Source: Pocillopora verrucosa
Lineage: Eukaryota > Cnidaria > Anthozoa > Scleractinia > Pocilloporidae
Assembly (NCBI RefSeq): GCF_036669915.1
Contig: NC_089323.1
Location: 15,491,340-15,555,339 of the forward strand
DNA: 64,000 nt
Reading direction: 5' to 3'
The translations under genes were made by a program, and so were the position numbers. Positions 1 through 64,000 of this stretch are shown in pieces. The first letter of the stretch is position 1; the number at the start of each line of letters is the position of its first letter. Below the pieces are notes generated by a model that did no database searches, had not been told where the DNA came from, and saw nothing but the letters and a program-made list of their open reading frames with translations.

Positions 1-1823
1 ATGTTAGGTTCTTTGAAAAGCTTAAAGGGAAAAGATTTCAAAGTAACCACATAGTTATGTGACCTTTTAAAAATTAGTTTTATTATATTTAACAATTATC
101 GGTAATCAACGAAGAGGGGGTAAACATTCTCTATTTTCATCGACGCGGAGGGGATAATCGTATAAGTAAATCTCACTCAGACACCAAGGAATAAGCTTAT
201 TTCTGTTGATACACCGAAGAATGGTCGACATCGGAATCTTAGCTTTTGACGCACGATTTTGTCTAGGTCTTCAGCTGCTCAGAAGCGAATGGCACTTTCT
301 AATCACTTCCATTAAGCGGCGCTGCATTTGCCGGTAACCCTCTATTTAGCAGTTAGTCATCCAAGTCCCTTAGTTAACGTAATCTTCACCTCTAGTAACG
401 GTCGTGGTTACCCTTAACTGAGTCCCAAAAGCCTTCATGCGCTGTCCTCCACCTGTATTAAACGGTCAGTTGAAGCGGCACCTCTTAAATAAAACTGAGA
501 AAAACATTTCAAGTAAAATAAGTCAGTTTTTCATCTCCCGGAATCAATTTTACAAGTATCTTTGAACGTTTTTACGTACATTTAGTTGTCAATTTTGGCA
601 TGATAAGGCGATTTTATCAATTTTTAAAACTAGCTCTATTCTGCGTACCCTGTATTAAGCGATCAACCTTTTGTTAAGTACGTAGTCACCTCGACATTTC
701 CGGTGGATAACCGCTCATACAGGTTTGACTGTAATGTGTAGGTCACAAAATGAAATGGAATTAGTTCATTTTCTTTATCGACCCATTCCAAAATCAATGA
801 ACGTATTACAAGCATCGTCTAATTATTTCTCACTGATCATTCGTGAAATTTGTTATGCAAGCGTTGGCAGATACAAAAATATGCAACAGACATTGTCAGA
901 CGTTTTTTCGTTTCTCGTCACCAGTCTTTCTCAGTTTTCGTATTCTGAAGTTCTAAAGTAGACAAATAAAATGTGCTTTCATAAAGAATTTCCTAACCGG
1001 ACGTTAAAAGCAGGCGGTTTAGGAAACCGAAAAACTTGAACTTCCGCGATCTTAAAAAAAACTGGCTGGACTTTTCATTCATTATTCATTATTTCTTCCC
1101 CTCCTTGTGGAGAATAGTGAATAGCGAATAGCCTCGAAGTTTAACTGAATTTTGCATTACCAGCAAGACAACATAATCCTCCTCTCTAGTTTTGCATTAC
1201 ACACGAAAATGACATTTCAAACGCCACGTTGCTCAAATTTCTAATTTAATTCACTCGATACCGCATGTCTCAATTAGTGGAGAGACGTTTGTCGGAATAC
1301 ATTTCAAATCTCATCAACTACCTTTCATGCTAAGCAAACTAAACGATATTACACACTATTGCAAGCTCTTAAAATCGTGACGATTAGAGTGACAGATCTA
1401 TAGTATAAAAATAAAATATTAAAACGACCTGCACTTGAATACCATATCAATACACACCTACAGATGGATTAAAAAAAATCTGTCGGACATCTTCCTGTTT
1501 TGAATAAAAAAAACTCTCGAATTAAACTTCCCTTCCATGCTGGTTCGCGGGATTTACTTTTCTAGAACGCTGCGTTTTGTTTAATTGGGCTTGAAATAAC
1601 CACGGCATTGGTTTTATCTCGAATGAGTGACAATTTTAAATATTAATTGAGGTAATTTTCTATTTTTTGGCAGTCATAGAAGGTGTGAGACTAAAAATAA
1701 TCAACCAATTCAGCTGGAAGAACAATACAAGCGTTACATAAAGAAAAGAAAATATTTTATACGATTCAACAAAAAGCGTGATATTTGTTCAGTTGGACCA
1801 GATATCGAACTACATGTCGAAAG
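1..1823. other. Upstream intergenic region, no gene seen
   Basis: AT-rich sequence with stop codons in all frames and no coding pattern that I recognise. Two stretches, near 445-480 and 650-725, carry phrases about running-out strands (tgtattaaacggtcag and tgtattaagcgatcaac) that resemble the ends of old DNA transposons. A similar phrase recurs near 22430-22460. The last few hundred bases should hold the promoter and 5' UTR of the hydroxylase gene that follows, but no TATA box or other element can be assigned. Confidence 0.5.
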
Positions 1824-4800
1824 ATGAATATCTTTTTTTGCATAATGATTTTCCGTGGTCCGTTTAATATGAAGCACTTATTTCGAACGAGTAGACTTCT
1901 CGTTTTTATCTTTCTGCTAGTTGGTTTTTCGTCTAAAACACCGATCTTAGCGAACGAGAAAAATTTTCACCCAGATGTATGTTCGCCACAGACCCCAGAC
2001 TGCTATTTTGAACGTTTTTCAAAGCTAAAGTTACCACGAGTGGAACCGATACAGGCAAGTGAGATCTCAGTTTTGTACAAAAAATTCTTGTATTTAAAAC
2101 CACTAGACTATAGCTACCACAAAACAAACCCATAATCTCATTTGATTTCAAAGCAAATATACACGTTCAGTTGCCGATTGGCCTGCGTGCATTTGAACAG
2201 ACGTGATATTAAACCAACCTATTCAAAATTTTCAAGAAAATTTACATAAAGTGATCTGAAAAGTTCCAATATGAAGTGGACGGAAGGAACCTTTTTAATA
2301 TCCAAAACGGAAATTCATTTTGCTCCTATCAGACTCAGGTTCTGTCAGGCTTAATCCTATCGCTATTTTTTGTGTATTTTCCTTTCCTTTCCCACCTTTT
2401 TATCTGATTTCTTTATGGGACTTAACCAGCCGTATCGGTAAAAAAAAATCCCTCAATAAGATAAATGCCGCTGTCGAGGAGGGAGCGAGATCAGCTGAAA
2501 AAGAAGAACATTTATTAAGAATTTAGGGTTGAAAATAAATATTTTATCATCGTTTCTTGCGATGGAAGTTCAATGTAATAGAAAACTTTTGTCAGACATG
2601 AATTACTTGCAATAAATTGCCAATACATACGATCATTTAAGCAGTTCAAAGTCAATATCACTCAAGCTAAATCGATTACTAATGGTTTAACCGCGGTTTT
2701 TAAGTCTTGCTATCAAAGGAATACAGGTAACTGCTTGTAAAGCTCGATCTACACTGCGCTAAATTCGTGAAATTTTATGGCTGAATAAATCACTTTTAGA
2801 AACGTTCATAATCTTGCGTCGAAGTTGTACCAAGAAGAGCTAAATTGACTGCAAAATGTTTGAGCAGATCTTGAGGAGACATGAAAATTCCGTTTGGGGC
2901 ACGGTCCATTGAGTCACGTGGGCGACAGACGAGCTATTTTATCTTAAAAACACCTGTTTTTATTGCAATTAGAACTCAACAATTCACAGACATTTCGCTT
3001 TTAAAGATTTCCCTTCACGTGAAAAAAGGATGTGTTAAGGACCTAAAGTAACTTTTCTAGGCCACTTTTCATGTTTTTTTAATTATTTCTGTTGTTGAAA
3101 GTGTATTTTATTCGTTTATGTCGTTATTTTCTATTCTCTCAACGGCTGAATAAGATATGGTGGGAAGATTATCTTTGTCTTAAATGATAATTCATGAAAA
3201 TTAGAAGGAGAAACGAATCGAGCACTTTATAATGAAGAAATGTGAAACGGTTTCCGTGTTTACATAGCCTGATGTAAACACGCGGGAGGTTGGGAGAACA
3301 CGAGATAAGCGTAGGAAACCACGACGCGAAGCGGAATGGTTTCCAGCTTATCGAGTGTTCTCCCAACCTCCCAAGTGTTTACATCAGGCTATGTAAACAC
3401 GGAAACCATTTTACATTTCTTTTATAAAATAACTATTGAAAGAGGAACGAAAACCGTGTTTACATACGCTCATGTAAAATGGTTTTATGGCCAATCAGAG
3501 CGCGCGTACTATTTGAATTATTTTATAATAGCTGGTTAAGTACTTAAGATGGACATGGTCATTCTGGACGATCCGCGATTTAATTCTCCCAACTAAATAC
3601 CCTACATTTCTTCGTTACCTAAGCTGAGAATTTGATATTTGGTTAAGAGAGTGTAAATCAACTGAAATGGATATTACAAGAAGAATTCACTCAAACAAAG
3701 TTTATGAATCAAAATTTCCAAAATACCTCTAGCTCTTCTTCCTATTGACTCCTGTCACAGAGATGGACTCCTACCCCTGCATCTGCTCCCCACTATCCCC
3801 TCCCGCCAAAATACTTGCCAAGAAAAAACATGAAGAGGGCTTGGGAAGAAATATTTATACTTTTGTCCGTTGTAGGTCGGACATGTTAGAAAACTAAATT
3901 TGATTGATGGTGATGAACATAAGATGACAACAGTCGCTATACACCCTCCCATATTTGGTAAGTAGGTAGGAGTATTTGAAGAAACTTTACAAGATTGATC
4001 ATTTAGCTCCAGCTGATCCCAAGTCTCGTTTACGACACCTACCGTAAGCATACACGAGGCCCGATTTGAGCTTTAATAAATAGGACAATGTACGCATCAT
4101 GCTTGTAATTTCACGATGTAACTGGACAGTCTACGCGTCATGCCTGTGCAATTGGACAGTGCGCATAAAGTGCGCGCGCCATTGTTGCGCATTTCGTTGA
4201 GTTAACTGTTGTTTTCTCTGATGAAAACGTTCAAAGGATACCTAGTTTATCTCTCAAATTTTGTCCTAGATTTGTTCAATTGGTAACAGGACCTTGTGCC
4301 AACCATTTCTGTATATAATCATACTAGTGAGTAACAAATCAAATTCCAACTACGCGGTTGTTCGATTTTGTTACTATCTCGTATGATTAGAGACCGAATT
4401 GGACCGCACTCTGATTTATTATCTATATTAATCAGTGCGAGCAGTTCAGGCGATCCACAAAGTCCATAGCTATGGTTCAAATTTAAACTAAAACTCGTAG
4501 AAAATATTTTCAAGAACTCAGTACAAAGATTCAATCAGGCTACCCACCGTACCTTTAAATAGACCACTGACTATAAACTCTCCGCACAAGAAAAAGTAAT
4601 CAGGATAGGCTCATATAATACACTTTTCTCACTTAACAACTTTCAGAAATTCCCAATTTTTTGTCAAACGAAGAGTGTGATCATATAATTGAGTTGGCAA
4701 AGAAGGAAGGCCTACAGACATCACAAACACTCAAGGAAGGAGTCAAGCAGGACATGATGGCGCTGGGAAAAAATACCAAAAAACATTTTGACTTTTGGGA

Positions 4801-7800
4801 TCCAAACAAAGATGGGCAAATCGACATAGACGAGGTACATTCAGAATCTAAGACAAGTGTTCTACATGCTGTAGATTTAGATGAATGCGACATGTTATGA
4901 ATATTTTTCACGCGCAAATCGTTAAAAATCTCTAATTAGTTGGAAAGCTTCTCCAGCACAATGTTTACCGGTTTTCTCTTACCCCTCTTCCCCCCCCCCT
5001 CTTTCCTCTTCCAATGTTATATAATAATTGCTACGAATGTGACGTGAAACGACTGCACTTTTCCTGCAAATGATTTAATTCGGCTACTTTGTTTTATTTC
5101 AAAACAGATGATTAAAGGTCTGGAAACTAATTTGGACTTCACCCCAGATAAGGAGACTCTGCTCACGATGTAAGGAAATGGAACAAGGACTGGTTTGGTA
5201 AACAAACAAAAAAAAACATTAACACAGTCAAATAGTTTGAATATTAATTTGAGTATTGTTACAATTCACAACGACCAATCAGAAAAAACTATAAGGTATA
5301 ACGCGCGAATGAGAATTCGTTGCAAATACACGTGAAAGGCAAATTGCAGAAAATCCAAAATAACACATGTGACAAGTTCAGGATTAGGTTCGATATCGCT
5401 TGGGAATGGTTGAATTCAAAGCTTGTGGTTTTCTTTTTCCATTTTGAAAAGCAGCCAAAAACTAACTGTTAGTTTTTCGGGGAATGATTCTCCGATTCCT
5501 TTCGTGTCTCTATTGAAGGTACGAATCTTTGGGATTGGACAAAGATCATGACGGTGAGTAGTTTTAAAATTATGAGTTCGTCACCGAATATTTGGGCCAT
5601 CTTAATTAACGACACAAGGTTAGCCGGAAATGACAATTAATTTAAGCCTTGACCAGATTATCAAAACCATTCTAAAACCTCTCGTCTTTTTAATCGATCA
5701 TCATATCGACACTGTATATTAACATGAAACCACTAAGAGAAGTGAAACAAATCAGAGGTCATACAAATGGTTTACTGAGCACACCAGAGCCAACGTAATC
5801 ACAACAGCCAATCAAAACGAAGGAAATGTGATAAGAAGCCAATTAAAACTCAAAATAAATACATGAGAACGACCTTACGCAAGCGCGAGAAAACGTGAGA
5901 GACCGAGTAGTGAGTAATCAACTCATTGGTTGAGGGAATGGAGTCTACACCAATCACCGAGCGTGGTGAAGCAAAATTACTGATTCCCGGATGACATTTG
6001 AAAGACGCTTTTACATAGCAATATCTAACAACATTGTATGGGACAGCATCCTTTTCAAGATATAGATGACCGCGTTGAGCAATATATGCTAACGAAGGTC
6101 TTGAATTTCAGTGAACCATTGCAATTTCAGGAAAGATAGACTTCGTAGAATTCAAGCAGAGAGACATTCCTGAGATGGCCAAGTACATAGGAAAAGTAAA
6201 GGATGAAAAGCCTCATACAAAGAGTCGACACAGCCGTCAAGCCTGGATTCAGAATTATTCGAGAAATTCTGATAAAATCATGGCTTCTTTACAAGACAGG
6301 TGAGCCCATCAAATACCGCATGCTTCATGCCATTCACTCACACTCTAACTTCTCTATGAGCTAGAAGTATAAGCCATGCATGACAGAAGGAAATATTGAT
6401 ATTGTAATATTGTACTTGTAAGTTCTGAAGTGGAGTGGAACATTTGGACTGCATACTGCGAGTCTTCCTCAGGCGATAAGGTCGACTAGGTAGTAAGTAG
6501 AATTAATTAATACGTAAAATTCCCAAAGTTCAGCTAAAGTGAACTCGTTAGGTGTATGATAAATGACAATTACGGAATCCCCTCCACTCGTTCTTTGTCT
6601 TTTATTTCGCCTGCTCGCCCCAGAAAGGTCTGTGTTAACTGTTTTAACAGTATGTATTTCATTTCTTCCATACTTTAACTGATCTCATTGTCCGTAGAGT
6701 ACAACGGCTTACAAATCTTCCCTTGGAACTGATTCTAGCCAGCGAGTATATGCAAGTAAGTTAAATCGATTCGTTAACCTTATCAAACAGCTTTTATGTT
6801 ATTCATTGGTAATTCATTAAAGGAGTTGCACTATGTTTTTGTATCTCAGAAGATTTACCCGAAGTGCTTTAGGATGATCCTGTGCAATTCGTAATAATCT
6901 TTTCCATTCTTCTGGTCTCTTTATGACTTTGAAATTCTTCCTGATGCTAGAAATGGATCATAATATCGTGAGATTTGTGCTTTCACAGGTGGTATCTTAT
7001 GGTCCAATGGGTCACTATAATTGTCACCTGGATTCAGACTTGATCAGGCCCAATAAACCATGTTGTCATTATGTGGGAAGTGAGCTTGGTCATTGTAGAG
7101 TTTGCAGGTAAGGTTAATTATCAAGGTGGTTATTCGAAGACACTTTCGGTGTGGGCGAAGCCTCTCTCACGAGCCCCTTTTGCTAGCTCAAGGGGGTTGA
7201 GTCTAAACGCTGACGCCCCACATATGGTTTTTCCTCCTGTGCCAGACCGTGAAGACGTTCTTGGGAAAAAAAAGACCCTGTACTGATTGGGCTCCAAGTT
7301 TCAACACGAGGGACACACGGCAAAACCAAACAACCGTCCCCAACTCTCCCCTCCGAAAAACCCCCCGAGTGACAGAGGATATGCTATATATTACGTGACT
7401 GTGGAAATCATACGTTGCCCATATGCAGAGAAAATAAAAGTCCTACTCCTTCTCGAAAATTGTGTTGAATGTTTCGATATGCTGATGAAGAAACATATTT
7501 TGAAAACAGTTTTATTTTACTCAGATATGCAACGATACTGTATTTCTTGGACAACGTCGAGGATGGAGGAGAGACTGCATTCCCTGTTGCTGACAACATA
7601 ACGTTCGACAAAGAGGTAGGATAACAGTTCTGTTTTGTCCAAGAAAGATGGGGCCGGCCACGAGTTAAAAATCACATCTGCGATAACAACAAGTATAAAA
7701 AAACCCTATTGGTCCTCACGACTATGTCCCAGCCCTTTGAGCCATTATAACAACGTGTTTTCCTTCCCGGACAGATCGCTTAGTAAAAGTTACCTTTTGT

Positions 7801-8299
7801 CAAAAAACACATGTCTACGTGGAATAAAGAATTCAAGGTATTTTAAGCTGCGAGCTCACAACGAGCAAAATAAACTTAAGAAAATGACTCAGAATACCGT
7901 GAGACGACCCCTTTGTTTGTTTTTCTTATTTTTTTCACTAACTGCGTGGTTGCATTATAGGAATGGATGCGCGACGCGAGCAACGTGTGTAATTTAGCCA
8001 AGAACTGCCAAAAGGCGAATGTTGTAGTTAAGCCAGAGAAAGGGAAAGCTGTGCTATGGTACAATCATCATGTTGACAACTCCACTGGTTGGCTTGGTCA
8101 ACTTGATCGATACACTTTTCACGGCGGATGCGACGTAAAGCGCGGCACGAAATGGATTGCAAACAGCTGGATTAGCGTTGGAGAGGACAGAAAGAAAGAT
8201 ATCTTGAACTGGATCGAACTTGCTGAATATGAAGAGGAGAAATCTGACGTTAAACCTTCAATAGATTCGGGGACAGATTCAATCCACGAAGAATTGTGA
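1824..8299 (+). CDS. P4HTM: Transmembrane prolyl 4-hydroxylase (P4HTM-like), 9 exons
   Basis: Fe(II)/2-oxoglutarate prolyl hydroxylase of the ER membrane, about 449 residues. Exons: 1824-2112, 4647-4834, 5108-5169, 5519-5553, 6131-6299, 6698-6755, 6989-7107, 7525-7615, 7961-8299. The N terminus has a hydrophobic signal-anchor (RLLVFIFLLVGF). Two EF-hand loops follow: DPNKDGQIDIDE in exon 2, and DKDHDGKIDFVE, which is split between exons 4 and 5. The catalytic domain carries the iron ligands H and D in YNCHLDSD (exon 7), and the distal H in FHGGCDV with the 2OG-binding K in RGTKWIANSWI (exon 9). GGETAFPVADN also matches the family. The first in-frame ATG is at 1824; one at 1869 is equally possible. 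All junction phases agree and introns are GT-AG, except the exon 1 donor, which is odd: the reading frame runs to LKPLDY and joins (K)IPNFLS only if the intron begins with GC at 2113. Human P4HTM can hydroxylate HIF-alpha and affects neural function; the coral substrate is unknown. Confidence 0.92.
3247..3410. mobile_element. Foldback MITE with arms of about 70 bp
   Basis: The left arm runs from cggtttccgtgtttacatag through gggaggttgggagaacac. The right arm, from gtgttctcccaacctccc to gtaaacacggaaacca, is its near-perfect reverse complement. The centre is a short spacer around 3325. Immediately after it (about 3450-3500) is a further partial copy of the terminal phrase (aaaccgtgtttacat). No transposase reading frame is present. 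The structure fits a non-autonomous foldback element; the family is not identified. Confidence 0.8.
4100..4445. repeat. Dispersed repeat, copy 1 of 2 in the window
   Basis: Phrases here (gcgcatttcgttgagtt, tgatgaaaacg, cgtatgattagagaccgaat, ggaccgcactctg) recur in the same order and orientation at about 40690-40925. The two copies are diverged. No coding capacity was seen. Confidence 0.6.
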
Positions 8300-9381
8300 C
8301 TATGTTGTTAGAGTGGGACTAAACCGAGGACTACTCGCCTTTGCAGGGCCACCAATCAGTTGAACTCTACTGAATAAAATCAAACCGCAAGGTCTTAATT
8401 TATACAAAGCTTCAAAGCAAAGATCTCCTCGACAGATGAGGTTGTAAATCGCACATAAATTATTTGTTTTGCTAAATTAGTGTAGAACAAGTTTCGATGG
8501 TTAACAAAATAAAATGCTCATTGAATACTTCATAGGGGTTTCCTTTTTTTTTTGTATCGTAGTTAGCTTTTACAGAATTCACTGTCGGATTTCTATCAAC
8601 GTCCATGCTTGCTTTAAGTAATATTGTTAAATCTGATAGGTTGGCATCGCAAACATATTTTCTGCAAGAAAATTTTTTCTCCTCTTCATTTCTTGGGACT
8701 TAATGGAGCTACCGGTGGGACAAAAAAATCACTACATTGGACTTAGTCTGACAAAGTTCACATGTTGCATGTTGCAAAGCATTATACATCAAAGTGACGT
8801 CAGATATACCAATGTGACTTTCATCGATGTTGAAGCCGAATTCATCAACTATGCCTTCGTTATCCGCGAGAAGACTGGGATCCAGGAGGGCGTCACTGAG
8901 TCTATGGGTTACGTCACCATTCATAGAAGGGCCCGAGTTTAAGTTTGACCAATCCGAGAACGGAGAAGGACTTCACGTAGTCTGGAGAGGTACTTCTCAT
9001 TTTTGAATCAGCAGATGATCTACTACGGCTGTAGAGTAACAGGTCTTTGCCAACGAAAAATTCTTTCCGAAAGAATCTCTGAGACATGCGGTAGGGAAAA
9101 AAGGATTAAATCAAAAAGCGGGATAGAACTGCCAATATTTCGATCTCATCTAGTGAGTCATGAACCTTACTTGGCAATCGCAGTTTTTCTTCAAAATGTT
9201 TGACTGAAGACTAGAGAACAGCCTTCTAAGGAGACTGGCTAGACGCAATGAATGCGTCGAAAAATGCACCTTCAAATGTCACTGTCTTCTTGCTGCTGTG
9301 TGCCTCCAGTGAGCAATACACCAAGTGACGACTGATAAAATTTTTGAGTCTTGACTCATATGAGTAACTTTCGTAAGAATC
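8300..9381. other. Convergent intergenic region between P4HTM and OGFOD1
   Basis: Holds the two 3' UTRs. A compact block at 8700-8945 is less AT-rich than its surroundings and open on both strands: a 79-residue + frame from an ATG at 8703, and a 71-residue acidic - frame from 8924. Neither resembles a family I know, and no splice-linked extension was found. It may be a transposon or pseudogene relic. Confidence 0.4.
8373..8378 (+). terminator. Polyadenylation signal AATAAA for P4HTM
   Basis: Canonical AATAAA 74 bases after the P4HTM stop codon. A second AATAAA at 8508-8513 is an alternative signal giving a longer 3' UTR. Confidence 0.6.
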
Positions 9382-12300
9382 TCATTCAAAATACACGAAA
9401 GAGAAGTCAAAGAATTTGCTGTCTCTATTTGCCGTTCCCTCGTCAGTTTGCACCGAGTGATTCACGTGTTTCACAAATCTCACTGTCTCCTTGTCTCTGT
9501 AAACCAAGGCCAAAGAATTCTCTTGAGGATGGACTGTTAGAAGCTATGATCAACAGTAAAGGAAGAATTAGGCAGGAAGTTCAAAGAAACAAGTGCTTTT
9601 GGCTAGGTTTTTACGAGTCCATTAGCTCGTTCGTTTGATTCTTTTTTATTTGCTCATAATTATAAACTTAAGCTCTGATGAAGGGCTATCGCTCGAAACG
9701 TCAGCTTAAGAAACTCTTTACGGTGGCCAATTTCCATTATCAACTCCGTTTCATAAAACTAAACCGTCATCTTAAAATACAGAAGGTTCGGTAAGAGTTC
9801 AGGTATTGTCGTGGTAACTATTTGTGCAAAAAACTGTCAACCATTTAAAGGAAAATCGTTACAAAAAGTTGCAGTATCCATCCATCCAAAAATTCGCATC
9901 AAATATAGCGAAACAGTTTTGATCCACCTTCAACTTAAATGACCACAAAGCCAATCTTCGCCCATGCAACTTTAATAACTAAGAAAATTTCGCTTTGACG
10001 AAGGGCTAACGCTCGAAACATCAGCTTTGAAACTCTTAATGGTGGCCAATTTACTTTATCAACTCAGTTAATTACTAAGAAAATAGTAATCTATAGAACA
10101 GTAAATTGTAGTGCTAGTCAGTGGTTGGAAAAGGAGTAATGTTTTCCACGAGCAGAATCGCCGGGGTAACGAAAAATGCTCACCTCCTCATCTTCGCCGC
10201 TCGTTAAATACGTGGTGTACCCACCATAATCGGTTTTCCACCCTGGCCATGAATGAAAAGAATATTTTAGTACCGCTATTCGGTTTGCAGTCTGTTACTT
10301 GGGGATCTCCCAAAGGCATTCAGTTTCCGAAGAGGTCGAAAAGGTAATGTGCAATGCCTTTGTAATGTACCTCAGAACAAAAAACAGGAAGAAATTGAGT
10401 GAGTACGTGTGACGTATTTTTAAAATTTAACAGTGTTTTAGTACCACGTTCGAGCGAACGGCCAAAACTGAGCTTTTGTTGTAAGTAAAGTTAAAATATT
10501 TCAATTTGTTGTGAATAGGAGCTATTTTTAACTTTGCGTTCGAATATCTTTGTGGGTTAAAAGAGACCCAAGCGAAATCAGATATAAAAGTTCTATCAAA
10601 ATTTTGTTTTCCGTTTGAACATCACCTTTTCCACCAACGTATAACATGACGTCCAAAGCAAATTCTTCGCCTTCAGGATCAGTGTCGTGAACTAAAGTAT
10701 AACAACCGTGAGTCCAGCGTCTGATGCTACCATGGCAACAAGGGCCTCGCTTTGAAGATTCGCCTCTGTTATTACTGGTCTCCTACAGAAGTAAATTAAA
10801 GAAATAATTTGTAACACAGCGGCATGTAAGAGACTTGAGTGCCATGCTATGCGAAGTATGTTAACATACGTGGGCTGGATTAGCAATACAAGTGCTAGAT
10901 CAGCTGAGAATCAAATAATGTTTTATTGTTGTAAAGCTACATGGATTAATTACAGTTGTATGATCGATCAATATTATTTCTTTGTTTTTTTACTTTCAAT
11001 TATATCGACTGCATGTCTGTTTTTTTTTCCATGTCTGTTTTTTTTGCTAGTGCAATAAAATAAATGCTAACTTCCTTACTGCACTGTTTTCCTCCTCTTC
11101 ACTGTCGTCATCATCATCATCATCATCATCACTGAGTGGTACATCAGCCATTTCCAGTCCTGTCATTGTTCTAAGTAATTTGAACATTGGCTTAGATTGA
11201 AGTAGCTTGTTGAGCAGTTGTACAATAGATGGAGCTGACTCTGTGTTAGCTTGCTCAAAATGTCTGCAAAAAAAGACCCGTTTAATCCAGGATCGTACCT
11301 AAATATGTATAAAAAAATAATAATAATAATAACAAATGAAAACAATGACAACAACACACAAATGTACCATTCTCATTGAAAGTAGCTTTTAACTGAAAAA
11401 CATATTAAGGGCAGAGCTCGAGCGGAGCCCCATACTTAAGAAAATAGGGCAATGCGCCATAGAGAGGAAACTCGCATGGACTTAACCACATATGCAAAAC
11501 TGTAGATATATATCCCATGCTCAAACAGCTGCTTAATGCGTAACGTGGCTTGCACTGAGCAATGCATGTAGATGATTAGAAGTTGTTTTTAATGAAATTT
11601 TATGTTAACTTAAGCACTGTTTTCTCAAAGTGAAACTAAAATAGTTATCTTCTGTTATCATGGCGAGTTAGCTATGAGTGTTAGCTCGTAAATTCAGTAG
11701 CAATTCCAATATAGTGAAGGTCAGTAAAAATTTAACAATAAAAGCTCCTTTGTCACAGCACTTCAAGCAATGGTGCACGACAGAACTGCTTCATCCTTTC
11801 CATTGAAAAGGTCCTAAGTACACTATGGTTTTATTCAATGTATCAGTGCTACAGTCTATAGTGGACCATATCGTTGTCTCTTCAGTTACATACTTGCAAA
11901 AGTTTAGTTTCATAAATAAAAGCGCATACTCTATACCTCTTATTTGCTGGTCCTTGATACTTCCATTTTATCTTATCATCACGCAATGCTTTCAGAACTT
12001 CCTCATATTTATTCTCCTATAAAGAATTACAAATACAGGGACTGAATGTAGGTCTCATTTGACCTATACGCCCCCCCGCCCTCAAGAAAAAAGGAAAAAG
12101 ACACGATTTTGTGAAATTCCTACGTGGGCCTACTTGTGACAGGTTGCATAAAGCCGCACAGCCCAACATATGGCCCCACAATATGTTATGCGCAATAAGA
12201 AAGGATAAAATAGAAGGAGTGATGGTTTTCTGATTTGTGCATATTTTCTGAATTAGGTCAGGCTGGCTACTAAGCTTAACCCATAGTTCACAAAATTGGA

Positions 12301-15300
12301 CCAAATATTTTACCCTCTGGCACAGTCAATAACGAAAAAGTTACAAATGTAGATATGAGGTAGAGATTTACCAAAAGAAATTCTTGTAACTGTATTTCAG
12401 ATTCATCTTTAAACCTTGCTCTTATATCTTTGACCACACCTGTGTCAAGGTACATAGGATTAACCCAATCAACGAGTGCCTCATCCTTGAAACAGAACAA
12501 AAGAAAGAGAATAATGCTGAAATATCACCTCTCAAAGACAACTCACATTTTAAGCAAAAAACTGAAGATTTTAACTACACTATTATTTTCAATTTTAGGG
12601 AGATAGATCATGTACCGTTAGCAGAGCTGAGGTTGTCAAGGTTTTACTCAAAAATGAAAGATTCCTTATGCCATGCTAATAACACCTTGTACGATTTTTA
12701 ACCAAAAAGTGCAACCTAATGCTGCACAAAGGAAAAACATATATCACACTTTTTTCTGTTTTACCATTCGTTATCTTGCACACTTTTTTCAGGTCCTGAA
12801 ATTAGTTTAAAAATTCCATTAGATCCCTCAAAAAGATTGCTGACTATGTATGAGCCCCAAAACTTACATTTTTTAGATTGCACATTTCATTTATTATTCT
12901 TAGGGTTGTCTCTCATTTACCTCTAAAGTGCAGGGTTTGAGTGATTTTGGGTGTGGCTCCTGATATGGTGTGGGCCTGTCAATGATATTCCCATGGAACC
13001 ATCCACTAATTGACAGTCTGGTTTTACTGAGAGACAACACCTCTGAAACCTAAAAGAAGGAAAAGTTAAGGTTCATGGAAATTTTTTTAACAAAAATAAA
13101 AAAATTCCCTCAAAGCAGATGTTATTTTTTGTCATGTCTCTGGCATGGTATAATGAAAAAATTCTGATTCCTTTGGATTCCACACTCTGATGCCTAGAGT
13201 CTGAACATTAAAAAATTTTTGAGAAAAAAAAATTGATGATTTTTAGACTGTACTATTACTGCATTATTAACTAAAGTAATTAACTAATACCTAAGGTTGA
13301 CAACCAACTTAAAATTAAAATAAATAATAATAAACTTTTATAGTTGTAAAGTAAATCAACTGCCACTGTAATTACTCACTTACAAGAACTCCCAAGGAAG
13401 ACCGTGTTTATAATATGAGGTTGTATAAGATGAGGTTTTATCATTATCACATGAAGTTGTTAGGAACTGTTTACTGCTAACACAGACCTGATGGAATGAA
13501 ACAGGTGTAACTTCAAAAAACACCAGTGAGTTCCGTTGTGGAACCAAAGATTTTGTGATCTGATCTGGCTGACCATGTTCTGCAAAAAAATTTGACATCA
13601 TAAATAAATTTGTTATTACACCGCAATGAATAATAGCTATAAAATAGGCAATTGTGACAAATTTGTAGATGTAAATTAACTTCTTTATACAAGTGAACAT
13701 TGAATGTATTCTTATTAACAATTAGTTATCAGTTCTTAAATTTGTATAAATAATTTCTTGTTACACTGAGGTTGGTGCCTTAAGTAATGGGGGGACTGAC
13801 TAAAAGGAACAAGGAATCATTTATGAGCACTATTTCCCAATTCCTCAAAGCATTCCCTCATTTCATCTTCAAAATGCCCTTTTTAACAACATTTCATTCA
13901 TTCAAATATAGTGCAACACTTTTTAATAATTTAATGTATTTTGTAATTGAATATATTGATCACACACTTACTATCAATGCAAAAGAGATCCAGTTTTCCT
14001 GTGGAAAAAGTAAATGGAAAACAATAATCAGTACTACGGTAAACAATATTTGTAAACATGTTTAAATGTCACAAAGAAATTGTGAAAGCAATAAAAAGCA
14101 TGTCAGATTTTAGTCACCCAAGTTCTTCTCAATCCTAAATTCATTTGAAACATATTCTACCTGGTTTTAAAGGTTGAATACACATACTTTGGAAAAAAAT
14201 GAACAAGAAATGCAGTTGTCTAGGTGATGGTGAAGATTTCTCCTACATGCTCGGCTTTTTTATTTTATTACTTTAAAGTAAAAAAAGTAAAAAGGTAATT
14301 TCTATGCTACAGCCATTATGTAATCCATCCAACTGGAGCTTATCACAGTTTCCCTGGCATGAAACAACTAAGAGTATCACTACTCCCCCCTAGACAGGAT
14401 GCTAATCCAGCACAAGGTTACCCCCTCAGCATTTTGCCAGGCTTCTACTCATGGGTGGAAAAAGGCACTCTAAGAGTAAAGTGTTTGCCCACACCTCTTG
14501 ACGAATGGGTTCAGGGCCCAATTGTTTAAAGGTAGATTAGCACAAACCCAGGATTAAATTTTAATCCAGGTTACTTTATTTCAATCTATATTCAAGGGCC
14601 TTTTTCAGATAATTTTCCCCACTCTCTTTAGAGGATCCAATCATCACTTTGTAAACAAAAACAATTAATAAACTGAATTTTTCTATTCAAGCTTTTAGAT
14701 CTGAAATCAAATTTCATGCTTACCGTGGGTTACCTTAACCCAGCTATGAACAACCCAGCCCAACCAAGCCCACTTATCATTACGCCACCACTTCTCACAT
14801 ACTTTGCAGTATAATTTTGCCGTAACCCTTTGATTCCCAAGATCTCATTGGTTACTCTCCTTACTGTCTGCCATATAGTTTTAGCGATGTTAGTTTGGAG
14901 AATTTGGGATTGGACGAACTTATAATCCCCTTATTGATATTTTTTTCTTTATTCTCATGACTTGTCTGCTTGATATTGTATTGATATTGTAAGGAGAAAT
15001 TCTCTCTTGGTCACTCATGGGAGTTCAAGGGTTGAATGATTATATGCTCATCAGTCACTATGTAACTAAAAAATCAGTCGTACAATCATTATAATAGCTA
15101 CCCAATACTGTTTAAGGTTTTACTCTACTAGCTGTAATTTTCAAGAGAAAACAAATTAACACACTTATTTTAAAAGAAAAATAGAATCATACCACCATCA
15201 TCAGCCTCCCAGTCAGGAGGAACTAGGTAAAATATGTAAGCAATTCGTCTCCCTTCAAGTTCATCATCATGGCACAGAAGAACATCTACATGTAGGCAGC

Positions 15301-18300
15301 AAACAAAAGACATAATTGACATCTCAAGACATCTAATATTTATACATCAAATTTGACCACTAAAAGTAGACTAAATGTTCTATAAGAGTTTCGGTTAAGG
15401 GATGATCCTTGGCTATATCTGCGAGAAAAACTGGCTGCTCTTGCTACATGTAACTTTTGAGGAACAGGATTTTCTGCTTAGAGACAACTCCCTTCCCTCA
15501 GTGTTCTTTGTCGTTAAAAAAGTAATTTTTGCAAATGAATAAACAGAGGATTTGAAATCATCCATTGAAGCTTTGTGAAATTCTTTTTTTTCAAAAGAGA
15601 AAAAGAATGAAACTTCTAGGGTTATCTTCAAATAAAAGCTATTTCTCTTTTGATGTAATTGTTCTGAAGCTTCTCCATCTTCTATATTCCAGTTTTTTAT
15701 GTCGAACCATTTCAAATAAAGAATAATACATGGGCAATTATAGAAACTTATGGTATTTCGTAACATAGCTGTCAAGGTGTGGCATACTTGTGAAAATGTC
15801 ATTTACTAGTCAAATAGTTGTGATAATGTAATTACGTATGCTAACGCTGAGACAATATTTAAGGTGAGGCATGTAACAAATAGGGATATCATGTGTGAAG
15901 GTTATATGTCATAGGTTGTCTTGTAATTTTGTGGATATTAAATTTGCTTGTTTGGATACCAAACGTTTCTCTTCACAAACAAGACATTGACCATGAGAAC
16001 ATTGACCATATCTACAAGCAACCATGTATTATCTTGCTTATTCCATAAACACCAAAAAATTTTTATTGATAAGAAAAGTCAACTTTATTAATCAATAAAC
16101 AAACAAGCTTGGACTGAGAAGGGTCAAGCCTTTGCAATTCTTTCAACATCCTAATGTGAAAGGCAAATGACATGTCAGTTGCTGATTGGTGATATCAAAC
16201 ACACATAAATAAATTATTGCAATTTTACATGTGTGCAGTTAAAAGTTTTTTCAAGGATAGAAAACCTTGTAAAACTCTCCAGTTTATTACGTACAATCTT
16301 TTCATAGCCATATTAAACTATTTTATCACAGATTTTTACCAGTATGCTCATATTTAGCACAGGACATATCCACTTGGTCAGTCAGATCAACAAACCCTGT
16401 GATCTCATGAAGCCATCTTCTAAAGTCATTGTATAGGGTATTCCTGAATAGAGAAAAAAAAGACAAAAGTCTCACAAGTATAAATCCTAAGACAATGAAA
16501 AGTTTCCAAATACATATTGGATACTAAGACTGTGAGCACCATATACATTTTGCCAAATACTGCATGAAAAAATAGTAGTTGGAAGTAAAAAGGTTATAAA
16601 TCCTCCACTTATCAGTACCTTAAAGAAGATATGCTCAACTTTGAAGACTTCTTAAGGTCATCACTCTGAAATTGAAATTAAATTGAAAAATTCTCAAAAG
16701 GCCATGGAAAAACAAGTTAAACGATAATTAAAATATTTGAATTTAAGATACAGCAAACATTTACCTGGTGAAATTTATATAAATCATTTGATTTTTCAAA
16801 AAATTTTAACTTGAGAAGATCTTGCTCTAAACTCTTTAGAAATTCCTCATCTGATATAAAATTAGGAATAAAGCAGCACTTGAATGGTTTGGTATGAATC
16901 ACACATCCATTCTCTGGAGAAAAAGGAATAAAAAATAAAAATATGTTAATCTATTTCCTTAACCCTTTGACTCCCAAGATCTGATTGTTAATTCTCCCCT
17001 TTAGCTGGTACACATTTCCTTGTAAATTGGTTATGAGAATTTGGTGTTCAATCAAGGTAATATCTTGTACCTGATGACTTTAAGTATTCTCATTACATGT
17101 TTGGCAAATAATGTATGGATATTATAGGGAGAGGTTATATATTAATCACTTCTGGGAGTTAAAAGGTTAAATGGTTGAAGACGTAATTGCGAATGGTTTA
17201 TACCAATCATGATAGTAAACATTTTTGTTTAATGCTTCCTGTAATTTGCTACTGTTTTACACTTTACACCCCAACATCAGCATACATTCTCTATACTGTT
17301 CTCCATACATTTTCCAAGGAACTGACAAGGAGAATTTGTTTAACAATCAAGAGCTTCTTTGTTATTGATCATTTCCTTTATTCTCGTATCCTCAATGTGT
17401 GGTTCAGGGGTGAAACTGTGAGGGGAGATATAAGGTTCTAGTCACTTTTTGAGGTCAAAGAGTGAACTCCCAGAAACTACATGGAAATGTAACTTCTCCC
17501 TCCAGTTTTAACCCTTTAACCCGTAAGAGTGACTGGCATCTGATTTCTCCTTACCATATCACCCCTGAATCAAACATTAAGGTCAGGAGAATAAAGAAGC
17601 TGATCACCCACTAAAGAAGATCTTGATTGTTAGACAAATTCTCAACATCAGCATCTTAGGAAATTCTTAAAGAATAGTATGGAGAATACATATACTGATT
17701 TTAGGGTGTAAAGGGTTAATGAATCGCACTGTAAATACCTATCAACTGGAGAGTGTTATACTGATAAGAATCTAGATTCCCTTATCTGATTTTTTTTTTG
17801 AAATATACAACAGCTATAAGGAAGAATTACAAGTTGGAACTTTGGAACTGAAAAGGGGGATTCCCTGGTAAGTGTTAAGTTTGCTTGTGAATACAAATAT
17901 TTAAAGAAACAAGTATTGTTCAAAGATTCTGTTTTTTTTTTACTTCGACCTCGTGGTCCAATTTTCTTGTTCCCCCCCCCCCGATGGTCACGTGACTAAA
18001 GTACTCTGGAGGCTGGGGTAGGGTAGCTGTCTACCCCTTACATAAGCGATCATATTTATGCGTGCAGTTTTTATTCCATGTCTGTTCATTTTTTGCTAGT
18101 TTATTATTTCTACTAGAAATATGTTGTTTACAATGATTGACAAGTGAAGCCATCGGAATAATTTAGAAAACTATCAAGTGCTCTGCTGTGGTCGTTCATG
18201 AATGTTTAATTAGGTCATGTTAGGCTAGGTTACATGAAAACTTTCACTTTAAATGTGTTAGAACATTCAGGTTGTCGGTAATTACCATTAAAATCCTCTT

Positions 18301-18570
18301 CATTCCTATATGAAAAAAAATATGTGGAATTCAATTAGGAGCCATTTTACAGAGGAACGATTAAGCTTGCGTAAAAAATAAACATGTGTTCACGTACGTT
18401 ACGTATCGCAATACTATAACCTACCTATATGCACCGATAAATTTTGCTTTAAATTCCTCTGAGAGGAAATAGTGACTCAAAAGTTCACCCTCGAAATCAC
18501 TCTTTGGCTTCTTAAAGCTTTCTGAAGCCCCATTCGTGGAATGTTCCTTTCTCTTCTTGTAAGATTCCAT
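9382..18570 (-). CDS. OGFOD1: OGFOD1 prolyl 3-hydroxylase (ribosomal uS12 type), at least 14 exons
   Basis: Fe(II)/2OG oxygenase that hydroxylates a proline of ribosomal protein uS12 (RPS23) in human and yeast (Tpa1). Exons in gene order: 18570-18425, 16913-16765, 16665-16619, 16443-16340, 15285-15193, 13998-13972 (27-nt microexon), 13579-13488, 13049-12921, 12485-12372, 12016-11937, 11263-11080, 10782-10626, 10242-10184, 9543-9382. About 511 residues against 542 in human. Markers in order: [11 protein letters not shown] and NDLYKFHQ; iron ligands H and D in [12 protein letters not shown]; distal H in PVSFHQV; 2OG-binding R in [12 protein letters not shown]; then the degenerate C-terminal barrel with [28 protein letters not shown] and the terminus FDFSFVYFE. 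An acidic run of nine Asp precedes SEEEE in exon 11. All junctions agree in phase except exon 1 to exon 2, where exon 1 ends in phase 2 and exon 2 needs phase 1; a small unseen exon is likely there. Confidence 0.95.
9667..9710 (+). ncRNA. Hammerhead ribozyme-like motif, copy 1
   Basis: Order of elements: stem I 5' strand cttaagct (9667-9674), core ctgatga (9675-9681), a hairpin gggc-tatc-gctc (9683-9694) as stem II, core gaaa (9695-9698), the self-complementary acgt (9698-9701), cleavage-type triplet gtc ending at 9702, then agcttaag (9703-9710), which pairs perfectly with the first eight bases. One extra A sits between the core and stem II. The very short palindromic stem III is the layout known for hammerheads of Penelope-like elements and retrozymes, which may act as dimers. 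It lies in the last OGFOD1 intron but on the opposite strand to that gene. Activity is inferred, not shown. Confidence 0.65.
9991..10026 (+). ncRNA. Degenerate hammerhead-like motif, copy 2
   Basis: Same arrangement as the copy 300 bases upstream, including the stem II hairpin gggc-taac-gctc and gaaac. The core reads ttgacga in place of ctgatga, and the short palindrome acgt is now acat. The invariant core C is lost, so it should be inactive. The shared downstream phrase ggtggccaattt...tatcaactc follows both copies, which shows they belong to one repeat family. Confidence 0.55.
14340..14770. repeat. Dispersed repeat, first of two long copies, in OGFOD1 intron 5
   Basis: Shares ordered phrases with 50450-50820: gatgctaatccagcacaagg, taaattttaatccaggtt, cctttttcagataatttt, gatctgaaatca and ttaacccagct. 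Lies between OGFOD1 exons 5 and 6. No reading frame of note; probably a non-autonomous element. Confidence 0.65.
14825..15036. mobile_element. MITE family B, copy in OGFOD1 intron 5
   Basis: About 210 bp beginning aaccctttgattcccaagat and ending cactcatgggagttcaaggg, so the two ends are imperfect inverted repeats. Internal hallmarks are ttactgtctgccat, ttggagaatttggg and gatattgtaaggagaaatt. Other copies: about 48463-48655, 48848-49035, 49446-49650 and 51915-52130, plus an interrupted one at 45291-45600. Confidence 0.8.
16960..17170. mobile_element. MITE family C, copy in OGFOD1 intron 1
   Basis: Starts aaccctttgactcccaagat and ends cttctgggagttaaaagg. It shares termini with family B but has a different middle (ttagctggtacacatttcct, ttggtgttcaatcaagg). 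A second copy is at about 53288-53495 in HECTD3 intron 3. Confidence 0.75.
17250..17460. mobile_element. MITE family A, reversed copy
   Basis: Reverse-orientation copy of the family described at 17510-17719: tttacaccccaacatcagca at the left, gtcactttttgaggtcaaag at the right, with the hallmark gacaaggagaatttgttt inside. Two opposite family A copies stand about 50 bp apart here, both in OGFOD1 intron 1. Confidence 0.7.
17510..17719. mobile_element. MITE family A
   Basis: Both ends carry ttaaccctttaa-like inverted termini and are flanked by TTAA. Internal hallmarks: gagtgactggcatctg, tgatttctcct, gaacaatagg-type centre and tagggtgtaaagggttaa. Other copies: about 19725-19935, 30330-30470, 33148-33357, 36095-36305, 40929-41112, 44328-44545, 50092-50308, 52510-52725, 63390-63588, and a partial one at 52955-53095. 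The TTAA flank hints at a piggyBac-like target preference, which is inference only. Confidence 0.8.
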
Positions 18571-18690
18571 CCTAAAGGCACATTTCGCATGTAGGAACAG
18601 TTTTCGTCAGGCGTTCTAGGAAATGTCAATACCTGGCTGCTAAGTCGACTGTGTAGCCTCGCCAAAAACGTCTGGGCGACAAAATTCAAC
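18571..18690. promoter_or_regulatory. Shared bidirectional promoter region of OGFOD1 and LSM4
   Basis: Only 120 bases separate the ATG of OGFOD1 (- strand, 18570) from the ATG of LSM4 (+ strand, 18691), so the two genes must start transcription within or beside this interval. It is richer in CG dinucleotides than its surroundings and has no clear TATA box, as expected of a housekeeping bidirectional promoter. Confidence 0.7.
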
Positions 18691-20605
18691 ATGGTGGTAA
18701 GTTTTGATTTGAATTGAGTTATCGGTAAGTCTTGATTTCCTACTGATCTCGCGTGGAAAACAACTCTAACAGTTTATTATTGTTTAAAGCTACCTCTGTC
18801 TCTTCTACGGACGGCACAAAACCACCCTATGGTAGGCATACCTTTCACAATGCTGTGGTATTACTTTGCACGTTACACTTTGTTCGAGTCTTTTTTGTTC
18901 GGCAGGCATTTGTAAATTATTAACTCATATTACTTCCGTGATATTTGAGAATTTAAGTGTAGCTTACAAAGAAACGTCGTAAAAAGTCGTGTGCAGTCAT
19001 GTTCAAGTTTGTAGATGCCTAAGAAAATATTTGCAGAAGGGATTGTTACATGCACATTTGTAACAATCGTTTTCTTACATTTGGTGGATACTGATGTACT
19101 TCGAATAAGGCCAACTTTATCATAAGCACTGATAGCACTTGTGGATGCATTTTTTTTTCTCTTTACAGCTGGTGGAACTGAAAAATGGAGAGACGTACAA
19201 TGGCCATCTTGTAAGCTGTGATAACTGGATGAACATAAATCTTAGAGAGGTCATTTGCACTTCCAGAGTAAGTTCATTTGTCATTGCTACAGTGCCACTG
19301 AAAAGTAAGTTGACAGTCTCGACTCGAAACGTGATTAAGTTGATCTTCTAAAATTTAGAGAATCGAAAATCAAGAATTAAGGCTCAAGAATCAAGAATCA
19401 AGATGCTCAAAGAACTTGTTGAGATTCTTGTTCCACAGTTTCTAGGAAATAATTTATCTTTTGTATTAATTATTCCATTACTAACATACATTTTCTGAAA
19501 GAACTATAAAGTTTTTTATGTGTTTAGCAGTGATTTTTATAATTTCTAAACTCTCTTTCAGGATGGTGACAGGTTTTGGAAGATACCTGAGTGTTATGTG
19601 AGAGGCAGCAACATTAAATATCTTAGGATTCCAGATGAGGTACAACTTGACTGAACACAATTTTTAATGACTGTTTCCCAACTGACCAGTGAAATGATTT
19701 TAATATAAACTGTACAACAAATCCTTTTACGCCTTTACATCAGAGTGGATATTCTCTATACTGTTCTCTATACATTTCCTATGATAATGACAAGGAGAAT
19801 ATGTTGAATGATTAAGAACTTCTTAAGCATGTGATTATTTCCTTATTCTCATGACGTGAATGTTTAATTTAGTGGCAATATTGTATGAAGAAATAAGATA
19901 ATGGTCACTTTAAAAGTGAAACTTAAATGAAACCAGGTTGCAAATTATCAGACCTGGTATCTCCTATGTGGGGCTAGTTTATGTTTTCATGTAACCCATG
20001 TATCCTTTTTTGTCAATACTTCAAAGGTTATTGACATGGTGAAAGATGAAATGGTGAAACAAGGGAAAAGCAGAGGTACAGGAAGACCAGGTAAAGTAAC
20101 CTGGATTGTTGAAACAGAAAGGGTTGTTTTTTGCTACAGCATCTAAAGCACCTTGACATCAGCTAGGCCCCATACTGGTTGGTCTCTATTATCATGTAGA
20201 CAGCTGTACCTATGAGAGTCTGCTCACATTGTTCTTAATATCTTTGGATGATCACTAGCTCACATTTCAATTTTCTCACATACATATATCAAGTGCTGGA
20301 TTGGAAAATTTAATTTTTTGATCCAGGTCAATCTTTCTTTCCATAGATCTGTGAGCTTTTTCTCCTAACACTGGATAAATCTCTTTATTCTCCTTATCAG
20401 GAGCTTTTCATTTGCATATAACTGATCCACTTTTTGATGTGTTTTATCCTCAGGACGAGGTGGCCGTGGTGGGGGTGGAGGCCGTGGAGGTCACAGAGAA
20501 GGTGGCAGTGGAGGAGGAGGAAGAGGGGGATCATTTGGTGGGCGTGGTGGAGGAAGAGGGGCAGGGGGCCAAAAGAGAAATAGAGATGATAGCTCTGGAA
20601 AGTAG
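18691..20605 (+). CDS. LSM4: LSM4, U6 snRNA-associated Sm-like protein, 6 exons
   Basis: Subunit of the LSm2-8 ring on U6 snRNA (splicing) and the LSm1-7 ring (cytoplasmic mRNA decay). Coding exons: 18691-18696, 18790-18831, 19169-19267, 19562-19639, 20027-20090, 20454-20605, giving 146 residues. The first coding exon holds only ATG GTG before a strong gtaagt donor, and the next gives [14 protein letters not shown]. The Sm1 motif is in [20 protein letters not shown] and the Sm2 motif in IKYLRIPDE, with [11 protein letters not shown] between. The last exon encodes an arginine-glycine tail of RGG type ending DDSSGK, the usual place for LSM4 to bind RNA and enter P-bodies. All phases agree. The unusually small first coding exon lies at the edge of the promoter shared with OGFOD1. 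Confidence 0.98.
19303..19435. repeat. Dispersed repeat rich in tcgagaatc/tcaagaatc phrases (family D)
   Basis: Starts near gaaaagtaagttgacagtct and continues with repeated aatcaagaatcaag units, in LSM4 intron 3. Related stretches with the same lead-in occur at about 46025-46135 and 52212-52325, both in HECTD3 introns. Confidence 0.6.
19725..19935. mobile_element. MITE family A, reversed and diverged copy in LSM4 intron 4
   Basis: Recognised from tttacatcagagtgga, ctatactgttctctatacat and gacaaggagaatatgttg. The ends are eroded. Confidence 0.6.
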
Positions 20606-23600
20606 TGTGATGGCTTTGATGTACATGTAAATATATGTAGCTATCAATTTCATAAAATACTTGATACAGTAGGTACAAAAATAGTTTTTTTCTATCTTAT
20701 GCTTCTATGTAAGCTGCATACATGGTTTTTATCAGGCATAAGGAATCTAAGTTAATGAAGCTGTGGTATTCCTGTGGACACTCTTTGAGCTACTTGTACA
20801 TATGTTACTGTTTAAGGTAGAAAACATCATCTACATATACATATCTGTAGCAAACGCAAGTGTTATTTAAATAGGTTGCATCGGTGTACATGTGTCTGTC
20901 TCTTTATCTTATAGTTTCTTTGCTCATGAAGAAGAGCTGGAAGCAAGCTGAAATATTTTTGTAAATTGTCAACTTCAACAACTGTACCTTGAAACTATTA
21001 AGTGCATCAAATTAGGGGGCATTTTGTTTCCTTGTATTGTTTATTTTGTGTAGTAATTGAAATTGTGCCCAACAAACCAGAGCTTCAATGCATCTTAGTT
21101 AAGATTTTATATTGAGAACTATGGTAAGATTTCATTTTGCTTATAGTAACCTACTTTAACCCACTATTGCTTGTAGCAAACAGCACAATGTTCTTTTTTT
21201 GATTAAAAAATTATTACTTTCATTTGTTTGATGCAACATTTGCCTCTTGTCTCTCCTTTCCCCTCACAATAGTCCATAGCACATTATTGTTTTTGCTTAG
21301 TTGCCGAGCCTTTGAGAAGGAATGAGGCAAAGGTTGACCCTGTTATTTTACAAATGTTGCTGCTTTTCAAATGCAAATTACTTTTTTTTCATGCTAACTA
21401 GATACTGGTCTCTATCACTACAAGGTCACCTTCAGACTCACTCCAAATCCAAGGCTTGGCAACTAAGTACACAATTTTAAATTGGCCTATTCTCGTCTGG
21501 ACAAGAAAGGATTCATTTAGTGAGAAGGTATTAAATGAAAAGTACAGCTCAAACAATACGTAACTGTGTAGGGTTTTAAGGCTATAGACTGATGCTTGAA
21601 TGAAATGAACCTATGTTTTTTAACCAACAAAATTTTGAACTTTACATTCTCATTAAAAAAGAACCCCTCTTTCTCTCCCACTTGAGTGTTTTTTTCCTTT
21701 GTAGAATCATAATTTTTTGCGAAAAGAAAACCGAGAACTGTATTGGTATGCACCAATTTCAATTTGAACTCGTTTTGCATACTAAAAACAGTTATGAATA
21801 CAAATATGCACCAATATAGCTATAGTTGCGTAGAGGAACGATAACGTGTAACAGTCCCTTTCATTCTAGGATTGATCAGCATATGATTTCTCCTAACAAC
21901 CTTAACCCTTCATTTAGCATACAAGTAAAAAGAATTTAGAGAACCATCAGCAAGGTAACATTGTTTGAGTGTCGCACCAGTTTCTCACGTCCAGCCAGTA
22001 GAGACGTAAATATCATTGATCTGTTGAAAGAATTGGTTTTAGATCTTAGGGTTATGTTGATGTTTATGCGCAAATGTTATAAGTACACGAAGCTATTAAA
22101 TATTTATACTGCAGTCGAACCTGGCAGTCACTCGCTGGGAAGGACGATGAAAATCGCCATTTCATGCCATAATTAACCTCGATATACTGAAACCTCACTC
22201 AAAAATACTTTTAACATTGATTTCGAGAGACCAAAATGTATTGAATTTTACCTGAAAGATAATTCTTAGTTTTATTTGAGTAATTCCGATTTAAGTGAAC
22301 GATTAATACAAGTGGGGGACCATACGAAAAGGCCATTGAGACTCAGCAAAGGGTAACCGCTACCGCTATATAGACGTGACTGCTCATTAGAGGTAAAACC
22401 CAAAGTAATTTCGGGACTTAAAAACCGACCGCTTAATACAAAGTGACAGCTTAATACCGTGCCGTTTACTACAGTTTCGACTGTATTTAGAAAATTTTCA
22501 ATGGTAATAAGACTGAGTGGGGTCCAATTCGTGCTCAAATCGGGCTGGTGAGAACCAATCATGTTCGAGAATTTCGTTATAGTTTTGATTATAATCCACT
22601 ATAGGCACCCTTCCATGAATCGGCATCACATCGAGGCGATTACTAGAAAATTAAGATCTACAAAATAAAGAAAACAAACTTTGGTTAGAGTTTATTTGCT
22701 TTAAGGGAGCATTCATCTTGTCGAACTGAACCGTTTTGAAATATCACTCTCCTTTTCATGTTTAGAAAAATCTCCAGAAAACTAGATATAAATGAATGGT
22801 TTGTCATCGTGGAGTCTGGAGATATTTTAAACTCCAAAGATTGCTTTTGTGGCAGACAATTGCGAACGTTCTTGAATGAGAAACTTGCCATGTTTGTTCA
22901 AGTGAATTGAGGTTGCCGTGGTTACCATCGCTGTCAGAGAGAGCCGAAGGCGAATACATAAGTTGTGTTTGTTAACGACATGTATACAGGTGCCTTTGCG
23001 GGGTGATTGTCTTGCGCCCTGTGGATAACAATTAAATGCAATATTTTCATCACAATCATGATCAGAGTCGGTGGAAAAAAAAATTAAAACTAATCTTCTT
23101 TGTTCCGTTCTAAAGAAAAGTGTCTTTGCTAACATGCGGCCATAAAATATATGAAAACACTTTTGTTGTATAAAGAATTGAGGAATTTTAATTAGGAACC
23201 TTCGATCAGAAAGAGATTTCTGATGAGAGACATCGTGAAGTCTGCATTTTTTTGAACGTCATATTCAGAATCAGAACATATATATATATAAATATTTGGA
23301 AGGGTTACGACAACTAATTAGTTAGAAAAGGCCGACAATGATGCTTAGTAGATGTCATTTTTGGAAAGCCTTATGGATGATTTTGGAGCTAGTGGTTAAG
23401 GAGCGACAAATTTTATGTATGTACATATATTTATGAGGCTTACAAGAAAGACAATCCTCATCGGTGCGGAAATGGAAAAAAGAAATGATATTGAGATCAG
23501 TTTATGAGGCAAGATATTGGTTCTGTTTATCATTTTAGTTTCCTAAAGGTTTTTTAGCCTGGGGCAAATCGGGAAAGTAAAATCTTAAGATTGAAAAATA

Positions 23601-24691
23601 GGTTTTAAGCTGCGTGATCTTGTGGAAATACCGATAATGCAAAGGAAATAAGAGTTTATTTGGAAGCACTTTGTAAAGATTTCAGTTAGGTAAATGTGGG
23701 CATTCACTCCCATTAAATTTTTTCCATTAGCGAGCAAATAAAACATACTGGGCTTTTGCTGAAGCAATTAAGGCTAGTACCCGATTGGACTGGTTCTTGA
23801 TAATGTAGGTCATTTTAATTCGGAGATCTGATCAAACAAATTCAAAATAGGAAATGCAGATGCCTTCAACATGAGTGGATGATCACTTGGACTTTCCAAG
23901 GGTTTTGATTTTCTCCTGAATGTTCGCTCTTATGATGAATGGTCGATTAGGAAAAGAGTAAGAGCGCTAGACAATGAAAACTCACACCAAGATAATTTGC
24001 GTCGTATATTTCGTCTCATCCATTGTTGTTTTCAAGAATCTCTTCTGTCATTTTTTTTAACCACTTTCTTTTTGAGAGTCTTGGATACAAAAAAAGCATG
24101 AATAATTTAAATATTTAAGATAAGATTAAATATCACACCGGTGAAGTTACGAGTCAAGCTGCCGCAAAACCTTCATCGTTAAAACAGTTTCTGCAGATCG
24201 CAAGGTACAAAATTATTAAGCCTTTGTTACCCAGCGAGATAATCACCACATGTATTTTACAAGGAAAGACGTTATCAGAACGGAACTGAAGAATAGGAGT
24301 TCGTTATTTGGGAGACGACAATGTTTTACCGACTAAAGGTACTGCATTTGCAATTAAGCAATTGTTGTTCAAAACGTGTAACTGATGGCAACCTCTTACC
24401 ACGTTAGAATTGAGGTCACATCGGAGTAAGACACATTCATGTCAGTTTCTGCCCTATTAAACGCAAGCACAAGTTTTTTTCTGACTTAAAGGTATCATCT
24501 CACGAATTATTTTCTTTGAAGTCAATATCTATTGGATTGCACCGACCGGATGAGCTTACCAAGAAGCAGACAATACATCGGTTTTACAGTTGATTTTACA
24601 CAACCATATTAGCACTGGGTATCGTCGTTTTAAGGATTCAATCCACGAAAAAGTTTATACGCTTACTGATCGAAGCTTGAACCGAGGAAAA
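20606..24691. other. Intergenic region between LSM4 and the first GPCR
   Basis: No coding pattern is supported here. It contains the LSM4 3' UTR, a MITE at about 21297-21490, a truncated family A fragment near 21860-21960, and a probable old DNA transposon at about 22110-22490. The latter has cagtcgaacct near its left end and gcttaatac phrases inside. Several open frames of 60-100 codons have no splice context or recognisable pattern. Confidence 0.5.
21297..21490. mobile_element. MITE, related to the one at 39704-39945
   Basis: Starts near gttgccgagcctttgag and ends caaggcttggcaactaag, so its subterminal parts are inverted repeats. The phrase gctaactagatactgg and the terminal aattggcctatt-like sequence recur, in the other orientation, at 39704-39945. 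Confidence 0.6.
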
Positions 24692-25774
24692 ATGTCGAAG
24701 ACATTGCTTCTACCACCAAGAAGTCTCAGCTTAATCGTTTTCGAATCTGTCGCTTCGGTTGCACTCATCATTCTGTCTTTAGTTGGTAATGTTTTAATTC
24801 TAACAGCGCTGTATCGTAACCCGCGGTTAAGAAACACTACAAATAATTACATCGCCGCTCTTGCGGTGACGGACCTTCTCAGTGCTTGTGTCCCAGGAAC
24901 TCTCTTTGCAAGTACACTTATTGCGGGGAGACTGGTCTTTGGAATGCCCTTATGTCGGCTGAGTGGTTTCCTGGTTCACTTTCTGACCTATTTTTCCATG
25001 ACAACGATGACCTTGACAGCAGTCAACCGTTACTTCCGCGTTGTAAGGCCCCAGTTGTACCGGAAGTTGTTCACCAAGACAAGGTCTCGGGGAATTTTAG
25101 TAGTTTTCTGGCTTGTTATCGCCGGCTTCGTTTTTTATCCGACGGCGCTTGGCATGGGAACGTTTACGTTCAACCCTGTGCTGTCATTCTGCGCATACAC
25201 TTTTGCGAGTCAAAGCGCAGAAACGGTATTTACAGTGACAGTGGTCTGCGTTTTTGTCGTCTTTTCCTTGTCGGTAATTTGCGTGTGTTATTATCACGTT
25301 TCCAAAGAGATTCGCAGACACAACGTCGGAATACGTCTCTCCCTCCAAGGTGTTTCCGTCCAAGAAATAAATCTGTCCAAAGTACTCTTCATCGTGGCTT
25401 TCGCGTTTGCTTTATGTTGGATTCCCACGTTTGTGGTCGTCTTGATCATAAGGGTCATTTTGGATGGGGCCCCACACGAATTAGCTGTGGTGATTCCCTT
25501 CTTGATTCAGACTTCAAGCGTTTTGAACCCCCTCATATATGGAGTATTGAGTCCACCCTTCCGTCGAGAGTTCCGCCGTTTGTTTACGCCCAAATGGAGG
25601 GCTCGTTCTGGTGATATAAATTCAAATGCATCCTCGCCAACAGGACAGATAGGTCTGGCTCTGGAGCAGATATCTATCGGTCACCCATGCACGGGGCGTG
25701 ATTCTCGCAGGCAGGGAGATGGTTCAGATGAACTAGCACAGTTTCCAAGCTTAAAGGTTGCCTGGTCGGTATAA
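24692..25774 (+). CDS. Class A GPCR, melatonin-receptor-like, intronless coding region
   Basis: Seven-helix receptor of 360 residues at the plasma membrane; ligand unknown. The first ATG in frame is 24692. TM1 has GNVLILTAL, TM2 LAVTDLLSACVPG, and TM3 begins after the conserved C in MPLCRLSG. The DRY position reads NRY (TAVNRYFRVVRP), as in melatonin-type and many cnidarian receptors. A second Cys in extracellular loop 2 (LSFCAYTF) can form the usual disulfide. TM6 has the switch motif CWIP, and TM7 has NPLIYG followed by the helix-8 residues FRREFRRLF. The N-terminal tail before TM1 is short. No intron is seen. A 242-codon open frame on the same strand in another phase is a by-product of this gene. 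The nearest family call is by motif only; it could equally be an opsin-like or amine-like orphan. Confidence 0.95.
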   Translation: MSKTLLLPPRSLSLIVFESVASVALIILSLVGNVLILTALYRNPRLRNTTNNYIAALAVTDLLSACVPGTLFASTLIAGRLVFGMPLCRLSGFLVHFLTYFSMTTMTLTAVNRYFRVVRPQLYRKLFTKTRSRGILVVFWLVIAGFVFYPTALGMGTFTFNPVLSFCAYTFASQSAETVFTVTVVCVFVVFSLSVICVCYYHVSKEIRRHNVGIRLSLQGVSVQEINLSKVLFIVAFAFALCWIPTFVVVLIIRVILDGAPHELAVVIPFLIQTSSVLNPLIYGVLSPPFRREFRRLFTPKWRARSGDINSNASSPTGQIGLALEQISIGHPCTGRDSRRQGDGSDELAQFPSLKVAWSV

Positions 25775-25853
25775 GCATATTTTGTAAAGTAATTACTTAC
25801 TCGTCCTTTTAAATCTGTGAGAAGACACGTTACAAAAGATATCATTGTTATTC

Positions 25854-25859
25854 AATAAA
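25854..25859 (+). terminator. Polyadenylation signal AATAAA of the first GPCR
   Basis: Canonical AATAAA 80 bases after the stop codon at 25774. Confidence 0.55.
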
Positions 25860-26099
25860 CGTGATTATTGAATTGCTGGTCTCGTTATTGTGAGACCTTT
25901 GATGCTACTGTAAAGTATTAAACTGAGTGTCTAATAAAATGAGTCTGGGAATGCATCGAACCAGTTTGGCTTTACTGCACTCTGTGATTGGTCTTGAAAA
26001 CTACCGCCACCTTCTCAACCAATCAGATGCAAAACTAACAGTAGATGTAGCTTGGTCACAAACTTGAAGTGGGTCAGGCGTAAATACTTCGAGTTCTTA

Positions 26100-27178
26100 T
26101 TGGCTCTTTGGGATGTTATCATTTGTTCTGATTGGCCTTTGTTGATCCGTCGTAGACTGGTTCGACTCTTCCGATATTGCCAACTTAAGGTGGAAAACCG
26201 TCGAATTTCCGTGACTCTCCAACAGTAAACCAATAGATTGATAGAGGAATTGAACAGCAAAATCATTCCCGATACGAATAAGGTGTTCTTGGTCTACTCC
26301 ATTTGGAATAAAATCGCCACTACAAAACTCACTTCAAAGAGCAAATAACAGAGAAAAATTGCACTAAAAACAAACAGAACTTCCAAAACAGACTTCCTGT
26401 ACTTGGATATTTCCAATTAAGAAAATCCGTGCAATCTTGTCGCTAATTTGTTTTGATTCTGAATCTGCTCTTTCCGCCGTCGCAATATTGCGAAAATTTT
26501 ATGATAGGAGATGGCAATTAGCAATTCCGGAAATACCTAAAACGAAGCCAAAATAAATGGATGCCTTTCCATACCAATCTATGGTAGAAAACCAGAAGTA
26601 AAACGAACATAGAAGACAAAAACCAAGAAATAGCAAATTAACTTGATCACACGGCTTACAGTGATGGTGGTGGCAAATCCCATCGCAGATGCAAAACAAA
26701 GGCAAGATATCGATCAACAGTTATCGCAGCGATGGTCACCAGAGAGACAACCACAAGGAGACTCCCGGAGGATACAGCATGGCCCTTGTGACGCGATACA
26801 GCGACATATTGCAAGTTTTTGTACCCATCGGGTGTAAGACACGCATGGGCTGAACGAAAATACCGACAATAAAGTCGTGGATTATGCGAGAATGAAAAGA
26901 AATACGGTAAACGGTGCTTGTAATGAAAATGTCTCTTTTATGGTCCACATAACTAAAAGGTTGCCTGTCCTAGTGACAATACTTGATATGGTGCTGACTA
27001 AACAAGAAGCGATGGCCGGAGCGACTGTAATATTTTTAACGTCTCCAGGAAAAATAACGAGACAGCTATTGGAAGAAAAGGTGGCGTTAAAACGCGCGGA
27101 AGGATCCGTGATTAGAAGGTGCCTGGGGAGGATATTAATTACAATGAATGTAAATTTAGTGGAATCTCTTTCAAGCAA
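26100..27178 (-). pseudogene. Decayed orphan class A GPCR (same family as 31862 and 35088)
   Basis: Read on the - strand, pieces in correct order match the two intact family members downstream. They are GNLLVMWTIKE (TM1 to loop 1) with FTVFLFILA, then FVQPM with MLYPPG, then VTIAAITVDRYLAFVLHLR (TM3 and DRY), FYFWFSTIDW (TM4 to loop 2), and NSSINLLVYCWRVTEIRRF (TM7 and helix 8). The pieces lie in different frames with stops between them, so the gene is broken by several frameshifts over its whole length. The NPxxY motif is also changed to NLLVY. It lies opposite in orientation to the intact copies. No function is expected. Confidence 0.9.
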
Positions 27179-27584
27179 TCACTTTGTATTACTAGCTGGT
27201 GGCTGTCTTAAAAAAAAGTTGATTAAAATCAAATTTCCACACCTTTCTTTGTTAGGTTAAGTTACAAAAATCAAACGGGGATTCGAAAGCTTGAGAACTC
27301 ATTATTGAATTCAGAGTAAGTAAGAATTTCAAGTTATGAACTCGTTCGAAATGAGTCACATGGCAAACCACCTATGAATTGATTTCAATAAACGAAGAAG
27401 TAGAACTAGTAAATGAGATAAAAATTACCTGCTCTTTATTCGTATAAACCTAATATTTTTCGACTCCGGGAGTGATTTTATATCCCGCCCATGTGCTTCA
27501 GTTTTTGTCGGTTTGCTTCTCACAATAGAGCACCATGATGCTGTCGAAGTTTACTAATTAAAATTTCAGAACTACAGTAGCCCA

Positions 27585-27829
27585 CAACTGCCAAGGCAAA
27601 AGAAATAACCCCGCAGCAAAAGAAATAACCTCGCGGCAATAGAAAAAGACTCACGGCAAAAAGAACAACCTTACGACAAAAAGGAAAAAACTAACGACAA
27701 AAGAAAAAACCTCCTTTTGCCATGAGGCGTAAGTTTTTTCCTTTTTGTCGTAAGGTACTTCCTTTTGCCGTGAGTCTTTTTCTTAAGCCGCGAGGTTATT
27801 TCTTTTGCCGTGACAGTTGTGGGCCACTG
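27585..27829. mobile_element. Foldback element with internal tandem repeats
   Basis: The outer ends are inverted (cagtagcccacaactg at left; the complement of cagttgtgggccactg at right). Each arm is itself built from units of about 22-26 bp with the theme ggcaaaagaaataacctcgc, reading forward in the left arm and reversed in the right arm, with the turn near 27712. The whole can fold into one long hairpin. It contains no gene. Confidence 0.85.
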
Positions 27830-29399
27830 CACAGAACACTGTTGATATATAGATTTGACTGATTTTAAAACTTTTTATTCCCACAGTTGTAAAATTATCA
27901 AAAGCTCTTCTCCAAATATGAATCATTTGTTAGGACTAAAATCAAACAATGCATTTAAAAAGTTCAGACTGCAATTTGAAAATTGGAAAAGTTGCAGGTG
28001 CTGACGAAAATAGTTCTGATAAGAATTCCAGTACATCCTAAATCAGTTTTATTGTTCTCCGGCAATTAATTATAAATAGAAATTATAACATAGCTATTAA
28101 ATTTGTCTAATCAAATTCAATTGCGTGCGCGTGTTTCATATTCCTATTGTGAACGCTCATGACGTCAGCAAACAAACCCTCGAGAAAAAATTGTCTCCGC
28201 GATTTTTTACTTTGGGATTTTACTATTAAAAAACTGGTTAAGACTTCGACTTGGGAACCTTGCGATGCCTTCCTAGATTTGTTTGTAAGTCGAACTTTCT
28301 GTCACAAAAAGCCAGGATGTGGCCTGTTGTAAATTAGCCAATGACACAGCATCTTTGTTTTTCTTTTGGATGCATGCTTCATATCTCGATGAACGTACGC
28401 TGACGTATGAACCAATTGTTAATTATCAACGCGCTTAAGCGTAGCAGAGGGAATATTAACCCTTTTACAACATTAAACCGTCGGGTTGAAAATGTTATAA
28501 AACAATTGGTTCATATGTCAGTTGTGCGTTCAGGAAGCACGTGGGATGTTTGGAGAGCACTCAAGAAGCTAGAGTTACTGTAGGCTACGCCTCGAGCAAC
28601 TCTTATGCATCTTTCGTGCTCTCCAAACTTCCCACGTGCTTCCTATCGCGATGAACGCACGCTGACGTATGAACCAATTGAAAATAAATGAGTCGACAAT
28701 CCCCGAATAACAATCGTAGAGTGCGTTGGAGCTCACCCTTTGAGATGGAAAAATGCGTTGAATTATGATTACAAAAACAACAATAGTCGTAATTTTCAAT
28801 TTACAAAATTCTTATCTATTGACTTTGTCCTTAACGACAAAAGAAGTCTTTCAGGTAAACGGCCAAAATCGGCCAGTGGCAAATCTTCCAGTTGTCGATT
28901 TTCTTTCTCAGCCGCGAGAAATGCTAACACCAAAGCCAATGAATACTTAACTTTCGGCTTCTTTTTGAATATTGGTTTTCTTCCCCTTGAAGAGAAGTTT
29001 GAACCTCACTGTCTGTCAACGATGCGGATTTTTAAGTGCCATATTTCGAGAAAGTTCCGACAAATTACATGTATTGAGAATCGTGAAGGCTTTGCCGTTC
29101 ATTCATCAACCTGAAAGCCAGAAATCCCTGTATAACAGCGCAGTTTATGTGATAAAGTCTTTTTTGAACTCCGATGAAGCTATAACATTTACTTATTTTT
29201 CACAGGTACAAATATAACTTTCCAAGCTCTTCAGTAATCAAGCTTATATCTTGCATTTGAACAGAGAAATGAATGGTGAAAAGAATTGTCACCCATATGG
29301 GAGAAACGAGATGAGCTACTGATCATGTGATTATGACTCATTGAATGTGTCGCAAAGTACACTAGGTTATCATTATTGCGTGGTTCGACTCGTCTAAGA
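27830..29399. other. Intergenic region between two GPCR pseudogenes
   Basis: Contains the compound foldback at 28375-28685. Overlapping open frames of 61-124 codons at 28740-29217 on the + strand show no family pattern and no matching splice sites. I see no supported gene here. Confidence 0.45.
28375..28685. mobile_element. Compound foldback element
   Basis: The phrase cgctgacgtatgaaccaatt occurs forward at about 28399 and 28660, and inverted near 28503-28530. Inside lies a second palindrome pairing aggaagcacgtggga and tttggagagcac (28531-28560) with gtgctctccaaac and cccacgtgcttcct (28616-28645). This looks like one foldback inside, or sharing an arm with, another. Confidence 0.75.
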
Positions 29400-29995
29400 C
29401 TCACAACCCCATGTGGTAAACGCTGACCCTGTTAGTTCACTGTAATTTCGAAATCGCAAAGCGCCGAATATCCGGCATTCTCCAACAGTTAACCAGTGAA
29501 TATATCGAAGCGAGAGGATGTTCTTGCTTATCAGTGATCCAAAGACAAACACGATCGCAAAACATAAGGCACAAGGTAGAAAACTTAATATCACTGCATC
29601 AAGCACTTAAAGAATGGCGAACACAGATTTTCTGTACTTGAAAGTACTTCTGTCGGATAATCCGTCTGTTCCTCTCACGTTGTTCAGACTTTGCCTCCCA
29701 ATCTGGCGTTTTTATCGCCACAATATTGCGAAAACCCGACGATAACAAAATGAAATGGCTATGATACTTACAAATGTTACAATGAAAGCTAGAATTATCA
29801 TAGATTTCCTAAAACAGTCATCTTTTGAGAACTATAAGTAAACGGCTAACACAAATGAGACTAAAAATTACAATATTCGACTTGATCAATAGTTTCATCG
29901 CAGATGTAAAGAGAGAGCGAGGTATCGATCCACACTTATGATTTAAATGGCTATAAACGACGTAAAGGAAAGAAAGCAAATCACTCGGTCAAACA
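29400..29995 (-). pseudogene. Second decayed copy of the orphan GPCR family, 3' half
   Basis: On the - strand the order is VDRYLALSLHLR near 29905-29940 (end of TM3), a diverged loop-3 region with basic residues and YRRVFAILWR-like sequence near 29700-29760 in broken frames, then NCWRMPDIRRFAISKLQ and a stop near 29440-29490 (after TM7). TM1 and TM2 were not found. Frames are interrupted, and the degree of decay is greater than in the copy at 26100-27178. Confidence 0.75.
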
Positions 29996-30329
29996 AGAAA
30001 TAAAAGCTCCAATTGTACGTTTGTGGGGACATGAAAAAAAAAATTAAATGAGAATTCTCTCCCTTGTTTCAAAACATGCTTCTCTATGACTTCAAATTAC
30101 TTTTAAAAATTAGTACATATCTTTTTGTCGTTCTTTGTCGGTGAGATAACAAAACTTTTCATAAATGTGTTACCACGCTGATTTTCAACATATATCATAA
30201 ATTGGAAATTGCTTTATTCTAAGATGCTTTTGTGTGCTTTTATTAAAAGAATTTTAGATCTCCTCGAAGATGTATAATTATGTACTATAACCAGAAACAA
30301 CATTTCACCTGCCAGGTTTTAGCCATATA

Positions 30330-30470
30330 CACCTTGACATTGGTATTCATATTTTCCATACGGTTCTCTCTGCATTTCCCAAGGTACTGAAAAGGAAAAT
30401 GTTTTTGACAATAAAGAGCTTCCTTCATTGGTGATCATTTCCTTTATTTTTCATGACCTTTAAATTAATT
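30330..30470. mobile_element. MITE family A fragment, cut by a tRNA-like insertion
   Basis: Reverse-orientation family A sequence (ttggtattcatattttccat, caaggtactgaaaaggaaaa, tcatttcctttattt) stops abruptly at about 30470, where the tRNA-like sequence begins. The other end of the MITE is missing. Confidence 0.6.
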
Positions 30471-30543
30471 CTCCACGAGGAATTGAACCGGAGACCTTCG
30501 GAAATCGCGCTTCTGGACGCTGTACTACTAAGCCACAGAGACT
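30471..30543 (-). repeat. tRNA-like sequence, probably SINE head or pseudo-tRNA
   Basis: The - strand carries an A-box-like ggcttagtagtacagc and a B-box ggttcaattcc at tRNA spacing. A seven-pair acceptor stem is possible only with three G-U pairs. The T stem has a mismatch, so a working tRNA is unlikely. It abuts a truncated MITE. Confidence 0.5.
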
Positions 30544-31861
30544 CAACAAAGAGCTAAGCACTAGGTTCATATATCGTGTTCCGCATGCATTCTGCTTGAT
30601 ACTAGTAGTGTTGTTTACACCTATAGCATCACGAACCAAGGTTTGCTTAAAACTACAATAATAATCAATTATTCAGTGACGTCTCAGAATTACACTTCAC
30701 TTAACTGATTCAGAAAATTGAAAAGTCTGAATTATTTACTCGTATTAAAAAGGAAAAACTGATATCTTCCTAATAACCGTCAACCGTTAAAGGTCGTAAG
30801 AAGGCACTAAAAATTATTAACCATCAAATGTTAAAATCGCAACAAATAAACGGTTAATCATCAGATTCCCCCCCCCAACCTCAGGAGATTTTTGACGTGA
30901 ACGGCTCCAAGAGGCTTTTTAAGAGAAGATTTTTTAAAAAATTATTAATTTTCAAGGCTTGTTTTGAGTTTACATTTGATATAGCTCCTCATTTATCAAC
31001 CACAGGAAAACGTTTGTGTGATTTTATAACTTTCAGTAGCGCTAAATTTTTAATTAAAAGCACAGCATCAAAGTTTTTCTTTCAATCTTATAAAATACAT
31101 AATTGCCTCAGAGGCAGGTGATCTTTTATTGATTAATTTTTGCGTGTTTATGTCTATAAAGATGTAAAGGCAGCATGCATTTTTCTCCTTAGTGCAGTTT
31201 AACGGCGAGAGGTTATCAAGTTCCATTCCAAGAGTCAATAGGATTAGCAGCCGAAATTTGCGGAAAGAGTTTGGTCTCATACAACTCCCTCACTATCAGG
31301 TGAGCTGCTTAAAATACTAAGCCCCTACAAAATGGGAAACGACTCCAATGTATCAAAATATATTTTTCAGCCTCATGATTGTTATATGTATAAAACAGAA
31401 CCCCGATTTGAAGGTTTCAGTGAGAGGGGAGGTATGTTTGACGGTTGACGATAAAAAGTTCCATTTTAGGGCCTTTGGCTGGTGACTGTTATTAGCAAAA
31501 TGCTTCTTCTTGTGTGTCATACACAAGATATGCTTTTCATTACAGTTCGTATCCTTTTCCTTCAATCCATGCCCCTGTCAAAAGAGCTCCTCAATATTTT
31601 TTTTACTTTTAACTTTGATATCTCTCGAAATTAAGACTATTTAAAAGGAAAATTGTTCACGGAAGAAAATTGTGGCACTCAGGGCCAAAACTAATCACAT
31701 TTAGGACTTAATCACATTTTTGGTCAGTTATCATAGGCATAGCACTTTAGCACAAAAGTTCGAATTTGAATTCGAAATAAGTCGTGCTAACAATCTGTAA
31801 TTTGATTCTTATTCCACGCAGCTTGATATAAGTTTTCTTCCACTGGATCTGGAGAGAAGCA
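30544..31861. other. Intergenic region upstream of the GPCR at 31862
   Basis: AT-rich, with no supported gene. The last 150 bases are the likely promoter and 5' UTR of the receptor. No element can be assigned. Confidence 0.4.
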
Positions 31862-32923
31862 ATGAATTCATCGAGCAACTTCAGTACTACCCCTTTAATC
31901 AACTGCCCTATTACATTTCTCGGTATTTTTCCAGGGGAAAATGTCAAAATGGCTTCAATCATTGCAGCGGCTGTGTTGAATTTCATCTCAAGCTTTATCG
32001 CCACAACAGCCAACTTTTTGGTCATGTGGGCCATTAAAGGGACACCTTCACTGCATACACCATCCGCTGTATTTCTCTTTACCCTGGCATTATCAGACTT
32101 TGTAATTGGTATTTACGTCCAACCCTTATGCGCCGCACTTCTTTTGGCCGCTTTGACTCACAATCTCTCCCTGTTTTGTACGATCAGCGCTATACTGTAC
32201 CCAGTCGGTACTTACCTTTCGTTTTACTCGTTCATGGCAATTGCTGCTGTAACTATTGATCGCTATCTCGCTCTTGTTTTACATCTACGATACGCCGCTA
32301 TCATTACTATAAGCCGCGTGATCAAGTTTAACATCGCAGTTTTTATTGTCTCCTTTCCAGTTGTATTATGTTATTGGTTTTCGAGGATCGACTGGATCAG
32401 AACTACTTCTCTCTTCATTGCAATTTTCTTATTCATTTTTGGCACATTTGCGATTCCCTTCTGTTATCGGCGGATTTTTATGATTTTGCGGCGACATAAA
32501 AAGCAGTTACAGGATCAAAACGACTTAGCAAAGAGGATTCACGGATTTTCAGAGAATGACCTCTCCAAGTACAGGAAATCTGTCCTCGCAATTCTTTATG
32601 TGTTTGGTGTAAAGGTATCAAGTTATATGCCATGTATTATTAGTTTTACGTCAGCGAATTTCTTTGACGAGGGCGTAAGCTGGGAAGTTACTTTTGTCTC
32701 AGCTATAGTGGTGCTGTGGAATTCTACATTCAATCCACTGTTTTATTTTTGGAGAATTACAGAAATTCGACGGTTTGCAATCTCGAAATTGCGACGCATA
32801 TCTAGAGTCAGCAGTCTACCGCACAATGCTGTGCACGTTGAACCAGTCAACGTCACACTGAACGCATCATGTATTTGCACTAAAAGTACACAAGCTATCA
32901 CCAATACTGATACAGAATGGTAA
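31862..32923 (+). CDS. Orphan class A GPCR, cnidarian expanded family, member 1
   Basis: Intact single-exon receptor of 353 residues, ATG at 31862. The N terminus has N-glycosylation sequons (NSSS, NFST). TM1 ends ANFLVMWAIKG, and TM2 holds LALSDFVIGIYVQPL. TM3 ends with a true DRY (TIDRYLALVLHLRY). TM7 has NPLFY followed by WRITEIRRF. Extracellular loop 2 is only a few residues (WFSRIDWIRTT) and has no cysteine, so the usual TM3-loop 2 disulfide is absent. TM6 has no CWxP. A very short, cysteine-free loop 2 is also a feature of melanocortin-type receptors, so a relationship to that broader group is possible. Ligand unknown. Closely similar to the receptor at 35088 and to the pseudogenes at 26100 and 29400. 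Confidence 0.95.
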   Translation: MNSSSNFSTTPLINCPITFLGIFPGENVKMASIIAAAVLNFISSFIATTANFLVMWAIKGTPSLHTPSAVFLFTLALSDFVIGIYVQPLCAALLLAALTHNLSLFCTISAILYPVGTYLSFYSFMAIAAVTIDRYLALVLHLRYAAIITISRVIKFNIAVFIVSFPVVLCYWFSRIDWIRTTSLFIAIFLFIFGTFAIPFCYRRIFMILRRHKKQLQDQNDLAKRIHGFSENDLSKYRKSVLAILYVFGVKVSSYMPCIISFTSANFFDEGVSWEVTFVSAIVVLWNSTFNPLFYFWRITEIRRFAISKLRRISRVSSLPHNAVHVEPVNVTLNASCICTKSTQAITNTDTEW

Positions 32924-35087
32924 GATACAAAGACGTAAACCTCAGGGATTATCCCTCTGAGAAAATTAGAAAAATAAAAGAGGAACAGAGGTAGCGAAAA
33001 CTCTTCTCTTTTTGGTTGAACATCATCTAAACTCTTAGTCACTTTGGGGAAGGTGTAGGATTTTGTAAAGTAGGTAATTAATAACTTTTATCAATAGATG
33101 GTGACACATAAACAGCATTAAACTTATGACCGGATGGCCCTCTATATTAACCCTTTGACTTCTAAGAGTAACTAGCATCTAATTTCTCCTTACAAAATCA
33201 CCCCTGTATCAAACATGAAGGTCACGAGAATAAATAAAATGATAACTAACTTAAGAAGCTCTTGATTGTTCAACAAATTCTCCTTTTCAGCACCTTGGAA
33301 ATGTTAAGAAAACAGTATGGAGAATATACATTTTGACATTAGGGTGTAAAGAGCTAAAAGATCCAATAAAAGAGTTCAACACTATGCAAAAAAAAATTTT
33401 TCTTTTCGATAGCAGAACTAAAAGAAAAGGCGGTGGTTGATTTACTTGTTTCGACACTGCGATCCCACTGGTTCCCCATGATATTCTCCTTGAATTGTTA
33501 TATTTGTTTTTTATTTACTTTGGGCATCATGAACGAAAAGTGATTAAAAAAGATGACAGACGTTCAGTGTAATTTTAGGGATTAACTTTTTCTTTGAAAA
33601 GTACTTTTGCAAGTGTAGAGATATTGCGTTATCCTATTCTGCACGTGTCTCGGCACGTGTCCTCTGATCACCAGTTTGATTTCAGCCAATCATCTACCTT
33701 AGCATAACAAGTAATTATGTAATAACATGGTTCATCACCGCGTGTCCGCAGCACTCAGACCTCCTTGGATATTCCTTGTTTTGGTCGATTAAAAATGTTG
33801 GTCTTTGACTCGCCTGTTGATTCGTATTGATCTCGTTACAGCAAGTAAAACAACGAAAACCTTTGGTGATTATACTTTCGTATCTGTTGTATCAATTACG
33901 TTTTAATTTGTTCAGGCGAGTTCCATGCAATCCTTTTGTACAAAACATCGGTCGAACAGCAACAAAACCTAATCAATTTAAAGTTTTTTATCCGGTCCTG
34001 GGGTCAAAAAGGAATTTTAATTAAAACCGCACTATGAAGCAAGTTCAATGTAAGCTGGGAAAACTGACCCCACAGACTGAACTATTGTACTAAAAAGTAT
34101 TAGGTAAGGTGAACTTTTTGCTTAAAGAAAGTGATAGTTTTTGTTGCGATGAAAATAACCATTTTAAAAAGGTGGATCTGAGTTTTGCAGGTTAGTCAAT
34201 TGCAGGGAAAAAGGAATCTTAACTCAGTACTGAGGTACGTGAGTGACATTTTACTAAATGTTTTAGCACATATTTGTAGGCTGTTTCACTGCTCGGCTCT
34301 CCTGGCAGTAGGAATTTAAGTTCTCAAGTCTGCTTGAATGTAAGAGGGATTTTATGAAAACTTCTGATTCTCTCTCGATTTCACCAAATCGGCAACAGGC
34401 AAACGTCGTTTTAGAGACGAAGGTCTGCAAAGAAACTGCAAAAAAAATACCAAATTATAGATCCAAACGCAAAATAAAGTATTGTCAATACTGACTCAGT
34501 TTTTTAAAACTAAAACTAAAATGACAACTTGTTTTTTTAAAAACATTTTTCATTTTGAACAAGTGTTGTTGCGGTATGGTTTGGACCCCACACAAACGCT
34601 TTATTAAGGCAATTACAAAGACAACTGCAAGTAAAATATTTTCAAAAAAAATTACATAAAATAGGAGAGGACAAGGTAGTTTAATGTCCTGGCTACTTCC
34701 AAAATTTTCTCAATGATTTCCCTACATTTCTCTGTCATAAATTAAGAGAGTTGAACGCACGGTTTGAAAATTGAATTTAAAAAATTCTTTGAGGACTAGC
34801 ACTGCATATTCAAACCACCACGTATTAAAACCACTTACTCTGGAGCTTAATTGTCTTATGGATTCTTAAACAAGAAACACTTCTTTACGGATAGGTTTGT
34901 CTTTCCTTAGTACAGTGCTTGGTGGATAATGAGTGTGTTGAAAATATGAGAAGTTACATGTTGACTGCATGGTCACTAGTTGATGTTTAAGGATTGACTT
35001 CTGCGCTGACCGTGATTGACTCTTTCTTTCGTTTCTTTTTCTCAGAAATCATCCTTTGATAGGCATCTTCTCTTACGAGTGGGAGAT
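32924..35087. other. Spacer between the two intact orphan GPCR genes
   Basis: Holds a family A MITE at 33148-33357. A 65-codon open frame at 33827-34024 shows no recognised family. A good splice acceptor (ttctttttctcag, ending 35045) just before the next receptor suggests that receptor has an untranslated first exon somewhere in this spacer. Confidence 0.45.
33148..33357. mobile_element. MITE family A between the GPCR genes
   Basis: Full-length copy, forward orientation: attaaccctttgacttctaa at left, gacattagggtgtaaagagc at right, with gagtaactagcatctaattt and ggagaatataca inside. Confidence 0.8.
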
Positions 35088-36098
35088 ATGGAGGAACGAA
35101 CAAACAACTTAACATTTCCTACTAATTTTAGCACTTTCACTGAGACCAATAACTGCCTAGTTGAATTTGATGGAAGTACTTCAATGGAAAATCTTCCTGT
35201 GTCTATGTTACATAACGTTGTCAACATTCTATCAATCCCCGTTGCAACAATGGCGAACTTTTTTGTTCTGTGGGCCATAAAAGAGAGACCTTCTTTGCAC
35301 ACACCATCTTCGGTGTTCCTGTTTATACTAGCGCTATCTGATTTTGCAATTGGTGTCTTCGTTCAACCGTTGGTTGTCATTCGATCCTTTGGTGCGGCAG
35401 CCCATAATTATCGCTTGTCCTGCATATCCAACGTCTTAATTTTCGCCGTGGGTACCGCCCTTGCTTCCTTGTCCTTCGCGTGCATAACTGAAATAAGTTT
35501 CGATCGATACCTGGCACTAGTACTACATCTACGATACAATTCAATCATCACTGTCAGACGTGTGATCAAGTACAAAATCATAGCATCTGTTGCAATCTTT
35601 CCAATAACAATATACTTCTGGTTCTCGAAGGAGGATTGGTTCAAGAGGACAGTTCTTACGGTTGCGATCACACTGGCCGCCATCTGCGTCACACTAATTC
35701 CTATCTCGTATTACAAAATTTTCATGATATTGCGACGGCACAAAAGGCAGATACAGAACCAAAATAACGTAGCTACATGCACGCAAGGATTTTCTGACAC
35801 TGACCTTTCTAAGTACAGAAAATCTGTACTTGCAATTTTATACGTTCTTGGGGCAGTCGCCTTAAGTTATATTCCATTAGGAGTATGTACTTGGATGCAA
35901 ATAGTGTTTCAGACGAAGATAAATCAGTTGGTGACTAGTTCTGCGGGACTATTGGTTTTATTAAACTCCTCGATTAATCCTCTTGTCTACTGCTGGAGGA
36001 TGACAGAAATTCGAAGGTTTGTTGTCATGAAATTACGTAGCATATTAGGCGTTGATCGTGGAAGACAAGTCCGATCAGTTGGAATGATAACACGTTAA
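35088..36098 (+). CDS. Orphan class A GPCR, cnidarian expanded family, member 2
   Basis: Intact receptor of 336 residues from the ATG at 35088; the upstream acceptor at 35045 favours this start. The N-terminal tail has sequons NLT and NFS. TM1 has MANFFVLWAIKE, TM2 LALSDFAIGVFVQPL, and TM3 ends in EISFDRYLALVLHLRY. Loop 2 is again minimal and cysteine-free (WFSKEDWFKRT). A basic loop 3 (ILRRHKRQIQNQN) and SKYRKSVLAILYVLG lead into TM6, and TM7 has NSSINPLVYCWRMTEIRRF. The C-terminal tail is short, and its stop codon TAA is made by the first bases of a family A MITE (36095-36305). The original tail may therefore have been cut short. Ligand unknown; plasma membrane. Confidence 0.95.
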   Translation: MEERTNNLTFPTNFSTFTETNNCLVEFDGSTSMENLPVSMLHNVVNILSIPVATMANFFVLWAIKERPSLHTPSSVFLFILALSDFAIGVFVQPLVVIRSFGAAAHNYRLSCISNVLIFAVGTALASLSFACITEISFDRYLALVLHLRYNSIITVRRVIKYKIIASVAIFPITIYFWFSKEDWFKRTVLTVAITLAAICVTLIPISYYKIFMILRRHKRQIQNQNNVATCTQGFSDTDLSKYRKSVLAILYVLGAVALSYIPLGVCTWMQIVFQTKINQLVTSSAGLLVLLNSSINPLVYCWRMTEIRRFVVMKLRSILGVDRGRQVRSVGMITR

Positions 36099-36305
36099 CC
36101 CTTAACACCCTAACATCAGTATACATATTCTCCAAACTGTTCTCTATACATTTCCCAAGAGGCTGACAAGGAGAATTTGTTTCACAATCAAGAGCAGCTC
36201 TAGTTGGTGATCATCTCCTATATTCTCATGACTTTGGCGTTTGATTCAAGGGTGATATTGTAAGGAGAAATTAGATACTAGTCACTCTTGGGGGCTAAAG
36301 GTTAA
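36095..36305. mobile_element. MITE family A abutting the GPCR stop codon
   Basis: Reverse-orientation copy: gttaacccttaacaccctaa at left, cttgggggctaaaggttaaa at right. The left-terminal TTAA supplies the TAA stop of the receptor ending at 36098. Confidence 0.85.
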
Positions 36306-38269
36306 AGGATTACACAGAAACTTCCCCCCCATTCGCGGCAGAAGCAACCGTTTATGTCCCTGTCGGCAATAAATACTAACAGAATACTCTGCCTATCTCT
36401 AAGCATTCCTTAACCATTAAGTAACACATGATCAACAGCAACGGTCGCTTAAAGTGAAATAATTATCTATCTTTGAAACTTTTAAACTTTTCTCTACGCT
36501 TCCAGAGGGTCTCTCGAGTTTCGAGCAAACAAGGTAACCCGCGTTATATCTAGACACCATAACCTACGTAGATGCGTTATAAAAAAATTTTGAACGAGGA
36601 GAAGGCAGGCGACTACACGAGCGTCTTGGTGGAACTTGGGAGAATACAAGAATATTTTGCTAATATACATAATTTATACTTGACCACAGGATACCCATAT
36701 ACTATACCAGTAATAAAAAGGAGCACTATGGTACACAGCCAATCACAGAGGATTAAGCATTACGTAGCATAAATGAACCAGTCGGATAGCTGGTATATAA
36801 TCCTCTTCTCTGATTGGCTGTGTACCATAGTGCCCTCTTGTATTATCCATACGCTTTCTGTATTATTATGTCCAAAATGATTCTGATTTCCTTTTACACG
36901 TAAGTTAATCAAATAAAAGCGTATGAAAGAAAACCAACAACGACACATACTGGCCAAACAAATAATCAAAAAAGTTATACACCCCTTAATCTAAAGACGA
37001 TTGTGAACGACTGATTAGCAATTATGTGACCTTACATAAATTAAAATGTATCGAACCTGAATGGTAAGAAAAAAAAAAACACGTTTCCCTCGGGAGCCGA
37101 CATAAAGTAAATTATGTTCGGCGATAAAAAGTCTCCCCCTACAAGGAAACGTTAATAGGAGAAGAAATGAAAAGTTCACAACAAACGTCAATATTTGTGA
37201 AGCGTTAATATTTCTACCCCTTGAAGTAAAACTGAGACCGAAAAAAATTTCTCCAATGGATCTTTCCTCTTCCCATGTACTCCACGCGAACAATTAATTG
37301 TATTTTTAAAATCAATTTTTTTTTTCAATCTTAAAGCTGATTTAATCTTTTATACGCAGTAGCCCTAAGTTTTTACCTCGTGGCTACATTAGTTTTTCAA
37401 ATTTTACGAATTTTACGCCATAAAATTTTTAAGAAAATATATTCAGCAAAGAAATTACAATAATCGCCTTGAGACTGATACAATCAGCATAGAGACACTT
37501 TTACTCCCACGATGAGATGAGCAATTCTCCCTCCTGGTTTCGAGCCGTCCTTTGGAAAACTAGTTAAGGGAATCTGTTTCTATATCAAGATCACAGACTT
37601 ACACCCTTGAGGTGATAGGCATGTCTTTTCTCATTGGCTGCGCGCTGTGTATGAATTGATATTGTAAGGAGAATTGGCACGTTACATATCGAGAAACAAA
37701 GGTTAAAGATATCTCAAGCTAAGATGAATGAAACGTTTGCAAAACTTAGGAGCACGTAAATAGCTATCCTTAAAGGATTTGCTTATTTAAAAGGCCAGTA
37801 TGAGTCAGTCCTTTAGGAACGCTAGCGATCGAATTATTCATTATTAAGGTGAAACGACTAACGATGTTTTGCTGGATTGAACGCTAAGAAAGTCGGAGGC
37901 ACTGTGATCTTGGCTTCGGGATGATTCGGTTCTTCACGGGAACTTTTCGGTTCACCTCGTGTGGTGCTGTCCACTCTCTTGCAGCATTCGTTTCTCGTTG
38001 CGCATTTCGGTCATAGTCGTTCAAGTCTCAGTTCCTGTAGGCTAAAATCTATTATTTGCGTGTAAGATTCGGGAAATTTAAGTAATAGAGCCGCTCTCTC
38101 GCGTAGAGTGTTTGGTTCTTGTGAAGCCACCGACACTTATCAAATTTCGCTTAAGTTAGTCGGTTTTTTTCGTGGAGTGTTCGGTTCGTTTTTGAAAGAT
38201 TCGTTTCTTGTCGTGAAGCAATCGGTTCGTTTTTTCGGTTCCTTTCGCGCGGTTTCAACACCACGTTAG
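36099..38269. other. Intergenic region between the GPCR and the HECTD3 3' end
   Basis: After the MITE, a foldback lies at 36645-36850. The rest, including an AT-rich stretch near 37310-37450, shows no supported gene. The stretch 37900-38265 has many repeats of the theme ttcggttc/ttcgtttc, and part of it will be HECTD3 3' UTR. Confidence 0.45.
36645..36850. mobile_element. Foldback MITE
   Basis: The arms cactatggtacacagccaat (36724-36743) and attggctgtgtaccatagtg (36814-36833) are exact reverse complements and continue imperfectly outward to gagaatacaag and cttgtattatcc. The centre is about 55 bp. No coding capacity. Confidence 0.75.
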
Positions 38270-41200
38270 TTACTCTTCCCACGGGCTGACATCTGTGTCG
38301 ATCGCCATGCAGTTGTAAGCAGCGTATCGAATCTTTTCTTCAGCTACTTTTGCACTGAAAGCAGAACGATGAGAGTAAAAGATTTGTTCGTAGTCTCAAA
38401 CAAGTATAAGATTAGTGGAGGGATTCCTTTACACCCAAAAATACTTTAAGGAAAGGGTGAATCGGGTTTCTTTTTATCAACAAAACCTGAGCTACAGCTA
38501 TATCGCTTCCCAAGACGAGATTTAAGATTGCTCGCAGTTTTTTCTCTCAAAGGTTTGGGACTTGTAGGCACATAGTTCTTTCCCACGTTTCGTTTGCTAA
38601 GTGGAATACCCTTTCAGTCGAGCAGTCCCCCTAATCATAACAGCTTAAGCCTGGTAGCACTGATTAAGTTCAATGTAGAAAAACAAACCTTGTATATTCT
38701 GGTAAAAAAAGAGTGCTTGAACAAGTGGCAGCTTCAGGCAATGAGTCAGCTTGCACAGAACTGAGATTCAATAAGAGAGAAGCCATCAGTGGGGAAAAAC
38801 GAATAGTGAAGACGATTTCGCGAAGTGCTTTATTTACGAATTATCAGCTCTTATTTTGTAACTTTACAGCCTAACGATCGCAATAGTTGAGATAGTGCCA
38901 GGGGTGTTATGACCTCAATCTCTTTGAGTTAGGTTGGATAGTCTTTCATGTTTGTAGGCCACTAAACCTGAAGCTAATTCAGTTTACTAAACCAAAAAGC
39001 GATTAGGAAAAGTATTTCTCCGCCTGAAGAAGATCAATACAAGTCCAAAGCAAGTTATCACACAGTGTTAAGTCGGGTTTCCCGGAAAGTTCATTGATAT
39101 GGCCCAGAACACCACACGATGTTGCCTTGTAAATGCTCAACTTCCGGCTGTGAAAGGTTGGGTATTCTGTGGGCCAAAGCAAAAACCGGAAGAAAGTTTC
39201 AAACACAGTTAAGGTCACTTCTCACCTTCTCCCAGGACAGATGTACAAAGGCGCTGGAAGTCGTCTCCGTCCCGTGACAAAACGTAGAAATCGACTGCGA
39301 TCATCTGAACAACACAAAAGCAAGTACACAGTACTATAGCCTCTGTAGCATGAAGCGACCAAGAGTGTTGTCATACCTTCCACTCCACCTCCCCTCCCGG
39401 GATGAAATGATAGATCATCCAAGGACACACCCTAAAATTTCGTCAGGTTTGCCCAACAATTCACTGGTACCCATTTCTACTCCCGGATGGAAAGAAGCGC
39501 CGTGGGAGGAGAGAACACTATTCAAGTACACAACACGACATGAACTTTGGAAACGGAATTCGAGCTTGATGGCTAACGTTTCTTACGACAAACTTGCTAA
39601 TTATGCCAGGAATGTATAAGATATTAAATGTTGTTGTTCATCGAAGTTTTGTCGATAAATGAATGTTCAGTCGTTTGTCTCAAAATGTAAAGTCAAGCTA
39701 TCAATAGGCCATTTTACAGTGGTTTACTTAGATGCCACGCCTTTGTTTTGGAGTGAGACTGAAGTTGACCATGTTGTGATAGAGATCTAGTTAGCACGAT
39801 AACAGTATCTAGTTGGCATGATAACAAAGTAATTTACATTTGAAAAGCAGCAAGGTTTGTAACATAACAAGGTCACCCTAAGCCTCACTCCAGTTCAAAG
39901 GCTTGGCAACCAAACAAGCAACTGTAAAATGGACTATTGTGTTGATACATAAGATTCTTTAAGACATTACGATAAAATTAAGATACTGTATAGGATTCAC
40001 GCAAAAGGGGGCGTTTGCGCGATCTGTGTAACACAACCTACCGTTTGTGAAATTCTCCAACGCTTTCCACAAAAACTTCACGCGCCTGTCATTCTCGGTG
40101 ATATCTTCGTAGTGCACTGTTATAACATAGAGAGGAGAGAGGCAATGAGCGACAGCGTTCCTACTGACGCTTCACTAACTTGCATACGACACTTAGAGAT
40201 GAAACGCAATGACTGAGGATGCACGTGCCACTAAGTAAGAAAGCGTTTGACATTCACTTAAACTCAATTTTAGAGTGCACTTCATACAACCACAAGAACG
40301 AATTCAGAGTTGCGCATGCGCTCTGTGAAGGGTGTAAGCGTCAGGCATGCCAGGTGACATGACCGCACTGGCGGTTACGTGACTATACTTGGGGGTTACG
40401 CGACTACACCTGAGGGCTAAAAGCTACACGATAAGCTTTCATCCAATTGGAACATAGGTCTTCAGAAAGGGTGGATGTAAACCAGTCATTAACTATCTTT
40501 CAGTAACACTTACTACACTTTTTTAATGCCTCAACTGCCAAATCAGGATCGCCACATACTCTTCTCTCCAGTTCCTGCCAAGTAAGAAGGTCGAGAACAG
40601 CCTGGGAAAGAACTTTTAGAAGACCCCTTCTGATCGCTTCAATCTGTAGACAAAATAAAGAGAAATATAGCAAAGACTATGTTGAATAACTAAGAGCATT
40701 ATGAGTGCGCGCTGCTGTCGCGTATTTCGCCGAGTTGATTGCTATTTTTTTTATGAAAACGCATAACAGCTCGTTTGTTTCTCAACTTTTTTCATAATTT
40801 GACATTTGAAAAATTTTAATTGACAAATCGGACTCCCGCTTTGCGGTCCTCTATATTTGTTAATCACCGTATGATTGCACACCGAATCGGACTCCACTCA
40901 GTCCTATTACCATTATTTATCAGCCTTGACCTTTTGACCCCTGAGAAAGACTAGCATCAGTTTCTCCTTACAACATCACCCCTGAATCACACATTAAGGT
41001 CACCAATTAAAGAAGCTCTGATTGTTAAAAATTCTCCTTATCATCAACTTAGGAAATGTATAGAGAACAGTATGGAGAATATGCATACTGATGTTAGGGT
41101 GTAGAGGGTTAAGTCTAAGAGGCTAAATTTAGGAACTAAAAATTGTTAACGTCGTTATGCAAAGTTTTACCTGCTGTTTCCCTTCGCCCATCCGGCAATT

Positions 41201-44200
41201 TCGCACCAGCTGAATGTACTCAGTTCTTTCTTCATAATCTACGAATTTATCAGCTCCTCCAGGGACAAGGTTTATTAACGTGTTATCGCTTAAAACCTGT
41301 TATGGAGGGAGAGGGGGGTTAGTGAAAAACTAAAGAGAGGGGGGGGGGAGGTAACTGAAGGGATGACCAAAGGTTAAGAATAAAGACGGATTTGATAACT
41401 CAGTGATGTCGGATGTGGCTCGTTTTTCGGTGGGCTAGGAAGGGAAACAATTCACACCGAGCGGCGAGGTATTGGCACTTATAACCAAAAACGCCTGTGA
41501 CAAACAAAGGACCTCATTGCTTCGGCCATGCTTTTTTTTTTTGGTCTATAAGTAATAAGGGACAGACTATGTGCTCGTAAATACCCCCAAGAGATCCGCC
41601 ACGCTATTGTTGGGACATATTGACGGGTTAATCAGTTATTTATCCTGGAAAAAAACTGCCAAAGACATCTCACCACAATAAGACGTCATCTGCAATCTGC
41701 CCAAACGCTTTGAAATATGGGAATATTTCTAAACTCAAAAAACAAACTTACCGTTGTGTACGTTAACACTCCACCAAACTTCGTATCAAACGATTCCTTG
41801 TCCATTGTTTCGAGAGATTCGAGCAACTTGACCTGAGTTGAGAAAAGAAACAAAAGTACTGATTTAAACAAAGGCCTTCCTGGGAGATATTTGTTTGACT
41901 GCATGCACATTCTCGTGGATATGACAAGTTTTTAGATGACAAAAGGAAAACACAATTTATACATAGCTTCGTCTAGAGCACTGTCTCTAAAACTACAGTA
42001 CCATTAAAGTTTGAATTTGGAGGAATACACATATCTACTTACTTCAAATTTGTTTATTGGGGCAAATATTCTTTTCCAGTTTCGCCCGGATAAGTTGTTG
42101 ATCAATCATTTGTGTGTGCGTTGGGCTAAGGGGCGGGGAGGGGGGGGGGATGCGGGACATGCAGTGTGCGTGTATCGCGCGTGCATTGCGTGGAAATTGC
42201 ATTTGCGTGTGAGTTGGAGGTGGGGAAGGGGAGAGGATAGAGGTTCCAGGTGAAAGGCTCTTTCTAAAAGAGATTAATAACGTAATAAAAATATCTGCAA
42301 AGAAATAACAGTTTCGCGCTGAGTACATCAATTTCGTTAGCCACACATTTGTTGGTTCACAGCTCTTGGCTTTCAAAAGACCACTTTGACGTGTTAACGC
42401 ATAACAATGTACATCTCGTAAATGAAGACCTAACCAATTACCTGAGCAGAATCAACTGTCATGAAATCTCGCGACCAAGTCACCTTTTCACCGACGAGTT
42501 GCCTCCAAACGAAAGACGGAAGTGAAAGAACCTTGACGGAAGAAATGAAGAATGTGTGTTAATGAACGATGTGTAACATGAACCTTGACTAAAGCCTTGA
42601 CTAGTTTGTCAGTTGCACAGATACCGAAGGAAAAATTAGTCACTGTGGTTAATTTGAGTTTGGATTTGCGACACTCGCTCTTAACCATCAAAGTAGCCAT
42701 TGTTTCATACCAAGTGTTCTCTGTTACTTCTAAGGCATGCTCCCATTAACATCCCAATCCACTCGTACTTTCCGAACTGCTTACATGAAGGGTTAGGCAC
42801 GTAGGCATCTCTATTGACATTTGAAGAATCGTGTAACTGAAAAAAAAACGTGACTAGAAGTGAGTTATGAGCAAGATTCAGAGGAACATCGAAGAAACCT
42901 GCGTGTCCTAATGTTTTGTTTGTTGTTTTGTTTTACTTTGTTTATTTTTCTTCGATGTGTTGTAATTATCTCGTAAGAAGTCTCTCTGACTTTCAATTTC
43001 AAGTCTAAGGATAGCAACCCAAGGGTTTGACCGATCACAAAACAGCTTTTCAATAGCATTATCAAAAGCTATTATATAATATGCAGCACAGGGTGGTTAT
43101 AACTCTGACATTCAGCAATGGAACCCCAGTACCGTCTACTGCAACTTAGTTCTATCGGTGAATGAATTACTGGTGCGCGATCATTAAAAACTACCATATG
43201 ATAAACACCAAGCTGTTAAGTTCATGGCTAACATGGTAAAAGGCCAGTGGTACGGTTTAAAATATCTGATAAGGCATTTTAACATTACGTCACACAAGTT
43301 GATGATATACTACAATGGAATCGCGTAAATTCAAGCTGTTCAACAGCGTTCAGTAAACGCATCACCAAAAACTTTTGTTGGATAGTGGTGGTTTTCACAA
43401 CTGGTAGAGGCCATGTCGAGACATTTGGGTCAATAGCTACGCTGAAAGAAATCTACTTCCAACTTGAAGGAGAGTTCCAAATATTCCTTCGATAAGATAG
43501 AAAACCACAAAAAGAGGCAATAATAAATCAAGAAGGAACAAGATGGCTTACTATGTAAAAAATTGATTATAAAATGGCGACAAGATATCAGATCGGTCAG
43601 ATAGGAAAAGACCAAACAGAAATTGATAAACCGCGAAGGCCGTGAGAGTACCTGATTTGGACTGCGAATGAAGAAAGGGACAGGTATTGGAGCATCAACT
43701 GAGCTTGGACAAAGTTCTTCAGCCAAGTCTGCAAGGGAGTCTCGAAAACCACCACCTGATGGAACAAATGTATGTCGTGTACTTCAGTATACAAAAATTT
43801 AACAACTTGGCAAGGCATATACTGAAACAAGGTTTAAAATCTACACTTTGCAATGTCCAAACTATCAAAAAATCCCTCTTATTTGTTTTCTACTTTAGAG
43901 GAACGACAGAAACGATGACGAAAATGTATAATTTTTATGAGGATACATTTTATTTCCTTTAATTGCCTTGGACGGTTGAGTTTCAATAACTGGAGAGTAT
44001 CTACGAGGAGATCAACAAATTGGTGGAGTTCTCACTCTCCTATACCGGGGGAGTAATACCAACCTTGATCAATAATTCCTTCCGAAAGGAATTTACATTC
44101 CCACCACTGATCATACCTGGCTGACCACCTGAAGAAAAATCAATAAACACTTCAATAAGAAATGACAGTCACTTAGAAAGCTGAATAGGTCTAAATATTG

Positions 44201-47200
44201 AGCATGGTTTGTAGTTAACAATGTTAATTTTTTTTTTGATCCTGAATTGCATGTCTTCAACAAAATGGACTAAAGCGCCCGCTAGATACAGTATTTGACA
44301 TATCTTAAGTGACATGATGGCATAAAAAGTTTTAAACCTTTACACAGTAACATCAGTATACATATTCTCCATACTGCTCTTCATACATTTCCTAAGGTAC
44401 TGACAAGGAGAATTTGTTTATCAATCAAAAGCTTCTTCCGTTGGTGATCATTTCCTTTATTCTAATGACCTTTACGTGTGATTCAGGGCTGACATTCTAA
44501 GGAGAAATTTGATGCTAGTCACTCTTAGGGTTTTAGGAGTTAAGGAAGGTTCGTTCCATTGCAACTTCGCCCCTAACCACCTTTGCGAGTTCGCACCCAG
44601 AAGAAAAACAAGTTAGCCCTCGACTCGATGCCATACGGCAGAACATATTCCTTTTAACTCTGTCGAAATCAGCTGTTAGTGGGTGAACTTGAAATGAGGC
44701 AAAATTTTGAGATAACGATAGTTATGGAAAAACAGATCAACAAGGAAAGCTCTTGTCATTGTCACCTGTAATCCATTTTTACTCCGCACTTTTCCTGCTT
44801 CAGTCCTTCATACAACTAAACGAGAAATATTTTCCGTTACGAACGCGACACAGAAAACATTCGTACATAATTAAAGGAAAAAAAAAAGGTAAAGTCTGTT
44901 TTCCAGCCTGTTGGCTCCTACCATTGGAACTTATCTTGGTTCCTATAGAGCAATTTTCAATTGGGTGTCGAAAGTAAGAATTTTTTTTAATGTTCATCAC
45001 TTTGTGTAAACTGTACGATACGTTAATTATTCTTAATTTGATTGACATTTATAAATGATTTCGTTTATTTATACATAACCAAACAAACATGTATGCGGCA
45101 CGTGTTTTAACGCCCCACAGATGGCACTGTTCCACGTATTTACAACGGGACGTTTAGGGTGTGTTTCCTTCGAATAAACCGAGAGCTGGAGTGGGAGTTA
45201 ACCGAAGCGTTGTAGTAAAATCGTTTAATCAAGTGAATAAACCGTGACTTAATATGGAAGCGTGGTACAGCTTTTTCACGCTTTCGACAACTTGTCTGTT
45301 TGATATTGTATCAGTAGAGCGCATTTCGATTGGGTGTGGTAAAACCAAAACCAAAGTAATCGCAACATGTACAGCCGATCAGAAGAAAGGAAAATACCTT
45401 TAAGAGGCAAAGGAGAACTCAGTTAAAGTAAAAGAAACCAGTCGTGATTGACTTCATAGTGGTACAAGTTTTCGGCAACAATCACAGAGCAAGGTAAAGC
45501 AAAGCCAAAAAGATTGCGCTCGACACTGAAACTGAAAATTGCTCTACTGTAAGGAGAAATTCTGCCTTGGTCACTCATGAGGGTTAATGGGATAACCGGG
45601 GGGGGGGGGTGTAAGTTTCTAGAGAAACTGTGGTGCTGCGTCGGTGGAAGAGTAAAACAGGGTAGTTTAGTATTATAAACTGAGTTGATAATGTGTATTG
45701 GCCACCGTAAAGAGTTAAAAAGCTGACGTTTCGAGCGTTAGCCCTTCATCAGAGCGAATGATGGGATAATAGGATAACAGTTTGCAGGCACTGCAAGAAA
45801 GATGTGACTTGCTAAGGAACACAACACCATAGGATAGTGAAGAAACTGCTTACCTGGTTCAGTATGGAGTGTTTGGCATCTGGATCTTGTGTTGGATCCG
45901 CTCTGTGTTCAGCTGCTGATCGTCTATTGATAAATAACTTTGGCATATGCGCAGGTGAGCTGTTGAATAAGCACAATGAATAATAGTTAGAGTTTTAAAA
46001 AGATGCCTGCATTCCAAATAACTACAGTAGCACTCAAAAGTAAGTTGAGAGTCCCTCAAAACTCGATCCTCGATCCTTGAGGCTCGAGTCGAGTTTCCAG
46101 ACGTTTGAACCGAGTTTGGAGACACTCGAAACGGAAACAAAGATATTGTTATAAAGCGATTCAGGAGTACTTTATGAAAAACGGACAATAATAGTAACAA
46201 TTATTGCAAATCTAACGTACGTTTATGCAAAATGCAATACAGCTAGAAGTAGATATCATAAGATTAAATACTATGTAAACGATATTAAACGAAAAGGTTT
46301 GACATGAATGCTGTTTGTTCAGATCTATGCTAGTCTTGAAACGCGATAAAAATCATGTACAATGTCTCACCTTGACTGTGATTCTCTAATGACTTTTTCG
46401 ATTAACAAGGTTCTGTGCTTCGATAGAGGAAGAAGCTGGCGTATGGCCTAAACGAAAACAAGAGAAAAATTTAAACATTTACCTCTTTCGCTCTTTCACT
46501 TTTTTTTTTTTCCCACTTTTAAAAAAAGCAGCTTGGGTAAGTTTCGTTACTTTTGTTTCTGTCTGTGTTTCATGTTGCTTTCATTATTATTAACACTGTA
46601 AATAGTGAGTACATGAGGGTCCAATACAAATTATAAGACCCCCCCCCCCCCAACTCCCGGAAAACCCACGGAGATTTGAACGCTGTTCGTGCCTGAGGAT
46701 GGAGAAGTTGAATCTTGTCTGGTTGGGGTGGGAATTGTGAACCGGAAGTGTCAAGTCTTCTCCAGCGGAAAGCAAGTGTTACAACTCTTGATTTGGTAAA
46801 TAGTTGACTTTCGCGAGCAAATAGCTCAAAAGAAAAGGTCTACAATGTCTAGGTTTTCAGGTTTGGTCAAAGTGTAGAGTCATGGTCGCTCATTTTGCCT
46901 ATTACAAAAATATTAAGTGGGGCATTTAAACATAATTATTGCGCAGGGGGGGGGGGGGAGGGAGAAGAGTAGGATTTTGAACGCACCAATCTTCGAGGCT
47001 TCGAATTGATCGACGCAAAAAGAGAGTTTTAGCATACCTCCAAATCTTTAAATGACCCAGCAGAATAATTCCAGGAAGGAAGAAGGTAATGCAGTACACT
47101 GTCTAGAAGCTCAATGAATCTTATTTAACCATGTAGAAATAAAAAAAACCTTTCAGTAAAATTAATGATGACATTGAAATTACGCTAGGTTAGGTTAAGT

Positions 47201-58012: not shown

Positions 58013-59473
58013 TTAGAGCCGTTTTCTTATAACACGAAGGAATCGTTCTTGTTTTGCGTCTAGAGTCTCTTCCACTTTGCCATCTCTACGACTTCCTTTC
58101 CATTGTAGAGACTTTTGTGTGGCTTGAAGTGATTCCTTGTATTTTTTCGTACGAATCTTAAACTCAGTTGTATCTTTCTCTCGTTCATAACTGCTCTGTT
58201 TTGTTGTGCATTCATAAGAAACAGATTTTGAGCTCTCGCTCACGTCCTCCACAAATTCATCGTATGGTGGATTTTGATAATCACCATCCGCAAAAATATT
58301 TTGCTTAGTCCATTCTGATTCCTCGTCCTGAGTCCAATCTTTCTTGATGGGACAATTATCGTCTTCGTTACTTAATAAATTTCTTTGTTCCATCAGGTTA
58401 GTAGCCATAACAACTGACTTCCTGTCTGATTTACAAATTGAAAGTTTACACTCTTCTCTTTGGATACATTTTGTCTGGTTATCTTTGACTTGTTGCGATG
58501 TCTGGTGCGGTAATGACGTCTCTCGACTCGAGGACTGCGGCTCGATTCGGTGTTGTGGGACGGGTGCACTAAACAGATACCTTCGCCTATTTACCCTCTT
58601 GATTAGCTGAAAATCAGATCCACCAGGATCTTTTTCACTATCTTCACACAGAGATGGTTGTGATTGACAGAAAAGTACTTTAGGATCCAAGTGATCTGTT
58701 GATGATGGTGTGAGTTCATTAGTGCCTGTAGTGGTAGCTCCAGACAAACAAGGAAACATCGCGTCTCCTGAGCACTCCAAAGTCAATGACGCGCTCTCTT
58801 TTGGGATCGTCTTTTTATTTATGAGAGCATAAAACTTTCTTCTCCACTCCTCAAATTCCTCTTTTTCTTTTTGACTCCCACTTGCTCGTAGCGGACCCAA
58901 ATTAGCTCGAAGAAAAATGTTCTTACAATCTTTGCTCTTGGGCAAATCAAATATGGAAATTCTACGTTGATTTTTGTTTTTTTCGACGGTGTGAACAAGA
59001 TGGTTAGAACTTCTAGAACCTGCTACTGGGATCCTTTGACTAAATGGGGGGAGGTGATGAGGGAGTCTAGCAGATAACCCTTGTATTTCCAGGTACCTGT
59101 TACTCGCCACTGACAGAAGCTCTGGCTCTAGGCTTAATGACTTTTTCAGCACAGCCGTTTTTGGTCTCTCCCCTTCAATTGATACGTCTGGTGTTTCTCT
59201 GTCAGAGAGATCTGAATGCTGGTTATTCGAGCCTTGTACCTTTGTTTCAAAATTGCTCGGACGTCCTTCGCCGATTCTGGGTCTTCTTGGTAATAAGCGA
59301 CGGCTGATTCCTGTGCAACGATTCACTGAATCCGACATGCTTCGATGGCATGTGTCCTCCCTGCGTAAAATGGCCACGTCAGCACATTCTGGATCAAAAC
59401 AGCAAATTTCTCCGGTTAAATACATGGAGGTTTGTTCGGGAAAATCACATTGACAAAACGAATGACGATTCAT
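58013..59473 (-). CDS. Unknown protein, 486 residues, single exon
   Basis: A long uninterrupted frame from an ATG at 59473 to TAA; such length is very unlikely by chance in DNA this AT-rich, so I take it as a real gene or exon. I do not recognise the family. The protein is hydrophilic and rich in Ser, Lys, Glu and Arg, without signal peptide or membrane segment. The N terminus has several cysteines (FCQCDF, CCFDPECAD). Mid-protein there is a charged stretch (EKEEFEEWRRKFYALINKK) that could form a helix. The C terminus is basic (RFLRVIRKRL). It looks largely disordered, as in cytoskeletal, ciliary or nuclear scaffold proteins, but that is speculation. Further exons upstream cannot be excluded. 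Confidence 0.75.
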   Translation of the reverse strand: MNRHSFCQCDFPEQTSMYLTGEICCFDPECADVAILRREDTCHRSMSDSVNRCTGISRRLLPRRPRIGEGRPSNFETKVQGSNNQHSDLSDRETPDVSIEGERPKTAVLKKSLSLEPELLSVASNRYLEIQGLSARLPHHLPPFSQRIPVAGSRSSNHLVHTVEKNKNQRRISIFDLPKSKDCKNIFLRANLGPLRASGSQKEKEEFEEWRRKFYALINKKTIPKESASLTLECSGDAMFPCLSGATTTGTNELTPSSTDHLDPKVLFCQSQPSLCEDSEKDPGGSDFQLIKRVNRRRYLFSAPVPQHRIEPQSSSRETSLPHQTSQQVKDNQTKCIQREECKLSICKSDRKSVVMATNLMEQRNLLSNEDDNCPIKKDWTQDEESEWTKQNIFADGDYQNPPYDEFVEDVSESSKSVSYECTTKQSSYEREKDTTEFKIRTKKYKESLQATQKSLQWKGSRRDGKVEETLDAKQERFLRVIRKRL

Positions 59474-60209
59474 GTGAACTTTAGTTTAACAAGCAAACTC
59501 GTTGCATAAAATTACGCTAGAAAATTATTCTGATCGGATGTCTGACGGTATGGACTTGACATCGATAAAACGTTTTGAACCCATTTTAGACCAAAGTTAA
59601 GCCTTTATTATGTGAGGCGTAGGATCAGAAACAATTAAAAACTAATCAGTAATAATTATGATGATCCATTTGCCGCTAATTAAAATCAGACTGATAACAA
59701 TGAAGGGATGAAAAGTACATCTCCAATTAAGGGCAATGTTTTGTTGTTTTCCTGGTCATTTCCGGTTCGCTACGAAACTAATTACAAACAAATCAGACTT
59801 ATTATCGAGGCTTGGAACTGTATTTAGTATCGTTTATTATTCTGTTTTCATGGAAACAGAGACCACAATTAATCAGTTACCGGCTGTAACCAAATTCTCG
59901 ACCATTTTAACACAATTTCGTGCTCGCCTGAATAATGTTAATTTCACAGGATACCAATGTATGAACGGTAGAGAATTTTTGTCCATTTTTACATTTTTAC
60001 ATACTCTAGGGCTAGTTAATATTTATATAAATAATTTTTAATATTTGTGTACGCATAACTCACATTTTATCTTGTTTTGTATTTTTAGCTTGTCGAGCGT
60101 TTTTAACATGAACCTCTGGCTCGGAAGATTGTGCGAACACTTCCCACGTCTATGACATTAAATAAACTATTCTATTCTACCACTTCTCGTGCTAAATTCT
60201 TTGTGTTCA

Positions 60210-60215
60210 TATATA

Positions 60216-60264
<49 letters not shown>

Positions 60265-60266
60265 TA
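60210..60266. repeat. (TA)n microsatellite, left
   Basis: Nearly pure TA tract directly adjoining the hammerhead-containing segment. Confidence 0.95.
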
Positions 60267-60504
60267 ACTAACTGCAGACAGTACTGTTTCGGCCTTCTGG
60301 GCCTCATCAGTGCAGTGCTGACGCTAGGATGGAGGTAAGGCTATATAGCCACCCCAAGTGATCTCACACGTGTGGTATCATCTAAGCCATGCCAGAGTGC
60401 TCAAACTAGATAAACTAGTGAGCATGCATAATGCTAGCAGCAATGACTCATCCTAGTAGAGTGCTCAATTTGGACATGAAAGCAAAGCTTTGTATGCCAA
60501 AGAG
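60267..60504 (-). mobile_element. Small hammerhead-bearing element between TA tracts
   Basis: A 238-bp segment bounded on both sides by TA microsatellites, with one complete hammerhead on the - strand (60272-60315). It also has duplicated phrases (agagtgctcaa at about 60394 and 60459) and a hairpin ctagataaactag. No coding capacity. Size and content fit a retrozyme-like or Penelope-derived non-autonomous retroelement; the family is not identified. Confidence 0.6.
60272..60315 (-). ncRNA. Hammerhead ribozyme, all core elements intact
   Basis: Read on the - strand from 60315: stem I 5' strand ctgca; core ctgatga; stem II ggcc, loop cagaa, ggcc; core gaaa; stem III acag-ta-ctgt; cleavage-site C at 60277 (triplet gtc); stem I 3' strand tgcag, fully complementary to ctgca. 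Every base required by the hammerhead consensus (CUGANGA, GAAA, NUH cleavage site) is present, and all three stems form with Watson-Crick pairs. Stem III is also a 10-base palindrome (acagtactgt), so dimers could form. Predicted cleavage is between 60277 and 60276. Such motifs are known in animal Penelope-like elements and retrozymes. Confidence 0.9.
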
Positions 60505-60505
60505 C

Positions 60506-60579
<74 letters not shown>

Positions 60580-60603
60580 GATATATATATATATATATAT
60601 ATA
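60505..60603. repeat. (TA)n microsatellite, right
   Basis: About 100 bp of TA with a few interruptions (ca, ga). The apparent open frame of Tyr-Ile repeats here is an artefact. Confidence 0.95.
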
Positions 60604-61547
60604 CATTATGGTCGTTATCGGCTTGGAAGCGAACTACTTAAGCAATTACTACATCAAGATTGTTTGGATGATTTTTTTTAGTGTTTTTTTATAAAAAAAA
60701 ATAAAAAAAAAACTCTATGTTAGCGTATAGAGAGGTATATTGCTTGCACCAATCAGCCAACGGCAAATCAGCAATTGAATTTGCATCGTGTGAATTTCTC
60801 GGGCTGATTTAGGGCAATAGAGCTTGAGTTTAGTTCATCTGCTTTAATTGCCCCCTAAGTTATCCTTCCTGAGCTACGTCTGTGAGAAACGCCATCCAAA
60901 CATATTGGAAGATTGTTCTCCTTTCTCTTAGGATAAAGTAACGTGAAATTTTCGTTCTTTTGAAAGTTATGCTCTTTTTCGTTAACAAAAATTTAGACAT
61001 CAGTTACACAGTGTCTCGACTCGATCAACCCGCCCTGCCAAAAACAACTCTGGCATGCGCAGCATGCCCATGTTTTCTTGTGAGTATCAGTATGGAAATC
61101 TCTTTCAGTTGACAATTCAGTTAATACTAAGGAGCGTTACCTCGGCTTATTTTCATTAATAATTTAGCTTTATCAACTGAGTTGATTAAGAAAGCAGTTG
61201 GCCACCAGGCCTTGTGCCCAGCAACTTTTGAGCAACTTTTGGCATTTGAAGCAACTTTTTGCGGTTCTTGCAACCTCGAGCAATTTATATAACAAGTTTT
61301 GGGTTCAGAGCACATATGAAGCACAATAAAGGCAACGACTTCATGAAGAACATAGATCTATGAAAATTTCTTGTATGTTCTGCGGGCCTCTTATTTAAAA
61401 TTCAAATGGATAATCGGCTTCAACTACGCACAAATATGGATGTCGTTTTTTATTTTCAATTTTAATGAACGGAAATGAATGGTTAGAAGCCGCCTTTGTT
61501 TTTTACAGCGACTCTTTAAAGCTAAGTTTATTATTGAGAAGAACTTC

Positions 61548-61975
61548 TTCATCATCATCATCATCATCATCATTTATTTGCATTTCTAAAATACAAAACA
61601 ACATTTCTCTACAGCTTTAAAATTTATAGAAGGCGAGGTTACCTAGGAAGCCGATTCAACTCACTTTCAACAATGTATTCAAAAAAGAATAAGCGCTGCA
61701 AATGTGCAGCTCGGCCAAATTAGTGACCATTTAAGTAAAAACTCGTGCATTTTCGCCTCAAAGCTAGGAAAATTTGATTGATTTTATTTGAAACAGGAAG
61801 AGAAAACTCGTGCATTTTCGTCTCAAAGCTAAGATTTGACAAATAAGATTTGATTGAAACAGGAAGAAGGTTCCAAATTTTAGCAACTTTTGATATTCCG
61901 ATGAGCAACTTTCCAGCATTTTAAGAGCATAATCGGGACGTGGTAAAAGAGTTTCTAAAGCTAACGTTATGAGCA
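61548..61975 (-). mobile_element. LINE 3' remnant with (atg)n tail
   Basis: The - strand encodes a degraded stretch resembling the C terminus of non-LTR retrotransposon reverse transcriptases: GISKVAKIWNLLPVSIKS followed by NLSFETKMHEF. This corresponds to the widespread pattern of xWNxLPxxI then FKxxLxxF. After the stop comes a short 3' region ending in a run of gat/atg units (61548-61573), as in L2/CR1-like elements. About 70 bp (actcgtgcattttcg ... gaaacaggaaga) is duplicated in tandem at about 61740-61870. Severely 5'-truncated and inactive. Confidence 0.7.
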
Positions 61976-62050
61976 TTCGCCCTTTGTCAGTAACTATATG
62001 GGTTAGGTTTCATCCGGGTCAGTTTCCATTCAGGTCCAATTTCATCTGGA

Positions 62051-63201
62051 TCAGTTTCCATCTGGGTTTCCTACCCATGGGTAATTTGGTGGACACAGCG
62101 GGGCGCACGTCTTCATCACGTGATCCGGGGGATAGTAACACGTTTTGCAAGTACCAAGAGGACAGTCGGGTGGGGGTTGGGAATCACATTTCCAGGGAAC
62201 AAAGTCCTCAATATTTTCTAGTGGTGTTGGAAACTTGATCCACTCAATGGCTTGGGAAACCGTGACTATCCATACGTCGCTCATGGACGTCAATGTTTTT
62301 AGAAAGTCTACGGTTCCTGTCAAGAGAAAGAGAATAAACAAAACAATTTTTTAAAAATTGAACAGAAAGCAAATTTTGGACAAATATCATAACTCATTAT
62401 CATGTGTGTCAGCTAAGGCCACCCCAATTAATTCTTAGAGGTTCTCAACGTACGTCTGCCGAAGTCAGGGGATGAGATATGATGGAGAACGTACGCGTAT
62501 CAAAGGCGAGCCTCTCTCAGGGACGTCACGGCGCACAGTAGAATCCAAGTCTAACAACAGCGAGGTAAGAATATGATCTGCGATTCAGTATTCATCAACT
62601 CTTCCCAACTCATCACGATTCCGTTAGAAAAGTTCTAAAAATACCTTGTTATAGCCGTAAAGGTAAACAGAAGGAAATCAATTGAGAGGCAGCCTTAGTA
62701 AACTTCCTTTGCACAATCCTTATCACTGATAACTATTTGAAATAGTTTATAATTTGCCCTATTTATTCTTAAATCCTATCCACATGAAAGCAACTTCCTT
62801 ATTATTCCTGAAAAAATTTAAGAATGACGACCTCTGACTTGAGATTCTTGACTTCCGAGTCGAAAATTCGTCGTCGGAAATCGGGAGTGGATGTCGGAAG
62901 TAGGAAGTCGGACGTCGGAAGCTGGAGGTCGAAAGTCCCTTCTTAGCTTTCTGAAAAAGATGTCCTGTTTTAACTTGGAACCTACCTTTGTAATAAGTGC
63001 TGTTAGCTAGCCACTGTTCCTCTAAGAGCATGTAAAAGGGAGCTCTGTTGGTCGTGTAATGGCGCTGAAAGTTGGTATTGAAGAGTTCGTAAGTCTCCAT
63101 AGCAGTTTTAGGGAGAGTGCAAGATTCGACGAAATTGCAAAGCTTGCCGTTCAGGTCGGTATAGTCTACTAATGGAACTTCCCACAGTCCCGGGAAAGAA
63201 T
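62051..63201 (-). CDS. Chitin-deacetylase-like protein, last two exons, 5' part outside window
   Basis: C-terminal 160 residues of a polysaccharide deacetylase of the animal chitin deacetylase type, a secreted enzyme that removes acetyl groups from chitin. Exons 63201-62986 and 62316-62051, joined in phase 1 across a normal GT-AG intron. Exon 1 here starts in phase 1, so more exons lie upstream. Family markers: FPGLWEVPLVDYTDLNGK, then NFQRHYTTNRAPF, then FLKTLTSMSDVWIVTVSQAI and EWIKFPTPL, then FVPWKCD. A cysteine-rich tail follows (CPLGTCKTC, CAPLCPPNYPW). The zinc-binding and catalytic motifs of the NodB domain are in the missing N-terminal part, so activity cannot be judged. The stop TGA lies inside a small gatggaaactga-type repeat at 61990-62080. 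Confidence 0.88.
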
Positions 63202-64000
63202 CTACAGATTAGGTTTGAAAAAAAAAGAGAGTTAAAATGATCGTCCAACATGACAATTTCCCGAGTATTATCTACAGTTTTTCACTGATTTAAATTCAAT
63301 GTTTTTGGAAGCGCGTCTCTATTAGGGACGTAAAAGCAAAGAAAAAGCAAAGAAATTAGATCGGCCGGCGCGTGGTTGGCAATATTTCATTAACCCTTTA
63401 CACACTAACATTAACATTTGTAATCTCCACACTTTTCTCTTTATATTTCCCATGGTACTGACAAGGAGAATGTTTCTAACCATGAGGACTATTCCCTATA
63501 TCCTCACGACTTTTTGCATTTGATCAAAGGGTGATCCTGTAAGGAGAAAGTAAAAAGCCAGTCACTATTGAGGGTCGAAGGGTCAAAACTTTAGCCTCTA
63601 AGCACGTTCTCATAGGTGCTAAGCACGAGTAACTCTACGCGCTTTTGTGGTACCCTTCACCGACCGGGAGGTCAACGAGGGGACTGGCACGAAAAAGTCT
63701 TCTTTGTTTGTGTGGGTCAGACTCCTTCCGGTACGGTGGCCCGTAGAGGACATGCCACATTTTTTTAATCGCACGATAAATGGAAATTATGACGCGATCA
63801 ATGAATAATTATGGCGCCATAAATGAAAAATTATCGCGCTATAAATGACAATGTTGCAGCCATTGTGACAAGGGCTGCAACAGTTGAGGAGGTATGTTTT
63901 GAGGTCAATAGTTCGTTTTATTTTCGTGAAAAGATTATTGCGAAATCTTACGTGACACTTTCAGAGATGGCTGTCAGTGTTTGAGAACAAGTGTTGATTA
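63202..64000. other. Right edge: intron or upstream sequence of the deacetylase gene
   Basis: Contains a family A MITE at 63390-63588 (reverse copy: aaccctttacacactaacat ... ttgagggtcgaagggtcaaa). No further coding exon is recognised before the window ends. A short imperfect tandem of the type gcgccataaatgaaaaattatc occurs at about 63765-63850. Confidence 0.5.

Follow-up and report, generated by a model that had tools for sequence, protein, structure and literature searches.

Some LINEs are target-specific, R2 being one example and Tx1L, which lies in the Tx1D transposon of Xenopus, another. Hammerhead ribozymes are carried by mobile sequences of a different kind, the retrozymes. Those of the coral Acropora millepora are described, in the available portions of PMC7229834, as non-coding units of 220–245 bp with a type I hammerhead that has a short paired stem III; they occur in tandem copies, are low in GC (<50% according to the text, <45% according to Figure 1C) and form circular RNA. 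The same portions treat the enzyme that moves animal retrozymes as an open question, with LINEs or Penelope-like elements, the latter with minimal type I hammerheads of their own (PMC7761336), named as candidates.

The hammerhead described here belongs to a unit of 243 bp, hereafter U, which has a GC content of 0.47 and resembles the A. millepora retrozymes in having a type I hammerhead whose short stem III is paired, and in its tandem copies. It is unlike the coral retrozymes, as the available text of PMC7229834 describes them, in targeting (TA)n with an invariant 3′ end, in occurring mostly as single copies and in carrying LINE inserts in its ribozyme; circular RNA, demonstrated for the former, is a putative form of U. 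With the Penelope-like elements, as described in the corresponding part of PMC7761336, U has the type I hammerhead in common, but it encodes nothing and its stem III is paired. U is best classed as an animal non-LTR retrozyme.

Two results can be read directly from the letters. Adjacent to its 3′ end U bears a type I hammerhead, and it is present as dispersed single and some tandem copies in (TA)n, and an L1-like LINE has been inserted repeatedly at the stem III palindrome of this hammerhead, with duplication of GTACTG. Like R2 and Tx1L, this LINE has repeatedly entered a single position in a repeated sequence, its 5′ junction being constant, and like Tx1L in Tx1D it is nested in another mobile element. 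Unlike both, its target is the palindromic catalytic stem of a self-cleaving ribozyme, whose fold the insertion is predicted to be able to rebuild. To our knowledge, no LINE target is known that is a catalytic stem of a ribozyme, and in the openly licensed literature, covered mostly at the level of titles and the beginnings of abstracts, we found no description of a hammerhead interrupted by a LINE. If the account given below is true, a LINE harboured in a ribozyme, at a palindromic target that may spare it, would be the ribozyme counterpart of the homing introns.

The hammerhead motif and its unit

The window, by which we mean the whole stretch of 64,000 nucleotides analysed, contains on its minus strand a type I hammerhead ribozyme motif at 60271–60316, with stems I, II and III of 6, 4 and 3 bp. 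On that strand its first half is made up of ACTGCA (60316–60311), CTGATGA (60310–60304) and GGCC-CAGAA-GGCC (60303–60291), and its second half of GAA (60290–60288), ACA-GTAC-TGT (60287–60278), C (60277) and, beyond the predicted self-cleavage site, TGCAGT (60276–60271). The earlier note had claimed a complete hammerhead with three paired stems and a cut between 60277 and 60276; our reading of the motif bears out the former, and the position of the predicted site within the motif leads to the same cut. Its stem II stands as described, but stem I has 6 bp rather than 5, which extends the motif to the limits given above, and stem III, indeed paired, is redrawn from 4 bp to 3 bp capped by the palindromic tetraloop GTAC. 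The GTACTG of stem III (60279–60284, minus strand), which in other copies is the LINE insertion site and the duplicated target, is empty in the window.

The bare core pattern is not significant in itself, being found once in the window against 0.68 expected by chance. When paired stems were demanded as well, one match (6/4/3 bp) was obtained in the window; 2000 simulated first-order Markov windows gave 14 looser matches, one of them reaching 13 bp or more over all stems, and no match with stems of at least 5/4/3 bp. The core is present in 99 exact copies in the host assembly (353 Mb, 52 contigs), against none for the reversed control. A chance match in ordinary AT-rich DNA, in favour of which the missing Rfam gathering match and the predicted misfolding of the intact motif can be cited, is on both these counts extremely improbable, as had been supposed from the completeness of the match. 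We conclude that the hammerhead motif in the window is real and beyond chance.

The covariance search proposed in the earlier note did return a match, albeit sub-threshold. None of the Rfam hammerhead models reached its gathering score; the best, HH9, gave 23.9 bits where 52 are needed, with an E-value of 0.0018 over 701 bases and of 0.17 over the whole window. Folded in isolation, the motif is not predicted to adopt the hammerhead as its best structure, the hammerhead fold of the intact ribozyme lying 3.6 kcal/mol above the optimum, and activity may therefore depend on assistance, for example by a second copy; hammerhead motifs with a weak stem III are reported to work as dimers (in the available parts of PMC7229834 and PMC7761336). 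Unusual stability was sought in the RNA of the region and not found, the circle being matched by 26 of 300 shuffles. The pattern was also run against viral contigs and prokaryote genomes and matched nothing there, as would be expected of an animal element.

The hammerhead lies near the 3′ end of U, of which the window holds the body of a single copy on the minus strand, from GCTC at 60505 to GTTAG at 60268 (60268–60505). This segment, previously called gene-less, is merely overlapped by open reading frames of 20–63 aa and contains no long coding frame. A looser core pattern has 114 matches in the host assembly, and full-length matches to U are 95–100% identical to the window copy (40 of 230 candidates scored). 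Most of the arrays read consist of a single U, and a minority hold tandem copies, with a period of 243 bp and the joint TGCA-GTTAGATATA-GCTC. The 99 exact cores dispose of the notion that the genome might hold no other copies, and the dispersed copies with TA borders, together with the tandem 243-bp units, agree with the short non-autonomous element that had been suggested and are like the coral retrozymes described in part in PMC7229834. U combines a type I hammerhead with paired stems and a dispersed and tandem unit within about 170–400 bp, as retrozymes do, and its 3-bp stem III departs from the minimal Penelope-type hammerhead, which has no helix III pairs.

Among 38 full copies the hammerhead contains 10 minority cells in 1672, compared with 151 in 7181 for the rest of the unit (p 6e-6), each change in it being confined to one copy. 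Counted as variable sites, the hammerhead and the rest do not differ (9/44 versus 45/189, p 0.70), and another stretch of U of the same length is quieter than the hammerhead in these copies. This is weak evidence for selection on the hammerhead.

Two alike loci, C1:5736581–5737074 and C1:7193400–7193903, each hold oppositely oriented pieces of U at a distance of about 246 bp from one another, which may reflect duplication of one locus or an inverted insertion. A second small hammerhead-like family, with CTGATGAGCGCTTAGGCGCGAAACTCAGAGTC or near variants, was noted at C2:216306, C3:6153216, C3:8023687 and C7:18743392, and at loci L067, L075, L090 and L095.

TA-repeat targets and a candidate engine

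As the earlier note had observed, U is bounded by TA tracts in the window; that at 60209–60266, on the 3′ side of the unit, is taken as the insertion target, and that at 60506–60603 lies on its 5′ side. For the family, 82 insertion 3′ ends were defined from 91 loci, with 20 further large regions set aside apart from a partial reading of one. A TA run of at least 8 within 40 bp is present at the 3′ end in 80 of the 82, at the 5′ end in 63 and at both in 61, as against 12 of 4100 control 40-mers taken from distant upstream flanks, so that other genome copies do have the TA borders that the note had proposed to look for. The two 3′-side misses are a look-alike pair on C3 within the 3′ region of the GIY-YIG element discussed below. 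The 5′-side misses number 19, six of them copies with a LINE upstream; the run is absent in 13 of the 76 U copies that have no adjoining LINE.

The 3′ end of U is fixed and its 5′ end variable. Inserts are as short as 58 bp and range over one unit up to two units or more, with rearranged or neighbouring copies as the longest. Most of the 3′ termini (67/82) read GTTAGTTA, ten read GTTATATA and five read otherwise; the alternative that priming takes place at the ATATA inside the tandem joint, which would yield GTTAGATATATA ends, was rejected in view of the predominant terminus. Microhomology at the 5′ junction, assessed in 45 copies with a clean TA tract, amounts to a mean of 2.7 shared leading bases, where simulation gives 0.78 (the observed value being reached in 0 of 5000 runs); if each of the 16 starts is counted once, the mean is 2.0 versus 0.78 (1 of 5000). 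Target-site duplications, which in animal non-LTR retrozymes exceed 4 bp where they occur, are for U indistinguishable inside (TA)n. The fixed 3′ end, the variable microhomologous 5′ end and the copies of one to two units would fit target-primed reverse transcription of an oligomeric or circular RNA.

Another repeat family, starting with GGAAGTCTGCAAGTCGA, also abuts TA tracts, for example at L095:117 (+), L055:1561 (+), L082:1580 (−) and L074:936 (+), and some of its copies have long inverted repeats around GAAGAGTGAAGCGATTCACGAAACAGG.

A search of the host assembly for GIY-YIG domains gave at least 16 matches (150 of 476 candidates scored). Five of these lie in or beside places of one repeat, the 3′ region of which has 27 matches (from 26 candidates, all scored). 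An exact 25-mer at the 3′ end of this element is present in 26 copies, and in 25 of them the sequence runs into TATATA within four bases. A fragment of the element contains a Pfam GIY-YIG domain (1.7e-7); Pfam recognised no reverse transcriptase (RT) in it, nor any domain in a 162-aa frame upstream, the look of which we take to be RT-like. With the GIY-YIG domain found and an RT unrecognised by Pfam, the element is probably, but only probably, Penelope-like. Its 3′ region also contains CTGAGGAAGGCAAATGCCGAAACGCGTCGGGTC, a loose fit to the hammerhead core that could be a minimal Penelope-type hammerhead (L010:1377 (+), L050:2769 (−), L075:1282 (−)).

Either Penelope-like elements or LINEs have been proposed as engines of animal retrozymes (PMC7229834, available portions). 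The TA target common to U and the GIY-YIG element favours the latter as the engine, and this element may move U; the LINE, by comparison, looks like a third party and not the engine. Since element and retrozyme have one unusual target in common, this genome offers a concrete test of what drives a retrozyme. At one locus (L088) the 3′ end of the GIY-YIG element runs straight into a 104-nt U tail that includes the hammerhead and TA; this joint may be the product of a template switch or of a later deletion.

This chimera and the common target could also be cited for the view that U is merely a decayed end piece of a Penelope-like element and not an element of its own. The terminus of U, however, differs from that of the GIY-YIG element, five other 3′ ends of which were read and have this different terminus and no U, and U forms tandems of a unit of its own and keeps the core intact in about 100 copies; we consider the end-piece explanation very improbable.

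A LINE in the stem III palindrome

At six loci the 3′ end of a LINE with its poly(A) lies directly upstream of a U unit, and at three loci a LINE 5′ end directly follows part of a U. Pieces of the copy on C8 contain the Pfam domains Exo_endo_phos, RVT_1 and zf-RVT, and its first ORF has a zinc knuckle; an APE endonuclease, an L1-like RT, zf-RVT and a zinc knuckle in ORF1 are together those of an APE-type LINE. In comparisons with the PDB, the RT matches human LINE-1 ORF2p with an E-value of about 1e-47, and R2 with 1e-18. U-LINE-U copies measure 5.5 kb from unit to unit, and the idea that they are a Penelope-like element with pseudo-LTRs was ruled out by this domain content. The LINE 3′ region is present in 10 copies, all at least 99% alike (10/10 candidates), and the 5′ region in 12 copies, 95–100% alike (12/12 candidates). 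According to the search table, three copies, unlike others, retain a 1175-codon open frame that spans the RT. No 5′-truncated copy was seen, two of the 5′ ends lying in runs of N.

The junctions define a single target, GAAACA-GTACTG-TCTGCAG, of which the 6-bp GTACTG is duplicated upon insertion. Eleven of the 12 LINE 5′ ends follow U at GAAACAGTACTG, exactly in the stem III palindrome of the hammerhead, and the twelfth, in a head-to-tail LINE-LINE joint, follows the poly(A) of the other LINE and GTACTG. At the 3′ side, seven of 10 ends continue into GTACTGTCTGCAG (with one letter changed in two of them) and a whole U, one into GTACTGTCTGCAGTTA and TA, one into GTACTG and the next LINE, and one (L096) into unrelated DNA. 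With the single exception of L096, the insertion site is the same in independent copies of U.

Comparison of the U and LINE parts indicates how this arrangement probably arose. The U parts that flank one LINE are 97.4–100% identical (119-bp region, six loci). Between LINE loci, the same 119 bp have a mean identity of 94.6% for 5′ parts (55 pairs) and 95.0% for 3′ parts (21 pairs), and solo copies a mean of 95.2% (64 copies). The LINE 3′ parts are 99.2–99.7% identical between loci (1250 bp, six loci, 15 pairs), whereas in the same 15 pairs the adjacent U units average only 95.9% (range 94.0–100). LINE bodies that are alike within divergent host units suggest that each LINE entered a pre-existing U array; repeated insertion at one site, not co-inheritance, is the simplest reading, and this looks like site-specific homing of a LINE into a ribozyme.

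An alternative is that U-LINE-U moves as one composite, its LINE protein copying from the U 3′ end in TA, with the LINE as autonomous partner and solo U as short derivatives. Such a composite would account for the association of 11/12 LINE 5′ ends and 8/10 3′ ends with U, for the location of LINE-holding arrays in TA tracts like those of solo arrays, and for a preference for internal sites: seven of the eight resolved LINE insertions are in internal hammerheads of tandems, although the 76 solo arrays offer seven internal sites (one in a rearranged array) against 76 terminal ones (p 3e-6). The variant comparison speaks against it, in that the LINE parts are more alike between loci than the U units beside them and the U parts match within a locus and not with other LINE loci; moreover, GTACTG alone separates the two LINEs of the head-to-tail joint. 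We therefore regard the composite as unlikely and prefer repeated insertion. The preference for internal hammerheads is not predicted by simple homing; internal and terminal sites differ in the sequence beyond GTTAG, and either this is recognised by the endonuclease too or tandems are otherwise exposed.

Relatives of the LINE, with 50–54% RT identity, are spaced about 7.57 kb apart at C41:15930, 23499 and 31067, and others cluster on C5 at 15–17 Mb; the even spacing and the cluster suggest another target-specific or tandem family.

Predicted fate of the split ribozyme, and other features of the window

Because GTAC is a palindrome and the target is duplicated, the ACAGUAC on the 5′ side of an inserted LINE can pair with the GUACUGU on its 3′ side. 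In a calculation that leaves the 5-kb loop outside, the hammerhead is the minimum-energy cofold of the split halves (−21.7 kcal/mol), and insertion is predicted to lengthen stem III from 3 to 7 bp with the halves folding as a hammerhead. A predicted duplex between the 5′ half of the ribozyme and the initial 30 nt of the LINE has −26.4 kcal/mol, a value equalled by 3 of 5000 shuffles and by none of 378 other LINE 30-mers.

We thus envisage that oligomeric or circular transcripts of U would cut themselves and that a nick in a TA tract would serve to start their reverse transcription, the engine probably being the GIY-YIG (Penelope-like) element, whose copies likewise end in such tracts. Insertion of the LINE would split the ribozyme but leave it with a stem III of 7 bp that the LINE closes; with a palindromic target, cleavage by the split ribozyme may persist, immediately behind the LINE poly(A), and the insertion need not kill the host element. 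We have good confidence in this account as a whole, in which U is a 243-nt non-LTR retrozyme in (TA)n with a probable GIY-YIG engine, and the LINE inserts repeatedly in stem III of a ribozyme that possibly survives. A scheme of three tiers is a much more tentative proposal: a Penelope-like, TA-directed RT; a ribozyme unit riding on it; and a LINE homing into the palindromic stem III of that unit, where the rebuilt and stronger split hammerhead would trim LINE RNA just behind the poly(A) and the first 30 nt of the LINE would act as an off switch.

Elsewhere in the window, a tRNA-Ser(GCT)-like gene at 57452–57524 (+) has several non-standard pairs in the Rfam alignment and is possibly decayed or the head of a SINE. 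Three long single-frame genes for rhodopsin-type receptors, which mark the host as an animal, are located at 24590–25774, 31862–32923 and 35016–36098 (+).
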